Positions 1 to 64,000 of a DNA stretch of 64,000 nt are shown here, in pieces. This DNA comes from Gordonia hankookensis. GTDB lineage: Bacteria > Actinomycetota > Actinomycetes > Mycobacteriales > Mycobacteriaceae. The DNA lies in contig NZ_JACWMS010000001.1 in assembly GCF_014673215.1 (NCBI RefSeq), forward strand, positions 1,488,001 to 1,552,000. Direction: 5' to 3'. The translations under genes and the position numbers were made by a program. The notes below the pieces were generated by a model. It searched no databases, was not told the DNA's origin, and saw nothing but the letters and a program-made list of their open reading frames with translations. The first letter of the stretch is position 1. Each line of letters starts with the position of its first letter.

Positions 1-1142
1 TGGTCCGCACCGCGCCTGACGTCGAGACCGGCTGGCAGTCAACCGATGTCGCCGAGGCGCTGGATCTCTGCCTGTCGTGCAAGGCATGCTCCACCGACTG
101 CCCCACGGGCGTGGACATGGCCACCTACAAGTCCGAGTTCCTGCATCACCACTACCGCGGTCGCCGTCGGCCGATGTCGCATTACTCGTTGGGGTGGATG
201 CCCGCATGGCTCGGTGTGGCGGGCACCCTGGCGCCCGCGATCAACGCGGCGTTGAAAAGTCCGCTGCGCCGCCTGGCCGCACGCACCGGAGGCCTCGACC
301 CGCGACGAAGCATGCCCCGATTCGCCACCAGGCGCGCTCGGCGTGACCATGTGGCCGCACTGCCCCCGGTCACCGCGGCCACCGACACGGTGCTGTTCGT
401 CGACTCGTTCACCAAGGCGTTCCGCCCGCATGTCGCCACTGCCGCCGCCGAGGTGCTCGGGTCGACGGGCGATACGGTCGGGTGCAGCGCCGACAACTGC
501 TGTGCCCTCACCTGGATCTCCACCGGCCAATTGACACATGCCCGCAAGGTGTTGTCGCGGACCGCCCAGAACCTCGACGACGGCACCGACCGCCCGATCG
601 TGGTGCCGGAACCCAGCTGCGCGGCTGCCCTCCGCAAGGATCTGCCGGAATTGGTGCACACCGATGCGGCGCACCGGGTGTCGTCGCGGGTGCACAGTTT
701 CGCCGACCACCTGTCCCGCCTCGTGGAGGCAGGCTGGCGGCCCGAAGGCCTACCCGACGCCGTCACGCTGCAGACCCACTGCCACGAGCACGCGGTGTTC
801 GGCGCGACCACCGGAGCCGCGGTCCTGCAGTCGCTCGGCGTCGAGGTCCACACCGCCGACGGATGCTGCGGCGTCGCCGGCAACTTCGGCTTCGAGCAGG
901 GACACTACGAGGTCAGCGTGGCGGTCGCCGAGCATGCGCTTGCCCCGGCGCTGCGCACTGCACCCGATCGACCGGTGATCACCGACGGTTTCAGCTGCGC
1001 CATGTCCGTCGACCACCTGGCCGCCACCGATCCGGCCATCTCGTCGACCGGCCTGCACCTCGCCGAGCTCCTCACCAGGGGAGCCACCCCCCGACCGCCG
1101 ACGGCAACCCCAACCGAACCCACCCACCCCGAAGGAGCGTGA
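1..1142 (+). CDS. FAD-linked oxidoreductase with Fe-S/CCG module, C-terminal part (5' truncated by window)
   Basis: Open from the window edge, in the frame beginning at base 3. The visible part is the electron-transfer half of a D-lactate/glycolate/2-hydroxyglutarate dehydrogenase-like protein. Near residue 22 it has a [4Fe-4S] motif CLSCKACSTDCP. Further on are two cysteine-rich CCG-type segments (SADNCCALTW; DGCCGVAGNFG), as in GlpC/GlcF-like subunits. The FAD domain is presumably upstream and outside the window. The stop lies 2 bases before the ATG of the aldehyde dehydrogenase, and that gene's GAAGGAG ribosome site sits inside this reading frame, so the two are co-transcribed. Inference: it oxidises a 2-hydroxy acid arising in the adjoining catabolic pathway. 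The substrate cannot be read from this fragment. Confidence 0.8.
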   Translation, partial: VRTAPDVETGWQSTDVAEALDLCLSCKACSTDCPTGVDMATYKSEFLHHHYRGRRRPMSHYSLGWMPAWLGVAGTLAPAINAALKSPLRRLAARTGGLDPRRSMPRFATRRARRDHVAALPPVTAATDTVLFVDSFTKAFRPHVATAAAEVLGSTGDTVGCSADNCCALTWISTGQLTHARKVLSRTAQNLDDGTDRPIVVPEPSCAAALRKDLPELVHTDAAHRVSSRVHSFADHLSRLVEAGWRPEGLPDAVTLQTHCHEHAVFGATTGAAVLQSLGVEVHTADGCCGVAGNFGFEQGHYEVSVAVAEHALAPALRTAPDRPVITDGFSCAMSVDHLAATDPAISSTGLHLAELLTRGATPRPPTATPTEPTHPEGA

Positions 1143-1144
1143 CC

Positions 1145-2662
1145 ATGACCGCCACCATCTCCCCCACCGCTGCCGCCCAGGCGATCTCGCGCATCCACAC
1201 CGACCTCTTCATCGACGGCCGATGGTCGCCTGCCGCGTCCGGCGCCACCTTCACCGTCGAGAACCCGGCCACCGGTGAGGCGCTCGCCGAGGTCGCCGAC
1301 GGCAGCGCCGACGACGCGCGCCGCGCATTGCAGACCGCTGCCGACCACCAGGCCGCCTGGGCCGCGACATCGCCCCGCTCGCGCAGCGAGATCCTCTACC
1401 GCGCCTACCAACTCATCATCGACCGCGCCGACGAGATCGCGTCCGTGATGACCGCGGAGATGGGTAAGCCCTTCGCCGAGGCGCGCGGCGAGGTCGCCTA
1501 CGGCGCCGAGTTCTTCCGCTGGTTCGCCGAGGAGGCGGTCCGCATCGGGGGCGACCACACCATCACCGGCGACGGCGCCAACCGCGTCGTCGTCAGCAAG
1601 CAGCCCGTCGGCCCCTGTGTCCTCGTCACGCCCTGGAACTTCCCGCTCGCCATGGGGACACGCAAGATCGGGCCCGCGGTCGCCGCCGGTTGCACGATGG
1701 TCTTCAAGCCGGCCGAACTCACCCCGCTCACCGCGCTGCTGCTCACCGAGATCCTCGCCGAGGCAGGGCTTCCCGACGGCGTGCTCAACGTCGTCACGAC
1801 CTCCGATCCGAGTGCCGTCGTCGGCGAGTGGATGACATCGGGCAAGGCCCGCAAGGTCAGCTTCACGGGGTCCACCGAGGTCGGCAAGATCCTGCTCGGC
1901 CAGGCCGCCGGTACGGTGATGCGCACCTCGATGGAACTGGGCGGCAACGCGCCGTTCATCGTGTGCGCCGACGCCGACGTCGACCGTGCCATCGAGGGTG
2001 TGATGGTGGCGAAGATGCGCAACATGGGGCAGGCGTGCACCGCCGCCAATCGGATCTTCGTGCACCGGGCCGTACTCGACGAGTTCACCGAGAAGCTGAG
2101 CGCCCGGATGGGCGGCCTCGTCGTCGGCGACGGTAGCCACGACGGCACGCAGGTCGGTCCGCTCGTCGAGGAGAAGGCCGTCGACAAGGTGACCGCCCTC
2201 GTCTCCGACGCCGTCGAGCGTGGCGCACAGATCGTCTGTGGCGGCGAACGTCCCGACGGCGCCGGGCATTTCTACCCGCCGACCGTGCTGACCGACGTCG
2301 ACCCGGCCGCCGACCTCATGCACACCGAGATCTTCGGGCCCGTCGCCGCGATCATCCCGTTCGGGTCCGACGGCGCCGGCGCTGCCGCGGGTTCCTCCGA
2401 CGACGACGAGGTCGTCCGGCTCGCCAACGACACGCCCTGGGGCCTGGTCGGCTACCTCTTCACCCGCGACATCGACCGTGCCGATCGGCTGTCGACCCAG
2501 CTGGAGGTCGGTATGGTCGGCGTGAACACCGGACTCGTCTCGAACCCGGCGGCGCCCTTCGGCGGCGTGAAGCAGTCGGGCCTCGGACGCGAGGGCGGCC
2601 GCCTGGGGATCGAGGAGTTCCTGGACGTCAAATACATCGCCCGACCCATCCCGACGCCGTAG
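1145..2662 (+). CDS. NAD(P)-dependent semialdehyde dehydrogenase (GabD/DoeC-like, ALDH superfamily)
   Basis: 505 residues, normal for the succinate-semialdehyde dehydrogenase branch of ALDH. Visible motifs are the nucleotide-loop sequence FTGSTEVG, the catalytic-base segment MELGGNAPF, and the nucleophile segment NMGQACTAANR. The ATG is preceded by GAAGGAG at good spacing and lies 2 bases after the upstream stop. A small insertion rich in Gly/Ala/Ser/Asp (about residues 410-422) precedes the conserved NDTPWGLVGYLF segment. It oxidises an aliphatic semialdehyde to the acid in the cytoplasm. In ectoine catabolism the equivalent step is aspartate-semialdehyde to aspartate (DoeC), and the adjoining aminotransferase and M24 hydrolase fit that. 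GABA/succinate semialdehyde is the alternative. Confidence 0.85.
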   Translation: MTATISPTAAAQAISRIHTDLFIDGRWSPAASGATFTVENPATGEALAEVADGSADDARRALQTAADHQAAWAATSPRSRSEILYRAYQLIIDRADEIASVMTAEMGKPFAEARGEVAYGAEFFRWFAEEAVRIGGDHTITGDGANRVVVSKQPVGPCVLVTPWNFPLAMGTRKIGPAVAAGCTMVFKPAELTPLTALLLTEILAEAGLPDGVLNVVTTSDPSAVVGEWMTSGKARKVSFTGSTEVGKILLGQAAGTVMRTSMELGGNAPFIVCADADVDRAIEGVMVAKMRNMGQACTAANRIFVHRAVLDEFTEKLSARMGGLVVGDGSHDGTQVGPLVEEKAVDKVTALVSDAVERGAQIVCGGERPDGAGHFYPPTVLTDVDPAADLMHTEIFGPVAAIIPFGSDGAGAAAGSSDDDEVVRLANDTPWGLVGYLFTRDIDRADRLSTQLEVGMVGVNTGLVSNPAAPFGGVKQSGLGREGGRLGIEEFLDVKYIARPIPTP

Positions 2663-2701
2663 TCACCGTCCCCACCCAGATCAACCTGACAGGAGACCCG
2701 G

Positions 2702-3892
2702 ATGTACCTGGGCGCTCAGCTGTTCACCGACAGCGAGTACGAGCAGCGGCTGACCCGTGTCCGCGAAATGATGGATCGGCAGGGGCTCTCGGCGATCATC
2801 GTCACCGATCCGGCGAACATCTTCTATCTGATCGGCTACAACGCGTGGTCGTTCTACACCCCGCAAATGCTGTTCGTGCCGGTCGACGGCGAGATGGTGT
2901 TCTTCGCCCGTGAGATGGATGCGCATGGCGCACACCGCACCACATGGCTTGCCGAGGATCAGATCGTCGGCTATCCGGAGAGTTACGTGCATCGCCCGCA
3001 CGTCCATCCGTTCGATTGGGTGGCATGGGCACTGCGCCAGCGATTCCTCATCGCACCGGCCTCCAAGGGCTCGGTCGGGTTGGAGATGGACTCACACTTC
3101 TTCTCCCCCAAGGCCTATCGCGCGCTGTACAACGCGATCCCGGAGTGGAAACTCGTGGACAACTTCGAGTTGGTCAACTGGGTGCGGTCGGTGAAGTCCG
3201 ATGCCGAGGTGCAACTCATGCGACAGGCCGGGATGGTCTGTTCGGAGGCCATGCGGGCGGCGATCGACACCATCGATGTCGGTGTGCGCCAGTGCGATGC
3301 CGCTGCGGCCATCTCGCAGGCGCAGATCACCGGAACAGACGACTTCGGCGGCGACTACCCGGCGATCGTGCCGATGATGCCGACCGGCGCGGCGGCCGAC
3401 ACCCCACATCTCACCTGGCATCAGGGCACCTTCGTCGAGGACGAGGCCGTCGTCATCGAGCTCACCGGCGCACACAAGCGCTACCACTGTCCGCTGGCCA
3501 GGACCGTGTCGCTGGGAAAGCCGTCCAAGGATCTCGACTACGTCGCCAACGCGACCGCAGAGGGTCTCAACAACGTGCTCGACACCATCCGCCCAGGAGT
3601 GGCGACGCGAGAGCTCGCCTCCACGTGGAACTGGACGCTCGCCAAGTACGGGCTGGAAAAGCCCTCGCGCCTGGGATATTCGATCGGCATCGGTTATCCC
3701 CCCGACTGGGGTGAGCGCACCATCAGCATCCGGACCGAGGACGAGACGATCCTCGAGACCAACATGACCTTCCACATCGTCTGCGGAATGTGGATGGACG
3801 ACTACGGTTTCGAGCTGTCCGAGTCCGTCCGGGTGAGCCCGACCGGCGTGGAGACGTTCACCAGCTTCCCACGCGAACTGATCCGCAAGTAG
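2702..3892 (+). CDS. M24-family amidohydrolase, ectoine hydrolase (DoeA/EutD)-like
   Basis: 396 residues with the creatinase N-domain (about 1-160) followed by the pita-bread M24 domain. The metal-ligand positions of aminopeptidase P are replaced: the usual Asp pair region reads IELTGAHKRYHCPLART, the usual His region reads SIGIGYPPDWGE, and the C-terminal Glu region reads YGFELSESV. This is the pattern of metal-independent creatinase and DoeA, not of a peptidase. The length and the segments PAIVPMMPTG and PPDWGER resemble ectoine hydrolases as I remember them, which open the ectoine ring to N-acetyl-diaminobutyrate. AGGAG lies 6 bases upstream of the ATG. Neighbours (transaminase, M20 deacylase, semialdehyde dehydrogenase, MHS transporter) fit an ectoine-like route. 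Creatine or another cyclic amide is possible. Confidence 0.75.
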   Translation: MYLGAQLFTDSEYEQRLTRVREMMDRQGLSAIIVTDPANIFYLIGYNAWSFYTPQMLFVPVDGEMVFFAREMDAHGAHRTTWLAEDQIVGYPESYVHRPHVHPFDWVAWALRQRFLIAPASKGSVGLEMDSHFFSPKAYRALYNAIPEWKLVDNFELVNWVRSVKSDAEVQLMRQAGMVCSEAMRAAIDTIDVGVRQCDAAAAISQAQITGTDDFGGDYPAIVPMMPTGAAADTPHLTWHQGTFVEDEAVVIELTGAHKRYHCPLARTVSLGKPSKDLDYVANATAEGLNNVLDTIRPGVATRELASTWNWTLAKYGLEKPSRLGYSIGIGYPPDWGERTISIRTEDETILETNMTFHIVCGMWMDDYGFELSESVRVSPTGVETFTSFPRELIRK

Positions 3893-3933
3893 AGATCCAC
3901 GAGCTCCAGCACCGACGAATTGAGGTGACCACG

Positions 3934-5184
3934 ATGACCGCCACCACCGAACCCACCACCCACGATCTGCGACGATCGGCGCCAACCCTGCCACTGGCCG
4001 GACGGGCCAAAGACCTGGTCGGGTCGATGATCGATTCGTCGACGTCACTGCTGGCATCGCAATCCCACGACATCGTGCGGTTCGCGATGGGCTCGCCTGC
4101 CGACGAGGCGGTGCCTGCGGACGAGTTCCGTCAGATCGCAGGCGAGATCCTCGACAACTCGTCGTTCACCTACGGCGCCACCGAGGGTGAGCCACGCCTG
4201 TTACAACTGCTCGTCGACTATCTCGCGACCACTCCGGACCCGTCGAGTCATGAACGACTGGTCATCACCACCGGCGGCATGCAGGGACTCGACCTCGCGT
4301 GCAAGCTCTTCGTCGATCCCGGCGACCTGGTGATCGTGGAGTCACCGACCTACACCAACGGCAGCGCGACGGCCCTCTCCTACGGCGCACAACTGCTCGA
4401 GGTCCCGGTCGACGAGGACGGCATGCAGGTCGACGCGCTGGAAGATCTGGTCGCACACACCCGCCTGACCCCCAAGGCGATCTACACGATCCCCACCTTC
4501 CAGAACCCGTCCGGCGTCACGCTGTCGGAGGAACGACGACGCGAACTGCTGCGGCTGGCCCATCAGTGGGGCTCGATGATCATCGACGACGACCCGTACG
4601 GGCTGCTGCGGTTCGCCGGCACCGACATCCCCACGTTCCAGACACTGAGCCCGCAGGACCCGCTGGTGTTCTCCGTGCGCACGTTCTCGAAGATCCTCGC
4701 GCCGGGCTGGCGGGTCGGCTGGGTCGACGCCGACCCGTCGTTGCGACAGTTGCTGATCAATGGCAAACAGGCCATGGACACCTGCACCAACGTGCCCAAT
4801 CAACACATCGTCGCGGAGTACATCGCGCGTGGCGGCCTCGAGGATCATCTGGCCGGGATCCGAAACCTCTATCGGGAGCGCAAGGAGGCGATGATCGACT
4901 CCATCCACCGGCACCTCGGTGACCGCGTCGACACCACCGACCCCGAGGGCGGGTTCTTCCTGTGGGTGACGCTGCGCGAGGAGTTCGCCGAGATCGACAC
5001 CCGCGAGCTGTTCGAGGTGGCCCTGGCCGATGGAGTGGCCTTCATCCCGGGTCCGGCGCTGTCGCCCGGCGGTCGGTTCCGCAATGCGCTGCGCCTGTGC
5101 TTCGCCTCGAGCACCCCGGAGCGGATCGACGAAGGTATCCGCCGGTTGACCACGAGCCTCGAGAAGATGGCTCATACTCCATGA
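3934..5184 (+). CDS. PLP-dependent aminotransferase, class I/II (LysN/DoeD-like position)
   Basis: 416 residues. Starts at the ATG with GAGGTG 6 bases upstream. It is a fold-type I aminotransferase of the 2-aminoadipate/MocR catalytic-domain type without a DNA-binding domain. Motifs seen are the substrate-binding YTIPTFQNPSG, the cofactor Asp in IIDDDPYG, the PLP Schiff-base lysine in RTFSKILAPGWRVGW, and the carboxylate-binding Arg in NALRLCFA. It moves an amino group from an amino acid or diamino acid to a keto acid. Placed between a DoeA-like hydrolase and an M20 deacylase, it could transaminate 2,4-diaminobutyrate to aspartate semialdehyde (the DoeD role). That role is inferred from context only. 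Confidence 0.82.
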   Translation: MTATTEPTTHDLRRSAPTLPLAGRAKDLVGSMIDSSTSLLASQSHDIVRFAMGSPADEAVPADEFRQIAGEILDNSSFTYGATEGEPRLLQLLVDYLATTPDPSSHERLVITTGGMQGLDLACKLFVDPGDLVIVESPTYTNGSATALSYGAQLLEVPVDEDGMQVDALEDLVAHTRLTPKAIYTIPTFQNPSGVTLSEERRRELLRLAHQWGSMIIDDDPYGLLRFAGTDIPTFQTLSPQDPLVFSVRTFSKILAPGWRVGWVDADPSLRQLLINGKQAMDTCTNVPNQHIVAEYIARGGLEDHLAGIRNLYRERKEAMIDSIHRHLGDRVDTTDPEGGFFLWVTLREEFAEIDTRELFEVALADGVAFIPGPALSPGGRFRNALRLCFASSTPERIDEGIRRLTTSLEKMAHTP

Positions 5185-5221
5185 GTGATCGAAGCACGAC
5201 GAACGGATGAAAGGTGATGCG

Positions 5222-6415
5222 GTGTCGCTGACCGAGGCAGAGGCCGGCGTACTCTCCCACATCAACGCCGACACCATCGCGATGCTCACGGCCTCGCTCG
5301 TGGAGGCCTCCAGCGAGAACCCGGGCGGTACCGAGGGTGCTGCGGTGGACGTGCTCCAGAAGGCCTGTCGCTCGGCAGGCTTCACGGTGAGCACCCACGA
5401 TGTGGCCTCCGAACGGCCGAACCTCGTGGCGACGCTACCGGCAGGCGACGGCCCCGGTCTGATGGTCCTCGGCCACTCCGACGTGGTGCCCGCGGGACCG
5501 GGCTGGACGTCGGATCCGTATCGACCGCGGTTCGCGGACGGACGGATCTACGGCCGGGGCACCACGGATATGAAAGGTGGCCTGGCCGCGGCGGTGATCG
5601 CGATGCAGGCGCTGTCGCACGCGTCGGCTTACGGGGCGGAACTGTCGGGCCCGGTCCAGCTCGTCTGCACTGTCGACGAGGAGGAGCACGGCATCGGCGT
5701 CCGCGATTTCGTGACCCGCAGGCCGGAGCACTCCTTCGCGGGCTGCATCGTGGCCGAACCCACCGATCTGACCGTCGTCCGCGGGTGCCGCGGCGCCTCC
5801 TACATCGAGATCGACATCACCGGTCGCGCTGCGCATTCCGGTCGTCCCGCCGACGGGCGCAACGCCATCGAGGCTGCCGCGTCGATCGTCGATCTCATCC
5901 GGTTCGACCATCAGCAACTCGCGATGGACGCCGACGACCTGCTCGGCTCCGGTACCTGGAATGTCGGCACGATCGAAGGCGGACAGGGTATCTCGGTGGT
6001 CGCGCCGACGTGCCATCTCGGCATCGATCGGCGCCTGATGCCCGAGGAGGATCCGCACGCCATCGCCGAGCGACTGCGGGCGGCAATCCGGGAGTCGGCC
6101 ATCGACACCGACGGTGTCACCGTGGACGTCCGGGTCACCATGGAGATGCCCGGCTTCGCGACGGCCGCCGACCATCCGCTGGTGACGACCACGGTCTCCG
6201 CGGTCACCGACGGCGGGCGGGCCACGTCGGTAGGCGGCTGGAGCGCGGCCTGTGACGGCGGATTCGTGCACCGCGATCTCGGGATTCCGGCAATCGTCTT
6301 CGGGCCCGGCGACATTCACGCCGAAGCGCATCAGCCAGACGAGTCGGTGTTGATCGCCGATCTGGAGAGCGCCGCACGCGCATACGCGCTCACCGCACTG
6401 CGCCTCCTGCGCTGA
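5222..6415 (+). CDS. M20-family metallo-deacylase (ArgE/DapE/acetylornithine deacetylase-like)
   Basis: About 397 residues, normal for ArgE/DapE. Zinc-site motifs are present: VLGHSDVVPAG (His), GRGTTDMKGG (bridging Asp), DEEEHG (catalytic Glu pair) and a C-terminal HAEAHQPDE (His). The dimerisation segment HSGRPADGRNAIEA is also clear. I prefer the GTG at 5222, which has GAAAGG 6-7 bases upstream; an in-frame ATG at 5207 is possible. It hydrolyses an N-acyl amino acid. Within this operon it would fill the slot of N-acetyl-diaminobutyrate deacetylase, which in described ectoine clusters is DoeB/EutE of the unrelated AstE/aspartoacylase family. If so, this is a non-orthologous replacement. Confidence 0.8.
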   Translation: MSLTEAEAGVLSHINADTIAMLTASLVEASSENPGGTEGAAVDVLQKACRSAGFTVSTHDVASERPNLVATLPAGDGPGLMVLGHSDVVPAGPGWTSDPYRPRFADGRIYGRGTTDMKGGLAAAVIAMQALSHASAYGAELSGPVQLVCTVDEEEHGIGVRDFVTRRPEHSFAGCIVAEPTDLTVVRGCRGASYIEIDITGRAAHSGRPADGRNAIEAAASIVDLIRFDHQQLAMDADDLLGSGTWNVGTIEGGQGISVVAPTCHLGIDRRLMPEEDPHAIAERLRAAIRESAIDTDGVTVDVRVTMEMPGFATAADHPLVTTTVSAVTDGGRATSVGGWSAACDGGFVHRDLGIPAIVFGPGDIHAEAHQPDESVLIADLESAARAYALTALRLLR

Positions 6416-6422
6416 CAAAACA

Positions 6423-6457
6423 GTTCCCGCTCCCCCGGGTGTCGAGGGAGCGGGAAC
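6423..6457. terminator. Bidirectional terminator hairpin
   Basis: Perfect 12-bp arms (GTTCCCGCTCCC at 6423-6434 and its complement at 6446-6457) with an 11-base loop, between the convergent M20 gene and MHS transporter gene. There is no long T-run, as is usual for actinobacterial terminators. Confidence 0.8.
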
Positions 6458-6482
6458 CGTTGTCGGTGCGCGACCGCGCGTG

Positions 6483-7865
6483 CTACGGCTTCATGCCCTG
6501 CAGCATGCTGAAATCGTTCTCCTTGCTGGGGATCTCCGTGCCACGGATCGAACAGCCCGCAGTCTCCTTCAGGAACACCATCGCAACCAGTCCGATCGCG
6601 CAGGCGCCCATCATGTACACCGCCGGGAACAGGTTCCAGCCGGTGTTCTCGACGACGGCGTCGTTCACGAGCGGGGCCGTGCCACCGAACGCAGCGGTTG
6701 CCACGTTGTAGGAGATCGCGAAGCCTGCGTATCGCACCTGCGTCGGGAACATCGCCGGGAAGGTGGCCGAGATGGTGGCCAGCTGCGGTATGTAGAGCAG
6801 GCCCAGGATGACGAAACCGACGATCGCCCAGGCGAATCCCTGACCCATGAGCCAGTAGAGCGGCAATGCCAGGATGAACAGGCCGATCAGCGACCCCCAC
6901 CACATCGGTTTTCGGCCGGTGGAGTCGGACCAGCGCCCGAAGAACGGGATCATCGCCATCATCACCACCTGCCCGATGAGCACGACGACAGAACCCGAGG
7001 TCTCGGACAGGCCGATCGTGTTCTTCAGATAGCTCGGCTGATACGCCAGCAGCGTGTAGTTCACGACGTTGAGCGCGATGACCATCCCGAACATCACCAG
7101 GATCGGGTGCCAGTAGTTGGTGAGCAGGTCCTTGAATCGTGTCCAGGCGGTGCCCTTGATCTCGTCTTCCTGCTCGAGCTCCTGGAACACCGGGGTGTCC
7201 TCCATCTGCGACCGCAGATAGAGACCGATGAGACCCATCGGCAGCGCGATCAGGAACGGGATGCGCCAGCCCCACGTCTGCATCTGATCGTCGGTGAGCA
7301 GCAACTCGAAGAGCAGGACGATCGCCGTACCGGCGCTGAAGCCGGCCAAGGTGCCGAACTCCAGGAACGAACCGTATCGCCCGCGCTTCTTGTCCGGGGC
7401 ATATTCGGCCATGAACGTTGCGGCACCGCCATATTCACCACCGGTGGAGAAGCCCTGGATCACCCGCAGCAGGATCAGCAGAATGGGTGCCCACACCCCC
7501 GCGACCGCATGCGTCGGCAACACGCCGATCAGCGCCGTGGCTCCCGAGATCAACAGGATCGTCATGGCCAGAACCGATTTGCGGCCGATGCGGTCGCCGA
7601 TCGGACCCCAGACCATCCCGCCGAGTGGGCGGAGCACAAAGGAGATCGCGAAACCCAGCATGGTGCCGATGCTTCCGAGGTCACCGGGAAAGAATGCCTC
7701 GGTGAGATATGTCGCGGTGGCGGCGTAGACGCCGTAGTCGTACCACTCGGTCGCATTGCCGATGGCGGATGCGCCGATGGCCTTGCGGAGCAGCGATCTG
7801 CCCTCTGGGGATTCCGGGTCCGGGGCGAGTTCGTCATACGTCGCCGGTGAGGATGCCTCAGTCAT
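6483..7865 (-). CDS. MFS transporter, metabolite:H+ symporter (MHS) family
   Basis: 460 residues with about 12 hydrophobic segments. The N-terminus GNATEWYDYGVYA and the loop motif DRIGRKSVL between helices 2 and 3 are typical of the MHS family (ProP betaine/proline, KgtP 2-oxoglutarate, ShiA). It is an inner-membrane proton symporter for a carboxylate, zwitterion or betaine. It is the last gene of the - strand operon amidase, DUF3830, GntR, transporter. It most likely imports the substrate of the surrounding catabolic genes. The specificity is not readable from sequence; a compatible solute such as ectoine would suit a ProP relative. Confidence 0.85.
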   Translation of the reverse strand: MTEASSPATYDELAPDPESPEGRSLLRKAIGASAIGNATEWYDYGVYAATATYLTEAFFPGDLGSIGTMLGFAISFVLRPLGGMVWGPIGDRIGRKSVLAMTILLISGATALIGVLPTHAVAGVWAPILLILLRVIQGFSTGGEYGGAATFMAEYAPDKKRGRYGSFLEFGTLAGFSAGTAIVLLFELLLTDDQMQTWGWRIPFLIALPMGLIGLYLRSQMEDTPVFQELEQEDEIKGTAWTRFKDLLTNYWHPILVMFGMVIALNVVNYTLLAYQPSYLKNTIGLSETSGSVVVLIGQVVMMAMIPFFGRWSDSTGRKPMWWGSLIGLFILALPLYWLMGQGFAWAIVGFVILGLLYIPQLATISATFPAMFPTQVRYAGFAISYNVATAAFGGTAPLVNDAVVENTGWNLFPAVYMMGACAIGLVAMVFLKETAGCSIRGTEIPSKENDFSMLQGMKP

Positions 7866-7948
7866 CTGTGCCTTCCTGAAGGATTCGTTCGGCCAGTTGT
7901 CTTCTAGCTCAACTCACATCGGTGGACAGAGATCGGTGAAGCAGTGGA

Positions 7949-8668
7949 TCAGGCGGTCGAAGCGGCCCCCGATGACTCGCCTGCACCGACCAGTCGGTGC
8001 AGACCATCCTTCATGTGTTCGATCATCAATGTGTCAGCAGCCGTTGCGTCCCCCGACGCTATGGCGTCCACCAATGCCTGGTGCTCGTCGATCCGCTCCT
8101 TCCCCGATGAATATGTCCCACGCATAGCGCGCAGGCACATCCGCGTTTCCACGAGAATAGTCTCGTGGAGACGTGAAAGCCGCTGACTATGCGCATGTTC
8201 CACCAAAATCTGATGAAACTCCATGTCCGCCTCGGCCATTTCGGCACTGTTGGGATCGTCGATGAACCCACGCATCCGCGACACCGCGGCATTGAGGTCG
8301 TCGATGGCGGCCTGATCCCCGCTGACGATCACCTGTTCGATGGCCGCCCGCTCGATCGCCGTCCGCGCCACATACATGTCGCGGATGTCGTCCTCCTCCA
8401 TCGACACCACGAACAACCCGCGGTTGCGGTGGCTGACCAGCAACCCCTCGGCGGTCAGTCGCTGCATCGCCTCACGCAACGGTCCGCGGCTGACCCCGAG
8501 GTCGGCCGCCAGGCCGGACTCGGTCAACTGCGAGCCAGGCGGGAAGTTACCGCTCGCTATCGCGTCGTGCAACTTCCGGGCGATGATCGCAGGTGTCGAC
8601 TCCTGCACCAGTGGTGTCAGAATTCTCTTCCGCCCTTGGCTCTTGTCCTGCGAAACACTCATCGACAT
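7949..8668 (-). CDS. GntR-family (FadR/FCD) transcriptional regulator
   Basis: 239 residues. The winged-helix domain (about residues 25-95) contains SQLTESGLAADLGVSRGPLREAM-type sequence with the family PLREAMQRL recognition helix. It is followed by an all-helical FCD ligand-binding domain with metal-type residues (DMEFHQILVEHA and a later EHQALVDAI). It lies 12 bases downstream of the DUF3830 gene and upstream of the transporter in one - strand unit. It is the obvious candidate to bind the TTGT-N2-ACAA palindromes at 10636-10655 and 21011-21024, because GntR-type operators often have this form. The effector is probably a pathway acid. Whether it represses or activates is unknown. Confidence 0.85.
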   Translation of the reverse strand: MSMSVSQDKSQGRKRILTPLVQESTPAIIARKLHDAIASGNFPPGSQLTESGLAADLGVSRGPLREAMQRLTAEGLLVSHRNRGLFVVSMEEDDIRDMYVARTAIERAAIEQVIVSGDQAAIDDLNAAVSRMRGFIDDPNSAEMAEADMEFHQILVEHAHSQRLSRLHETILVETRMCLRAMRGTYSSGKERIDEHQALVDAIASGDATAADTLMIEHMKDGLHRLVGAGESSGAASTA

Positions 8669-8680
8669 TACCTCTAGTTC

Positions 8681-9184
8681 TTACCCTGATGCACGCGCAT
8701 AGGACAGTACTTCGCCCCGGGCACCGCCCATCCAGACGTCGTTGCAAGCCGCGGCGAACTCGTCGAGGCCGGAGACAATGGTCGCGAAGACGTTGCCCGG
8801 AACCCATCCGACATCGCCGTTGACCAGCAGGTTGTTGCGTCCGTAGAACACCGCGAGATCGATGAGCAGCTGATGCTCGCCCGGCGCGGACCCGGACTCG
8901 TATCCATACGCCGGATTGGTCAGAACCCCGTCAAACGTGAAGTAGCAGAGGTCTCCCGGAATGGGCGTCACCGTGGTGTTCTCCGGCCCCGGCTCGGCCG
9001 GGGCGAACGATGGAAGTAACGCGTAGATCTCATTTCGGGCAAATTTCCCGTGATACACCTGTCCGCCGAGAGGCAGCGCGTCCCATACCGCGGCGGCGGT
9101 GCGGGGCGCTTCGTCGTCGAGCAGGCGTGCCACGGCTGTGACGTCACGCTGCTCGAGGCGAACGGAGATGAACCGGTCGGTCAT
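8681..9184 (-). CDS. DUF3830 (cyclophilin-like fold) family protein
   Basis: 167 residues. Recognisable as the DUF3830 family from the segments NEIYALLPSF, PIPGDLCYFTF, DLAVFYGRNNLLVNGDVGWVPGNVFATIV and VWMGGARGEVL. The family has a small beta-barrel cyclophilin-like fold and no proven activity. It is usually encoded beside Asp/Glu-racemase-like and amidase genes, as here. Its ATG overlaps the amidase stop (ATGA at 9181-9184), so it is translationally coupled and presumably made in step with the amidase. A role in binding or processing the same substrate is inference from context. Confidence 0.7.
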   Translation of the reverse strand: MTDRFISVRLEQRDVTAVARLLDDEAPRTAAAVWDALPLGGQVYHGKFARNEIYALLPSFAPAEPGPENTTVTPIPGDLCYFTFDGVLTNPAYGYESGSAPGEHQLLIDLAVFYGRNNLLVNGDVGWVPGNVFATIVSGLDEFAAACNDVWMGGARGEVLSYARASG

Positions 9185-10605
9185 CGAACTCCTTCCAGGG
9201 TGGCCGATCGCGCCACGGATTCGTAGGCCGCTGCGACACGCAGGACCATGTTGTCGTGATGTCGGGCTCCGACGATCTGCAGTCCGGTGGGCAGACCCGC
9301 CCCGTCGTCGGTGTCGTCGAATCCGCTCGGCACCGTGATGGCGGGCTGTCCGGTGAGATTGAACGGATACGAATACGGTGTCCACGACGTCCAGTCGGAA
9401 CTCTCGGAATGTGCCGGAACATCAACGCCTGCTTCGAAGGCCACCGTCGGCATCGTCGGGGTGACCAGCACGTCGAACTCCTCGTGCAGCTTGCCCGTCT
9501 CGACACCCATCGACATCCGCAATGCGGTGGCGTCGAGGTAGTCCGCGGCGGTGAATCCACTGTGCCGCAACAGAGCTTGCCGGAGCCCTGGATCGATCTT
9601 CGCCATCCCTCCGGGCCCGAATGCACGCACCACCATCTCCGCACCGCTGAACCACAGGATGTGATAGGCCCACGCCGGGTCCTCCCACTCGAGGTCCACC
9701 ACGGTCACGTCGGCGCCGAGATCACGCAGAACTTCCACTGCGGCGTCGGTGTTCCGTTGGACAGCAGGGTCATTCGACCCGTAACCGAGGGTGGGACTGT
9801 ATCCGATCCGCACGCCTGCAAGGTCCGGCGGCACCTGCGCCAGCAGGTCGGAGGTCCGCTGCGTCGGAGTGGGCATCGCCGACCAGTCGCGGGAGTCGAA
9901 CCCGCTGAGCACGTCGAGCATGGTCGCGCAGTCGCCAACCGTACGGGTCATCGGCCCGGCATGGGCGAGCGTGCCGAACGGGCTTGCCGGGTAGAGCGGG
10001 ATGCGACCGTACGTCGGTTTGAAACCCACGATGCCGCAAAAGGATGCCGGGATGCGAATGGAGCCACCGCCATCGGTGCCGACCGAGAGCGTACTGAGGC
10101 CCGCGGCGACCGCGGCCCCGCTCCCGCCACTCGACCCGCCGGAGGTTCGGTCGGTGTTCCACGGATTTCGCGTGACGCCACATCGCAGGCTGTCGGTGAC
10201 ACCCTTCCACCCGAACTCGGGAGTGGTCACCTTGCCGAGCAGTACGGCACCCGCCTCGCGCAGTCGTGCGACCGCGGGCGCGTCGACGTCCCAGTCGAGG
10301 TCGTCGGGTTCGATCAGCTCCGAACCACGCAGGGTCGGCCAGCCGGCGGTCAGCAGAAGGTCCTTGATGCTGACCGGGACACCATCGAGAGGGCCCAGCG
10401 GACGACCAGTGACGTACCGCTGCGCCGAGGCACGTGCGTCGGCGAGCGCCGAGTCGGCGTCGACCAGGCAGTAGGCGTTGATCGCGGCGTTTCCGGCACC
10501 GATCGCGTCGAGATGTTCGGAGGCCACCTCCACCGGCGACAACTCGCCGGAGGAGAAGCCGGACACCAGGTCGGCGGCGCTGAGCCAGCGTGCGGTCGTT
10601 TCCAT
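9181..10605 (-). CDS. Amidase signature (AS) family amidase, GatA-like
   Basis: 474 residues, standard for the AS family. The Ser-cisSer-Lys machinery is visible: Lys in VSIKDLLLTAG, the Gly/Ser-rich GGSSGGSGAAVAAGL, and the nucleophile region GTDGGGSIRIPAS. The ATG at 10605 has AAGGAA upstream. Upstream in-frame starts would run through the divergent gene's start and the palindromic operator, so they are rejected. It hydrolyses an amide to acid plus ammonia. No gatB/gatC is adjacent, so this is not the tRNA amidotransferase. It is first in a unit with DUF3830, GntR and MHS transporter. With a maleate-isomerase-like gene divergently transcribed, a maleamate-type or ring-opened amide substrate is plausible. 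Confidence 0.85.
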   Translation of the reverse strand: METTARWLSAADLVSGFSSGELSPVEVASEHLDAIGAGNAAINAYCLVDADSALADARASAQRYVTGRPLGPLDGVPVSIKDLLLTAGWPTLRGSELIEPDDLDWDVDAPAVARLREAGAVLLGKVTTPEFGWKGVTDSLRCGVTRNPWNTDRTSGGSSGGSGAAVAAGLSTLSVGTDGGGSIRIPASFCGIVGFKPTYGRIPLYPASPFGTLAHAGPMTRTVGDCATMLDVLSGFDSRDWSAMPTPTQRTSDLLAQVPPDLAGVRIGYSPTLGYGSNDPAVQRNTDAAVEVLRDLGADVTVVDLEWEDPAWAYHILWFSGAEMVVRAFGPGGMAKIDPGLRQALLRHSGFTAADYLDATALRMSMGVETGKLHEEFDVLVTPTMPTVAFEAGVDVPAHSESSDWTSWTPYSYPFNLTGQPAITVPSGFDDTDDGAGLPTGLQIVGARHHDNMVLRVAAAYESVARSATLEGVR

Positions 10606-10635
10606 CGGTTCCTTCGGCACATCTCGACGTTCTTG

Positions 10636-10655
10636 GTAGATTGTTGACAATCTAC
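10636..10655. promoter_or_regulatory. Perfect palindromic operator between amidase and isomerase genes
   Basis: GTAGATTGTTGACAATCTAC has 9-bp arms and a 2-bp centre. It lies between the divergent starts (10605 - strand, 10671 + strand). Each arm contains TAGATT, which resembles a -10 hexamer. The 14-bp core GATTGT-N2-ACAATC recurs at 21011-21024. It is probably bound by the GntR regulator encoded at 7949-8668. Confidence 0.75.
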
Positions 10656-10670
10656 TCGGGAGGTGAACGG

Positions 10671-11438
10671 GTGACAACCAGAACGCCCACAGTCGTCATG
10701 CTGTATCCAGGACACGCCGCGGAGGACGACTACCCGCTGGCCGAGAGCGTCCTCGGCGGTGCGGCGTCGTTGCCGGTGATCATCACCGACATCGAGTCCG
10801 ACGACCACACGGTCGAGGCGATGCGTGCGGTCGGGACCGGGCAACGACTTCTCGACGGGGCCCGGCAGGCCGCGAGACACCACCCCGATGCGCTCATGTG
10901 GGCCTGCACCTCCGGCAGCTTCCTGTACGGCTGGACGGGTGCGCACGAGCAGGTCGCCGAGATCTCCGATGCGACCGGGCTCCCGGTGTCCTCGACGTCG
11001 CTGGCGTTCGCGGCCGCGTGCCAGGAACTCCAGGTCACCTCGGTCGCCGTCGCGGCGACGTATCCGACCGCCGTCGCCGACGGATTCAGCGCGTTCCTCG
11101 CCGATGCGGGCGTCGCGGTGGTGTCCGCCGCCGCGCACGACATCGAGACCGCGACCGAGGCCGGCTCCGTCGACGGCGACAACCTCTTCGAGATGGCCCG
11201 GGCTGTCGACACCGATGACGCGGAGGCCATCCTGCTGCCCGACACCGCGTTACACACGATCGGATGGATCGAGGACCTGGAACACGACCTGGGCAAACCG
11301 ATCCTCACAGCCAATCAGGTCACGATCTGGCAGGCACTCCGGCTGGTCGATCGACAGGTCCGCGCCGAGGGACTCGGCCGGCTCTTCCGCGACGTCGGCG
11401 TCACCGCACGAAGCGGTACCCCATCCCCGATTCGGTGA
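10671..11438 (+). CDS. Asp/Glu racemase superfamily protein, maleate isomerase / EutA-like (copy 1)
   Basis: 255 residues. Starts at the GTG with GGGAGGTG 5 bases upstream. It belongs to the maleate cis-trans isomerase/arylmalonate decarboxylase/EutA group of the Asp/Glu racemase superfamily. The first active-site cysteine region is LMWACTSGSFLYGW, and the C-terminal segment DLGKPILTANQVTIWQALRL is family-typical. The second active-site cysteine position, normally CTN, reads LLPDTALHT here, so the canonical Cys pair is incomplete. That argues for a changed reaction, for example decarboxylase-like. Its last 38 bases overlap the convergent kdpE 3' end. It is transcribed divergently from the amidase across a shared palindrome. 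Confidence 0.78.
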   Translation: MTTRTPTVVMLYPGHAAEDDYPLAESVLGGAASLPVIITDIESDDHTVEAMRAVGTGQRLLDGARQAARHHPDALMWACTSGSFLYGWTGAHEQVAEISDATGLPVSSTSLAFAAACQELQVTSVAVAATYPTAVADGFSAFLADAGVAVVSAAAHDIETATEAGSVDGDNLFEMARAVDTDDAEAILLPDTALHTIGWIEDLEHDLGKPILTANQVTIWQALRLVDRQVRAEGLGRLFRDVGVTARSGTPSPIR

Positions 11439-12093
11439 GGAGGTTCTTCGGATTCGTCGGGTCGTCCTCGAGTTTGCGACGCAGACTGGCCAGGTAGACC
11501 CGCAGATAGTTGGTCTGCGTGACATACGTCGGTCCCCATACCGCGGTCAGGATCTCCCTCTGCCCCACCAGCTTTCCTTCGTTGCGGACAAGGATCTCGA
11601 GAATCCCCCACTCGGTCGGCGTCAAGTGCACCGGCACACCGTCGCGTGTCACCGACTTCGCCGCCAGGTCGACGACGAACCCCCCTGCCTCGACGACCGG
11701 GATGGCGGGTCCGTCGACCGAGGCCGCGCCGCGTCGTACCGCGGCACGGAGCCTGGCCAAGAACTCCTCCATGCCAAAGGGTTTGGTGACGTAGTCGTCT
11801 GCGCCTGCGTCCAGGGCGGCCACCTTGTCGGCCGCGTCGGTGCGGGCCGATAGCACGATCACCGGGACATTCGTCCATCCCCGCAGGCCTTCCAGAACGG
11901 TCAGGCCGTCGAGGTCGGGCAGGCCCAGGTCGAGGACCACGACCTGTGGGTCCGTTCGTGCAGCAGCCGTCAGCGCGTCGGTTCCGTTCGACGCCGTGGT
12001 CACCGAGAATCCCCGGGCGTTCAGATTGATCCGCAAGGCGCGCAGCAGTTGTGGCTCGTCGTCGACCACCAGCACCCGGACGTGCGCGCTCAT
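11401..12093 (-). CDS. kdpE: Response regulator KdpE
   Basis: 230 residues, an OmpR/PhoB-type regulator. The receiver domain (about 1-120) has the acidic pair DDE at 11-13, the phospho-acceptor Asp55 in VVVLDLGLPDLDG, and Lys in DYVTKPF. The C-terminal winged helix (about 135-228) ends in ESGMGYRFVR. Its ATG overlaps the kdpD stop (ATGA at 12090-12093). It activates the upstream kdp genes when potassium is limiting. It converges on the isomerase gene with a 38-base overlap. Confidence 0.95.
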   Translation of the reverse strand: MSAHVRVLVVDDEPQLLRALRINLNARGFSVTTASNGTDALTAAARTDPQVVVLDLGLPDLDGLTVLEGLRGWTNVPVIVLSARTDAADKVAALDAGADDYVTKPFGMEEFLARLRAAVRRGAASVDGPAIPVVEAGGFVVDLAAKSVTRDGVPVHLTPTEWGILEILVRNEGKLVGQREILTAVWGPTYVTQTNYLRVYLASLRRKLEDDPTNPKNLLTESGMGYRFVR

Positions 12094-14669
12094 CGGGCCG
12101 CGTCCGCGTCGTTGCGATCGGCCGACATCGGTAGCGAGACCACCATCGTGGTACCTCCGCCGGGCGTCTCGGCTGCCTCGAGGGTTCCGCCGATCGCGGT
12201 CACGAAACCGCGTGCCACCGACAGCCCGAGCCCCACGCCCGACGACGCACCGTTCTGGTCGCCGTACTGATGGAAGGCGGTGAACACCCGCGCACGCTCG
12301 TCAACCGGGATGCCCGGACCATGGTCGACCACCCGGATGACGCACCACCGCCCGCCATCTCCGGTCCCGTCGTATGGGGTGGGTTCCGCCGACGACCCGT
12401 TCGCGTTGCCGATCCCCGCGGTCACCGAGACCTCACCACCGCCATGGCGTACCGCGTTGTCGATCAGGTTGGCCAGCGCCCGTTCCAGTAGGCCCGCATC
12501 GGTGTACGCCCACGCCTGCTCGAGTTCCACGGCGACAGTGGGCGAGTCCGGGTCCCGGCGGTACACGGCAGCCATCGCCCGATGCACGACCTCGGCCAGG
12601 TAGGTCCGATGCAGTTCGGGACGCACCGCACCGGCCGCGAGTCGGGAGGAGTCCAGCAGGTTGCCGACGAGTGCGGCCAGTTGATCCACCGATTCCTCCA
12701 CGGTGGCGAGGAGTTCCGAGGTGTCCTCGGCGCTGAAGGTGACATCGGTGCTGCGCAGACTCGACACCGCGGCCTTCGCCGCCGCCAGCGGCGTGCGCAG
12801 ATCATGACTCACCGCCGACAACAGGGCACGCCGTAATTCGTCGGCGTGTGCGATCGCACCGGCCTCGGCCGCTTCGGCCTCGAGCTGGTGCCGTTGGACG
12901 GCACCGGCGGCCTGGGTCGCGACCGTGGTGAGGACCCGACGGTCCCGACCGCCCAGCTTCGGTCCCGCCAACCACAGTTCGTACTCCCCGCCGGGTACCG
13001 GACAGATCGTCACCGCGTCGTTCTCGACGATCGGTGCGTTCGCCCCGACATCCGAGGCCACCTCGATCAGTCCTCGGTCCCGTCGGCGGATCAGCGCCAC
13101 CCCCTCCTGGTCGTATGTCTCGCGGACCCGTTCGAGCATTCCGGGTACGTCAGCACCGCCGAGCACCGCACTGGAGAACAGTGACAACAGCTCGGCGTCC
13201 CGCCCGGCACGCTGTGCCTGGACACGTCGTTTCGCGGCCGAGTCCACCAGTGCGGCAACGGCGATCGCGATCACCAACATCACCATGATGGTGATCAGGT
13301 TGTCCGGCTCGTCGATCGTGAACGTGAAACGGGGGTCGGTGAAGAAATAGTTGAGGAGCAGGCCCGACACCACCGCCGACAATGCCGCAGGCCCGATACC
13401 GCCGAGCAACGACACCGCCAGCACCGCGACGAAGAACAGGGCCGACTCGCTGGCGAACCCGAGCCAGCGGTCGAGCCACGCGAGGACGCCGGTCACCACC
13501 AGCGGGACGACGACCGCGGCCAGCCAGCTCAGCGGCCGATGAAAACGCGTCTCGCGGATGTCGAGGCGGTTGCGGCGACGTGTCTCCTCGTGCGTGACCA
13601 TGTGCACGTCGATGCGACCGCTGTCGCGGACCACGGTGGTGCCGACGCCTTCGTCGAGGATGCGCTGCCACCGCGGTCGCCGCGACGTACCCAGGACGAG
13701 CTGCGTGGCGTTCACCCCACGTGCGAAGTCCAGCAGCGTCACCGGGATGTCGTCGCCGACGACGGTGTGGATCTTGGCACCGAAGCCGGCGGCGAGCTCG
13801 CGAAGGGCTGCCATGTCGAGGGATACCGGATCGGCGAGCCCATCTCCACGGACGACGTGGACGGCCACGAGATCGGCGCTGGACCGGGAGGCGATCCGGC
13901 TCGCGCGGCGCAACAACGTCGACGATTCCGGTCCCCCGGTGATGGCGACGGCCACCCGCTCGCGGGTTTCCCAGGTATCGGTGATCGCATGTGCCGCACG
14001 GTAATCTGCCAGATTGTCGTCGACCTGGTCGGCCAGCCACAGCAGTGCGAGTTCACGCAGCGCCGTCAGGTTCCCCTGCCGAAAATAGTTCGACAATGCC
14101 CCGTCGATCCGTTCGCCCGGGTAGACCTTGCCGGCGGTCAATCGTTGTCGGAGGGCCTCCGGCGCGATGTCGACGAGTTCGATCTGGTCCGCGGCACGGA
14201 CGACGTCGTCGGGCACGGTCTCACGCTGGGTGATCCCGGTGATCTGCGCGACGACGTCGTTCAGGCTCTCGAGATGCTGGATGTTGATCGTCGAGAGAAC
14301 GTCGATACCGGCGTCACGAAGCGCTTCGATGTCCTGCCAGCGCTTCGCATTTCGCATTCCCGGCGCGTTGGTGTGAGCGAGTTCGTCGACCAGTGCGACC
14401 TGCGGCCTGCGCGCGAGGACCGCTTCCAGATCCATCTCCGCGAGGACAGTGCCCCGGTGCTCCACGTCGCGTCTGCCGATGACCTCGAAGCCCTCGACGA
14501 GCGCTGCGGTGGCCACCCGTCCGTGTGACTCCACCACGGCGACAACGGTATCGACACCCTCGTCGACGAGCCCACGGGCGGTGGCGAGCATCTCGAATGT
14601 CTTGCCGACGCCCGGAGCACAGCCGAGGAAGACCTCGAGACGCCCCCGGTCATCACCTGCCGCGGCCAT
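12090..14669 (-). CDS. kdpD: Osmosensitive K+ channel sensor histidine kinase KdpD
   Basis: 859 residues, full length. Order of domains: N-terminal KdpD domain with Walker A GCAPGVGKT (about 16-24) and DELAHTN; a universal-stress-protein domain (about 235-355); four membrane helices (about 385-480); a GAF-like region; HisKA with phosphorylated His622 in AVSHDLRTPL; and a HATPase with NLIDNAVRHGGG and a G2 box GVGLGLSVARG. It senses K+ limitation and osmotic or ionic state and phosphorylates KdpE. It starts 36 bases after the kdpC stop, in the same direction, so kdpFABCDE is one transcriptional unit. Confidence 0.95.
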   Translation of the reverse strand: MAAAGDDRGRLEVFLGCAPGVGKTFEMLATARGLVDEGVDTVVAVVESHGRVATAALVEGFEVIGRRDVEHRGTVLAEMDLEAVLARRPQVALVDELAHTNAPGMRNAKRWQDIEALRDAGIDVLSTINIQHLESLNDVVAQITGITQRETVPDDVVRAADQIELVDIAPEALRQRLTAGKVYPGERIDGALSNYFRQGNLTALRELALLWLADQVDDNLADYRAAHAITDTWETRERVAVAITGGPESSTLLRRASRIASRSSADLVAVHVVRGDGLADPVSLDMAALRELAAGFGAKIHTVVGDDIPVTLLDFARGVNATQLVLGTSRRPRWQRILDEGVGTTVVRDSGRIDVHMVTHEETRRRNRLDIRETRFHRPLSWLAAVVVPLVVTGVLAWLDRWLGFASESALFFVAVLAVSLLGGIGPAALSAVVSGLLLNYFFTDPRFTFTIDEPDNLITIMVMLVIAIAVAALVDSAAKRRVQAQRAGRDAELLSLFSSAVLGGADVPGMLERVRETYDQEGVALIRRRDRGLIEVASDVGANAPIVENDAVTICPVPGGEYELWLAGPKLGGRDRRVLTTVATQAAGAVQRHQLEAEAAEAGAIAHADELRRALLSAVSHDLRTPLAAAKAAVSSLRSTDVTFSAEDTSELLATVEESVDQLAALVGNLLDSSRLAAGAVRPELHRTYLAEVVHRAMAAVYRRDPDSPTVAVELEQAWAYTDAGLLERALANLIDNAVRHGGGEVSVTAGIGNANGSSAEPTPYDGTGDGGRWCVIRVVDHGPGIPVDERARVFTAFHQYGDQNGASSGVGLGLSVARGFVTAIGGTLEAAETPGGGTTMVVSLPMSADRNDADAAR

Positions 14670-14705
14670 GTCGACCAGTGTATCGGCCGACGACCCGGTC
14701 GCGGG

Positions 14706-15338
14706 TCATCGGTGACATGACGGCGCTGTGCGGCCCAGCGCGAGGTTGACCTCCACGACGTTGACCCGGGACTCCCCCAGAAAGCCCCACTGCCGCGCAC
14801 TGGTGTTCTGGTCCACGATTGCTCGCACCTGCTGCTCCGACATGCCGTTGGTGCGGGCGATCCGTGGCACCTGCAGGGCCGCATACGCCTCGCTGATGTC
14901 GGGATCGAGGCCGGAGCCGGAACCGGTCACCGCGTCAGCGGGGACGGCGGACGGGGCCACACCCTCGCGTCGAGCGATGATGCTGCGCCGAGCATCGATC
15001 CATGCCCTCAGATCCTCGTTGCCGGGTCCCTTGTTGCTCGCGGCCGACGCCGCCGGATCGCCGGGCGCCATCGGATCGTCGGCGGAGCCCAGTACCCGCG
15101 CATGCAAATAGGGATCCGGCTGCCCGGCAGGCGCGTGTGGGTCGACACCGATCAACGACGAACCGACTGCGCACCCACGCGCATCGACGAGTTGGGAGCC
15201 CTCTGCGGAGCCGGCACCGATGCGTGAAACCGCCCACACCGCAGCCGGATACGCGACGCCGAGCAACACCGTGAGCGCGAGGAGCACGCCGACTGCCGCG
15301 ACACATTGGCGCGTGAGACCTGATACGACCGTTTTCAC
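14706..15338 (-). CDS. kdpC: K+-transporting ATPase subunit KdpC
   Basis: 210 residues. One N-terminal membrane helix (about 12-34) is followed by the conserved outer domain with SQLVDARGCAVGSSLIG, DPDISEAYAALQVPRIA and VNVVEVNLAL. GTG start 4 bases after the kdpB stop. KdpC stabilises the KdpFABC complex in the membrane and increases ATP affinity of KdpB. Confidence 0.94.
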   Translation of the reverse strand: MKTVVSGLTRQCVAAVGVLLALTVLLGVAYPAAVWAVSRIGAGSAEGSQLVDARGCAVGSSLIGVDPHAPAGQPDPYLHARVLGSADDPMAPGDPAASAASNKGPGNEDLRAWIDARRSIIARREGVAPSAVPADAVTGSGSGLDPDISEAYAALQVPRIARTNGMSEQQVRAIVDQNTSARQWGFLGESRVNVVEVNLALGRTAPSCHR

Positions 15339-15342
15339 CGGA

Positions 15343-17541
15343 CTACCCCATTCCCGGGAGAAGACGCACGACGAGGTCGATCAGCCAGATCCCGAGGAAC
15401 GGCGTGATCACTCCCCCGACGCCGTAGATGAGCAGATTACGGCCCAGCAGTCTCGATGCCGATGACGGGCGATAGCGGACGCCCCGCAGCGACAACGGGA
15501 TCAGCGCCACGATGACGAGCGCGTTGAAGATCACCGCCGAGACGATCGCCGACTGTGCCGAGTGCAACCGCATGACGTTGAGCGCATCGAGCTGCGGATA
15601 GATGCCGCCGAAGAGCGCAGGCAGGATGGCGAAATACTTGGCGAGGTCGTTGGCCAGCGAGAATGTGGTCAACGCGCCACGGGTGATCAGCAGCTGTTTG
15701 CCGATCGCGACGACGTCGATCAGTTTGGTCGGATCGGAGTCGAGGTCGACCATGTTGCCTGCCTCTTTCGCCGCCGACGTCCCGGTGTTCATCGCCAGCC
15801 CGACGTCGGCCTGGGCGAGCGCCGGAGCGTCGTTGGTGCCGTCCCCGGTCATGGCCACCAGACGACCGCCTGACTGTTCGGTACGGATCAGTGCCAGCTT
15901 GTCTTCCGGCGTCGCCTCCGCGACGAAGTCGTCGACCCCGGCTTCCGCCGCGATCGCCTGCGCGGTCAGCGGGTTGTCGCCGGTCACCATGACCGTCCGG
16001 ATGCCCATCGCACGGAGTTGCGCGAATCGCCCGGCCATCCCCGGTTTCACCACATCCGACAACCGGATCACGCCGAGCACGCGCGGCACACCCGCATCCC
16101 CGCCGACAGCACCGCGCACTGCCACCACCAGAGGCGTTGCGCCCCCCGACGACACCCGCGCCACCTGCTCGTGCACGGCCTCGGGAACCGTCCCACCATG
16201 GCCGCGCACCCACCGCACGACGGCGTCGGCCGCTCCCTTGCGGTACTCGACCGTGCCGCCACGCCCGTGCACGTCGATACCGCTCATGCGGGTCTCCGCG
16301 GTGAACGCGACCGCGTCGTACTCGGGATGCTCACGCGAGCGCGCGGCCACGACCGTCGAATCGTCGATCGTCTCGATGCCGTACTCGTGGACGCAGAGGC
16401 CGACGATGCTGCGGCCCTCGGGGGTGTCGTCGGCGAGACTGCACCGGTACGCCACCTCAGCGAGTTGTGTGGTCTCCACACCTGGCGCACCGGTCAGCTC
16501 GGTCGCACGCCTGTTGCCGAACGTGATGGTCCCCGTCTTGTCCATCAGCAGGGTGTCGACGTCGCCTGCCGCCTCCACCGCCCGCCCCGACATCGCGAGC
16601 ACGTTGCGCTGCACCAACCGGTCCATGCCGGCGATCCCGATCGACGACAGCAGCGCCCCGATCGTGGTCGGGATCAGGCACACCAGCAGCGCGATCAGCT
16701 TGATCGGGTCGGGCGATTGCCCGGCGTATTGCTGCATCGGGCCGACGGCCACGACGGCGAGCAGGAAGATGATCGTGAGGCTCGTCAGCAGAATGTCGAG
16801 TGCGATCTCGTTCGGCGTCTTCTTCCGAGAAGCCCCTTCCACCAACGCGATCATCCGATCGACGAAGGTCGCACCGGGCGCCGTGGTGATCCTGACGATG
16901 ATCCGGTCCGACAACACCACGGTGCCTCCGGTCACCGCGGAGCGGTCGCCGCCGGATTCCCTCACGACCGGGGCTGATTCGCCGGTTATGGCGGATTCGT
17001 CGACCGTGGCGATCCCCTCGACGACGTCGCCGTCGCCTGCGATCACCTCACCCGCCTCGACGACGATGAGATCGCCGATCCGCAACCCGCCGCCGGGGAC
17101 CTCGACGGTGGAGCCGTCCGCACCGAGCCGGCGGGCCATGGTGTCGCGCTTGACCTTCCGCAGGCTGTCGGCCTGCGCCCGGCCACGTCCCTCGGCGACC
17201 GCTTCCGCCAGGTTCGCGAACACCACCGTGAACGAGAGCCACACCGTCACTGCCCAGGAGAACCAGCTCGGTTGCCAGATCGCCAATGCGGTGGTCACGA
17301 TCGCACCCAGGTAGACGACGAACATGACCGGATTGCGGGCTTGGGCACGAGGGGTGAGTTTCCGGACGGCCTGCGGGATCGACGCGACCAGTTGGCGGGC
17401 ATCGAACGCTCCGGTCGTCACGAGGACCGTCGAGCGTCCCGCGTCCGCCTCAGCCGCGCCGTCCGGCCGCCCGTCCCCCGAGGAGCGAGCCTGCGAGCGT
17501 CCCGCGGCTTCCCGAACAGTCTCCAGCACAGGATGATTCAC
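15343..17541 (-). CDS. kdpB: K+-transporting P-type ATPase subunit KdpB
   Basis: 732 residues from the GTG that overlaps the kdpA stop (GTGA at 17538-17541). P-type ATPase motifs are complete: TGES loop (ITGESAPV), phosphorylation site DKTGTIT, KGA in the nucleotide domain ([10 protein letters not shown]), and the hinge [18 protein letters not shown]. The N-terminus is somewhat long, with a Ser/Arg/Gly-rich stretch of about 35 residues before the conserved core. It provides the ATP-driven step of high-affinity K+ uptake with KdpA, KdpC and KdpF. Confidence 0.95.
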
Positions 17542-19352
17542 AACACTGCCTCTGCAATCGGTCCCAGCGCCATCGCAGGGAAGAAGGTGAGCCCGGCGAC
17601 GAGCAGAATGGTGCCGAGCAGCAGCACGCCGAACAGCGGGCCATGGGTCGGGAGGGTCGACGCGTCGGAATCGGCGGTTGTGGTGGACGCCTCGGTCCGG
17701 GCGAGAGTCATCGTCGCGAAGCCGTTGTCGCTCGCCGACGTGCCGGACTCGACAGAGCCAACGGGCGCGAGAGCGTGATCCCCGACCGCGACATCCCGCG
17801 ATCGCGGACGCTGCTTGGCGAGCCGCCCCGCCAGCGCCAGCACGAAGATGATCGGCAGAAAACGACCCAACAGCATCGCGAGACCCAAGGACGTCTGGAA
17901 CCAATCACTGGTCACCGTCAACCCGCCGAAAGCACTGCCGTTGTTGTTCGCAGCCGAGGCGTATGCGTACAACACCTCGCCGAATCCGTGGATCGACCCC
18001 GGCGTGCCCGGATCGCCGCTGTTGCCCTGGAATCCGGTCGTGGATCCGAGGATGACGGAGACCGCGGTACCGGAGAGAACCAGCGCAGGCATCACCAGGA
18101 CGTACAGCGCCGCGAGGGTGACCTCGTGTTGTCCGACCTTCTTGCCCATGAACTCCGGAGACCGTCCGACCAGCAGCCCGCCGACGAACACCGTGATCAC
18201 CGCCATCACCAGGATGCTGTACAGACCGGCTCCCACTCCACCGGGCGCGACCTCGCCGAGCAGCATGTTCCAGATCAGCGCGCCGCCGCCGGCCGCGGAG
18301 AAACTGTCGTGCGCGGAGTTCACCGCGCCGGTCGAGGTTCCCGTTGTCGAAACGGCCCACAAGGCCGACGCCGGGATTCCGAACCGCTGTTCCTTGCCTT
18401 CCATCATCGCCCCCGCGGCGTTCGATGCGACTCCGTCGGTGCGTGATTCGAAGATCCACACAACGGTGAGCATCGTCGCCCAGATGGTCGCCATCACACC
18501 CAGCAGGGTGTGACCTTGACGCCGGTCCCCGACCAGGGTGCCGTAGGTCCGGGTGAGACACACCGGGATCACCAGCAGCGCAAGGATCTCCACGACGTTG
18601 GACAGCGGTGTCGGGTTGGAGAACGGATGTGCCGAGTTGACCGACAGGGTTCCACCACCATTGGTCCCGAGTTCCTTGATCGCCTCCTGCGACGCGAACG
18701 GCCCGAGCATGCTGTGCGCCTGCCGCCCGTCGAGCGTGGTGAAGTCGAAGCCGGTCCGCAACGATTGGACCGCACCCTGGGTGAGCAGGATGATTGCGAC
18801 GATGATGCTCAGTGGCAACAGGATTCGGACCGTGCCGCGCACCAGGTCGACCCAGAAATTGCCGACCTCGCCAGTGCCGCGTCGGTTGACGATGCCACGG
18901 ATGAACGCGATCGCCACGGCCATCCCGACCGCCGCCGACAGGAAGTTCTGCACCGCCAGACCGAGCATCTGGGTGAGATTGCTCATCACCACCTCAGGCG
19001 AATAGGACTGCCAATTGGTGTTGGTGACGAACGAGATCGCCGTGTTGAAGGCCATCGACGGCGAGACTCCCGCCTTGCCGTCCGCCCAGGGCAGCACGCC
19101 TTGAACCCGTTGGAGCACATACAGCAACACGAACGAGACCAGCGAGAAGGCCAGTACCGCGAGAGCGTATGCCACCCAGGTCTGTTGCCGGCGCGGGTCG
19201 ATTCGGCCGATCCGGTAGAGGAGCCGTTCTCCGCTGAGGTGGCGATCCGAGTGGTACACCCGCGCCATGTAGTCCCCGAGCGGGACATACAGGGCGCCCA
19301 GCACGATGATCACCATCGCCAGCTGAAGGAAGCCGGCAGCTGTCACGGACAC
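17538..19352 (-). CDS. kdpA: K+-transporting ATPase subunit KdpA
   Basis: 604 residues with about ten membrane helices. Selectivity-filter loops of the SKT-type channel are visible: [39 protein letters not shown] and [10 protein letters not shown] cytoplasmic insertion near the C-terminus (about 510-565, rich in Ser/Thr/Asp) is longer than in the E. coli protein. GTG start, one base after the kdpF stop. It forms the K+ pore of KdpFABC. Confidence 0.95.
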
Positions 19353-19353
19353 G

Positions 19354-19452
19354 TCAGAACCTCTCCGGGACGATGAGTGCCACCAGCAGGTAGACGACGA
19401 CCACGGCGGCCACTACGACGAGGAGCACGTTGATCACCCCATCGGCGGTCAT
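19354..19452 (-). CDS. kdpF: KdpF small membrane subunit
   Basis: 32 residues starting MTADGVINVLLV. A single hydrophobic helix is followed by the family signature YLLVALIVPERF. It lies directly upstream of kdpA with one base between them, as in other kdp operons. Its ATG overlaps the stop of the preceding micropeptide gene (ATGA at 19449-19452). It is a lipid-like stabilising subunit of the Kdp complex. Confidence 0.92.
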   Translation of the reverse strand: MTADGVINVLLVVVAAVVVVYLLVALIVPERF

Positions 19453-19541
19453 CGGCTCGTCCTCGCGTCGATACCGCGGACGGTCAGCAGGCACACCACG
19501 AATCCTGCGATCGCCGCGAGTAGATACAGCACGTCAGCCAC
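19449..19541 (-). CDS. 30-residue single-helix micropeptide upstream of kdpF
   Basis: GTG start with GGAG 5 bases upstream. The peptide starts VADVLYLLAAIAGFVVCLL and ends in a basic, charged tail (TVRGIDARTSR). One membrane helix is predicted by eye. It overlaps kdpF by ATGA, so the two are translationally coupled, and it would be the first gene of the kdp transcript. Small hydrophobic ORFs at this position recur in actinobacterial kdp operons as I recall, but none has an assigned role that I know. It could be an extra Kdp subunit or a leader that tunes kdpF/kdpA translation. Confidence 0.65.
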   Translation of the reverse strand: MADVLYLLAAIAGFVVCLLTVRGIDARTSR

Positions 19542-19680
19542 TTCCGCTCCACTCCTGTGTCGGTGCCGCGCAGCACTTTCTGCGCAGCCGCGCTTCACAG
19601 GATCACTCTCGATCGCAGCCGGCGACAGAACCCTTAACGGAATCCATACGCCCAAAACCCACTATTTGACGCCCCCCCAC
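19542..19680 (-). promoter_or_regulatory. Probable kdp promoter/KdpE-binding region
   Basis: Non-coding stretch immediately upstream of the kdp operon. It contains the AT-richest bases nearby (around 19640-19675). No clear -35/-10 pair or KdpE site could be assigned by eye. Placement rests on position alone. Confidence 0.4.
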
Positions 19681-19707
19681 ACGCCCCTTCCCACGACCCC
19701 CACCCCC

Positions 19708-19776
19708 CAGCCGCGACGGTTCCCGTCATCCGCGACGGCATTCAGGGGGCGCGGATGACGGGAACCGTCGCGGCTG
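19708..19776. repeat. 27-bp perfect inverted repeat (long hairpin)
   Basis: Arms 19708-19734 and 19750-19776 are exact reverse complements with a 15-base loop. The left arm contains two copies of CCGCGACGG (19711-19719 and 19730-19738, the second running into the loop). It lies between the kdp promoter and the 3' end of the PPOX pseudogene on the same strand. It could be a strong terminator for the latter, but the arms are much longer than usual. Confidence 0.85.
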
Positions 19777-19778
19777 CA

Positions 19779-19845
19779 TGTGGGGGTTGGTTGGGGGGGT
19801 GGGTTGGGGAGGTGGGTGGGAGTCAGGGGGTGGGGGTTATGGAGA
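19779..19845 (+). other. G-rich tract with quadruplex potential
   Basis: The + strand carries many G-runs of 3-7 separated by 1-4 bases: a 5-G run, a 7-G run, GGG, GGGG, GGG, GGG and two 5-G runs. The tract satisfies the G3+N1-7 quadruplex pattern several times over. It abuts the 27-bp hairpin and overlaps the last codons of the PPOX pseudogene. Confidence 0.6.
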
Positions 19846-20226
19846 GTCCGACCGTGCCGCTCTTGCCGCGGCGCAGGAGGCTGCCCTTGACCGTCAGCCA
19901 CCCGAGAATCCCGTACTTGCCGATGATCAGGCCACGGATCTTCTCGGGGTACCGGCGTCATCGAGGATCTCGGCGGTGCCGTTCACCGCCGCGCCGGTGG
20001 TCTTGCGACCCCGTGCATCACATGCCTGCACGACGACCCTCGGATCGCGGCGAATGCGCTTGACCTTCCACGAGTCCGCGGCGGTCCACATCGTCAGTCG
20101 CTCACCGTCGATCGCCGCCCACAATGGCGTGGCCACCGGCGTGCCGTCCTTGCGGAAGGTGGTCAGCTGCACGTACTTGGCCTGCGCCGCCTCGCCGAAT
20201 GGCGTGCGCGAACTCTGATCGGTCAC
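19823..20226 (-). pseudogene. PPOX-class F420-dependent oxidoreductase, frameshifted
   Basis: The GTG at 20226 opens a reading frame with a typical F420/FMN split-barrel N-terminus (FGEAAQAKYVQLTTFRKDGTPVATPLW). At a G-run (19946-19949 on the + strand) the frame breaks and stops after about 100 residues. The other frame then continues in family-typical fashion: GKYGILGWLTVKGSLLRR, ending SGTVGLSITP, to a TGA at 19823. One extra base in the homopolymer would restore a protein of about 134 residues. So this is either a recent 1-base deletion or a sequencing error. It starts 5 bases after the stop of the second isomerase gene and is probably in its operon. Confidence 0.75.
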
Positions 20227-20231
20227 ATGGG

Positions 20232-20987
20232 TCAGGCTACCCGGGCGAACAACGATTGCCCGTCGTTGACAGACAGAGACTCCGCCGCGACACCCGCCTC
20301 GGACAACGTCGCCCACGCCGTGACCTGATTCGCCGACAACACCGGTTTGCCCAGCTCGGCCTCCATCACTCCCAGGACGTCGTAGGTCCAGAGATTGGTG
20401 CAGGACACGAACACCGCGTCGGCGTCGGGGTGGTCGGCGGAGCGGATGAGATCACAGGTCACCGCGTACGGAATGGTCCAGATCTCGTGATCGCGCCCGA
20501 GCCCCGACTGCGCGACGACGCTGCGACCGGACTCGGACAGGAAATCGCAGAGCAGTCCGGTGAGCGCCGAGGTGTAGGGCGTGGCCACCGCGATCCGACC
20601 GATGCCCATCATGTCCAGGGCGCGGACGAGGGCCTCTGAGGTGGTCACCGCGGCAGGCGCACCGGCTGCCAGCATGCAATGGGAGAGTTCCTGCGCACCG
20701 GCCATGCCATAGACGAAGCTCCCCGAGGCGCACGCGTACCCGAACACCCGTGGTCCCACCGCCAGAACGCTGCGTACCGCTGCGGCGATCTCGGAGTGAT
20801 TGTTCAGGTCGCGGCAGAGGTCGACGTCGACAGGAGCGTCGAGAAAGCCTGTCCTGGTGAAATACAGCGACACCGAGTCGGGCATCCACCGCCACAGCTC
20901 GCGGTCGAGAGCCATGTCGAAGGGACACACCATCCCGATGCCCACCTGCTGTTGCGGTGGGTTACCTGGGAATTCGACCGGTTTCAT
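20232..20987 (-). CDS. Maleate isomerase / EutA-like protein (copy 2)
   Basis: 251 residues of the Asp/Glu racemase superfamily, maleate cis-trans isomerase/EutA group. Both active-site cysteines are present: FGYACASGSFVYG and AVFVSCTNLWTYD. The C-terminal LGKPVLSANQVTAWATL is diagnostic. Unlike copy 1 at 10671, the catalytic pair is intact. The start ATG lies about 24 bases downstream of a palindrome that matches the amidase/isomerase operator. EutA proteins belong to rhizobial ectoine-utilisation operons, and maleate isomerase converts maleate to fumarate. Either fits the region at 1-11438, with which it is probably co-regulated. Confidence 0.82.
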   Translation of the reverse strand: MKPVEFPGNPPQQQVGIGMVCPFDMALDRELWRWMPDSVSLYFTRTGFLDAPVDVDLCRDLNNHSEIAAAVRSVLAVGPRVFGYACASGSFVYGMAGAQELSHCMLAAGAPAAVTTSEALVRALDMMGIGRIAVATPYTSALTGLLCDFLSESGRSVVAQSGLGRDHEIWTIPYAVTCDLIRSADHPDADAVFVSCTNLWTYDVLGVMEAELGKPVLSANQVTAWATLSEAGVAAESLSVNDGQSLFARVA

Positions 20988-21010
20988 GCTCGAATGATGA
21001 CATATTGTCA

Positions 21011-21024
21011 GATTGTCAACAATC
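21011..21024. promoter_or_regulatory. Second copy of the GntR-type palindrome
   Basis: GATTGTCAACAATC is the exact reverse complement of the 14-bp core at 10639-10652. It lies upstream of isomerase copy 2 (start 20987, - strand), and an extra ATTGTCA half-site is at 21004-21010. The - strand TTGACA within it resembles a -35 box, so binding there would be expected to repress. Confidence 0.72.
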
Positions 21025-21087
21025 CTGATTCGATGACGTTTGTGTTACCGGCATCGGTGCAGGTCGTGCCGGACGTCACCCGATCGG

Positions 21088-21477
21088 TCACGGCACCCCG
21101 AACGCGATCACGCGGAGGGGATGTACCCGGATCAGCGCGTCATCCATCCCCGACCGGTTCCCCGTGCCGCCGATCACCTGCTCGCCGCGCCCCCGGATCT
21201 CCACCATGCGCACGCGCCACGGATCGAAAGACGCGATGTCGTCGACGACGAAGGCCACCCGGTCGTTTCGGACGAGGTTGCGGAACTTCCGGCTCCGCGT
21301 CAGGTTCCAGCCACCGATGTCGATGGTGCCCAATTCACGATTGATCCGGAAACCGACCGGACTGTTCTGTGGCGCACCGTCTTTGTCGACGGTGGCCAGC
21401 CGACCGAGCCGCTGCGACGCGAGATACTCGAGGATGTCGGGGTTCATCAGCTCGGACTCGTTCATCGCCGGCCTCAT
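21088..21477 (-). CDS. PPOX-class F420-dependent oxidoreductase
   Basis: 129 residues of the split-barrel flavin/F420-binding family (RLGRLATVDKDGAPQNSPVGFR, then WNLTRSRKFRNLVRNDRVAFVVDD). The start at 21477 overlaps the stop of the SnoaL-like gene (ATGA at 21474-21477), so the two are translationally coupled. Family members reduce diverse compounds with F420H2. No substrate is evident here. Confidence 0.8.
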   Translation of the reverse strand: MRPAMNESELMNPDILEYLASQRLGRLATVDKDGAPQNSPVGFRINRELGTIDIGGWNLTRSRKFRNLVRNDRVAFVVDDIASFDPWRVRMVEIRGRGEQVIGGTGNRSGMDDALIRVHPLRVIAFGVP

Positions 21478-21914
21478 CGCGTCGGCAGCGTATCGACGAT
21501 CGGCGTGTTCTGGGCGCCTGCCACCCACCATCGCCCCGCTCGCTCCACGAGCACGTACATCGCCATCTCGGAGAATCCGCCATCGATCGCATGCCTCCCG
21601 ACCTGTGCGACGACGACGCCCGGCGCGGGCGCGATCGCCTGCGCCGCCTCGAACCTCGACTCGGGCGCCACTTTCGCAGGAACCATCTGCCGGTGGATGG
21701 CGTTCAGTGGTGCAAAGCCCTTCAGAACCCGGCCTTTCGGGGTCCCCCAGAGGATGTCGTCGGCGAACATGTCGTCGTAGGTGTCCGCGGACGCACCGTC
21801 GAGCCCACCGTGCAGATGGTCGAGCAGTTCGCCGACCACCGTCCCGACATCGACGGACTCGTCATGGAGCGCGGGACGACTCTCCCGGCCGGATTCGATC
21901 ACTGAATTGGTCAT
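21474..21914 (-). CDS. SnoaL-like / NTF2-fold protein
   Basis: 146 residues with the NTF2-like pattern: a helical N-terminus (VGELLDHLHGGLD), then ADTYDDMFADDILWGTPKGR and curved strands ending in ERAGRWWVAGAQNTPIVD. Such small cone-shaped proteins include SnoaL cyclases and SgcJ/EcaC proteins of unknown function. It is first in a two-gene operon with the PPOX protein. The ATG sits only a few bases after a MerR/SoxR-like promoter, so the mRNA may be leaderless. Confidence 0.72.
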   Translation of the reverse strand: MTNSVIESGRESRPALHDESVDVGTVVGELLDHLHGGLDGASADTYDDMFADDILWGTPKGRVLKGFAPLNAIHRQMVPAKVAPESRFEAAQAIAPAPGVVVAQVGRHAIDGGFSEMAMYVLVERAGRWWVAGAQNTPIVDTLPTR

Positions 21915-21921
21915 GGTCGCG

Positions 21922-21952
21922 ACGCTAAGACCTCAAGTTCAGTTGAAGTCAA
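21922..21952 (-). promoter_or_regulatory. MerR/SoxR-type promoter of the SnoaL-PPOX operon
   Basis: On the - strand, TTGACT (21952-21947) is followed by a long spacer with a near-palindrome whose + strand reads CCTCAAGTTCAGTTGAAG. The canonical SoxR box differs at 3 of 18 positions. A 19-bp spacer places a weak -10 at 21927-21922. The stretched spacer over a dyad is the MerR-family arrangement. No MerR gene is in the window. Confidence 0.5.
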
Positions 21953-21963
21953 GCACGCGAAGG

Positions 21964-22578
21964 TCAGGCGTTCTCGGTGCGTGCCGGGCGACGAACCGAC
22001 GACCGGGCCGTTGCCACTCGGGGCCGGATCACGCACTCGTGCGCGTGGTCGTTGACGATCCCACTCGCCTGCATCAGCGCGAACATGGTGGTCGGGCCGA
22101 CGAACTTCCAGCCGCGCTTCTTGAGGTCCTTGGACAGCGCGATGGATTCTGCCGAGGTGGTCTGGGTCTGTGGCTCGGGTTCGGATTCCGGTTCGTATCG
22201 CCAGAAGTACGCCGACAGTGACCCTTCGCTCTCGATGAGTTCCTCCGCACGTCGTGCGTTGTTGATGACCGCCTCGATCTTGCCGCGGTGACGAACGATC
22301 CCCGCATCGGCGAGCATCCGTTCGACGTCGGACTCGGTGAACCTCGCGACCTTCTCGATGCCGAATCCGGAGAAGGCCGCCCGGAAGTTCTCGCGCTTGG
22401 TCAGGATGGTGCGCCAGCTCAGACCGGACTGGAAACCCTCGAGGGCCACCCGTTCGAAGAACGCGTCGTCGCCGTCGAGCGGAAAGCCCCATTCGTCGTC
22501 GTGGTAGGTCGTCTCCGGTTCGACGCCCGCCCACCCGCACCGCGTCACGCCGTCGTCGCCGGTGGTCACAAAGGCCAT
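21964..22578 (-). CDS. tag: DNA-3-methyladenine glycosylase I
   Basis: 204 residues. It starts at the ATG with GGAGG 5-6 bases upstream. Tag-family landmarks are CGWAGVEPETTYHDDEWGFP, FQSGLSWRTILTKRENFRAAF, FVGPTTMFALMQASGIVNDH and a closing HECVIR region. These include the zinc-ligand Cys near the N-terminus and His near the C-terminus. It excises 3-methyladenine from alkylated DNA by hydrolysis of the glycosidic bond. It is monocistronic, divergent from the dihydroxyacetone kinase gene. Confidence 0.93.
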   Translation of the reverse strand: MAFVTTGDDGVTRCGWAGVEPETTYHDDEWGFPLDGDDAFFERVALEGFQSGLSWRTILTKRENFRAAFSGFGIEKVARFTESDVERMLADAGIVRHRGKIEAVINNARRAEELIESEGSLSAYFWRYEPESEPEPQTQTTSAESIALSKDLKKRGWKFVGPTTMFALMQASGIVNDHAHECVIRPRVATARSSVRRPARTENA

Positions 22579-22676
22579 GGGCCCTCCTCGTTCGATCGCC
22601 AACCGCACCCTACCGCCGGCGCCCGACAGTCGTGCCGCGACGTATTCAGGCGCCTGCCTCCGTTCACCCTGTTGCC

Positions 22677-22717
22677 GGCCGAGTAGCGGCGAACGGGGTG
22701 AGTCGCGTATCGAGGCC
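22677..22717. repeat. Degenerate copy of the dispersed intergenic repeat
   Basis: Shares GAGTAGCG-CGAACG and GAGTC-GCGTATCGA with the 49-bp copies at 26832 and 33197, but is 41 bp long and has GGCC termini in place of GGTT/AACC. It lies in the tag/dha kinase divergent gap, 16 bases before the kinase start. Confidence 0.55.
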
Positions 22718-22733
22718 GACCTACCCTGGACAC

Positions 22734-24368
22734 GTGACCCCGCATGAGTACGTCCTCAACAGCCCGGACACATTCATCACCGACGCACTGCGCGGCTTTG
22801 TCGCCGCCCACCCGTCGATCGCATGGCAGCCTGACCCCGGCTTTCTCCACCGCCGCGACGTGTCGGAGGAGCCCCGGGTCGGCGTCATCTCCGGCGGCGG
22901 ATCGGGTCACGAGCCGATGCACTCGGGGATGATCGGCGCGGGCATGATCGACGCCGCGTGCCCCGGCCTCGTGTTCACCTCACCCAATGCCCTGCAGATC
23001 GTCGGCGCAACCCGGTGGGCCGACCGTGGCAAGGGCGTTCTCCACGTCGTGAAGAACTACACCGGCGACGTGATGAACTTCCGGATCGCTCGCCACATTC
23101 TGCGCGATGACGTCGCCACCGACCACGTCGTCGTCGCCGATGACGTCGCCACCGAATCCGAAACGGGTCCGGGCCGACGTGGCACCGGTGCCACCATCAT
23201 CGTCGAAAAGGTCTGTGGCGCAGCGGCTGCACGCGGACTCGACCTCGCGCACGTCGCCGAACTGGGCAGGCGGACCGCCGACAACGCACGCAGCATCGCG
23301 GTCGCCTATCGAGCCTGCACGGTCCCCGGCGCCGACGGGCTCACCTTCGAACTCGATCCCGGCGAGATGGAGTTCGGTGTCGGAATCCACGGTGAAGCCG
23401 GCGAGGAGCGCACCACCCGGGTGGGCGCTCACGAATTGGTTTCTCGCATGCTGGAACGGATTTCGGAATCCTTGGGCCTGCAAAGAGGTGAGCGGGTCAT
23501 CTGCCTGGTCAACGGGCTGGGCTCGGCCCATCCGCTGGAACTGTCGCTGGTGTTCGGGGAGGTCGCTGCCGAACTGGATGCCCGTGGGATCGCCGTCGAG
23601 CGATCGATGGTCGGAACGTTTGTCACCGCCCTGGACATGACCGGCTTCTCGATCACACTCGTCCGGCTCGACGACGAGGTCCGGTCGCTTTTCGACGACG
23701 AGACCGACGCTCCTGCATGGCCATCGACCATTGCGCGTGGTCGTCCCGCGATCTCCGACATCACCTTCGCCGAACCAGACGACTCGGCCGCCGACGGCAC
23801 GGAATCCGCGTGGTTATCCGATTTCGTCGGGCAGGTGCTGGGATCGATCGACGATCTGACGACCCTCGATCAGCAGGCAGGCGACGGCGACTTCGGCACC
23901 AACATGAAGGCCGCGCTGGGCCACTTCGATCTGCCGTTACAGGGGACCGATGCCGAGGTCCTCACCGCCATCAGCACGTCGTACCTGGTGCGTGCGGGCG
24001 GCACGTCCGGCGCCGTGTTCGGCGTCTTGTTCCGTGAACTGGCAGAGGCTTTCGCGGATTCCGACGACTTCGCGACCGCGTTGCGGGTGGGAACGGAATC
24101 GGCGCTCACCGAGATCCGAGACCTCGGTGGTGCCGAGGTCGGCGACAACACGGTGGTCGACGCGCTCAGCCCGGCCGCCCGGGCCTTGTCCAACGATGAG
24201 GCGTTGCCCACCGTTGCCGACAAGGCAGAGGAGGGCGCCGAATCCACCAGGGACACCACTGCTTCCAAGGGACGAGCGAGTTACGTCGGCGAGAACGCGC
24301 GTGGTGTGGTCGATCCCGGTGCGCTGGTGATCTCGTGGCTCTACCGGGCCGCGGCCGAGTCGACCTGA
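22734..24368 (+). CDS. Dihydroxyacetone kinase, DhaK-DhaL fusion (ATP-dependent)
   Basis: 544 residues from GTG. The DhaK domain (about 1-330) has GGGSGHEPMHSG and the substrate-binding His219 in GIHGEAG, which forms a hemiaminal with dihydroxyacetone. The DhaL domain (about 365-544) has the ATP-Mg motif DQQAGDGDFGTNM and RAGGTSGAVFG. The fused form uses ATP, like the Citrobacter enzyme, not PEP via DhaM. It makes dihydroxyacetone phosphate for glycolysis and may detoxify dihydroxyacetone. It stands alone; no glycerol dehydrogenase gene is adjacent. Confidence 0.92.
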   Translation: MTPHEYVLNSPDTFITDALRGFVAAHPSIAWQPDPGFLHRRDVSEEPRVGVISGGGSGHEPMHSGMIGAGMIDAACPGLVFTSPNALQIVGATRWADRGKGVLHVVKNYTGDVMNFRIARHILRDDVATDHVVVADDVATESETGPGRRGTGATIIVEKVCGAAAARGLDLAHVAELGRRTADNARSIAVAYRACTVPGADGLTFELDPGEMEFGVGIHGEAGEERTTRVGAHELVSRMLERISESLGLQRGERVICLVNGLGSAHPLELSLVFGEVAAELDARGIAVERSMVGTFVTALDMTGFSITLVRLDDEVRSLFDDETDAPAWPSTIARGRPAISDITFAEPDDSAADGTESAWLSDFVGQVLGSIDDLTTLDQQAGDGDFGTNMKAALGHFDLPLQGTDAEVLTAISTSYLVRAGGTSGAVFGVLFRELAEAFADSDDFATALRVGTESALTEIRDLGGAEVGDNTVVDALSPAARALSNDEALPTVADKAEEGAESTRDTTASKGRASYVGENARGVVDPGALVISWLYRAAAEST

Positions 24369-24397
24369 CGTCGCCTACTCAGGGGGCGCCCGCACGC

Positions 24398-25045
24398 TCA
24401 GACGCTCTTGACGACTTCGCGGAATGTCTCGTAGGTCGCGGCCAGGGTCTCCGCAGCGACTGCCGAATCAGCAAGCGCGCCCGCCTGGTCACATCGCCAG
24501 GCGTCCATCGACAGGTGCATGAGCGACATGTACACCGCGACGACGACCCGCACCCGGCTGTCGTCGGCGGGCAGTTCCATCCGCTCGGCGACCTTGTCGG
24601 TGATGCTCCGGTACTTCTTCTCGGCGAGTTCGGTGTTGCGGCCGCTCACCGACGGCGCGCTCTGGATGATCCGATTCATGGTCTCGAATCGGGTCAGGTC
24701 GACAGCACCCGTGGGACACTCGCCGCAGAAGATCTGAACCTGCGCGTTGACCAGGGCCTCGAAGGGGTTTCCGGTCCGCGGTTGCGCGTCGAGGGATGCG
24801 GCCATCGCGGCGATCATGTCCTCGGCGGGCGCCAGGATGACGTCCTCTTTGGTGGCGAAATACCGGTTGAACGTACGCGGCGAGATGTCGGCTGCGTCTG
24901 AGATCTGCTCGACTGTTGTCGACTCGAAACCCTGCGTATCGCACAGATCCAGGGCCGCGGCTATCAGCCGATCGCGCGTCTGCAGCTTCTTGCGCTCGCG
25001 AAGACCGGCCTTGAGCTGGCCTGTTCGGCATTCAGCAGGTGTCAC
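24398..25045 (-). CDS. TetR-family transcriptional regulator
   Basis: 215 residues from a GTG. The N-terminal helix-turn-helix is clear (RDRLIAAALDLCDTQGFESTTVEQISDAADISPRTFNRYFATKEDV). The C-terminal half is a helical ligand domain. It is divergent from an EmrB/QacA-type efflux pump gene (start 25189), so it is very probably that gene's local repressor, responding to the pump's substrate. Confidence 0.88.
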   Translation of the reverse strand: MTPAECRTGQLKAGLRERKKLQTRDRLIAAALDLCDTQGFESTTVEQISDAADISPRTFNRYFATKEDVILAPAEDMIAAMAASLDAQPRTGNPFEALVNAQVQIFCGECPTGAVDLTRFETMNRIIQSAPSVSGRNTELAEKKYRSITDKVAERMELPADDSRVRVVVAVYMSLMHLSMDAWRCDQAGALADSAVAAETLAATYETFREVVKSV

Positions 25046-25117
25046 GACGAGATTGTAACTCTTCCGGCCAAGAATTTCTGCAGCGTGCGCCAATTGACTG
25101 ACTCCGTATTTTGTCTC

Positions 25118-25147
25118 TTGACGACTTCTGTCTGACTCTGCCACTAT
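25118..25147 (+). promoter_or_regulatory. Promoter of the efflux pump gene
   Basis: TTGACG (25118-25123), 18-bp spacer, CACTAT (25142-25147). It lies 42 bases before the proposed TTG start and inside the divergent region that the TetR protein should control. Confidence 0.45.
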
Positions 25148-25188
25148 TGGCTCGCACCGATAGTCCACCTCTCAGGATTGAGGACCTC

Positions 25189-26733
25189 TTGACCACATCG
25201 GACACCGCTCTCTCGCGAGATCTCCCCGACTCCGAACCCTCGTCCGCGCCTCCGGCACACTCACGTCGCTGGTGGGCGCTGGGCATCATCGCGCTGGCCC
25301 AACTGATGGTGGTGCTCGACGCCAGCATCATCACGATCGCCCTACCCTTTGCCCAATCCGATCTCGACATCTCCGATGCCAATCGCCAGTGGGCGCTCAC
25401 CGCGTACACGCTGATGTTCGGCGGACTCCTGCTCCTGGGCGGCCGAATGGCCGACTACCTGGGGCGCAGGCGGATGTTCCTCATCGGGCTCGCCGGTTTC
25501 GCCGCGTCGTCGGCGATGGCCGGATTCGCCTGGGACGGTATGTCGTTCTTCGCCGGACGCGCCCTGCAGGGGGTGTTCGCGGCAATGCTCGCGCCGGCGG
25601 CGCTGTCCCTGATCACCGTCACGTTCACCGAACACCGCGAGCGGGCCCGCGCCTTTGCGGTCTACGGTGCCGTGTCCGGTGGTGGCGCCGCGATCGGCCT
25701 GATCGCCGGTGGTGCACTCACCGAGTTCTTCTCCTGGCGCTGGACCTTGCTGATCAACACCCCGATCGCGATCGTTGCCGCGATCGGCGGACTGATCCTG
25801 GTGATCCGGGACGTGCCGTCCGCACGGACCGGCCACTACGACCTCCCCGGTGCGGTGACCGTCACCCTGGGGCTCGTCAGTCTCGTCTACGGTTTCACCA
25901 GAGCAGCTGAATCCGGCTGGGGCGCACCATCGACCATCCTGTTGTTCGCTGCCGCCGCAGCGCTGTTGGTCGCATTCGTGATGATCGAGCTGAGAAGCAC
26001 CAGCCCTCTGCTGCCGCTACGTATCCCGGGTGACCTGAACCGCGGCGGGGCCTATCTGGTGGCGTTCATCGTCCCGACCGCCATGTTCGCGATGTTCTTG
26101 TTCCTCAGTTACTACTTCCAGAACACGATGGGCCACACTCCATTGCAGGCGGGTGTCCTGTTCCTGCCGTTCCCGGCGGGGATCATCGTCGCGGCCGCCG
26201 CGGCCAGCTCGCTGCTCCCCCGATTCGGACCGCGGCCGCTGATGATGGCGGGCACACTCGCCGGCGCTCTCGGCTACCTCTATCTGGCGCAACTGGATTC
26301 GGACTCGACGTGGCTGGCGCACATCCTGCCCAGTGAGCTCCTGATCGCGCTCGGGATGGGCCTGGTGTTCGTCTCGATGCAGTCGGTGGCCTTGCACCGT
26401 ATCGACGAGAAGGACGCCGGTGTGGCGAGCGCGCTGGTCAACACATCCCAGCAGGTCGGCGGCTCGGTCGGCGTGGCACTCCTGAGCACGATTGTGGCGC
26501 AGGTGTTGTCCAACGACGGCCGCAGTGCCATGGCGCTCGATCGCTCCACCGGACAGCCTGTTCCGGTGAACCCGGAGGGCTTCATGGCGGCGAGTATCCA
26601 CAGCTACGACGTGGCCTTCTACTGCGGAGCGGGGTTCATGTTCCTGGCGTTCCTGGTCATCACCGGCATGATCCGGATGGGACGCCACGAGTTGGGCGAC
26701 GAACCGCAGAATGCGGCGGTCGTCGCGGCCTGA
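25189..26733 (+). CDS. MFS drug exporter, DHA2 (EmrB/QacA, 14-helix) family
   Basis: 514 residues from a TTG with GAGGA 4 bases upstream; an ATG 78 bases earlier lies inside the promoter. About 14 hydrophobic segments. DHA2 motifs: LMVVLDASIITIALP in helix 1, the loop GGRMADYLGRRR, and the helix-5 antiporter motif GAVSGGGAAIGLIAGG. It is an inner-membrane proton-driven exporter of toxic compounds. The divergent TetR gene suggests substrate-induced expression. Confidence 0.88.
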   Translation: MTTSDTALSRDLPDSEPSSAPPAHSRRWWALGIIALAQLMVVLDASIITIALPFAQSDLDISDANRQWALTAYTLMFGGLLLLGGRMADYLGRRRMFLIGLAGFAASSAMAGFAWDGMSFFAGRALQGVFAAMLAPAALSLITVTFTEHRERARAFAVYGAVSGGGAAIGLIAGGALTEFFSWRWTLLINTPIAIVAAIGGLILVIRDVPSARTGHYDLPGAVTVTLGLVSLVYGFTRAAESGWGAPSTILLFAAAAALLVAFVMIELRSTSPLLPLRIPGDLNRGGAYLVAFIVPTAMFAMFLFLSYYFQNTMGHTPLQAGVLFLPFPAGIIVAAAAASSLLPRFGPRPLMMAGTLAGALGYLYLAQLDSDSTWLAHILPSELLIALGMGLVFVSMQSVALHRIDEKDAGVASALVNTSQQVGGSVGVALLSTIVAQVLSNDGRSAMALDRSTGQPVPVNPEGFMAASIHSYDVAFYCGAGFMFLAFLVITGMIRMGRHELGDEPQNAAVVAA

Positions 26734-26761
26734 TCGCGGACACACCACTACCGGCGGCCGA

Positions 26762-26792
26762 GAGCCCCTGCACCGTTTCGGTGCAGGGGCTC
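26762..26792 (+). terminator. Hairpin terminator after the efflux gene
   Basis: Perfect 14-bp arms (GAGCCCCTGCACCG and its complement) around a TTT loop, 28 bases after the stop and before the convergent clpB. No T-tract follows. Confidence 0.8.
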
Positions 26793-26831
26793 AGTAGCGA
26801 GCACCCGCTGATAGAGCGCCCAGCACCCGCT

Positions 26832-26880
26832 GGTTGAGTAGCGACGAACGAGCGAAGCGAGTCCGACGCGTATCGAAACC
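26832..26880. repeat. 49-bp dispersed intergenic repeat, copy A
   Basis: Begins GGTTGAGTAGCGACGAACG and ends GCGTATCGAAACC, with terminal GGTT/AACC complementarity. It is 45/49 identical to copy B at 33197-33245. It lies between the convergent efflux gene and clpB. Confidence 0.85.
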
Positions 26881-26913
26881 ACGCCGGACCCACTCCGCCC
26901 ACACGACCCCGGA

Positions 26914-29466
<2,553 letters not shown>

Positions 29467-29524
29467 TCGCGTACCTTTCTCTCTTTAGTCTAACAGGCTC
29501 AAGTATGAGCCATACGAGACTGAG

Positions 29525-29557
29525 AACGCCAGCAGAGTTGAGTCTATTCCGCTCAAG
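29525..29557 (-). promoter_or_regulatory. clpB promoter: HAIR (HspR) element overlapping a SigH-type promoter
   Basis: On the - strand, CTTGAGC-N7-ACTCAAC (29557-29537) matches 12 of 14 positions of the HAIR consensus CTTGAGT-N7-ACTCAAG. Overlapping it, GGAATA (29550-29545), 17 bases, GTT (29527-29525) matches the SigH consensus GGAAYA-N16-20-GTT. A further palindrome, GGCTCA/TGAGCC, lies at 29496-29511. Confidence 0.75.
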
Positions 29558-29630
29558 TTCTGCTGCTGACGACGTATGTGCCCGCGGCGCTCGGTTCGGC
29601 CAGTATCGCGACAAGTCCGGGCCCGACACC

Positions 29631-30479
29631 TCATGGAGGAGTCGGGCCACCCTCGGCATCACCCCTGTTGTCCCATCCGTGCTCTTCGGCCAGACTCGCC
29701 AGATCGAGCTGACGGCGAACATTCGACAGCGCGGACACCGTCGCGATGCCAAAAGCGCCGTCGCGGTCGAACAGGTACGCACTGCCGACCGCGACTCCCC
29801 GGCCCATCAACTGATCGATGGCCAGCAGACCGAAATCGGCGCTGTGCGGCATGCGGGACAGCGCGACGGTGAGGTCGGAGTTGATGAAACCGACGCCCTC
29901 GGAGCCCCAGTTGCAGACCATGCTGGTGTTCTCGGCGACCATCGCCGCCCGCACGAATCCCGACGACTCCTCCCCCTCGATCAGATGACCCTGGTCCTGC
30001 CAGACACTCTTGCGCAGCGCGTTCTGGTTGCTGAGGTAGTCGGTGGACCAGTCCTGATCACCGCTCCGGAACAGCGGGACGTCCCCGCCGTCGCGGGCGG
30101 TTCGATCGGGCGGAGTCAGCAATTCGTCGACCGGCGCATGCCACGTCTCGCCGCGCGGATCGTCGGCCGCGGCGGCGATCACCGCTGCGGCCCGCGCCCG
30201 TGGCTTGCCGTCCTGCACGATCTCCGCGTCCACCACCACGATGCGCGACCCCTTCCGCATGACCTCGGTGTCCACGGTGAACGGTTGTTTGAGGACCGGG
30301 CTGAACATGTCGACCGTCAGGCGGATGGGGATGAAGTCCGGTGGCACATGTCGTTCCAGCGCCCGCGCGAACGCGCCACACACCACCGGCCCGCTGATCT
30401 GTTTCTCCGACCACGGACTGCCGGCCCACTTGGTGGGGGTCAGGGTCTCGCCATCGGCGCTGGTGAAGTATGTCGGCAT
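29631..30479 (-). CDS. Acyl-CoA thioesterase-like (double hotdog) protein
   Basis: 282 residues. It resembles the TesB-like two-hotdog thioesterase family common in mycolata: a substrate-entry segment WSEKQISGPVVCGAFARALE, then DMFSPVLKQPFTVDTEVMRKGSRIVVVDAEIVQDG, and a second half with GVGFINSDLTVALSRMP and GVAVGSAYLFDRDGAFG. It presumably hydrolyses acyl-CoA esters. It lies 52 bases after the acyl-CoA ligase gene on the same strand, suggesting paired activation and release of a fatty or aromatic acid. Confidence 0.72.
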   Translation of the reverse strand: MPTYFTSADGETLTPTKWAGSPWSEKQISGPVVCGAFARALERHVPPDFIPIRLTVDMFSPVLKQPFTVDTEVMRKGSRIVVVDAEIVQDGKPRARAAAVIAAAADDPRGETWHAPVDELLTPPDRTARDGGDVPLFRSGDQDWSTDYLSNQNALRKSVWQDQGHLIEGEESSGFVRAAMVAENTSMVCNWGSEGVGFINSDLTVALSRMPHSADFGLLAIDQLMGRGVAVGSAYLFDRDGAFGIATVSALSNVRRQLDLASLAEEHGWDNRGDAEGGPTPP

Positions 30480-30531
30480 CCACTGTGTCTATCACCTGAG
30501 GGCGGTCATACCCCGCGAACCGGTCCGATCC

Positions 30532-32070
30532 CTAGCGCAGCGGGTCGCCCCACTGCACCTGTTCGCGAATCCTCTTCTTGAGCAGCTTTCCACCGGCGTT
30601 GCGCGGCAGCGTTTCTCCGGACACCACCGCGAACTGCGGGATCTTGAAGTCGGCCAGGTTCTCCCGGCAGTGGTCGAGCACCGCATCCAGGTCGAGTTCG
30701 CCGGACTCGGAAACCAGTAGTGCCCCGACCTTCTCCCCCATCACGTCGTCGGGCACCGGAACCACCGCGGCGTCCACGACACCAGGCGCCGAGAGCAGCA
30801 CGGCCTCGACCTCGATACTCGACACGTTCTCGCCGCCGCGATTGATGATGTCCTTGATCCGGTCGACGATGTGGACGCGTCCGGCGTCGTCCACGCGAAC
30901 CACGTCTCCGGTGTGCAGCCAGCCGTCGACGATCGTCTCGGCGTCGGCGTCGGGTCGCTCCCAGTAGCCGGTCGCGACGTTGGCTCCCCGAACGACCAGT
31001 TCGCCGATCGTCGGGTCGTCGGAGATCGGCACGATGCCGATGTCCACCGACGGCACCGCGTATCCCACCGAGTCGGCATGCTCGACGGCATCCCGGTCGG
31101 GCAAAACCGTGACCAGGGAGGCCGTTTCGGTCATTCCGTAGCCATTCATGACAGTGGCGTCGCCGAACGCCGCCTGGATCTCCTGCACCGTCGACGGCGC
31201 GATCGGCGCGCCGCCATACCCGACAACGCGGACACCGGAAACGTTCGCGTCCACGAAGGCCGGATGGCGCAGCAGGAGCGCATACACCGCGGGCACGGTG
31301 ACCATGTAACCGATCTTCTCGGCCACGAGCACCTCCACCAACGCGCCGACGTCGAGCTGCGGCATGATCACCGACGTCCCACCGACGTAGGTGGCGACGA
31401 GGAGCTGCGAGTTGCAACCGGTCACGTGGAACAACGGCACCGAGATCAGGGTCCGATAGTCGGCGCCCACATCGCGGGAGAGACCGGAACAGCGAATCAT
31501 GTTCTCGGCGTTGGCGACAAAGGCTTCATGTGTGGTGGGGACGCCCTTGGGGCGGCCGGTGGTGCCCGACGTGTAGAACAGCGCCGCGACGTCGCCCGCC
31601 GTCGCCGTGTCGACGGCGTACGGTTCGCCATCCGGGAGCGCCGTACCCGGAGCCAGGTCCAGTGTGACCCCCGCGTTCTCGAGGACGAACGCCACCTCGG
31701 GCTCAGCCGATCGGGTGTTCACCGCGACGGCGATCCCGCCCGAGAGCACGGTGCCCCAGAAGCCCAGTACCCAGTCCACGCCTGCCGCGTAGCGGACCGA
31801 GACACGATCCCCGTTTGCCACGCCCTGAGCTCGCAGACCACCTGCGACGCGCGCGGCCGCGTCCCAGAGCTCGGCATAGGTCAATCGGCGACCACCGAGT
31901 TCGACCACGGCCTCGACATCCGGCTGGGCGGCGGCCCGCTCGCGGAGAACGTCGATGAACGTCGCCGGGACGTCCGCGTATCGCAGGATCCCGGTGGCGT
32001 CCCGCACCACCCCGTCCTGGCCGAACGGATTGTGGTCGCGACTGATCTCGATGACGGCGTTGTCGGTCAT
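30532..32070 (-). CDS. Acyl-CoA synthetase / AMP-dependent ligase (FadD-like)
   Basis: 512 residues from the ATG at 32070 (an in-frame TTG at 32118 is possible). Adenylate-forming motifs: A3 P-loop YTSGTTGRPKG, A5 NGYGMTETA, A7/A8 GWLHTGDVVRVDDAGRVHIVDRIKDIINRGGENVSS (given in part here: the hinge is DRIKD), and a catalytic A10 lysine in GGKLLKKRI. It activates a carboxylic acid to its CoA thioester via acyl-AMP in the cytoplasm. A downstream thioesterase and an upstream MarR regulator on the same strand suggest an inducible acid-degradation unit. The acid is unknown. Confidence 0.85.
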   Translation of the reverse strand: MTDNAVIEISRDHNPFGQDGVVRDATGILRYADVPATFIDVLRERAAAQPDVEAVVELGGRRLTYAELWDAAARVAGGLRAQGVANGDRVSVRYAAGVDWVLGFWGTVLSGGIAVAVNTRSAEPEVAFVLENAGVTLDLAPGTALPDGEPYAVDTATAGDVAALFYTSGTTGRPKGVPTTHEAFVANAENMIRCSGLSRDVGADYRTLISVPLFHVTGCNSQLLVATYVGGTSVIMPQLDVGALVEVLVAEKIGYMVTVPAVYALLLRHPAFVDANVSGVRVVGYGGAPIAPSTVQEIQAAFGDATVMNGYGMTETASLVTVLPDRDAVEHADSVGYAVPSVDIGIVPISDDPTIGELVVRGANVATGYWERPDADAETIVDGWLHTGDVVRVDDAGRVHIVDRIKDIINRGGENVSSIEVEAVLLSAPGVVDAAVVPVPDDVMGEKVGALLVSESGELDLDAVLDHCRENLADFKIPQFAVVSGETLPRNAGGKLLKKRIREQVQWGDPLR

Positions 32071-32150
32071 CACCTGTTTGTACTCCGCACCGTTCGATCC
32101 GCGTCGGGTGTCGGCCAAATGCCCAGGCGCGTCGGCCGATCCGGTCGTCG

Positions 32151-32594
32151 TCAGTCGGTGGACAACTCCCCCGCCGCCTGGCCCAGCCTGCTCAGCAGCG
32201 CCCGGGCCGTCGCCCCACCGCCGTCGCCGACGGCTGACCGTAGAAACGATTCCTCCATCGCACGGATCTGCCGCTTGACCCTCGCATGCGCCTGCTGTCC
32301 GGCGATGGTCATCGAGACCGTCACCCGCCTGCGATCAGTGGATCGCGCCCGATCGACCAGTCCCCGGTCGGACAATGCGTCGAGGAGGTGACCCAGCCGG
32401 GTCGGGTCGCGCCGCGTCCGCTGCGACAGGTCTGCCTGCGAGATCGCGGTGGCGTCGGCGAGCGCATCGAGCACCACGTACTCCCACATGGACAGCCCCG
32501 CCTCGTCCAGAATCGGCGTCTCCGCGGCCACCATCGCGCGGGCCAGCGCCCCGGCCGCGGCGCCGAGATCCATCCCACGATCGTCACCCGTCAC
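32151..32594 (-). CDS. MarR-family transcriptional regulator
   Basis: 147 residues from a GTG. The winged helix-turn-helix is clear: SMWEYVVLDALADATAISQADLSQ, then DPTRLGHLLDALSDRGLVDRARSTDRRRVTV (the wing). It is divergent from a DinB-fold gene, with the perfect palindrome 32613-32632 between them. It is also 80 bases upstream of the acyl-CoA ligase on the same strand. It probably represses its own gene and the DinB gene, and perhaps the ligase, in response to a small phenolic or acidic ligand. Confidence 0.87.
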   Translation of the reverse strand: MTGDDRGMDLGAAAGALARAMVAAETPILDEAGLSMWEYVVLDALADATAISQADLSQRTRRDPTRLGHLLDALSDRGLVDRARSTDRRRVTVSMTIAGQQAHARVKRQIRAMEESFLRSAVGDGGGATARALLSRLGQAAGELSTD

Positions 32595-32612
32595 GAATTG
32601 CCCCTTCCAATT

Positions 32613-32632
32613 TCATCTACCGTGGTAGATGA
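32613..32632. promoter_or_regulatory. MarR operator palindrome
   Basis: TCATCTACCGTGGTAGATGA has 9-bp perfect arms and a 2-bp centre, between the divergent marR (start 32594) and DinB (start 32640) genes. It ends 7 bases before the DinB ATG, which therefore is probably read from a near-leaderless transcript. Confidence 0.75.
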
Positions 32633-32639
32633 TTACCCC

Positions 32640-33206
32640 ATGACGACATTCACCGAACTCCATCGTCGCGCACTGACCGATGCCGACGACATGATCGACG
32701 CACTCACATCAGCGATGATGCCCAACGCAAGCCGCTGCGTGGGCTGGACGATCGAAGATCTGGTCTGCCACATGGTGGGCCAGAACTTCGGGTTCGCCGA
32801 CGCGATCGCCGACGGCGACGCCGACCGGTCCGCCTACCGGCCGCGATCTCACACTCTCTGGGATGAGTCGAGGATCGCACTGACCACGGCCATCGACGGT
32901 GATCCCGCCGGCGAGGTACGCCTGGTCGAGATCACCGATGAGGTGTTTCCCCTCGATGCCGTCCTGGCGATACATACGCTCGACCTGGCAGTCCACGTGT
33001 GGGACGCTCTCGGAGACGCTTACCGACCATCCCCCGACATCGTGGAACTCGTTCTTGCACAAGCAGAACGAATCCCGACAGATCGAGGGGCCGACGCGGT
33101 CTTCGGCCCGGTCCGCGACGTCGTGGACGGTGACGCGTGGCATCGCGCGCTGGGACTTCTCGGCCGGAGCAGTCAGACGAGTGGTTCGTCACCGCTGGTT
33201 GAGTAG
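32640..33206 (+). CDS. DinB-fold, mycothiol-dependent maleylpyruvate isomerase-like protein (TIGR03086-type)
   Basis: 188 residues. DinB/YfiT four-helix bundle with the metal-site histidines in WTIEDLVCHMVGQN (His44) and VLAIHTLDLAVHVWDALG (two His). Families with this fold use mycothiol or bacillithiol as a thiol cofactor for isomerisation or conjugation. It is under the adjacent MarR operator. The last codons and TAG stop (…PLVE-stop) are supplied by a copy of the dispersed 49-bp repeat that begins at 33197, so the original C-terminus may have been altered by its insertion. Confidence 0.75.
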   Translation: MTTFTELHRRALTDADDMIDALTSAMMPNASRCVGWTIEDLVCHMVGQNFGFADAIADGDADRSAYRPRSHTLWDESRIALTTAIDGDPAGEVRLVEITDEVFPLDAVLAIHTLDLAVHVWDALGDAYRPSPDIVELVLAQAERIPTDRGADAVFGPVRDVVDGDAWHRALGLLGRSSQTSGSSPLVE

Positions 33207-33245
33207 CGTCGCACGAGCGGAGCGAGTCCGATGCGTATCGAAACC
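33197..33245. repeat. 49-bp dispersed intergenic repeat, copy B
   Basis: 45/49 identical to copy A at 26832-26880, in the same orientation (GGTTGAGTAGCG … GCGTATCGAAACC). Its first 10 bases are the 3' end of the DinB-fold CDS. It is again placed between two convergent genes. Confidence 0.85.
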
Positions 33246-33267
33246 CTGCGAACCGATCCGACCCTCG

Positions 33268-33924
33268 TCACGGCCAGAAGATCGTGCCGTTCAGGAAGTC
33301 CTGGGCGTAGCGTCCACCCACCTTGTACTCGCCTCCGAGTGGCACGCCGTAATACCCGGCCGCACCCTTCTGTGCCTGCCACTTCTTCAGGATTCCGCCC
33401 CGGACGACCTGAACACCGCCCGAATCGCTGAAGCAGATGACGCCGCCCTGGAAGTTGTTCAGGCTTCCGCTACCCACCTTGAGTTCACTGCTGGTCGGGT
33501 ACCCCATCGGACCGCGTTCCGCGCCCATCCGTTGCCACCGCTGGCGGATGGCGCCACCCACCTCGTGCGGCTTGCCGTCACCCACCGACGGATGCCAGTA
33601 GAACGACGCGTCGCGTTTGAAGTTCTGAAAGCGACCGCCCTTGGCCGCGGCATGTTCGGGGCCGGTCGGCATACCCCATTTGAGGATGCCCCCGCTGAAG
33701 ATGTATGCGTCCCCGATCTTGCCTCCCACGGAGTGACCGCCGAGAACCATGTCCGCATTGGCCGGCGCTGCCGGACGCGCGACACCGAGAACGCCCCCGA
33801 CGGCGGAAACGGCGAGAATCAGCGACGCCGCGAGGGCTCGCCGCGTGGCGGACGAGCGCCCGGCCGGACGAGAGGGAGAGATCGCGGAAGGGATCGGCCG
33901 CAGCGAAGTCTGAAGTCTCGACAT
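33268..33924 (-). CDS. Secreted LGFP-repeat cell-envelope protein
   Basis: 218 residues. The N-terminus is basic (RRALAASL), followed by a hydrophobic stretch and an Ala-rich cleavage region ending near PANA (about residue 56), so it is exported. The mature part has three LGFP-type repeats, with W/Y-G-x-P turns at WGMPTGPEH, MGYPTSSEL and YGVPLGGEY, each ending in an aromatic strand. LGFP repeats occur in mycolata envelope proteins, including the Csp1/PS1 mycoloyltransferase, and are thought to anchor to the arabinogalactan-mycolate wall. No catalytic domain is present. It stands alone. Confidence 0.82.
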   Translation of the reverse strand: MSRLQTSLRPIPSAISPSRPAGRSSATRRALAASLILAVSAVGGVLGVARPAAPANADMVLGGHSVGGKIGDAYIFSGGILKWGMPTGPEHAAAKGGRFQNFKRDASFYWHPSVGDGKPHEVGGAIRQRWQRMGAERGPMGYPTSSELKVGSGSLNNFQGGVICFSDSGGVQVVRGGILKKWQAQKGAAGYYGVPLGGEYKVGGRYAQDFLNGTIFWP

Positions 33925-34033
33925 GTTCCGGAGTCTACGTATGCGGGCCTGCGAGCCGGATGCGGGGTGAAATGTCGGATTCAGAAGGTTTGAGCCGCAA
34001 TAGTATTCGCTGGTCAAGCCGGTTCCGGGATGA

Positions 34034-35329
34034 TCAGGAAGGCGCCACGGGCCCGGCTCCGGTCCGGAAGTCCGCCCGCTCGACCAGCCTCGATACCACC
34101 AGCCCCGCGATCAAACCCCAGAATGCCGAGCCGATGTTCAAGAAGCTCAGGTCCGAGATCGAGACGAGGAACGTCACCAGCGCACCCATCGTGAACCGCG
34201 AGCTGAACGCCGATCGGAATGCGTTCTGGAGAGCACCCAGCAGCGCCAGCCCGCCGACGGTGGCGATGAAGGCCGCGGGCATCGCCTCCATCAGCGTGAC
34301 GAAGAGCGGGGCGAACAACCCGACCGCGATGGCGAGCACACCGAATGTGAGTGCGGCGGTGTACTGGCGCCGTCGTTCTCCGCCGGCGACGAGCAGCGCA
34401 TTGGTCGGTCCGGCAAGGCAGCTCGAGATCGCCCCGACTGCCGACGACAGGATCGACCACACCCCGCACGCGACCGTGACGACGTTGACCGGTGGCTGGT
34501 GGCCTGCCGACTTCAGCACGGCGACTCCCTGACCGTTCTGCACGACGATCACGGTGATCACCAGCGGGACCACCAATTCCAGCATTGCGCGGACACTGAA
34601 GTCGGGCGCCTGCACCAGTGGGGTCGCCAACCAGGACGCCGTCTCGTGGCCGAGGTGGAACTTGCCACTCACCGCCACGGCCACCGCGCCTGCCAGACAT
34701 GCGCCGATGATCGGCGGCATCCACCGGGACAGGGTGCCATGGCACTGCAGGACGAAGAATGCGATCACGATCGGAAGCGCCACAACCGGATCCGCACCGA
34801 CGGAACGCACGATGTCGATACCGAACTGGAGGAAGACGCCCGCCACCATCGCCATCACGATCGGTGTCGGCAAGGCCGACATGACTTTTCGCACGCGCCC
34901 GGTCAGTCCGATGGCGAAGATCAACAGTCCGCTGACGAGAAACGCGCCGAGCACCTCGGCCCAGGAGAGGTGTTTCAGGGATGCACCGACGAGTACGGTC
35001 CCGGGGATCGTCCATGCAAACGCCAGCGGCATGCGATACACCCAGCTGGCGATCAGGGTCAGGACGCCGTTGAGGACGAATACACCGAAGATCCACGACG
35101 ACAGGACCGTCGCGTCGAGCTTCCCGGCGGACCCGGCCGCCAGGATCACCGCCACCGGGCCGGAGGCCGAGAAGATCAGCCCGACGACCCCGTTGACGAT
35201 GTAGGTGCCGCCGAGGTCGCGGAGCACCTCGCGAGGTCGGAGGAGCCGACCGCTCGGACGCTCCACGACCGAACCGGTCGAGTGATGACGGTCCTCGGTT
35301 GTCTCCGCTACGGACTCGGGCGCGGACAT
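34034..35329 (-). CDS. benE: Benzoate/H+ symporter family protein (BenE-like)
   Basis: 431 residues with about 12 membrane segments. BenE-family landmarks: NGVVGLIFSASGPVAVILAAG near the N-terminus, AFAWTIPGTVLVGAS, LPTPIVMAMVAGVFLQFG and a GAISSCLAGPTNALL loop. It is a proton-coupled importer, presumably of benzoate or a related aromatic acid. No ben catabolic genes are nearby, so the substrate assignment rests on the family only. The preceding 158 bases (35330-35487) hold only its promoter region. Confidence 0.82.
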   Translation of the reverse strand: MSAPESVAETTEDRHHSTGSVVERPSGRLLRPREVLRDLGGTYIVNGVVGLIFSASGPVAVILAAGSAGKLDATVLSSWIFGVFVLNGVLTLIASWVYRMPLAFAWTIPGTVLVGASLKHLSWAEVLGAFLVSGLLIFAIGLTGRVRKVMSALPTPIVMAMVAGVFLQFGIDIVRSVGADPVVALPIVIAFFVLQCHGTLSRWMPPIIGACLAGAVAVAVSGKFHLGHETASWLATPLVQAPDFSVRAMLELVVPLVITVIVVQNGQGVAVLKSAGHQPPVNVVTVACGVWSILSSAVGAISSCLAGPTNALLVAGGERRRQYTAALTFGVLAIAVGLFAPLFVTLMEAMPAAFIATVGGLALLGALQNAFRSAFSSRFTMGALVTFLVSISDLSFLNIGSAFWGLIAGLVVSRLVERADFRTGAGPVAPS

Positions 35330-35487
35330 GACGTGAGATCTCCTCGTCCCGCCGGTTGCTCCAACACGGCGCTTGGTGGCCGATGTTCGAGCGTAGGTCG
35401 ACGATTGTTGGACGAGAAAGACTCAGTTTCGCCCCATTGATCGATGACGACTATCGGTAGAGGTCACCCGCGTCAGCCACACTCCGG

Positions 35488-37122
35488 TCAGCGCGGGTAC
35501 GTGATGATCTCCTGTCCGGTTCTGGGGTTGCGCCAGGTGATGGTGCGGTCGGTGTGCATGGTCGGGAGCCAGAAGCCTTGGTGTTTGCGCTGATGGTCGG
35601 GCCGGCACATCGGTGCGAGATTTTCGGGCACGGTCCAGCCACCGACGTGCGGCTCACGCGGGTCGAAGGCCACCAGGTGGTCCATCTCGCACTGATCGGC
35701 AGGCATGCCGCAATACGGGTATCGGCAGTAGTGGTCCGAGAGCAGAATCTCGCCACGTATCCGTGTCGACGGTGTGTAGATGAGCGCTCCCGGCGGCGGA
35801 AGGTCGAAGCCGCCGTGCCCGGTCCGATCGACCGGTGGTGCGGGGCCGCGGTCACGGACCAGCAGTCCTGCCGACCGATCTCGAGGGTCTTCCGGCAGCG
35901 ATACGACCCGGGCGCGGCTGCTCAGATCCGCCGCCAAGACCGGGTCGATCGCGCCGTAGCCCCGTAGCCGGGGGACCTCGATGCCGAGGGGATCGATGAC
36001 GACGGTCAGTTCGGGCAGCACGAGCTCAGACAGCGGTTCTGCTTCGATGGATTCGGCCCGCTCATCCGATTCGTCACGGCGATGAGGCCGATGCCGGGCG
36101 GTACCGGGGTCGCCCGCCGCCTGCGAATCGGCGTTGCCGACGCAGCAGCCGTCTCCGCCGCAGGTGCAGTGCAGTCGGCCGCCCAGTCCGGCCAGTTCGG
36201 CGAATGCTGCCACGCGTAGTCGGCCTATTGTGCGCCGGTCGTTCCGGCACACCCTGGCCGCGATCAAGGCCGCGATCTGTTCCCGCAGGGCCACGCCGTG
36301 TTCGGCCGGCACGCAGGCGTCGATGTTCGCGTGTCCGGAACTGTCATTGGTGATGGTGAGGTTCTGCCAGGTTTCGGTGAACCCCTCGCGGGTCTCTGCC
36401 GCGGCTGCCGGGTCGAGACTGATGACCAGTGCTTCGAGTTCATCGCGCAACACGGCGTCGGTCGATGGATGCGAGGACAGTTCCAGCGCACGGTCTTCCA
36501 GATCCGGCGGAGCATCCTCGCCAGATGCGTCGCAGGGATCACCGCACTCGTCGTCGGCCGGCCCACCGGAGTCGAGATCGTCCACCTGGGAATCATCGAT
36601 CGACGTCTCGGGGTCTGAGGCCTCGGCATCCGACTCGACAGCAGGGCTCGGCACTGGCGCCGACTCGAGGGCGTGCACCATCACCGACATCCGGTGCGTG
36701 CTCACGTCGCCGGCGAGATAGGCCAGGCGGATCTTGGGGTGACGTTGCAGTGCATCGCCGAGCTTGTACCAGGTGCCTGCTTTGATCCGTGACATCGCCA
36801 GTTGCAGAGAGATCTCCCCGACGGCGGCTTTGTCGGCCTGATTGCGCACCATCATCTGCCGCTCCGCCGACAGCGCGAACAACACCTCGTCATGAGCCGC
36901 CTGCCCGATCCGAAAGGCCAAGAGCACCGCCCGCGCCTCGGCCTGCCGACTCAACCGCACCAGGTCTCGAGCCGCATCGGCCACCTGATCACCCCGCAGC
37001 GACGACAGCATGGCATCGCCGGCTGCGGCATGATCGGCTGCGGCATCATCGGCAAAGGCATCCGAGAAGGTGCACACGGTGCTGGACTTTCGTGAGACCC
37101 TCGCGGACACCGCGAAGGACAA
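35488..37122 (-). CDS. DUF222 / HNH endonuclease (13E12 repeat family)-like protein
   Basis: About 544 residues. The N-terminal two-thirds is the helical DUF222 region, with an acidic linker near residues 155-200. The C-terminal HNH module reads CRYPYCGMPADQCEMDHLVAF … GWTVPENLAPMCRPDHQRKHQG (in part), with Cys pairs and the DH/N/H catalytic set. The start is uncertain; the longest frame begins with TTG at 37122 and internal GTG/ATG codons are possible. These proteins occur in many copies in mycolata genomes and are suspected selfish or restriction-like elements. Their function is unproven. Confidence 0.8.
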   Translation of the reverse strand: MSFAVSARVSRKSSTVCTFSDAFADDAAADHAAAGDAMLSSLRGDQVADAARDLVRLSRQAEARAVLLAFRIGQAAHDEVLFALSAERQMMVRNQADKAAVGEISLQLAMSRIKAGTWYKLGDALQRHPKIRLAYLAGDVSTHRMSVMVHALESAPVPSPAVESDAEASDPETSIDDSQVDDLDSGGPADDECGDPCDASGEDAPPDLEDRALELSSHPSTDAVLRDELEALVISLDPAAAAETREGFTETWQNLTITNDSSGHANIDACVPAEHGVALREQIAALIAARVCRNDRRTIGRLRVAAFAELAGLGGRLHCTCGGDGCCVGNADSQAAGDPGTARHRPHRRDESDERAESIEAEPLSELVLPELTVVIDPLGIEVPRLRGYGAIDPVLAADLSSRARVVSLPEDPRDRSAGLLVRDRGPAPPVDRTGHGGFDLPPPGALIYTPSTRIRGEILLSDHYCRYPYCGMPADQCEMDHLVAFDPREPHVGGWTVPENLAPMCRPDHQRKHQGFWLPTMHTDRTITWRNPRTGQEIITYPR

Positions 37123-37231
37123 GATCGACAGGACACCAACAACATTCGCCCGTCAACAAGAGAAGCACACCCGCGTCACATCAACTACGACAAGACTAAA
37201 CCGTCCCACCGACAACTCGGATACGACGAGA

Positions 37232-37405
37232 TCAACGCGTCCACACGGAGCGCGTCTCGGCCTGCATACAGAGACGGACCTCGTCGGGAAAGGCGTCGGG
37301 TATCCCATCGTCCACCGACGGATCGACCTCCGCGGCCCAGCACCATCGCAGGCATGCCTCGTCCGTCACCGTCGCATCACGAAGTTCGATGTGCGGTCGG
37401 GCCAT
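37232..37405 (-). CDS. Small ORF, possibly the N-terminal remnant of a GNAT acetyltransferase
   Basis: 57 residues starting MARPHIELRDATVTDEACLR and ending VWTR. AAGGAG overlaps the cupin stop 11 bases before the ATG, and the gap to the cupin gene is 8 bases. The opening strand-turn-helix pattern resembles the start of GNAT acetyltransferases, but the acetyl-CoA loop is absent and no continuation was found in other frames. It is either a truncated gene or an unrelated small protein. Confidence 0.35.
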   Translation of the reverse strand: MARPHIELRDATVTDEACLRWCWAAEVDPSVDDGIPDAFPDEVRLCMQAETRSVWTR

Positions 37406-37413
37406 ACGCCTGA

Positions 37414-37872
37414 CTACTCCTTGTCACACCCGGGAGCCGGCGCGTCCTCCGACAACGGCTTGCCCAGCGGGAGGAGGTACAGCACGTCGAGGACAACCGG
37501 AGTGTTGCCGAGATTGCGACCGGCGTGAGTGTTGGCCTGTCCGTGCGGCTCTCGGATGATCTCCCCCGGGCGATAGATCGTCGGGACACAATCGGGCCCG
37601 GGATGGGTGAAGGTACCCGAGCGGATCAGTCCGACCAGATCGCCGTCGTGATAATGCCAACCGGTTGTCCCGCCCGGCGCGACCGTGATCTCACGGACCG
37701 CGACATGGACACCCTTGGGGACAAAGGGCAGGAGTCCGGCCGGGATGTCCCCTTCGGCGAGGGTCACCGCCGAGATACCCGACGACGGCGTCGCCGCCGC
37801 CTGAGCGGGCAGGAAACCTGCGACGACGGTCACTGCGACGACACCCACGATGGCCCTGATGAGCTGTTTCAT
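37414..37872 (-). CDS. Secreted cupin-domain protein
   Basis: 152 residues. Signal peptide of about 28 residues (MKQLIRAIVGVVAVTVVAGFLPAQAAA-type, cut near Ala-Ala-Thr). The mature part is one cupin: GWHYHDGDLVGLIRSGTF provides the metal His pair and a strand, and the second motif is near EPHGQANTHAGRNLG. It is likely a metal-binding beta-barrel outside the membrane. Enzymatic activity, if any, is unknown. Confidence 0.78.
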   Translation of the reverse strand: MKQLIRAIVGVVAVTVVAGFLPAQAAATPSSGISAVTLAEGDIPAGLLPFVPKGVHVAVREITVAPGGTTGWHYHDGDLVGLIRSGTFTHPGPDCVPTIYRPGEIIREPHGQANTHAGRNLGNTPVVLDVLYLLPLGKPLSEDAPAPGCDKE

Positions 37873-37955
37873 CACTGGACCGTACCGCCGTCACCGGGCA
37901 GGGCAGCCGATTTCGCGCGCACACGCCGGGCCGCGCCGACAATCGGCTCCGTGGT

Positions 37956-39410
37956 CTATGCGCTCTGGCGTTCCTCCAGCCGCGGCGCACTCTCGTCCGG
38001 CTGCGACCCTTCGCGTGGCCGCCCGAGACTGTCGAGCACACCGATCGCGTTGCGCGCGAACACCTGTTGCTCGGTGATGGCCAGCTGAGTACGGCTGCGG
38101 CTGGTGAACGCGAAGAACCAGTCGACGAGCGTCGTGAAGCGGTTGCGGAACCCCACCAGGTACAGCAGATGCAGGAACAGCCATCCCAGCCAGGCGACGA
38201 AGCCCGAGAACTCGATGCTGCGCGAGGTGCCCGGGATGGGAATCTTCGCGACCGCACTGAAACGGGCGATCGTCGCCATCGAACCCTTGTCCCAGTAGGA
38301 GAACGGCTTACGCGACGCCGGATCCGCTCCACGCAGTCCCGCACGGATCGCCGCCGTCGCGTACTTCGCCCCCTGGATCGCTCCTTGCGCCATCCCGGGT
38401 ACGCCATCGACCGCCATGAGGTCGCCGACGACGAAGACGTTCGGGTGGCCGGTCACGGTGAGGTCGCCTCCGACCTTCACGCGACCGGCGCGATCGAGTT
38501 CGACCCCGCTCTGCTCGGCCAGCTGACGACCCAGTGGGCTGGCCGCGACACCGGCCGACCACACTTTGCACTGGCTCTCGATCCGGCGCGTGGTGCCGTC
38601 CTGGTCCTTGACCACGAGACCGTGGTAGTCCATGTCGACCACCATCGCTCCGAGCTGGATCTCGACCCCGTTCTTCGCCAGACGTTTCGCGGCACGCCGG
38701 CTCAGCTTGCCGCCGTAGGGCGGCAACACAGCGGGCGCGGCGTCCAGGAGGATCACCCGCGATTCGGTCGGATCGATGTTGCGGAACGATCCCCGCAGTG
38801 TCTTGGTGGCCATCTCGGCGATCTGTCCGGCCATCTCGACGCCGGTCGCCCCCGCGCCGACCACCACGAACGTGAGCAGACGCGCTCGCTCATCCGGGTC
38901 GTCGGAGAGTTCAGCCTGTTCGAAGGCGCCCAGGATGCGTCCCCGCAGCTCGAGGGCATCGTCGATGGTCTTCAATCCAGGTGCGTACTCGGCGAACTGA
39001 TCGTTGCCGAAGTACGACTGGTCGGCCCCCGCCGCGACGATCAGACTGTCGAACGGCGTCTCGGTGACGCGCTCGAGCAGCCGCGACGTGACACTGCGCC
39101 GCTGGAGGTCGATGGTCTCCACCTCACCGAGGACGACCGTGGTGTTGCCCTGTTTGCGCAGCACCACACGAAGCGCAGGGGCGATCTGGCCTTCCGAGAT
39201 CAGGCCGGTGGCGACCTGATACAGCAGCGGCTGGAACAGGTGATGGGTGGTGCGGGCGATCACGGTGACATCGACGTCGGCCTTGGCCAGTTGCCGCGCA
39301 GCGGTGAGTCCGCCGAATCCCGAGCCGATGATCACCACACGATGACGTGCGCCGTCGCCACCGATCGGTGCCTCGATGGGTTGGTCGTCGACGGGTTGGT
39401 CGTCGTTCAT
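37956..39410 (-). CDS. ndh: Type II NADH dehydrogenase (NDH-2)
   Basis: 484 residues from the ATG at 39410, which has GGAGG 8 bases upstream. The FAD dinucleotide fold is GSGFGGLTAARQL near residue 30, and the NADH fold GAGATGVEMAGQI is near residue 185. Also present are the quinone/flavin motifs HLFQPLLYQVATG and VFVVGDLM. The C-terminal segment FSGFVAWLGWLFLHLLYLVG is the amphipathic/membrane anchor. It passes electrons from NADH to menaquinone without pumping protons. Confidence 0.92.
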   Translation of the reverse strand: MNDDQPVDDQPIEAPIGGDGARHRVVIIGSGFGGLTAARQLAKADVDVTVIARTTHHLFQPLLYQVATGLISEGQIAPALRVVLRKQGNTTVVLGEVETIDLQRRSVTSRLLERVTETPFDSLIVAAGADQSYFGNDQFAEYAPGLKTIDDALELRGRILGAFEQAELSDDPDERARLLTFVVVGAGATGVEMAGQIAEMATKTLRGSFRNIDPTESRVILLDAAPAVLPPYGGKLSRRAAKRLAKNGVEIQLGAMVVDMDYHGLVVKDQDGTTRRIESQCKVWSAGVAASPLGRQLAEQSGVELDRAGRVKVGGDLTVTGHPNVFVVGDLMAVDGVPGMAQGAIQGAKYATAAIRAGLRGADPASRKPFSYWDKGSMATIARFSAVAKIPIPGTSRSIEFSGFVAWLGWLFLHLLYLVGFRNRFTTLVDWFFAFTSRSRTQLAITEQQVFARNAIGVLDSLGRPREGSQPDESAPRLEERQSA

Positions 39411-39572
39411 GCAGCTGCCCTCCAGAAGAGTTCTCCGGGACACCCAGGCGGACGATGCCTCTGACAGTTGCGCTCCACGCCGGTTGATTCCGGCCTCGCC
39501 AGTCGCAATTCCCAGAGTAGCGAAGAACCCGCCGGACGGCGAACCGTACATTCGATGCACGTCGACCGTCGG

Positions 39573-40028
39573 TCAGGATGCTGCCAGGATGTTCTTCAAT
39601 TGGTTGATATCAAGTGTCGCAGCAAGATCCGCGATGGTCACACCTGCCAGCGAGGCCCTCCAGGCCTGCTCGGCTGCGGCCATCACCTTCGCGATACCGC
39701 ACGCGGACACGCACTGTTCGGGCGGTGCGGCGAGGATGCCCCGCTGCCTGATCTCGGTACATCGGAATGCCGGCTCCTTGCCGTCCACCGCCTGGACCAC
39801 GTCGAGCACCGTGATGGCGCCGGGAGCACGCGTCAGCGCATATCCGCCGTCGCGCCCCTCGGCCGGGAGGATGAGGTCCGCGCGCGCCAATGCCTGCAAG
39901 TGTTTCGCGAGGTAGGTCTTGGACACTCCGTGCAACTCCGCGAGGCGGCCCGCCGGCACCGGGTGATCGGACTGACTCAGCACCACACAGCAGTGCAGAG
40001 ACCATTCCACGCCGGTCGAGAGCTTCAT
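39573..40028 (-). CDS. Rrf2-family transcriptional regulator with three cysteines
   Basis: 151 residues. Winged helix: VPAGRLAELHGVSKTYLAKHLQALARADLI, with the wing GRDGGYALTR. Cysteines at FRCTEIRQRG and CVSACGIAKVM fall where Rrf2 proteins bind Fe-S clusters or sense redox. It starts 4 bases after the stop of the SDR gene and is co-transcribed with it, so it probably controls that operon from the 40800-40917 intergenic region. Confidence 0.85.
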   Translation of the reverse strand: MKLSTGVEWSLHCCVVLSQSDHPVPAGRLAELHGVSKTYLAKHLQALARADLILPAEGRDGGYALTRAPGAITVLDVVQAVDGKEPAFRCTEIRQRGILAAPPEQCVSACGIAKVMAAAEQAWRASLAGVTIADLAATLDINQLKNILAAS

Positions 40029-40032
40029 GGCG

Positions 40033-40791
40033 TCAGCCTATCGGCGCGCGTGAATCGAGCCAGTCGTCGAAAGTGGTCGGCGCGATCCAGGCATCAGCGC
40101 CCGGCGTGGGGACGAGTGCCACATTGTCGAGGATCGCACCGAAATACCCGGCGCCGAGGTCGCTCTGCACAGATCGTCGATCGCCCGTCGAGCTGAACAA
40201 CCGCCGGACCAGTTGGTCGATACCCAACGCCTCGGGCCCGGCGATCTCGACGGTCCCGTTGACCGGCGTCCCGAGCGCGATGTCGCTCACCCGCTCGACG
40301 ACGTCTCGCGAGGCGATGGGCTGCAGGTGCGCAGGCGTCGCGTGCACCACGTCGCCGCGAGTCCCCGCGTCGGCGATGCCGGCAACGAACTCGAAGAACT
40401 GCGTCGACCGCACGATCGAGTACGGGATCGGCCCGGCCTCCACCAGCTCTTCCTGCGCGAGCTTGGCGCGCATGTACCCGGAGTCGGTGAGCCGGTCGGC
40501 ACCCACGATCGACAGGATCACGTGATGCCCGACCCCGGCAGCCCGCTCCGCGGTGAGCAGATGGCTCGTCGAGGAGCGGAAGAACTCCAGGACGTCGTCG
40601 TCCTGCCACGACGGCGAGTTGGTGAGGTCGACGACGACGTCGGCACCCGCGACCGCTTCGGCGACGCCCTTGCCGGTGGTCGTGTCCACGCCTGCGCTGC
40701 GCCCGAGCGCCACCACGTCGTGCCCGGCCGCGGCCACCTTCTCCACGACCTGGCTCCCGATCAGCCCGTTCCCGAAAATGACGATCTTCAT
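40033..40791 (-). CDS. NAD(P)-binding atypical SDR / NmrA-like protein
   Basis: 252 residues. Rossmann start MKIVIFGNGLIGSQVVEKV, then DVVVDLTNSPS, SIVGADRL and YMRAKLAQEEL, an atypical SDR pattern related to NmrA and NAD(P)H quinone-sensing proteins. It is co-transcribed with the downstream Rrf2 regulator and divergent from an ArsR gene. The combination suggests a redox or electrophile response. No substrate is evident. Confidence 0.8.
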   Translation of the reverse strand: MKIVIFGNGLIGSQVVEKVAAAGHDVVALGRSAGVDTTTGKGVAEAVAGADVVVDLTNSPSWQDDDVLEFFRSSTSHLLTAERAAGVGHHVILSIVGADRLTDSGYMRAKLAQEELVEAGPIPYSIVRSTQFFEFVAGIADAGTRGDVVHATPAHLQPIASRDVVERVSDIALGTPVNGTVEIAGPEALGIDQLVRRLFSSTGDRRSVQSDLGAGYFGAILDNVALVPTPGADAWIAPTTFDDWLDSRAPIG

Positions 40792-40813
40792 CTCACATCT
40801 TCTCCTCGATTAC

Positions 40814-40909
40814 TCGGATATCAATAGTCCTAGTTTACTACGACACCAACTATCCGAGTCAATGTCTGGTCGATCACGATTGACGCGTCGGATATCTCCG
40901 ACATATTCT
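40814..40909. promoter_or_regulatory. Divergent SDR/ArsR control region with three evenly spaced half-sites
   Basis: TCGGATA occurs at 40814-40820 and 40888-40894, and its inverse TATCCGA at 40851-40857, each 37 bp apart. The ArsR promoter is TTGACG (40880-40885), 18 bp, TATTCT (40904-40909). It is 8 bases from the GTG start, implying a leaderless mRNA. The third site forms the palindrome GTCGGATATCTCCGAC inside the spacer. Confidence 0.6.
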
Positions 40910-40917
40910 TTCGTCCC

Positions 40918-41232
40918 GTGACCACCTCCGACGACGTCTTCCTGGCGCTGGCCAATCCGGTCCGCCGCCGGTTGTTGGAGTTGCTCGCCGCCGAACCCAC
41001 GGCCGCCGGCGAGCTCGGTGCGCGTTTCGCCCTGAGCCGCTCGTCGGTCGCCGAACACCTGAAGGTTCTGAAGGACGCCGGGCTCGTCACCGACGAGGCT
41101 CGCGGGCGGCACCGGATCTATCACCTGACCGCAGCCCCGCTCGCCGACCTGAGCGACTGGCTCCACCCCTTCGAACGCTTCTGGCGTGCCCGTCTGACCG
41201 ATATCGCCGACATCGCAGAGGATCTCGAATGA
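40918..41232 (+). CDS. ArsR/SmtB-family regulator
   Basis: 104 residues from GTG. Compact winged helix: FLALANPVRRRLLELLAAEPTAAGELGARFALSRSSVAEHLKVLKDAGLV, with the wing DEARGRHRIYHL. No obvious metal-ligand Cys cluster, so it is of the type that partners SRPBCC proteins, not a metal sensor. Its stop overlaps the SRPBCC ATG (ATGA at 41229-41232). Confidence 0.9.
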   Translation: MTTSDDVFLALANPVRRRLLELLAAEPTAAGELGARFALSRSSVAEHLKVLKDAGLVTDEARGRHRIYHLTAAPLADLSDWLHPFERFWRARLTDIADIAEDLE

Positions 41233-41645
41233 CCACCGATTCCACCGACCAGCACGCGGTGATCCGCGTCGATCAGTTCGTCGCGGCCCGCCCCGAAACC
41301 GTCTGGCGCATCCTCACCGAACCGGAGTTGGTGCAGCGCTGGTGGGCGGCCGGCGACATCAGGCCTGAGGTCGGGCACGAGTTCACCCTGGACATGCCCG
41401 GTTTCGGTCATCAGCCGTGCCGGGTCCTCGAGGCCGATCCGCCCTCCCGGTTCGTCTACACGTTCACCGCCAACTGGACGCTCACCTGGACCCTGGTGCC
41501 GGAAGGAAAGGGCACCCGCCTCCTGCTCGTGCACTCCGGCTTCGACCTCGACGACACGCGCATGGCCGCGGCATTCGACCGGATGGGCCCGGGGTGGCGC
41601 GAGGTCGTCCTGCCGCGGATCGCCGATCTCGTAACGGAGATCTGA
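41229..41645 (+). CDS. SRPBCC (AHSA1-like) domain protein
   Basis: 138 residues. Typical START/SRPBCC fold sequence: ARPETVWRILTEPELVQRWWA, then a W/F-rich sheet (FVYTFTANWTLTWTLVPEG) and the C-terminal helix FDRMGPGWREVVLPRI. Such proteins bind hydrophobic ligands in a deep cavity. It is translationally coupled to the ArsR gene, a frequent pairing in actinobacteria. Its function is unknown. Confidence 0.87.
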   Translation: MTTDSTDQHAVIRVDQFVAARPETVWRILTEPELVQRWWAAGDIRPEVGHEFTLDMPGFGHQPCRVLEADPPSRFVYTFTANWTLTWTLVPEGKGTRLLLVHSGFDLDDTRMAAAFDRMGPGWREVVLPRIADLVTEI

Positions 41646-41729
41646 TCCCGTCCGGCACCGCGGAAAGCCGCAGCACCGATATCCTGACGTGCATCGCGGA
41701 GTGCCCGTCCCCGCCGATCGGAGGCCGCA

Positions 41730-42086
41730 ATGACATCTGCATCGATCGATCCGGACGTCCCGCCGAGTGGTCCGGGCTGCGTCGAATGCACCAGCGACGG
41801 CTCGTGGTGGGTGCATCTGCGTCGCTGTGCGCAGTGCGGTCACATCGGCTGCTGCGACGACTCACTGCACCGCCACGCGCGCCGGCACGCGGAGGCGACC
41901 GGCCACCGCGTCATCCAGAGTTACGAGCCCGGCGAGGAGTGGTTCTGGGACTTCACCACCGAGGAGTTGTTCGCCGGACCTGCTCTGGCTGCGCCCACCG
42001 AGCACCCGGCCTCGCAGGGTGTGCCGGGTCCGCGCGAGCGGCTACCCGAGGACTGGCGCGCCGAGTTGCGGTCACGGGAGTCCTGA
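41730..42086 (+). CDS. UBP-type zinc-finger domain protein
   Basis: 118 residues. One UBP-type zinc finger: C17-x2-C20, C33-x2-C36, C41/C42, H47, H53 and H59, with the sequence RRCAQCGHIGCCDDSLHRHARRH. The C-terminal third is acidic and proline-containing. In eukaryotes this finger binds the ubiquitin C-terminus. The bacterial stand-alone version has no established partner. A clear mono-genic unit. Confidence 0.85.
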   Translation: MTSASIDPDVPPSGPGCVECTSDGSWWVHLRRCAQCGHIGCCDDSLHRHARRHAEATGHRVIQSYEPGEEWFWDFTTEELFAGPALAAPTEHPASQGVPGPRERLPEDWRAELRSRES

Positions 42087-42216
42087 CCCGGCCGCGTGGC
42101 CGACACTCACCACTCCGGCACTGACCAGTAGCGATACACCTCCGCTGAGGGTTCTCCCAGGAACGGTCCGTACACTTGCCCGACGCAGGGGAAGGGATCC
42201 GATCGGGGAGGTGCGG

Positions 42217-43527
42217 TTGCAGACCGTCGACGACACCACAGAACAGTTACATACAGACGCCGGACCGCCGGGGGGCGGCTCGACCGGCGTCGCGGCGGAA
42301 CCCCGGAAGAAGCCGTCATCGGGCCGCGCGCACACCGCCGACTTCGTGCGCGTCCTGCTCTTCGCAGGCGTGGTGGTCGCGCACAGCGTCAACGCCATCA
42401 ACACCACGCCCGACGTGATCCGCTCGGCCAACCTCGTCGGCACGATCTGCCACCTCACCCGCTACGGCTTCGTCGCCGTGACGTTGTTCGTCCTGGTCCT
42501 CAGCACCCGCGGCAAACCGATGTCACCCGTCGCGTTCTGGCGACGCCGATTCGGCATGGTGGTCGGCCCGTACCTGGTGTGGACCCTGCTCTACTCCTTG
42601 ACCGATCACGTGATCATCGCCGACAACCCGTGGCCCACCCCGGCCCGGTTCTTCAGCGATCTCGGCCAGGACATCGTCACCGGCGAGGGCAAGTACCAGC
42701 TCTACTTCCTGCTCATCTCCATGCAGATCTACCTGGCGTTCCCCTTGGTCTCCTGGATTCTCGACCGCACGGCTCACCGCCCGTGGCGGGTCCTCGGCGT
42801 GGCCGCCGTGATCCAGCTGGCGGCGTTCGTCTTCTACCAGTACCTCCCCCGGCCGGCCGGACCGACGTGGACCCTGGTCTACGACAACCTGTGGAAGACA
42901 CTGCCGATGTACGCCCTGTTCATCGCGATCGGAGCGTTGGCCGCCGTGCACCACGAGGCGATGAACGAGTGGCTGCGGACCCACGCGATCGCAGTGATCT
43001 CCGCGTGCGGGATCGGTACCGCTTTCAGTGTCGGCGCCTACCTCCTGGCCACCTCCCCCGGCAACGTCCCGTTGCAGGCGAACACTCCGTGGAATCCCGT
43101 CAACCTGCCGTGGTTCCTCGCCGGTCTGACGCTTCTCTGGATGCTGGCGCTGGTCTGGAACGCACGCCGGGAATCGGGCCGCGCGATGTCGTCGAAGGCG
43201 GTGTCGTATGCGTCGTTCCGCGCCTTCGGCGTCTTCGCCGTACATCCGTTGATACTCGACATCCTCGGCCGGACCGGCTTCATCGGGGCACTGTTCGGCT
43301 GGTTCCCGCACTCCGCGGCGATCCGCACCACTCTGCTGACGGCGGTCGTCCTCGCGCTGTCGCTGGTCGTTGTCGACATCCTGCTGCGCACCCCGGTCAG
43401 CAAATGGCTCACCGCACGACCCCGAGTCCCCGTGCGGCGACCGGCGAAGCCCGCCGTCGCCACCGTCGTGCAGTCGGTCCCGGATCCGCAGGAGAGCGCC
43501 GCCGCGAGTCCTGCGCCAGGGCACTAG
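42217..43527 (+). CDS. Membrane acyltransferase (acyltransferase 3 / OPGC-like)
   Basis: 436 residues from a TTG with GGGGAGG 5 bases upstream (a GTG at 42211 leaves no room for the ribosome site). A polar N-terminal tail of about 40 residues is followed by about ten hydrophobic helices, with family-type features: ADFVRVLLFAGVVVAHSVNAI (catalytic His region in helix 1), RRFGMVVGPYLVWTLLYSL, and FGVFAVHPLILDIL near the end. Such enzymes O-acylate sugars or glycolipids of the envelope. It converges on the flavin reductase gene, sharing the CTAG stop overlap (43524-43527). Confidence 0.8.
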   Translation: MQTVDDTTEQLHTDAGPPGGGSTGVAAEPRKKPSSGRAHTADFVRVLLFAGVVVAHSVNAINTTPDVIRSANLVGTICHLTRYGFVAVTLFVLVLSTRGKPMSPVAFWRRRFGMVVGPYLVWTLLYSLTDHVIIADNPWPTPARFFSDLGQDIVTGEGKYQLYFLLISMQIYLAFPLVSWILDRTAHRPWRVLGVAAVIQLAAFVFYQYLPRPAGPTWTLVYDNLWKTLPMYALFIAIGALAAVHHEAMNEWLRTHAIAVISACGIGTAFSVGAYLLATSPGNVPLQANTPWNPVNLPWFLAGLTLLWMLALVWNARRESGRAMSSKAVSYASFRAFGVFAVHPLILDILGRTGFIGALFGWFPHSAAIRTTLLTAVVLALSLVVVDILLRTPVSKWLTARPRVPVRRPAKPAVATVVQSVPDPQESAAASPAPGH

Positions 43528-44021
43528 ACCGCGAGACGGCCGAAGCCACTCCGGTGAAAGATCAACGGGCTGCCGGACTCCGGATGCTCGACAGCATGGA
43601 GTTCCAGTAACACGATGATGTGATCGCCAGCCTCAACCTCGCGGTAGATGGTGGTGTCGAACCGGGCGAGCCCCTCGTCGAGCGTGACCGCGCCGTCGCC
43701 CGACGCCTTCAGCGCGATGTCGTCGAAGCGGTGCTCGACCGGACCCGCCAGCTGACGGCAGACCTCGCCGTGATGGTCGGCCAGGATCGTCACCCCGAGG
43801 TGTTTCGCCCGGCGGAGATCCGGCCAGGTCTTGGACGTGTTCGCCACCGAGAAGGACACCAGCGGCGGGTCGAGGCTGACACTGCTGAAGGAACTGGCCG
43901 CCAGCCCGGTCAACGCCCCGTCCACTTCGGCCGCGACCGCGACCACACCGGTCGGGAACACACCGAATGCCTTGCGCAGCTTCGCCGGATCGAGATCCTG
44001 ATTGGTGCGCAGCTCACTCAT
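43524..44021 (-). CDS. Flavin reductase (FMN-binding split barrel)
   Basis: 165 residues. Flavin reductase-like domain: LRKAFGVFPTGVVAVAAEVDGALTGLAASSFSSVSLDPPLVSFSV (in part the PTGV and SFSSVSLDPPLVSF motifs), and a final GDHIIVLLELHAVE. It supplies reduced flavin to a two-component monooxygenase. Its ATG overlaps the preceding FMN reductase stop (ATGA at 44018-44021). It is last of the four-gene sulfur operon. Confidence 0.85.
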   Translation of the reverse strand: MSELRTNQDLDPAKLRKAFGVFPTGVVAVAAEVDGALTGLAASSFSSVSLDPPLVSFSVANTSKTWPDLRRAKHLGVTILADHHGEVCRQLAGPVEHRFDDIALKASGDGAVTLDEGLARFDTTIYREVEAGDHIIVLLELHAVEHPESGSPLIFHRSGFGRLAV

Positions 44022-44518
44022 GAACGCCCTCCCAGCAATGCGGTGACCGTCGGCCCGTTCTCGGCCAGCCACTGCGCGTAGGCCTGCGGATCGTCGTACG
44101 CGGCATCCACCACATAGAGCGCGCGGCCAGGCACGGTGCCGCCGATCTCGGTGAGAACCGGCCGAAGCGTCAGCTCGGGTGACAGCGAATGGGCAGGACT
44201 GCCGCCGAGCATCAGGGGGATCGCAACCCCCGACAGCCCGGTACCACCCGCGAACCGGTCGAGGAACAACTTGAGCAACCCGGTGTAGGCGGCCTTGTAG
44301 GTCGGGCTCGCGAACACCACGAGATCGGCCTTCCCGACCTGCTCCACCAGCGCGGCGATCCCGTCGTCGGACCAGTCGAGGATGGCCGCACCGAGCGTGG
44401 CGAGATCGACGATCAGATCCGGCTCGGCGCCGCTGAGTTGGGTGGCGACATAGGTTGCCGCGGTGAGTGTTCGGCTCGCGGGCTTGGGATTTCCGACGAC
44501 GACGGCGGTGACGGTCAC
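44018..44518 (-). CDS. NADPH-dependent FMN reductase (SsuE/MsuE-like)
   Basis: 166 residues from a GTG overlapping the monooxygenase stop (GTGA at 44515-44518). Flavodoxin-like fold with the phosphate loop GNPKPASRT, then ADLVVFASPTYKAAYTGLLKLFLDRF and PLMLGGSPAHSL, as in SsuE/MsuE. It reduces FMN for the SsuD-like enzyme. The operon thus encodes two unrelated flavin reductases. Confidence 0.87.
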   Translation of the reverse strand: MTVTAVVVGNPKPASRTLTAATYVATQLSGAEPDLIVDLATLGAAILDWSDDGIAALVEQVGKADLVVFASPTYKAAYTGLLKLFLDRFAGGTGLSGVAIPLMLGGSPAHSLSPELTLRPVLTEIGGTVPGRALYVVDAAYDDPQAYAQWLAENGPTVTALLGGRS

Positions 44519-45678
44519 GACGCCGCCACCCGCGCGGTGGGTGCCGCACCGAACGGCACCGCCGAACGCCCGACGACCGGTGCGGGATGTTCCCAGAGGC
44601 CGCGCCGGGTGAGTTCGGGGAGAACGCCTTCGCCGAACCAATACGACTCCTCGAGGTGGGGGTACCCGGAGAGCACGAACTCCTCGATACCGACCTCGCG
44701 ATACGCCTCGATCAAGTCGGCGATCTCGGTGAAGGAGCCGACCATCGCAGTACCGGCGCCGCCGCGGACCAGGCCGATCCCCGCCCAGAGGTTCGGATAG
44801 ATCTCCAGACCGTCTTTCGAGCCCTTGTTGAGTGCGAGCATTCGCTGCTGACCCTCCGAAGCCGAACGCTTCAGCCCCGATTGGATACGGGCAACCTCCT
44901 CGTCGGAGATGTGCCGGAGCAGCCGGTCGGCTTCGGCCCACGCGTCGTCGGAGGTCTCTCGCGCGATGGTGTGCAGGCGGATGCCGAAGGTGAGCTCCCG
45001 CCCCTGCTCGGCAGCCGCCTTACGCACCCGATCGAGCTTCTCCGCGACCGCTTCCGGGGGCTCGCCCCAGGTGAGGTAGACGTCGGCGTGCTTCGCGGCG
45101 ACGGCGATGCCGGCCGGTGACGATCCCCCGAAGTAGATCTTCGGCAGCGGATCCGGGATCTGGGCGAGCGTGGCGTCGGCGACCGACAGGTACTCACCGT
45201 CGAAATCGACCGTCTCACCGGTCCACAGGCGGCGGACGATCTCGAGGAATTCGTCGGCGCGGGCGTAACGCTGTTCCTTGTCGAGGAAGTCGCCGAACAT
45301 CTGCTGCTCGTGGTCCTCGCCACCGGTCACCACGTTCAGGAGAAGCCTTCCACCGGAAAGGTTCTGGAAGGTACCGGCCATCTGCGCCGCCAGGAACGGC
45401 GCGACGACACCCGGCCGGAAGGCGACCAGGAACTTGAGTCGCTCCGAGAGACTGCTGATCATCGCGGTCGAGATCCACGCGTCCTCACACCAGGCACCGG
45501 TCGGCGTCAGCGCCGCCTCGAATCCGAGTTGTTCCGCGCTGCGCGCGATCTGGCCCAGATACGGCACCGAGGCCGGCCGGCCCGCATCGCCTGCCGACAC
45601 CCCGTGGCCACCGCCGACCACGTTGCGGCCGTCACCTCCATTGGTCGGCAGGAACCAGTGAAACGTCAATGAACTCAT
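44515..45678 (-). CDS. ssuD: FMNH2-dependent alkanesulfonate monooxygenase-like (SsuD family)
   Basis: 387 residues, a bacterial luciferase-type TIM barrel. SsuD landmarks: FHWFLPTNGGDGR, LTPTGAWCEDAW (with the active-site Cys region), LLLNVVTGGEDHEQ, IYFGGSSPAGI and YLTWGEPPEAV. It cleaves the C-S bond of an alkanesulfonate or sulfone to aldehyde plus sulfite, using FMNH2 made by the two coupled reductases downstream. Methanesulfonate (MsuD) or dimethylsulfone (SfnG) specificity cannot be excluded. It follows the SfnB-like gene by 57 bases. Confidence 0.87.
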   Translation of the reverse strand: MSSLTFHWFLPTNGGDGRNVVGGGHGVSAGDAGRPASVPYLGQIARSAEQLGFEAALTPTGAWCEDAWISTAMISSLSERLKFLVAFRPGVVAPFLAAQMAGTFQNLSGGRLLLNVVTGGEDHEQQMFGDFLDKEQRYARADEFLEIVRRLWTGETVDFDGEYLSVADATLAQIPDPLPKIYFGGSSPAGIAVAAKHADVYLTWGEPPEAVAEKLDRVRKAAAEQGRELTFGIRLHTIARETSDDAWAEADRLLRHISDEEVARIQSGLKRSASEGQQRMLALNKGSKDGLEIYPNLWAGIGLVRGGAGTAMVGSFTEIADLIEAYREVGIEEFVLSGYPHLEESYWFGEGVLPELTRRGLWEHPAPVVGRSAVPFGAAPTARVAAS

Positions 45679-45735
45679 GTACTTCGTTCTCTTCCTTCGT
45701 CTCTCGTGCGGTGTCGGAATTCGTGTTGCGGCCGG

Positions 45736-46932
45736 TCAGAGTTGACCGGTGCGGGGCGGGAGAATGCCTTCGGCCGCCCAACGGCCGAGGTGCTGCACTT
45801 TCCACGCCGCCGGGTCGTGCAGTGTGTGGGTGCGGGCGTTTCGCCAATGCCGATCCAGCGACTCCTTGGCCACCGCGGAACGTGTCCCGGCGACCTCGAA
45901 CAGTCGGCTCGCCACATCGACGGAGCTCTTCGTGGTGGATGCGCGGGCTGCCGCGACGGCAAGGGTGGCGGCTGCGGCGGTCGTCTCGTCGAGATCCGCG
46001 TCGGCTCGGTCGACGGCGCGGCCCGCCTCGGCGAGCAGGGCCTCGGCGCCTCGGACCGCGAGCTCCATCTCGCCGAACGCATGCACCACCAGCGGATCGT
46101 CGGCGGCGCGCTCGACCCCGGCGTCGGGGTGGGGCCGGCTCTTGGTGGTCACGAACTCAGCGGCATCCTCGAGTGCGGCGCGTGCGATGCCCGCGTCGAT
46201 CGCGGCGTGCAACAACTGGGCGAACGCGCCGTACGTGGTCGGCCCCGTGAAGGTGGCCGAGAAGTCGGTGATCAGGTCGGCGGTGACCACCACGTCGGTC
46301 AAGCGCACCGTCCCGCTCGCGGTGGTCCGCTGACCGAGGGCCTCCCAGTCGTCGACGACCTCGACACCGTCGGCATCACGCCGGACCCAGGCGACGTGCA
46401 GCGGACCGTCCTCGCCGAGATGCGCCAGCGTCGGGATCCAGTCGGCGAACAGCGCGCCGGTGCAATAGAACTTCGTCCCGTTCAGACGCCAGAGGCCGTC
46501 GTCGCCGCTCGGATCCGGTCGGAGCGTGGTGGCGTAGTCACGGATGTGTCTGGTGCCGCGCTCGGACTGAGCGTTGCCCAGGGTCTTGCCGGCCAGGACC
46601 TCGGGAAGGATCCGCGCCTGTTGCTCCGGGCTGCCCTGGAGCAGCAACTGATTGATGAACACGAAGTGGCTGTGCGGGATCTGTCCGATGTTGGGGTCAC
46701 CCTTGGCGATCAGACGGATCACCTCGGCGACCGTGCTCGCGGGGAGCCCCGCACCACCGAACCGGTCGGGCACCGTGATCGCCGTCAATCCACTCGCGGC
46801 CAGCTTCGCGACCTGCTCGAACGGCAGGATCTTCGACCGATCGCGTTCGGCGGCGCCCTTCGCGAACTCGGCGCCGAGTTCAGCCGCAATGGCGATGGCC
46901 TCATGGTCGCCGAGGACGGGGACCTCATGCAT
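45736..46932 (-). CDS. Acyl-CoA dehydrogenase-fold sulfur-acquisition monooxygenase (SfnB/DszC-like)
   Basis: 398 residues, flavin-dependent ACAD fold. Landmarks: LTAITVPDRFGGAGL, FVFINQLLLQGSPEQQ, and LFADWIPTLAHL; it lacks the acyl-CoA dehydrogenase catalytic Glu context. The SfnB/DszC branch oxidises sulfur compounds using reduced flavin. It is first in an operon with SsuD-like and two flavin reductases, so it probably takes part in releasing sulfite from organosulfur compounds during sulfate starvation. The 230-base gap upstream (46933-47162) holds its promoter; no recognised motif was found there. Confidence 0.8.
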   Translation of the reverse strand: MHEVPVLGDHEAIAIAAELGAEFAKGAAERDRSKILPFEQVAKLAASGLTAITVPDRFGGAGLPASTVAEVIRLIAKGDPNIGQIPHSHFVFINQLLLQGSPEQQARILPEVLAGKTLGNAQSERGTRHIRDYATTLRPDPSGDDGLWRLNGTKFYCTGALFADWIPTLAHLGEDGPLHVAWVRRDADGVEVVDDWEALGQRTTASGTVRLTDVVVTADLITDFSATFTGPTTYGAFAQLLHAAIDAGIARAALEDAAEFVTTKSRPHPDAGVERAADDPLVVHAFGEMELAVRGAEALLAEAGRAVDRADADLDETTAAAATLAVAAARASTTKSSVDVASRLFEVAGTRSAVAKESLDRHWRNARTHTLHDPAAWKVQHLGRWAAEGILPPRTGQL

Positions 46933-47162
46933 GTCTCACTCCTCGCTCGTCCGGGACCGAAGTTCGTGGCCACTTCCACGGTTCGGCGGCGGCCATTTCC
47001 TCAACCCTCACATCAAACGCCGGTCGGACGGCCCTGGCCACACTTTCCCGCCCGCTGGGTCAAAGATCTCGCCGTCGGCGCGACGGCAGCGGACACCGAC
47101 CGGACGTCTGCCAGATACACGTTTGACCAGCATGAACCGCAGCGCTGTGTCACCGTTTATCC

Positions 47163-48035
47163 ATGAGCAGCCCCGAGTTCGACGTGAACAAGCTGTTCCC
47201 CGGCAAGTTCTTCATCAGCACCGCGCTCGACGTCCTCGAGTCGAAGAAGAAGATGACCGGGCATCTGCGGCGCCGCTACATCCAGCGCGCGGCGATGGCC
47301 GGCATCATCATCGGGATCTTCTACCTCGTCAACTACTCGATCGTCGGCGCGTTCGACTCCATGGGCGAGGACCCGGAGCAACTCCATGCCATCGGCAAGC
47401 TGCTCGGAGCTCTCGCGTTCGGCTGGGCGCTGGTCTTCATCTACTACTCGAAGTCCGAACTGCTCACCTCGACGATGATGATCGTCTCGATCGGTACGTA
47501 CTACCGCCGTGTCACTCCCCTGCTGGTGCTGCGCATCCTAGGATTCTGCTACCTCGGCAACATCATCGGCGGGCTGTTCGTGGCGTTGTTGCTGCGCGGC
47601 ACCACCCTGATCCACGGGCCGGTGCTCGACGCGATGAATCATGCCGTCGATGTGAAGACCGGCTATCTGTCCGAGGGGTTCTCCGGCTGGCTCGACCTCT
47701 TCATCCGCGCCATCCTGTGCAACTTCATGATCAACATCGCAATGCTGTTGGTGTACAACGGATATCTTCACGACGACATGGCGAAATGCCTGACGATGAT
47801 CGCCTCGGTCTTCGTCTTCGCGTTCCTTGATTTCGAGCACTCGGTGGCCAATACCGTGCTGTTCATGATCGTCGGTCTCCAGGACGGCATCCCGATCGGC
47901 CCGGCCCTCGGGAATCTCGGCATCGTCCTCGTCGGCAACTTCGTCGGCGGTGGCGTGCTCATCGGCTTCTACTACGCCTGGGTCAACGACGAGCGTGACA
48001 CCCATCTCCCCCGTCTGCACCGACGTCGTCGATGA
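47163..48035 (+). CDS. Formate/nitrite transporter (FNT) family channel
   Basis: 290 residues with six membrane helices. FNT pattern: MAGIIIGIFYLVNY (helix 1), YSKSELLTSTMM (the conserved L-T region), LCNFMINIAMLLVYNGYLHDDMAK and FLDFEHSVANTVLF, with the central pore histidine usually found in the EHSVAN segment. A pentameric channel for formate, nitrite or hydrosulfide. Next to a sulfur operon the hydrosulfide branch is possible, but this is speculation. Confidence 0.82.
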   Translation: MSSPEFDVNKLFPGKFFISTALDVLESKKKMTGHLRRRYIQRAAMAGIIIGIFYLVNYSIVGAFDSMGEDPEQLHAIGKLLGALAFGWALVFIYYSKSELLTSTMMIVSIGTYYRRVTPLLVLRILGFCYLGNIIGGLFVALLLRGTTLIHGPVLDAMNHAVDVKTGYLSEGFSGWLDLFIRAILCNFMINIAMLLVYNGYLHDDMAKCLTMIASVFVFAFLDFEHSVANTVLFMIVGLQDGIPIGPALGNLGIVLVGNFVGGGVLIGFYYAWVNDERDTHLPRLHRRRR

Positions 48036-48059
48036 CCCACGCGTACCCTGGCGCACGTC

Positions 48060-48941
48060 ATGGCCTACTCGTTCGCACGCGTCACGGCTGCCGCCGACCT
48101 GAATCCCCGTCTCCGTCGAATCCGTTTCGAGGTAGCGGACCTCGAGATGCTCGGGCTACCGGGTGTCGCGGACGAAGCGGTCGGGATCTACTTCCCTCGA
48201 GACGGCGAGTCGGCTCCGCCGCCCATGCAACTCCGAGAGGGCGTGTGGGCATATCACGACGTCGAGCCGATCCCCGATGCCCGCAACTACTCGGTTCGGG
48301 CGATAGATCCCGAGAACCGTTCGATGACTGTCGATTTCGTGGTCCACTCACACGGCCCGGCCACGGTGTGGGCGCAGCATGCGCAGCCGGGGCACGAGGT
48401 GGTGATGTCGCACGCGCGCGGCTGGTATCGACCGCAGGCCTCCGCCGGATGGCACCTCCTCGTGGCCGACCTGGCCGGCATGCCGGCGTTGGCCCGCATC
48501 CTGGAGGACCACCGGGGAGCGGCAACGGTGACCGCGCTCGTCGAGGTCGCCGCCGAGGACGACCTCGCCTACCTCGACGGGTGTTCGACGGCAGCTGAGA
48601 TCATTCCCCTCGTCGGCAGCGGGAACGGGCTCGGCCCCAGTGTCCTCGGCGATTCGATCCGTCACCTCGATCTGCCCGGGGGGACCGGCTATTGCTGGTT
48701 TGCCGGCGAAGCGGCCCAGTCACGGGTTGCGCGAAAGTACTTCCGCCAGGAGCACCGTTGGCCGAGGGAGAGCTACGACATCATCGGCTACTGGCGCGCC
48801 GAGGGTGAGAGGTGGGCCCGGCGCTACGCCGAGCACGGTGACGAGCTCTTTGCGATCTATCAGCGCGCCATCGCCCGGGGCAAGGGCGAGAAGGCCGCCG
48901 CCGAGGAGTTCGACGAAGCGCTCGAGCGCGCAGGCCTCTGA
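48060..48941 (+). CDS. Siderophore-interacting protein (FAD-dependent ferric reductase)
   Basis: 293 residues, SIP/ViuB family. The FAD domain (about 1-125) contains the binding motif ARNYSVRAID. The NAD(P)H/SIP domain has GWHLLVADLAGMPALARIL and the C-terminal signature HRWPRESYDIIGYWRAEGE. It reduces Fe3+-siderophores in the cytoplasm to release iron. It starts 24 bases after the FNT gene and may be co-transcribed. No siderophore transporter is nearby. Confidence 0.88.
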   Translation: MAYSFARVTAAADLNPRLRRIRFEVADLEMLGLPGVADEAVGIYFPRDGESAPPPMQLREGVWAYHDVEPIPDARNYSVRAIDPENRSMTVDFVVHSHGPATVWAQHAQPGHEVVMSHARGWYRPQASAGWHLLVADLAGMPALARILEDHRGAATVTALVEVAAEDDLAYLDGCSTAAEIIPLVGSGNGLGPSVLGDSIRHLDLPGGTGYCWFAGEAAQSRVARKYFRQEHRWPRESYDIIGYWRAEGERWARRYAEHGDELFAIYQRAIARGKGEKAAAEEFDEALERAGL

Positions 48942-48977
48942 GCCGTCGGCCATCTCCGGGCTCGGGTGCCCGGCGGG

Positions 48978-49400
48978 TCAGGCGGTGGCCTGGTCGTTGT
49001 CCTTCATCGAACCCCACCCGTGCCAGCGTTCGATCTCGACGACCGCCGTCGTGCGGGGCCGTACCCGATCGGGATATGCACCGCCGGCGTAATGACGGGA
49101 GATCCGGTCGATGTCGGTGAGGCCGTCGTCGTCGCGGAACTCGATCACGCGGCCCAGCAGCGTGATGTGCGTGTACCAGGTCTCCTCGTCCAGCACGGTG
49201 AGCGTGACCCGGGGATCACGACGCAGGTGCTCGAGGCGCACCCGGCCGTTGTCCATACTCAGCAGGACGCGGTCGCCGTCGAGGAGATACCAGGTGGCCG
49301 CCGAGACCGGCCCGCCGTCGGAGCGCAGGGTCGCCATCACACACGGATTGGGCTTGGCGAGAAGCTCTCTGGCGGCCTCGGGAAGCGGTGGTCGGGACAT
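48978..49400 (-). CDS. PPOX-class F420-dependent protein
   Basis: 140 residues, split-barrel fold: KPNPCVMATLRSDGGPVSAATWYLLDGDRVLLSM, then LRRDPRVTLTVLDEETWYTHITLLGRVIEF (in part). Its start is adjacent to the stop of the DJ-1/PfpI gene with no gap, so the two form an operon. F420H2-dependent reduction is the family expectation. The substrate is unknown. Confidence 0.83.
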   Translation of the reverse strand: MSRPPLPEAARELLAKPNPCVMATLRSDGGPVSAATWYLLDGDRVLLSMDNGRVRLEHLRRDPRVTLTVLDEETWYTHITLLGRVIEFRDDDGLTDIDRISRHYAGGAYPDRVRPRTTAVVEIERWHGWGSMKDNDQATA

Positions 49401-50108
49401 CTAATCGGCCTTTCCCAGTCGTTCGACGAGGGCACGCGCAAGCGGTCCCGAGGATGCCGGATTCTGTCCGGTCAGCAGATTGCGGTCGGTCTCGATGTGC
49501 GGCGCCCACGGTTCCCCGGCGACCACCGTCAACCCCGCAGCGGTGAGACGATCCTGGAGCAGCCATGGAGCCTTGGCCGCCAGCCCGCCCTGGTCCTCCT
49601 CGGCGTTGGTGAAGCCGGTGACCGTGTGACCGACGAAGGTGTTCTTGCCGTCACCGTCGGTCGCCGAGAGCAGGGCCGCCGGTCCGTGACAGACGATCGC
49701 GACGGGACGGTCGGCGCCGTTGACCGCGGTGAGGATCTTCCCGGCCTCCGGGTCGACGGCCAGGTCCTCCATCGGACCGTGCCCGCCGGGCACGAAGACG
49801 GCGTCGTAGTCGTCGACCACCACGTCGGACAAGGCGATCGGGTTCTGGAACTCGGGAGCACTCTCGACGACGTCGCGGATATGGGCCGCCGCCTCGGCCG
49901 AACCTGTGCGCTCGGCGGTCAGGCTTCCTTTGTCCACCGGCGGCACCACGCCACCAGGGGTCGCGACGGTGACCTCGTAACCTGCGTCTTTGAGGATCTC
50001 CAGGGGTGCGACAGCCTCCTCGGCCCAGAAGCCCGTCGCGTGTTTCGTCCCATCGTTGAGGGTCCAATGATCCGATCCGGTCATCACGAACAACACTGTG
50101 CGTGACAT
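49401..50108 (-). CDS. DJ-1/PfpI family protein (Hsp31-like class I glutamine amidotransferase fold)
   Basis: 235 residues. The nucleophile elbow AIVCHGPAALL holds the reactive Cys, and the N-terminal TGFWAEEAVAPLEILKDAGYEV supplies the Glu that interacts with it. VFVPGGHGPM is the oxyanion region. This branch includes Hsp31/glyoxalase III proteins that handle methylglyoxal or damaged proteins. It is in an operon with a PPOX protein, perhaps an oxidative or electrophile stress unit. Confidence 0.85.
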   Translation of the reverse strand: MSRTVLFVMTGSDHWTLNDGTKHATGFWAEEAVAPLEILKDAGYEVTVATPGGVVPPVDKGSLTAERTGSAEAAAHIRDVVESAPEFQNPIALSDVVVDDYDAVFVPGGHGPMEDLAVDPEAGKILTAVNGADRPVAIVCHGPAALLSATDGDGKNTFVGHTVTGFTNAEEDQGGLAAKAPWLLQDRLTAAGLTVVAGEPWAPHIETDRNLLTGQNPASSGPLARALVERLGKAD

Positions 50109-50263
50109 GTCGACCTCCTCAGTCGTTCGGCTCGTCCGCTCGAGCGCATTCGTCGGTCCGACGACGGCGCCCGCTCATCGCCAACGTACCCATGTTCCCG
50201 ATGTTTCGTGCGGGGTGCGGTCGGCTCTGGCGTACCTGCAGACGTACACGTTCCGCGGAACTC

Positions 50264-51109
50264 TCACTCTCCCGTCTCGACCGGCCGCCTCGGATCAGAC
50301 GACCACTGCGACCACGAGCCGGGGAACAGCGTGCCGGTGAGGCCGGCGATCTCCAGGGCGGCGATCTCGTGGGCCGCGTTGACGCCCGAACCGCAATAGG
50401 CGATCACCTCGGAGTCGGCACCGATCCCCAAGGCCGCGAACCGTTCCCGGAGGTCATCTGCCGGCAGGAACGTCCCATCCGAGCTCACATTGGCCGCGGT
50501 CGGCGCGCTCAGCGCCCCGGGGATGTGCCCGGCGCGCGGGTCCATCGGCTCGACCTCACCTCGGTACCGTTCCGCGGCACGCGCATCGAGCACCACGCCA
50601 GCCGAAGAGGCGACGTCGTCGATCTCGACGGTGGGCAGGTGGCCTTCGGTCAGAGTTACCGAGCCGGTACGCGGAGTGGCATCGCCCGACGACACCCGGA
50701 GCCCGGCCGCCCGCCATGCGCCAAGGCCACCGTCGAGCATGCGCACGTCGGTCAGGCCTGCCCAGCGCAACAGCCACCAGGCCCTGGCCGAGGCGAGATT
50801 GCCGATGTCGTCGTAGACCACCACCGAGGATCCGTCGTCGATGCCCCATCGGCGCGCGGCCGCCTGGAGATCCGCGATCTCGGGGAGCGGATGCCGACCG
50901 CGCTCGGGTGCTGCCGGCGAGGCGAGCTCGGCGTCGAGGTCGACGAACACCGCACCCGGGATGTGCCCTTCCCGGTAGTGGTCGTGGCCGCGGCTGTCGC
51001 CGAGCTGCCATCGCACATCCAGGATCACGGGCGGATGGTCGGAAAGCATCGCCTCCGGGAGCTCGTCCGCGCTGATCAATACGTGAGTCGTCGGCATGCT
51101 CCCGATCAT
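50264..51109 (-). CDS. sseA: Thiosulfate/3-mercaptopyruvate sulfurtransferase (two rhodanese domains)
   Basis: About 281 residues (alternative ATG at 51097). An inactive N-terminal rhodanese domain (HIPGAVFVDLDAEL, VVVYDDIG) is followed by a catalytic domain with HIPGALSAPTAAN and the active-site loop IAYCGSGVNA. It transfers sulfane sulfur from thiosulfate or mercaptopyruvate to an acceptor such as cyanide or thiols. Transcribed divergently from the Asp/His-rich gene. Confidence 0.85.
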   Translation of the reverse strand: MIGSMPTTHVLISADELPEAMLSDHPPVILDVRWQLGDSRGHDHYREGHIPGAVFVDLDAELASPAAPERGRHPLPEIADLQAAARRWGIDDGSSVVVYDDIGNLASARAWWLLRWAGLTDVRMLDGGLGAWRAAGLRVSSGDATPRTGSVTLTEGHLPTVEIDDVASSAGVVLDARAAERYRGEVEPMDPRAGHIPGALSAPTAANVSSDGTFLPADDLRERFAALGIGADSEVIAYCGSGVNAAHEIAALEIAGLTGTLFPGSWSQWSSDPRRPVETGE

Positions 51110-51230
51110 GCCTGTCCCACCGAACGAGGACGACCGCGGCGGGAACAATCGACCGGCCCGTAACATCAAACCCGTGAGCGGCCACCGACTGGTGGCAGCA
51201 CCGCACTCACACCCGATCGGAGGTCATGAC

Positions 51231-51635
51231 ATGCAAGAGGAGCCATCCATCCTGGCTTCACTCGGCATCGACCCCGCCGCCACGTCACCAGACCTCCCCG
51301 ACGGGGTCTGGGAGGCCGCACTCCAGGCAGCCTTCGACCCCGACGCGGTCGCCGACCCCGACACCGTGCCCGACATGGATGACACGCCACCACCGGACGA
51401 CGATGACGACGTCGTCGTGGTGGACGACCATCCGCACGTCGACGACCACGGCACGGCCCACACCGACATCGATCCCACCACCACCGACCACACCGGCACC
51501 GGACATGTGACGGATACGGATGTCGACGACGCCGCGCTCGATCAGCCGGGTCCCGACGGCAGTGAGCACCACGAGCCCGACCATTTCGACATCGATCACG
51601 GCGACCATGGCCACGACGGCCACCACGACATCTGA
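51231..51635 (+). CDS. Asp/His-rich acidic protein preceding the ECF sigma gene
   Basis: 134 residues from the ATG with GGAGG 7 bases upstream. The first 40 residues look folded (SILASLGIDPAATSPDLPDG, then VWEAALQAAF). The remainder is low complexity: a DDDDDVVVV patch, then His/Asp-rich tail ending HGDHGHDGHHDI with over a dozen His. No signal peptide. Such tails commonly bind Zn, Ni or Co. It ends 19 bases before the ECF sigma gene and is very likely co-transcribed with it, in the slot where an anti-sigma factor could be encoded. Its function is unknown. It is not similar to mycobacterial IniB as far as can be judged by eye. Confidence 0.75.
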   Translation: MQEEPSILASLGIDPAATSPDLPDGVWEAALQAAFDPDAVADPDTVPDMDDTPPPDDDDDVVVVDDHPHVDDHGTAHTDIDPTTTDHTGTGHVTDTDVDDAALDQPGPDGSEHHEPDHFDIDHGDHGHDGHHDI

Positions 51636-51654
51636 ACTTCGGTTGGGGGAGTTG

Positions 51655-52209
51655 ATGGACGAAGCGGTGCTGCTGATGCAGGCACGCGAGGGTGATCAGC
51701 ATGCTTTCGCGCAACTCGTCGCCGCCCACCGCACCCATGTCTGGGCGGTGTGCCTCAACATCTGCGGCAATCAGCACGACGCCGAGGACGCGCTGCAGAA
51801 CACCCTCGTCGCGGCATGGCAGAACCTACACAAGTTCCGGGGCGAGGCCCGCTTCTCCACCTGGGTGCACCGCATCGCGGCGAACAACGCACTGACCGTG
51901 GTACGCCGCCGCAAGGACAACACCCAGATCACCGACTTCACCGATCCCGAACAACCGATCCAACTCGTCGACGACGCGGGCGGATCGAGCTTCGATGAGC
52001 GCCTCGCGGTGCGCGATGCCGTTCGTGATGCACTCGCCCGACTCCCCGATGATTTCCGTGAGGCGGTGGTCCTGCGCGAATTCGGCGACCTGACCTACGC
52101 CGACATCGCCGCCCACCAGGGCGTTGGCGTCCAGACCGTCAAGTCGCGGCTGAACCGGGCCAGGACCCAGCTCGCGGAGATCCTCCGCGATCAGATCACC
52201 ACGTCATAG
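51655..52209 (+). CDS. ECF-type RNA polymerase sigma factor
   Basis: 184 residues. Region 2: HAFAQLVAAHRTHVWAVCLNI, DAEDALQNTLVAAWQNLHKF and FSTWVHRIAANNALTVVRRR. Region 4: LPDDFREAVVLREFGDLTYADIAAHQGVGVQTVKSRLNRAR. Group IV sigma with no extra C-terminal domain. GGGGGAG just upstream of the ATG. No conventional zinc anti-sigma gene is adjacent; the preceding Asp/His-rich protein and the following 33-residue peptide are the only local partners. It could drive the dynamin-Hsp70-exporter cluster 1.8 kb downstream (inference). Confidence 0.9.
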   Translation: MDEAVLLMQAREGDQHAFAQLVAAHRTHVWAVCLNICGNQHDAEDALQNTLVAAWQNLHKFRGEARFSTWVHRIAANNALTVVRRRKDNTQITDFTDPEQPIQLVDDAGGSSFDERLAVRDAVRDALARLPDDFREAVVLREFGDLTYADIAAHQGVGVQTVKSRLNRARTQLAEILRDQITTS

Positions 52210-52331
52210 CCGACCGGTCGTACTGACATGTTTGCGGTATTGCCCACAGTTGAGGGCTTGGCTACTCTTGCGCCGTTGTGATCGTCCCCGGCGCCGTGCC
52301 GCGGACGACATCCCATCGTCGAAGGAAACCC

Positions 52332-52433
52332 ATGACTGAGCCGGTCCAGGAACCCACTCGCCTCCAGAAGATGTTGACGGCGTTGGCCATCAAGGCCTAC
52401 CAACTCAAGGAGAAGATCAAGCCGAGTCGGTGA
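52332..52433 (+). CDS. 33-residue amphipathic peptide gene
   Basis: Starts MTEPVQEPTRLQKMLTALAI and ends KLKEKIKPSR-like basic sequence (…YQLKEKIKPSR). AAGGAA sits 3-5 bases upstream of the ATG, and a strong terminator follows 6 bases after the stop, so it looks like a genuine short mRNA. The middle forms an amphipathic helix with alternating Leu/Ala and Lys faces. No known family. It follows the ECF sigma gene by 122 bases on the same strand. Confidence 0.6.
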   Translation: MTEPVQEPTRLQKMLTALAIKAYQLKEKIKPSR

Positions 52434-52439
52434 GAACCG

Positions 52440-52471
52440 GAGGGTCTCGGCGTCCTCACGCCGAGACCCTC
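52440..52471 (+). terminator. Hairpin terminator after the 33-residue peptide gene
   Basis: Perfect 14-bp arms (GAGGGTCTCGGCGT and its complement) with a CCTC loop. It also lies just downstream of the convergent lipoprotein gene, whose stop is at 52502. Confidence 0.85.
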
Positions 52472-52501
52472 GTCGCCACCGCTCGCGACCAGCGGCGCTG
52501 C

Positions 52502-53773
52502 CTAGTTCGCGTTCTGATCCGCCTTGGTGAGAATCACGTATTGTGCCGAGATCGCTTGGTGCACATCCCTTTTGTCCCGCGCACTGTAGTTGCCCACGTA
52601 ACGCCCCTTCTGCACATAGCACGCGTACCAGGTACCGGTGTCGAGAGTCTTGCTCTGACACTTGGCGGCAGGCAGCCCGACCGGACTCTCCGCATCGGCC
52701 CAACCCTGACTGCGGCTCGACGTCAGCGAGGTATCGACGATGGTCTTCGCGCCATCCGGCGTGGACGCCCGGTACACGGTCGATTTCTCGATGGCGTTGG
52801 CCGTGGAGCCGACGTCGGTCAGCATGGTGAAGTCGGTCTTGGGATCGCCGCTCATCTGCGCCATCCCACGTGGACCGTAGACGGCGCGGATGCTGCCGCC
52901 GGGCAATGCGGCCTTACCCTTCTTGATCTCGTCGTCGGTGTAGGGCAATGCGTAGATCAGGACGTGATTCTGGTCGACGACCGGCGCACTGCTCCCCGTG
53001 ATACCCCTGGCCTTGGCCTCTTCCTTCGTCGGTGTGGCAGGGAACTTGTCGATCAGCGCGCTCTGGAGGGCCAGGGCCTTACGGACAGTCGGCTCCAGCA
53101 TGTTCTGCTGGGATGGCGTCGTCTCGAACCACTGATAGAGCACATACGAGTTGTGCGGGGTGAAGGCCATCATCTGCTTGTTCCCACCGCTGCTCCCCTG
53201 CACGACCAGTGTGTCCGGCAACCCGGGCAGTGTCGTCACGCGCGATTTGTCGCCGGTCGCCGTGGCGTCGGCCATCTGCCGGGCGGCGTCCTTGGCATCC
53301 GCGGGGGTCAGGTAACGGAGCACCATGTTGTTGATGGCCCGCTTGGTCCCCGCGCGCAGGCTCTCGTCCGGGGTCGCAGCCGCGTCGACGAAGCCCATCA
53401 GCATCTTCTTGTTGGCGGGCACCTTCGCGGTGTCGGGAGCGAGGACCATACCGAGATTGCTCGGGCCGCTGATCACCATCGTCGGCATGTTCGCATTGGT
53501 CAGATCGTCGTCGATCTCGAACGGCACCACCACGAACTGGGCCATCCGCTGCCCCTCCACCTGCAGGATGTTGTCCTGGGTGGCCTTCCCGAAGGCCGGC
53601 CTCGGGGCGGTCGGATAGGCGCCGGTGTCCAGGGCCGCGACGTCGACCGACGGCTCGGACGCCGCGCCGGACGCGGACACGCTGGTCGCCTCTCCCTGGG
53701 TGGTGCACCCTGCGATCGCCGTGATCGCGGCGAGAACCCCCACCCAGCGCACCACCGGCTGCCACTTCGTCAT
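52502..53773 (-). CDS. Lipoprotein, DUF7373-like family
   Basis: 423 residues. Lipoprotein signal MTKWQPVVRWVGVLAAITAI followed by the lipobox AGC (about residue 22). The rest is an exported two-half alpha/beta protein of a type found in several copies in Gordonia, Nocardia and Rhodococcus: DTGAYPTAPRPAFG near the start, then PDTLVVQG and HNSYVLYQWFET. Two Cys near the end (AAKCQSKT and WYACYV) could form a disulfide. Its function is unknown. It is transcribed divergently from the dynamin cluster and may belong to the same envelope system. Confidence 0.78.
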   Translation of the reverse strand: MTKWQPVVRWVGVLAAITAIAGCTTQGEATSVSASGAASEPSVDVAALDTGAYPTAPRPAFGKATQDNILQVEGQRMAQFVVVPFEIDDDLTNANMPTMVISGPSNLGMVLAPDTAKVPANKKMLMGFVDAAATPDESLRAGTKRAINNMVLRYLTPADAKDAARQMADATATGDKSRVTTLPGLPDTLVVQGSSGGNKQMMAFTPHNSYVLYQWFETTPSQQNMLEPTVRKALALQSALIDKFPATPTKEEAKARGITGSSAPVVDQNHVLIYALPYTDDEIKKGKAALPGGSIRAVYGPRGMAQMSGDPKTDFTMLTDVGSTANAIEKSTVYRASTPDGAKTIVDTSLTSSRSQGWADAESPVGLPAAKCQSKTLDTGTWYACYVQKGRYVGNYSARDKRDVHQAISAQYVILTKADQNAN

Positions 53774-54015
53774 CGTCCGTGTTCCCCTCGTCGTGTTCAG
53801 GCGCGCCGGATCTCCGGTGTTCTGGTTGCCGGCCGCTCGATGATCTATACATTTATTCGATGCGGTGGCGGCCGGAAAGGTTCCCCCGAAACACGCCTTC
53901 ACGATTGTGTTGTCAGAGTGCAGGGTAGTGCAGTACTGAGTTGATCAGTGCATTCACAGACTGGGTACGCTTCGGCTGGGTTTCTGTGTGGTGAGAACCG
54001 GGGGAAATGTCATAA

Positions 54016-55854
54016 ATGGGTGAGACTGCATCGCCGCGGGTTGCTGCGGCGTCTCCAGCAGCGTCGGCCGATGCCGCCGTCCAGGTGGTCGACGGGGCTG
54101 TCAAGGTGCTGCGCGCCTACCAGATGGACGCCCTGGCCGATGTCGCGGTGACCAAACTCGACCGTGACGAACAGACGCGGACCGTTGTGGTCGTCGGGGA
54201 GGTTCAGCGCGGCAAGAGTTCGCTGGTCAATGCCCTGATCGGACGACGCGACCTCTGCCCGGTCGGAGTGGACGTCACATCCTCGGTGTCGGTCAGCGTC
54301 ACCCCCGACAGCGGGCTCGGTTCCGACAGCACCGCGGAGCTGTTCTTCCCCTCCGGACCGCGGCCGGTCGCGGCCGACGAACTCGGCCAATGGGTCACCA
54401 CGGGCGGAGCCCAGGTGTGCGACCCACGGGTCGAGGAGCTGCCCACCGCTGCGGCCGTCGCGGTGCGCGACGCACGGATGACTGATGTGACCCTGGTGGA
54501 CACCCCGGGCGTCGGCGGCCTCGACGTGGGGCTGGCAAAGCTCGCCACCCGGTCCGCCCAGCAGGCGTGCGTGCTCGTGCTGGTCTGCGACGCGTCGAGC
54601 CCGTTGACGGCCCCGGAGATGGCGTTCGTCCGCGAGGCCACCGCCACGGTGGATTCGGTGGTCGTGGTGGTCACCAAGACCGACAAGAACCTCCGCCGGT
54701 GGCGGCAGATCGTCGCCGACAACGAACGAATCCTGGCCGAGCAGCTGCATCGGCGCGTCACTGTCGTCGGGGTGTCGAGCCTGCTTGCGGTGATGGCGGC
54801 CGACATCGCCGACGACGTCCAGCGTGATCGGCTGGAGACCGAGAGCGGGATCGCGGCCCTGCGCATCGAGCTCGCCCGCCGACTCGACGAGTCGTCGCGA
54901 TCCCCGCACATCGACGCCGTCCGCACGTGCCTGGAGGGGCTGCGCGTGATCCGCGGCCGGATCGGTCGCGAGCTCGACGCGGTACAGGCAGGCGCGACGT
55001 CGCTACCGGACCTGACCGCCGACCGGGACCGGCTCACCGAGCTCCAGGAACAATCCCGCCAGTGGGAGCAATACCTCGCCCGCGACCTCACCCTGCTGCG
55101 CCAGTCCGCTGTCGATGATCTCGAACGCCGCCTCGACGACGTGCGCGACAAGTGGACGAAGTACGTCAACACCCACGGCATGCAGGTGCTGCGGCGCAGC
55201 GAGCAGAAGTTCACCGCCGACATGCAGACCGATCTGCAACGCGCGATGGCCGAGACGCTGGCGGGGTTCCTCCAGCGATTGCACGACACGATCATCGCGC
55301 CCCGCTTCCCCGACGACCCCAGCGTGTGGGAAGAGCTCAGCACGCGCATCGTTGCGTCGATGCAGGACAAGCGGATCGAGACCCATCAGGTGGGCAGCAA
55401 ACGCCACGGGCTTCTCGATCCGACCCTGCTGACGATGGGCGTAGTCGGATCATCCACGCTCGGTGGACTTCTCGGCCTGTCGGCACTGATGGGCGTCGGC
55501 GTGGTGGTCGGAACCGTCTGGGTGGGCATCAATCTGAGCTTCCGTGCGATCCGGACCGGCAAGGCCAACCTGCTGACCTGGTTGCGCGAGACCATCGCGA
55601 CCACCAAAGCCGCCACCGGCCGCCTCCTCGACAGTGCGGTGGCGCAGTCCCGCCCGGAGATCATCATCCGCTACCGCGAATACCTGCGCGTGAACATCGA
55701 CGAGTTGCAGAAGACGATCGGCGAGGTACAGAAGGCGGCGTCGGCCGATGCTGCCGCCCGCGAGAAGTCGATCCAGCGACTGACCAGCAACCTGGGGATC
55801 GTCGACAAACGCATCACGGCGGCCGAACAGCTCCTCACCGGGGCCACCCGGTGA
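54016..55854 (+). CDS. iniA: Dynamin-like GTPase, IniA-like
   Basis: 612 residues. The GTPase domain has G1 GEVQRGKS (Lys67), G3 DTPG (Asp162) and G4 TKTD (220-223). A long helical stalk follows, then a hydrophobic paddle of two helices (about 470-510: GSSTLGGLLGLSALMGVGVV and beyond) for membrane insertion, and a C-terminal coiled coil. Order and length match mycobacterial IniA, which remodels the inner membrane and is induced by isoniazid and ethambutol. Its stop overlaps the next gene's GTG (55851-55854). The two products probably act as a pair, as bacterial dynamins often do. Confidence 0.87.
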   Translation: MGETASPRVAAASPAASADAAVQVVDGAVKVLRAYQMDALADVAVTKLDRDEQTRTVVVVGEVQRGKSSLVNALIGRRDLCPVGVDVTSSVSVSVTPDSGLGSDSTAELFFPSGPRPVAADELGQWVTTGGAQVCDPRVEELPTAAAVAVRDARMTDVTLVDTPGVGGLDVGLAKLATRSAQQACVLVLVCDASSPLTAPEMAFVREATATVDSVVVVVTKTDKNLRRWRQIVADNERILAEQLHRRVTVVGVSSLLAVMAADIADDVQRDRLETESGIAALRIELARRLDESSRSPHIDAVRTCLEGLRVIRGRIGRELDAVQAGATSLPDLTADRDRLTELQEQSRQWEQYLARDLTLLRQSAVDDLERRLDDVRDKWTKYVNTHGMQVLRRSEQKFTADMQTDLQRAMAETLAGFLQRLHDTIIAPRFPDDPSVWEELSTRIVASMQDKRIETHQVGSKRHGLLDPTLLTMGVVGSSTLGGLLGLSALMGVGVVVGTVWVGINLSFRAIRTGKANLLTWLRETIATTKAATGRLLDSAVAQSRPEIIIRYREYLRVNIDELQKTIGEVQKAASADAAAREKSIQRLTSNLGIVDKRITAAEQLLTGATR

Positions 55855-57287
55855 ACGCCCCACGCCCGGTCACCCGGGTCGACACCGATCCCGTCCACGC
55901 CACCCTCGATCACGGACTGCACCAATTGGCCGCTCTCGGTGGTGATCTCGCCGCACACGCCAACGCGATCGGCACCATCCTGTGGTCTCCGCCGCGGGTC
56001 GTGGTCGTCGGTCGGCTCAAGGCGGGCAAGTCGACACTGGTGAACGCGTTGATCGGCGCACCGGTCGCGGAGACCGCGGCCCTGGAGGCCACCAACGTGG
56101 TCACCGTCTACCAGGACGGTTCGCCGTCGCGCGCCGAGGTGGTCGGGGTGGACGGCGGGCGGCATCCGGTTGCGGTGCACCGCGACCACGCCATCCGACT
56201 TCCGCTGGAGACCCCCGACATCCAGTTCGTGGACAGATGGTTGCCATCGGCGGCACTACGTCAGCTGACCCTCATCGACACCCCGGGGCTGTCGACGCTG
56301 ACGGTGGCCAACGACTCGGCCACCCGCCGGGTGATGATCGACGGTTTCGAGCAGACGCGTACCGCCTCGATCGACGCCGACGCCGCGGTCTTCCTGTTCG
56401 ATGCCGCACCCCGCTCCGATGAGATCGACTTCCTCTCGCAGTTGCCGTTCACGCCACTCAACATGCTGGGCGTGTTGTCTCGGGCGGACTCCTTCGGCGA
56501 GGGCGCGCTGGGGCGGGTCGACCCGTTGACCCACGCCGCCCGGCACGCCACGAGGATGGCAGATCAGTTGTCCGACACAGTGAGTGCGGTGGTGCCGATC
56601 TCCGGCCTGATGGCCCAGACCAGCCACACCGGGATGCTCACCGAGCAGATGGCCGATGCACTTGCGCGGCTGCAGGGGATGGCACCGCTCGATGTGGTGC
56701 GCACCTTCGACAACGACGACGCCGACGGCGTGCTGCCCCTGCCGGTGCGGGAAAACCTGCTCGGACTGCTCGGCGAATACGGCGTGCTCAACGGACGGCA
56801 GATCGCCGCGGGCGGAGCCGCCGCCCTCAACGCGTGGTTGACCGAGCGGTCTGGCGTCGGCGGGCTGCATCAGGCACTGAACGCATCCACCACCCGGTTC
56901 GCGATCCTGCACCGCGCCCATCGCATCCTCGCGCGTCTCGATCAGCTCGCGTTCACCCATCCGGCCCGAGACCACATCCGGTCGCTGACCATGCAGCTGC
57001 GGTCGGCGCCTGCGCTCCACCTGGTGTCGGTACTCGAGGATTACCAACGCATGCTGCGCACCGATCCGCAGGCCCCGGTCACCGAGGAACTGCACACCAT
57101 CCTCGTTGCCACGTCCCCTGCCGGACGCGTCGGATTACCGGATCGGGCACCCGCGCATGCGATATCCGCCGAAGCCCGACGACGACTCGCGACAGCACAA
57201 CAACGTTCCCTGGCCACCAGTTCGGCAGCCGAGGACGCTGCCATCGTCACCCTCATCCGAACCTACACACCGCTGACCCACACGTGA
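55851..57287 (+). CDS. iniC: Dynamin-like GTPase, IniC-like
   Basis: 478 residues from a GTG in the GTGA overlap with iniA. G1 GRLKAGKS (Lys60), G3 DTPG (Asp143), and G4 degenerate to SRAD. The stalk is helical, and no strong membrane paddle is seen, as in IniC. It is shorter than the IniA-like partner. Translationally coupled on both sides: its own stop overlaps the Hsp70-like gene's GTG at 57284-57287. Probable role: heteromeric membrane remodelling with the IniA-like protein. Confidence 0.85.
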   Translation: MNAPRPVTRVDTDPVHATLDHGLHQLAALGGDLAAHANAIGTILWSPPRVVVVGRLKAGKSTLVNALIGAPVAETAALEATNVVTVYQDGSPSRAEVVGVDGGRHPVAVHRDHAIRLPLETPDIQFVDRWLPSAALRQLTLIDTPGLSTLTVANDSATRRVMIDGFEQTRTASIDADAAVFLFDAAPRSDEIDFLSQLPFTPLNMLGVLSRADSFGEGALGRVDPLTHAARHATRMADQLSDTVSAVVPISGLMAQTSHTGMLTEQMADALARLQGMAPLDVVRTFDNDDADGVLPLPVRENLLGLLGEYGVLNGRQIAAGGAAALNAWLTERSGVGGLHQALNASTTRFAILHRAHRILARLDQLAFTHPARDHIRSLTMQLRSAPALHLVSVLEDYQRMLRTDPQAPVTEELHTILVATSPAGRVGLPDRAPAHAISAEARRRLATAQQRSLATSSAAEDAAIVTLIRTYTPLTHT

Positions 57288-59218
57288 CCAGCCACCCGAA
57301 ACCGCAGAGGACACAGGACACTTCGCACATGTCACCCACCACATGGACCCTGGCCATCGACTTCGGAACATCCAATTCCGCTGCCGCGCACTCGGGTGCG
57401 ACCAGTGGCGGTATCGAGACGCTGTCGCTGACGCATACCAGCAATCTCATGCCGTCAGCGGTCTACGTCGGCGCACCGGACCGCATCACGGTCGGCGACG
57501 CCGCGGTCGACCAGGCCCAACAGAATCCCGCCGGCTTCGTGGCCTCCCCGAAGAGGCTGATCGGCAGTGGCCCGATGTGCACCGTCAACGGGTACACCTT
57601 CCCGACCTACGTCCTCGTGGCGGCGGTGGTGGGCACGATCCTGCAGCGGGGCAAGGCCGCCCACGCCGGCATGCCGCCCGCCCAGGTGGTGATCACGCAC
57701 CCGGAGGCGTGGGCACAGCAGCAGATCCGCGTCCTGATCGACGGCGCCGCCCAGGCCGGTATCGACCCGGCCCGTATCACCACCATCTCCGAGCCGCGCG
57801 CGGCGGCGGCACACTACTCGCGCTCGCACGCAATGCAGCCGGGCGCCCGCATCGCCGTCTTCGACTTCGGCGGCGGCACACTGGACATCGCCGTCCTGAC
57901 GGTCACCAACGAGAATGCCTTCGGGGTGGTGGCCGCCCGCGGCAACAACGGTCTGGGCGGCAAGAACCTCGACGCGCTCGTCCAGCGTTGGGTGGAGCAG
58001 CGACTCTCCGACCGCGATGAGAATCTGGTCACCTATCTGCGGCGGCAGGCACCGCTCGACGTCGTCCAGAGCCTGCAGGACTCGATCCGGCGCGCCAAGG
58101 AGCTGCTGTCGGAGGCACCGTCGGCGACCATCACCGTGCCGGCGCCCGCCGGTCGCCAGACCCTGCAGATCACCCGCGACGAGTTCGACGAGCTGATCAC
58201 GCCCGCCGTGGACCAGGCGATGCAGTTGACGAGGGCAACGCTGCTCGATGCCGGGATCACTCATCCGGAACAACTGACCGCCCTGTATCTGACCGGCGGG
58301 TCGTCGCGGATTCCGCTGGTCCAGCAACGGCTCGGCGAACTCGGCCCCGTTGCCACCCTCGATGACCCGAAAACAGTTGTCGCCCAAGGCGCGTTGGTGA
58401 CCGCACTGGCCGAGAACGCGCCGAACACCAACGAGCGCGCCACCGTCGTCCCCCGCGCAGGCGACCTCATGCCGTCGTGGCACGCACAGCCGCCCGGCCA
58501 GACATCGCAACGCCCGGAAACAGTGCCAGACGGTCAGCAGTACGGCCGGCCTCCATATGTGGTGCCCGAGTTCTCCGGACCCGATGCGGCGGCCACCGGC
58601 ACCGGCCGACGGTGGGGACGCATCGGCGCGATCGCCGTGGCGGTCGTCGCCGTCGTCGGCATCGTTGCCGGGACCATCGCACTGATGTCACGTGACAACG
58701 GCGGCGGGGACGACCCCGGTCAGTCCGGACAGACCGCTGCGGCTGCCACCGCGACGGGTGAGACCGGCGCCGACGGCGGCATGATCATGACCGACGCGAC
58801 CCAGTTGATGAGCACTCTGCCCGGTCCGCTGCGCGAGGCCACCACGAACTGCCGAAAGGTCGGTTTCACCAAGAACGACGCGGTGCGCATGCAATGCAAC
58901 TTCGCCGAAGACGGCGAACTGGCAGATCTCAAGGGCACCGACACGCTGTCCTATTTCATGACCTTCGAGGTCGACGAGAGCGAGGCGAAGGCCAAGATCG
59001 TGGGTATCCGCAACGGCACCTACAGCCAGGGCAAGGGAACGCTCGTCGAGGACGCGGACCGGCTCTCCGCCGCGGACATCGACCTCGCCTCGACCGTGTC
59101 CACCGATTACAACATCGACTACGCCAGCACCGCCTCGAGCCTCGTCATCACGGTCTTCGGCATCGGTTCGGTCGACGAGGGCAAGACGTTCCTGACGCGA
59201 TCCGGACTGATCTCCTGA
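57284..59218 (+). CDS. Membrane-anchored Hsp70/actin-fold ATPase with outer domain
   Basis: 644 residues from the coupled GTG (an ATG at 57329 gives 629). The Hsp70 ATPase domain (about 22-390) has phosphate-1 LAIDFGTSNSAAA, phosphate-2 VFDFGGGTLDIAV (Asp194) and adenosine motif LTGGSSRIPLVQQRL. There is no DnaK substrate-binding domain. Instead a Pro/Gln linker leads to one membrane helix (about 445-467) and a Gly/Thr linker, then an outer domain of about 160 residues with two Cys (TTNCRKVGF, RMQCNFAEDG). ATP state inside could thus be linked to an envelope domain. Coupled to iniC, so it should work with the dynamins. Confidence 0.85.
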   Translation: MTSHPKPQRTQDTSHMSPTTWTLAIDFGTSNSAAAHSGATSGGIETLSLTHTSNLMPSAVYVGAPDRITVGDAAVDQAQQNPAGFVASPKRLIGSGPMCTVNGYTFPTYVLVAAVVGTILQRGKAAHAGMPPAQVVITHPEAWAQQQIRVLIDGAAQAGIDPARITTISEPRAAAAHYSRSHAMQPGARIAVFDFGGGTLDIAVLTVTNENAFGVVAARGNNGLGGKNLDALVQRWVEQRLSDRDENLVTYLRRQAPLDVVQSLQDSIRRAKELLSEAPSATITVPAPAGRQTLQITRDEFDELITPAVDQAMQLTRATLLDAGITHPEQLTALYLTGGSSRIPLVQQRLGELGPVATLDDPKTVVAQGALVTALAENAPNTNERATVVPRAGDLMPSWHAQPPGQTSQRPETVPDGQQYGRPPYVVPEFSGPDAAATGTGRRWGRIGAIAVAVVAVVGIVAGTIALMSRDNGGGDDPGQSGQTAAAATATGETGADGGMIMTDATQLMSTLPGPLREATTNCRKVGFTKNDAVRMQCNFAEDGELADLKGTDTLSYFMTFEVDESEAKAKIVGIRNGTYSQGKGTLVEDADRLSAADIDLASTVSTDYNIDYASTASSLVITVFGIGSVDEGKTFLTRSGLIS

Positions 59219-59306
59219 CGCCGGGAACATTCTCGCCGGGCCGCCGCATCCAATCCCTGACAACAGCACAACAGCTTCGTTCACCGAACTCAGGAAGGCG
59301 GACCCC

Positions 59307-60149
59307 ATGTCCGACAGCACACAGACCAGCACCGCCACCCCGGATGTCGCCGAGAACCCGGTGATCAGCCCCGACGCCCCGTACGATGCTTCCGCGCCGG
59401 AGAACACGAGCTCCACGAGCGCCACTGCCCCGACACCACCGACCACACCGGCGGATCCGGATACGCACGCGACCTCAGGCGGCGAGGCCGGTGTGAAGTC
59501 GGCCGTCGACACCGACGGCGACGGCAGCCCCGACGTCGTGCACGCCACCGACGCATCAGGCACCGACATCAACGCCTACCTCGACGACCACGGCAACGTG
59601 ATGCTCGTGGAGGCCGACACCGACGGCAACGGCACCTTCGACACGCTGGTCCACGCCGGCCAGGACGGCAGCACCATCGTCGAGGTCGACTCGGACGACG
59701 ACGGGCAGGCCGACACGATCGCGACCCTCGACGCGAACGGACAACTGCGCCAGGTCGACACTCTCGATCACGGACATGTCGTCAGCTCGACGATCGACGT
59801 CGACGGCGACGGCACCCCCGATGTGCAACTGGTGGACACCGACCACGACGGCGGGTTCGACGCGACGATCCTCGACGTCGACAACGACGGCAAAGCCGAC
59901 ACCGTCCTGCGCGACACCGATGGAGACGGGCAGGCCGACACGATGGGGCACATCAACGGCGGGGTAGACGACTCAGCGGTGCCGGACAACTCAGCAGCGC
60001 CGGACGACTCCGCAGTGCCGGACGACTCAGCCATGCCCGACGACGACCCGTCGGCCCCGGACGACGACCCGTCAGTGCCCGACACCGACGCGGGCGGCTA
60101 CGACGATCACTCGGCACACGACTCGCACGACATCCCCGACGCGATCTGA
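59307..60149 (+). CDS. Acidic DxDxDG-repeat protein (putative Ca2+-binding)
   Basis: 280 residues, strongly acidic. Residues about 65-220 carry repeated loops of the form DxDGDGxxD: VDTDGDGSPDVV, ADTDGNGTFDTL, VDSDDDGQADTI, VDGDGTPDVQ, TDHDGGFDAT, VDNDGKADTV and DTDGDGQADTM. These match calcium-loop patterns of thrombospondin-3/dockerin type. A 5-residue tandem repeat SA[VAM]PD[DN] (about 225-255) follows. No signal peptide or membrane helix was seen, which is odd for such repeats. It lies 88 bases after the Hsp70-like gene with AGGAAGG upstream, within the dynamin cluster. Confidence 0.8.
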   Translation: MSDSTQTSTATPDVAENPVISPDAPYDASAPENTSSTSATAPTPPTTPADPDTHATSGGEAGVKSAVDTDGDGSPDVVHATDASGTDINAYLDDHGNVMLVEADTDGNGTFDTLVHAGQDGSTIVEVDSDDDGQADTIATLDANGQLRQVDTLDHGHVVSSTIDVDGDGTPDVQLVDTDHDGGFDATILDVDNDGKADTVLRDTDGDGQADTMGHINGGVDDSAVPDNSAAPDDSAVPDDSAMPDDDPSAPDDDPSVPDTDAGGYDDHSAHDSHDIPDAI

Positions 60150-60209
60150 CCACGCCGCAGGCGACCTGTCACCACCGAGCCCGGTCCCCGGGCGGCTCAC
60201 TCCCCTCAC

Positions 60210-60240
60210 GGCGGGGGCGGCGACCTCATGTCGCCGCCCC
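60210..60240 (+). terminator. Hairpin between the repeat protein and the FHA-ABC gene
   Basis: Perfect 13-bp GC arms (CGGGGGCGGCGAC and its complement) with a CTCAT loop, 61 bases after the repeat-protein stop. It is either a terminator or a partial attenuator before the exporter gene on the same strand. Confidence 0.75.
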
Positions 60241-60319
60241 CGTCGGTGTTTCACCTCGAACATCGACCCCGTCGGCAGAACGGAAGCGGACCCGTGACGA
60301 ACGTGATGATCCCGGCAGT

Positions 60320-62665
60320 GTGTCCGTGGACGGAGCCCTTCATCCGCTCGGCTCCGCACCGCGCCTCACCGTCGGCCGCCACGTCGACAACGACATCGTG
60401 GTCGACCACCCGCTGGTGAGCGACCATCATCTGCGCATCGAGTGGCGTGGCCACGAGTGGTTTCTCGCCGCGGCCGACGCCGGTGCCCCGATGTTCGCCG
60501 CCGGCGGGCCCGTCACGGAGATGGCGGTCACCGGTACCGCCCAGATCCATCTCGGCAGTCCGGGGCGCGGTCCCGTGCTGGTCGTCGCACTCGCCGGCGA
60601 CCAGCACGGACCCCACACCACCGGCCGCGCCTCCCTCGACGGCCCGGTCGGCATCGGGCTCCCGACGCCCGGGCCGTCCCCGATGCCACGCTCGCTCCGC
60701 GGCGCACCTCACCTGAGGCCCATGCACCAGAACCTCGACGGCGGGACCGTGCTGGCACTGCGCGACGGCGTGTGCACCATCGGGCGCACCCCCGGCAACG
60801 ACCTGGTCGTCGACGACATGCTCGTCTCCCGCAGGCACGCCCAGATCACCACGGACCGCGACGGGATCCGGCTCGTCGATCTCGGCGGCATCAACGGCAC
60901 CCATGTCAACGGTCACCGTGTCGGCGGCGCAATGCTGCACGACGGGGACGTCGTGACCATCGGCAACAGTGACTTCCTGGTGTCCGGACGCGCACTGGTC
61001 AGAGGCCACGCGCCCGACGCCGTCGAGACCGGGCTGCACGTGCACGGCGTGAGCCTGGTGGTCGACGGGGACAAACACCTGCTCCGCGACGTCGAGTTCA
61101 GCGCGGCGCCCGGCACATTGACCGCGGTGATCGGTCCGTCGGGGGCAGGCAAATCCACGGTGTCGAAGGTCGCTGCCGGGCTCGGGACCCCGTCCACCGG
61201 GTATGTCACCTTCGAGGGCCGTGACGTCCACGCCGACTACGACTCGCTGCGCACCCGTATCGGCATGGTCCCGCAGCAAGACGTCCTGCACCACAAGCTC
61301 ACCCTCCGGCAGGCACTGCGCTACGCCGCGGAACTGCGACTGCCGCCGGACATCTCCACCACCGACCGTGACGCGGTGATCACCGGAGTGCTCGGCGAAC
61401 TACAGTTGCTCGAGCACCTGGACACCCGAGTCGACAAGCTGTCCGGCGGACAACGCAAGCGTGCGTCGGTGGCGATGGAACTGCTCACCGGTCCGTCGTT
61501 GCTGATCCTCGACGAACCGACGTCCGGATTGGACCCGGCGCTCGACCGGCAGGTGATGGCCACGCTGCGGCGCCTCGCCGACGCCGGCCGGGTGGTGGTC
61601 GTGGTCACCCATTCGCTGACCCACCTGTCGATGTGCGACCAGGTCCTGCTGCTCGCACCGGGCGGCAAGACCGCGTTCTGCGGTGCCCCCGACCAGGTGG
61701 ACGCGGCGATGGGCACCGGCGACTGGGCGGAGATCTTCGCGTTCGTCGCCGCCCATCCCGACGCGGCCCACGAGCGACACCGGCGTACCCGGCCGCCGTC
61801 ACCCGCGGTTCGGCCGCGCAGGCCGTCCGGCCCGTCGATGTCGACGCCACATCACGATCCGGTCCGGCAGGCCGCCACCATCGCCCGTCGCCAGATCCGC
61901 CTCATCCTCGCCGACACCGGCTATCTCGTGTTCCTCGCGGTGATGCCGATCGTGCTCGGGCTGCTGACCCTGGTCATCCCGGGGTCGAGCGGCTTCGCGA
62001 TCAATCGAGCACCCGACACCGCGGGCGAGGCCTTGCAGATCCTGGTGATCCTCACCGTCGGGGCCACCTTCATGGGCACCGCGTTGACCGTGCGCGACCT
62101 GGTCGCCGAACACGACATCTACCACCGGGAGCGCGCCGTCGGACTGCAACCCGGCGCCTACCTGACGGCGAAGATCGTCGTGTTCGGTGCGGCCGCAGTC
62201 GTCCAGACGTCGGTGATGGTCGCGATCACCTACGCAGGCAAAGGTGTCCCGGCCGGCGGGGTGCTGATACCGGCGGCGCTCGAACTCTTCGGCGCCGTCG
62301 CCGTCCTCGCGTGTGTCAGCGCTCTGGTCGGGCTGGCCATCTCCGCTTCGGCGCGTTCCGTCGAGCAGACGATGCCGCCGATGGTCATCGCCGTCATCTC
62401 ACAGCTGGTGTTCTGCGGCGGCCTGTTCCGGTTGACCACGCCGGGGCTGCAACAACTGTCGTGGCTGTTCCCGTCGTACTGGGGTTACGCGGTGTCCGCG
62501 TCGTCGGTGGACCTCAACGCGATCTCACCGCTGGCACCCCAGACCGCCGACGCCCAGTTGTGGGAGCCATCGCTCTCGACCGTCGTGCTCGGATACAGCG
62601 CCCTGCTGTTGACCGCGACGATCCTGATCGGCGTCACCGCGTCGAGACTCCGCCTCCGCCGTTGA
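60320..62665 (+). CDS. Double-FHA ABC exporter fusion (Rv1747-like)
   Basis: 781 residues from a GTG. FHA domain 1 (about 1-85: LTVGRHVDNDIVVDHPLVSDHH) and FHA domain 2 (about 140-225: CTIGRTPGNDLVVDD, SRRHAQI, INGTHVNGH). Then an ABC ATPase with Walker A GPSGAGKST (Lys278), signature LSGGQRKR (about 374) and Walker B LLILDEPTSGLD. Then an ABC2-type permease of six helices (about 535-780). Same order as mycobacterial Rv1747, whose FHA domains bind phosphothreonines made by PknF and which is linked to export of phosphatidylinositol mannosides. The second FHA has the Arg/Ser/Asn phospho-binding set. Last gene of the dynamin cluster. It should be switched by a Ser/Thr kinase encoded elsewhere. 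Confidence 0.88.
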   Translation: MSVDGALHPLGSAPRLTVGRHVDNDIVVDHPLVSDHHLRIEWRGHEWFLAAADAGAPMFAAGGPVTEMAVTGTAQIHLGSPGRGPVLVVALAGDQHGPHTTGRASLDGPVGIGLPTPGPSPMPRSLRGAPHLRPMHQNLDGGTVLALRDGVCTIGRTPGNDLVVDDMLVSRRHAQITTDRDGIRLVDLGGINGTHVNGHRVGGAMLHDGDVVTIGNSDFLVSGRALVRGHAPDAVETGLHVHGVSLVVDGDKHLLRDVEFSAAPGTLTAVIGPSGAGKSTVSKVAAGLGTPSTGYVTFEGRDVHADYDSLRTRIGMVPQQDVLHHKLTLRQALRYAAELRLPPDISTTDRDAVITGVLGELQLLEHLDTRVDKLSGGQRKRASVAMELLTGPSLLILDEPTSGLDPALDRQVMATLRRLADAGRVVVVVTHSLTHLSMCDQVLLLAPGGKTAFCGAPDQVDAAMGTGDWAEIFAFVAAHPDAAHERHRRTRPPSPAVRPRRPSGPSMSTPHHDPVRQAATIARRQIRLILADTGYLVFLAVMPIVLGLLTLVIPGSSGFAINRAPDTAGEALQILVILTVGATFMGTALTVRDLVAEHDIYHRERAVGLQPGAYLTAKIVVFGAAAVVQTSVMVAITYAGKGVPAGGVLIPAALELFGAVAVLACVSALVGLAISASARSVEQTMPPMVIAVISQLVFCGGLFRLTTPGLQQLSWLFPSYWGYAVSASSVDLNAISPLAPQTADAQLWEPSLSTVVLGYSALLLTATILIGVTASRLRLRR

Positions 62666-62796
62666 CCGTCGTTATGCGACCGTGACCGACGTCGCGATCG
62701 CGTTGCACACCGCGCCCGGTGGCGGCGGGCCGTCCGCGTTCGCACCTAGCGTCGAACCATGACCGCGACCCCACCGTCACACGCACGGACAGACCG

Positions 62797-63885
62797 ATGA
62801 GAGTGCTGGTCACCGGTGCCACCGGATATGTCGGCTCACGTCTGGTGTGTGCGCTGGTCGACCGTGGCGACGACGTCGTCGTGACCAGCCGCCGACCGGA
62901 CTCGCTGCGACGTTTCGGCTGGTTCGGCCGCGTCACGGCGATTGCCATGGACGCCGACGAGAGCGCATCGGCGCACGATGCGGTCGCGGGCGCCGGCGAC
63001 ATCGATGCGCTCTACTTCCTGGTCCACGGGATCGGTCAGCAGGACTTCGACGAAGCCGACACGCGCGCCGCGCACAATGTCGCGGTCGCGGCACGCGCGG
63101 CGAACGTGCCCCGGATCGTCTACCTCGGCGGCTTCGTACCCGACTGTGACCACGACGACCTGTCCAGGCATCTGCGCAGTCGCGCCGAGGTAGGCGCCGC
63201 CCTCGACATCCCCGGCGGCCCCGATCTGGTGTGGTTACGAGCCGCGGTGATCCTCGGCGCAGGCTCCACGTCGTTCGAGATCATCCGATACGTGGCCGAC
63301 CGGCTCGCGGTGATCCCGCAACCGGGCTGGGTCGACAACCCGATGGACCCGATCTCGGTCCGCGATGTCATCCACTACCTGGTCGAGGTCGTCGACCCGA
63401 CCTTCCCTGCAGGGGCCTACGACATCGCAGGCCCCGACGTCGGCGCACGGTACGAGTCGGTCCTGTCGGAGTACCTCCGCGCCATCCGGCAGCCCCGTCT
63501 CCGACTGCCGGTGCCCTTCGTGAACTCGCATCTCGCCGGCCGGGTGACCGGCATGCTGGTCCCGGTGCCGAGTTCGTTGACCGCCGATCTCGTCGCCTCG
63601 CTGAGCCAGCCGATGACTGCTTCCGAGCACTCCATCCGTGCCCTGGTACCGGAACCGCCGAACGGACTGATCCCGATGCGGGAGGCCATCGAATCAGCCG
63701 TACACACCACCTCACCCCGCTCGGTGTGCGCGCTGGCCGATCCCCACCACCTCGCCGACACCGACCCGGGATGGGCAGGCGGCGACCTGATGAGGATCCG
63801 GCGTGCGGTCTCCGGCGGGATCGGTTGGATCGTCGGCTTCACGACGCGTCGGGTGCGAGGCGTGGTATCCCTGCTGTCAGGATGA
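62797..63885 (+). CDS. NAD(P)-binding SDR-type protein (NmrA/epimerase-like)
   Basis: 362 residues. Rossmann motif MRVLVTGATGYVGSRLVCAL, then DIDALYFLVHGIGQQDF, VPRIVYLGGF and LRAAVILGAGSTSFEIIRY, an atypical/extended SDR pattern related to NAD(P)H-binding YLGG proteins. The C-terminal third contains a probable helix and an Arg-rich segment. It starts 131 bases after the exporter gene and overlaps the next gene by ATGA. No substrate is evident. Confidence 0.8.
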   Translation: MRVLVTGATGYVGSRLVCALVDRGDDVVVTSRRPDSLRRFGWFGRVTAIAMDADESASAHDAVAGAGDIDALYFLVHGIGQQDFDEADTRAAHNVAVAARAANVPRIVYLGGFVPDCDHDDLSRHLRSRAEVGAALDIPGGPDLVWLRAAVILGAGSTSFEIIRYVADRLAVIPQPGWVDNPMDPISVRDVIHYLVEVVDPTFPAGAYDIAGPDVGARYESVLSEYLRAIRQPRLRLPVPFVNSHLAGRVTGMLVPVPSSLTADLVASLSQPMTASEHSIRALVPEPPNGLIPMREAIESAVHTTSPRSVCALADPHHLADTDPGWAGGDLMRIRRAVSGGIGWIVGFTTRRVRGVVSLLSG

Positions 63886-64000
63886 CTGTCACTCTCGACG
63901 ACCTCAGGCGACGACTCAGCGCACCGGCACCGGCCACCCGATTCGACGATCCGGCGACACTGACCCGCCGACGACGGGTGGTCGCGATCTTCCTCGTCCT
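63882..64000 (+). CDS. Unidentified protein, probably membrane, 3' truncated by window
   Basis: The ATG overlaps the SDR stop (ATGA at 63882-63885). The first 39 residues are visible: a polar start MTVTLDDLRRRLSAPAPATR, then an arginine cluster followed by the beginning of a hydrophobic segment (VVAIFLV). Positive-inside topology suggests the first membrane helix of an integral membrane protein. Too little is visible for a family; a CPBP-type membrane protease is one possibility. Confidence 0.5.
   Translation, partial: MTVTLDDLRRRLSAPAPATRFDDPATLTRRRRVVAIFLV

Follow-up and report, generated by a model that had tools for sequence, protein, structure and literature searches.

A set of genes around iniA in Gordonia hankookensis recurs in at least four genera. 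Several of these genes share an ECF-type promoter motif, whose occurrence follows that of the set. The conserved core consists of iniA, iniC and the genes for a membrane-anchored Hsp70, a DxDxDG-repeat acidic protein (DxD) and an ECF sigma factor. We propose, with about as much confidence as doubt, that the locus is an ECF-controlled membrane-remodelling system for envelope stress, in which a transmembrane Hsp70-type ATPase would assist the dynamins by a mechanism that we infer. The window is the whole stretch of 64,000 nucleotides that was analysed.

Genes of the window

An earlier note on this DNA had described five genes on the plus strand, and the open reading frame (ORF) list and Pfam bore out their places and domains. 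The first two encode dynamin-like GTPases of the IniA type (54016-55854, 612 aa) and the IniC type (55851-57287, 478 aa), in both of which Dynamin_N exceeded the Pfam cut-off of 27 (59.9 bits in IniA and 39.4 bits in IniC). IniA contains the motifs G1 GEVQRGKSS (61), G3 DTPG (162) and G4 TKTD (220) and a hydrophobic stretch at residues 485-503, and IniC contains G1 GRLKAGKST (54), G3 DTPG (143) and SRAD at the G4 position. The only solved relative of IniA by sequence was M. smegmatis IniA (6j72, E 2.9e-14), for which membrane cutting in vitro with GTP has been reported (PMC6715688); vesicle release has been linked to iniAC (PMC11832169). Like M. smegmatis IniA, the window dynamins may remodel membrane in a GTP-dependent manner.

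The iniA/iniC GTGA overlap is real in the window, and 15 Gordonia loci were measured with gene starts from our own gene caller, 12 of which show an overlap of four bases (-4). A second GTGA overlap had been claimed between iniC and hsp70. The GTGA at 57284 exists and its GTG is an in-frame alternative start, but the start called for hsp70 was the ATG at 57329, 41 bases past the iniC stop; with the same gene caller, 3 of the 15 Gordonia loci have a -4 overlap at this junction and the other 12 have gaps of 24-76 bases.

The Hsp70-type ATPase gene (57329-59218, plus strand, 629 aa) matched PF00012 (HSP70) with 129.7 bits, and the phosphate loops and the PKRLI lysine were invariant in 12 aligned sequences. 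A search of the PDB with this protein gave 377 matches below 0.001, and the 50 listed were all Hsp70-family chains or complexes containing one. Its single predicted membrane helix (residues 435-453, 58631..58687, hydropathy 2.73) is followed by an outer part of 176 residues, in which the outer domain (58736..59215) has two invariant Cys and is weakly Mog1/PsbP-like; in the structure prediction a disordered linker leads into the helix and then into a different outer domain. Across the loci, gene calling yielded 52 Hsp70-type proteins. A membrane helix was predicted in 49 of them, with a placement that differs between classes, and was not predicted in those of L062, L063 and L089. The genome has three HSP70-family genes.

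The DxD gene (59307-60149, plus strand) encodes a predicted calcium-binding protein with 7 strict D-x-[DN]-x-[DNS]-G motifs and 62 Asp in 280 residues; hydropathy prediction found no membrane helix in it, and its DUF6802 match (E 7e-4) was below the cut-off. Between this gene and that of an FHA-FHA-ABC half-transporter (FHA-ABC) lies a hairpin on the plus strand (60210-60244, -39.3 kcal/mol, z -6.66), a candidate terminator whose T tail is poor. It is also present in L034, and the terminator rule of a sigma-70 consensus scan did not report it in the window.

This hairpin, the ECF-type motifs and three genes on the other side of iniA were absent from the earlier note. The gene divergent from iniA (52502-53773, minus strand) encodes a DUF7373 protein (PF24088, 159.1 bits; PF24092, 89.3 bits) with what appears by eye to be a lipoprotein-like start (IAGC), and occurs in all 16 Gordonia class A loci, the window included, and in 19 of the 37 named loci defined below. 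The ECF sigma factor gene (51655-52209, plus strand, 184 aa) has regions 2 and 4 only, both over the cut-off (Sigma70_r2, 62.7 bits; r4_2, 55.2 bits); its longest ORF runs from 51520, and its start was set by comparison with relatives. A small acidic ORF (51231-51635, plus strand), lying 5' of the sigma gene, gave no Pfam match and carries the motif W/F-[ED]-x-A-[LVI]-x-x-A-F. This motif occurred in 10 of the 37 named loci, with a sigma match, and all ten were Gordonia. We rejected the acidic protein as a general anti-sigma factor, the motif used having given none outside Gordonia, and no anti-sigma factor was identified.

Conservation of the set

The named loci are the 37, of 80 returned, with an IniA identity of at least 35%, and come from Gordonia, Williamsia, Rhodococcus, Corynebacterium and two MAGs. 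They were compared with 52 control loci (48 Pup-proteasome regions and 4 other FHA-ABC places). IniC, Hsp70, DxD and sigma were found beside iniA in 36, 35, 34 and 32 of the named loci, respectively, and in 0, 0, 1 and 0 of the controls; all four occurred together in 30/37 named loci versus 0/52 controls. Five of the seven incomplete loci were contig pieces shorter than 10 kb, and two (L163 and L179) were full length. Gene order was kept within genera. Since the dynamin pair, Hsp70 and DxD are conserved in at least four genera, their adjacency is no peculiarity of this genome.

An Hsp70-type match was present in 50 of 60 IniA neighbourhoods, taken nearly by score order from 82 IniA matches, and four of the 50 were weak (50-61 bits). 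Among 101 genomes, all 37 with Hsp70 at E<=1e-45 also had an IniA match, and none of the 45 without IniA had Hsp70 at this threshold (Fisher p 1.3e-13, relatedness ignored). In other families, 14 loci encode a GrpE-type protein next to iniC and iniA or between the two, and all three of these proteins checked scored over the Pfam cut-off.

The ECF-type promoter motif

The sigma-70 consensus scan gave 0 promoter-like sites, and a first attempt with a GGAAC...CGTC-type pattern gave few matches, which led to the ECF-type motif. In the window the motif stands ahead of the acidic ORF and the sigma gene (GGGAACAAT..ACATC, 51141..51167, plus strand, 20.6 bits, pattern match C1:1539141), the DUF7373 gene (53859..53885, minus strand, 21.1 bits, pattern match) and the DxD gene (59223..59250, plus strand, 33.1 bits, a pattern match and itself a training site). 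The scoring matrix was built from ten sites ahead of Gordonia DxD genes. It was then applied, with a 16-bit threshold, to 28 loci of Williamsia, Rhodococcus and Corynebacterium (two MAGs included) that had played no part in training, and 23 of them contained sites, 46 in total; the 52 control loci gave 3 and all reversed sequences 0. With the strict pattern we counted 36 sites across 8 genomes that carry the system (several of these sites had served to define the pattern), 6 across 8 genomes that lack it and 0 in reversed sequence. The motif defines a candidate regulon that is open to measurement in harmless laboratory strains of Gordonia, Rhodococcus or Williamsia.

A site preceded the sigma gene in 10 of the 14 sigma-bearing class A loci scanned (three assigned by script label and seven by position) and was not found there in L041-L044; the motif at 51141 is a candidate site of sigma autoregulation. 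In relatives the motif also occurs ahead of FHA-ABC, hsp70 and iniA: hsp70 has its own where it is separated from iniC (L171, L196 and L179), and iniA has one in 3/5 Williamsia loci. Ahead of iniA in Gordonia it was not found (at 11 bits in 15 loci and at 5 bits in the window). The conserved element AGTGCAGGGTAGTGCA (53917..53932, plus strand), unlike the ECF motif, is a candidate iniA promoter element; it had a mean of 12.0/16 matches in 12 relatives versus at most 10.9 in shuffles, a score tied with that of one other block, and its distance to iniA is variable.

A rival reading is a regulon without a machine. The genes would be co-inherited through one ECF envelope-stress response, while the dynamins, Hsp70, DxD and the exporter act separately; we hold this possible rather than probable. 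The separate motifs, the movable gene order and an FHA-ABC linkage that appears and disappears fit such a reading, as does a CD225 gene that follows the same motif at another place in the G. hankookensis genome: CD225 genes so marked lie away from the locus in three genomes, and in a fourth they adjoin a second copy of Hsp70. Against it stand the overlapping iniA and iniC and the short distance from iniC to hsp70 in Gordonia, the lack of any Hsp70 without IniA at E<=1e-45 among the 101 genomes, and the GrpE-type gene adjoining the dynamin pair in other families.

The FHA-ABC exporter

The FHA-ABC gene (60320-62665, plus strand, 781 aa) encodes two FHA stretches, ABC_tran and ABC2_membrane in one chain by Pfam, with Walker A, signature and Walker B present; FHA1 is degenerate and FHA2 intact. 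The letters STNG and SRRH, which we take to be the phosphothreonine-binding motif of FHA domains, were kept in 7 other copies displayed, of 39 aligned. All 12 ini-linked copies having FHA1 have lost STNG and have other letters in place of the SR in SRRH; a 13th had no FHA1 stretch.

FHA-ABC is a Gordonia addition to the set. It was at the cluster in 7/37 named loci, all Gordonia, and adjacent on the same strand in 13/16 Gordonia class A loci, being absent from the other 3. It has its own ECF motif in four Gordonia loci lacking a directly preceding DxD gene (L036, L038, L039 and L047), lies about 20 bases past DxD in L037 and L040, and in the other seven follows DxD by 102-214 bases with no ECF site found. 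FHA-ABC usually occurs once per genome, in the Pup-proteasome locus, and no second full-length match was found in the G. hankookensis genome. All 12 genomes with an ini-linked FHA-ABC were without the proteasome-locus copy, so the ini-linked exporter stands in for it; this is a natural experiment on the exporter's role. In a quick, unrooted tree, which gives no direction, a branch (SH-aLRT 100) divides the 13 ini-linked copies from the 39 others; two of the ini-linked rows are long and have an odd composition. Because of this division, while the 12 genomes split into two clades, a separate move from the proteasome locus in each genome is not favoured.

The earlier note had suggested that the five genes form one machine for lipid or glycolipid export or membrane repair; a rival reading along these lines is a single five-gene operon whose product is a glycolipid-export machine centred on FHA-ABC. 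Same-strand adjacency in 13 of the 16 class A loci and the replacement of the usual copy speak for this, and loss of Rv1747 in M. tuberculosis is reported to raise iniBAC (PMC3908365). We rejected the five-gene operon because of the hairpin, the separate motifs and an FHA-ABC linkage seen, among the 37 named loci, only in Gordonia, and we consider the export reading as a whole improbable. Lipid or glycolipid export by FHA-ABC itself would be expected from the Rv1747 literature (PMC5549992).

A proposed mechanism

Dynamins of the IniA/IniC type have been connected with drug-induced envelope stress and with vesicle release. In the remodelling system that we propose, envelope damage, perhaps sensed by the DUF7373 lipoprotein or the Hsp70 outer domain, would free the neighbouring ECF sigma factor, which would read the ECF-type motif. 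IniA and IniC would assemble at the inner face of the cell membrane, where the ATPase domain of the membrane-held Hsp70, using cycles of ATP, would load or dismantle the dynamin assembly; the removal of clathrin by Hsc70 offers a parallel. Calcium at the site would be buffered or sensed by the DxD protein. The Rv1747-like FHA-ABC added in Gordonia would deliver lipid or glycolipid to the outer leaflet, and the outcome of the whole would be fission, vesicle release or repair.

A more specific version can be offered only tentatively: a chaperone-driven dynamin machine, in which the transmembrane Hsp70 with its outer sensor domain would control when an IniA/IniC coat assembles on the membrane and comes off, with the GrpE-type exchange factor as its helper in other families, and the ECF sigma factor would switch on the whole set together with the calcium-repeat protein, the lipoprotein, the IFITM-type CD225 protein and, in Gordonia, a lipid exporter that has replaced the proteasome-locus copy. 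The recurrent Hsp70-type partner, with different anchoring helices per lineage and a GrpE-type factor elsewhere, offers a testable answer to how bacterial dynamins are switched on and reset. Anti-phage defence by membrane dynamins and a CD225 (IFITM-type) protein, in the manner of LeoA/LeoBC-type dynamins, is very unlikely: IniA matched the PADLOC models LeoBC (E 3e-15) and LeoA (E 2e-12), with IniC matching weakly, and a CD225 gene stands under the same ECF-type motif, but many bacterial dynamins would presumably give such matches, and the set has a constant order within genera and its own sigma factor gene.

Comparison with known systems

With DnaK/Hsp70 chaperones the window Hsp70 has the ATPase domain and phosphate loops in common; it differs in its membrane helix and other outer domain, and no substrate-binding domain was found by Pfam, the best stretch stopping at profile position 372 of 599. 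The exporter has the FHA-FHA-ABC-ABC2 arrangement that papers give for Rv1747, which goes with PknF, but its FHA1 phosphothreonine letters are lost and no PknF-type kinase gene adjoins it, its neighbours being DxD and an NAD-binding epimerase-type gene. The FHA I domain of Rv1747 is reported to bind phospho-Rv2623 (PMC5549992).

The mycobacterial iniBAC genes with IniR resemble the window in their two adjacent dynamin-like GTPases and envelope setting, and the window differs in having an ECF sigma gene and attached Hsp70 and DxD genes. Some Gordonia have a separate iniB-iniA-iniC-like cluster (e.g. L084-L087 and L091), mostly with a weakly similar Hsp70-like gene nearby. The protein of L085, which we take to be IniB-like from its place and N-terminus, gave no tblastn match in the whole window, and neither did two large STAND-type candidate regulators used as queries. 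The words Hsp70, chaperone and sigma factor do not occur in the IniR paper (PMC5760070).

Among the open-licence papers listed, judged by title, we found no description joining IniA/IniC with Hsp70, apart from a related paper on DO-GTPases. In these systems the GTPases often come as two paralogues, and some are linked with membrane parts, HSP70 and GrpE (PMC7159879), a likeness to the window; the GTPases belong to a TRAFAC family of their own, whose partners are GAP1 and either GASH or FNIII (PMC7159879), whereas the window pair are dynamins by Pfam.

The locus and its gene set in relatives

The earlier note had placed five genes on one strand at 54016–62665 of the window (C1:1488001–1552000 of a 5.22-Mb genome), and they are present there. 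The kinds of protein it had named, two dynamin-like GTPases (IniA and IniC), an Hsp70-type ATPase, an acidic repeat protein (DxD, for its DxDxDG repeats) and an FHA-FHA-ABC half-transporter (FHA-ABC), were upheld by concordant results from Pfam, PDB sequence search and motif placement. The GTGA overlaps said to join the first three genes were confirmed for iniA and iniC; GTGA is also present before hsp70, but translation more probably begins with the ATG at 57329. With gene starts from our own gene caller, 12 of 15 Gordonia loci showed a 4-base iniA–iniC overlap, and the iniC–hsp70 spacing was 24–76 bases in 12 of the 15 and −4 in three. In Gordonia sputi NBRC 100414 (L044/L162) a frame change near the middle of iniC splits the gene, by sequencing error or because the gene is broken.

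When the genomes of 101 relatives were searched with IniA, 56 of them gave matches, in 82 rows, and 60 of the 82 places were fetched as neighbourhoods. The named relatives of the window's Hsp70 came from Gordonia. Sixteen loci including the window, from 15 genomes and with IniA at 72–100%, formed class A. All 16 have the order iniA–iniC–hsp70 with a divergent DUF7373 lipoprotein gene before iniA; DxD was found in 14/16, an ECF sigma gene in 14/16 and an adjoining FHA-ABC gene in 13/16. A second class of the same genus (class B, IniA 31–36%) mostly has DxD and the sigma gene divergent from iniC–iniA–hsp70, and FHA-ABC does not lie beside the cluster.

Of the 180 stretches encoding relatives in a named collection, the best 80 were examined. 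Thirty-seven of these had IniA at 35% or above and came from Gordonia, Williamsia, Rhodococcus, Corynebacterium, a Mycobacterium MAG and an Actinomycetales MAG. Among the 37, IniC was present in 36, Hsp70 in 35, DxD in 34, sigma in 32 and DUF7373 in 19, with IniC, Hsp70, DxD and sigma together in 30. In 52 control loci (48 Pup-proteasome regions and four other FHA-ABC places) the single match was one DxD; IniC, Hsp70, sigma, all four together and DUF7373 each scored 0. Hsp70 was also present in the four class B loci of the best 80, and in only 7 of the remaining 39 distant loci. By these locus counts, the gene set is solid in genera near Gordonia and loose further out. The earlier note had proposed a search of IniA neighbourhoods for Hsp70 and FHA-ABC genes; an Hsp70-type match occurred in 50 of the 60 places (four weak), and FHA-ABC lay beside the cluster in 7 of the 37 named loci, all Gordonia, an eighth match (L165) being a different FHA protein.

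At L058 in genome G021, a single dynamin pair has three genes of Hsp70 type around it, together with several DxD genes and one for an ECF sigma factor, all within 20 kb. In other actinobacterial families, genes for GrpE-type proteins separate or adjoin iniC and iniA (L066, L073, L075 and another 11 loci, cluster c18); some of these proteins have a hydrophobic stretch at the N terminus, as judged by eye.

A shared promoter motif

A two-block weight matrix for an ECF-type promoter motif was trained on ten sites upstream of DxD in class A loci and used to scan 15 class A loci, L046 being left out as a near copy of L045. The motif occurred at DxD in 14/14 loci (including the ten training sites, and with L039 assigned by position), at the sigma operon in 10/14 (seven by position), at DUF7373 with at least 20 bits in 8/15 and at FHA-ABC in 4/13. 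None was found before iniA in the 15 loci scanned, and Gordonia iniA has a different conserved element upstream (53917–53932). Outside Gordonia, 23 of 28 loci, none used in training, contained 46 sites, and reversed sequences contained 0. Control loci had 3 sites in 52, class B loci 0 in four and distant loci 2 in 39. Separate sites also precede hsp70 in L171, L179 and L196, where that gene is set apart from iniC, and iniA in L169, L189 and L210.

In the window's own genome the pattern GGGAACNNT-N13/14-RCRTC occurred 14 times versus once for the reversed pattern, and eight genomes with the system held 36 strict sites versus 6 in eight without. Three of the 14 sites fall in this locus (51141, 53885 and 59223). 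Another, C2:885883, lies 80 bases upstream of a CD225 (IFITM-type) gene (L248, 1119–1448), and the remaining ten had no gene of the set downstream. The motif also precedes CD225 genes in genomes G041, G028 and G038. CD225/IFITM-type membrane proteins whose genes share the motif of the dynamin–Hsp70 set are encoded in L248, L259, L254 and L275. A CD225-related gene lies inside the cluster in L041–L044 and L047 (Pfam run on L042 only). We infer that the neighbouring ECF sigma factor reads the motif. In two genomes (L253, L268) the motif also stands upstream of an amidase/deacetylase-like gene with an HAHPDDE motif, presumably of mycothiol type.

Exchange of the FHA-ABC exporter

Of the 59 genomes of the genus, 51 carry FHA-ABC (E ≤ 1e-90), in 59 match rows of which 13 were linked to the ini cluster. 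Forty of the 46 other places were fetched, and in 36 (L102–L132, L134, L136–L138, L140) the gene, usually single-copy in Gordonia, adjoins the proteasomal ATPase gene mpa in the Pup-proteasome locus; we take its further neighbours to be dop, pup, prcB, prcA and pafA. In 12/12 genomes with an ini-linked copy the mpa–dop interval gave no FHA-ABC match, and in three genomes viewed in detail this gap is occupied by an ORF that we take to be phosphorylase-like. All three class A genomes lacking a linked copy (G023, G053, G057) retain the proteasome-locus gene. The 13 ini-linked copies fall on one side of a branch in the tree, and their genomes in two species clades. In the ini-linked form FHA1 lacks the phosphothreonine-site letters and FHA2 retains them. 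We read this as replacement of a standing exporter by a stress-linked version; two independent losses are a small number. Three genomes have a second type of FHA-ABC paralogue, next to genes for an ABC exporter and a helicase-like protein (L133, L135, L141).

Interpretation and relation to known systems

The observation behind the earlier note is real and broader than its reader had supposed, and the proposed machine is redrawn here. Observed are the gene set, the motif, the domain make-up and the exporter exchange; the likely explanation is a membrane-remodelling system under ECF control. The sigma factor would read the motif in response to a stress signal, the dynamins would act on membrane and the transmembrane Hsp70-type ATPase on the dynamins; the DxD protein would bind calcium, and the exporter would carry a lipid or glycolipid cargo. 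The combination of these genes was not found in the literature searched. Outside support comes from published reports that IniA cuts membranes (PMC6715688), that iniBAC is up on loss of Rv1747 (PMC3908365), that Rv1747 possibly moves PIMs (PMC5549992) and that iniAC is connected with vesicles (PMC11832169).

Gordonia has a third group of loci (L084–L087, L091), in which an iniB-like gene (about 1050–1160 aa) is followed by iniA and iniC; most of these loci also have, nearby, an Hsp70-like gene of weak similarity and a gene for a large protein lacking a Pfam match. In L085 neither the iniB-like nor the large protein had a Pfam match. The large protein may be a STAND regulator, and this iniB-like–iniA–iniC cluster may be the true counterpart of iniBAC.
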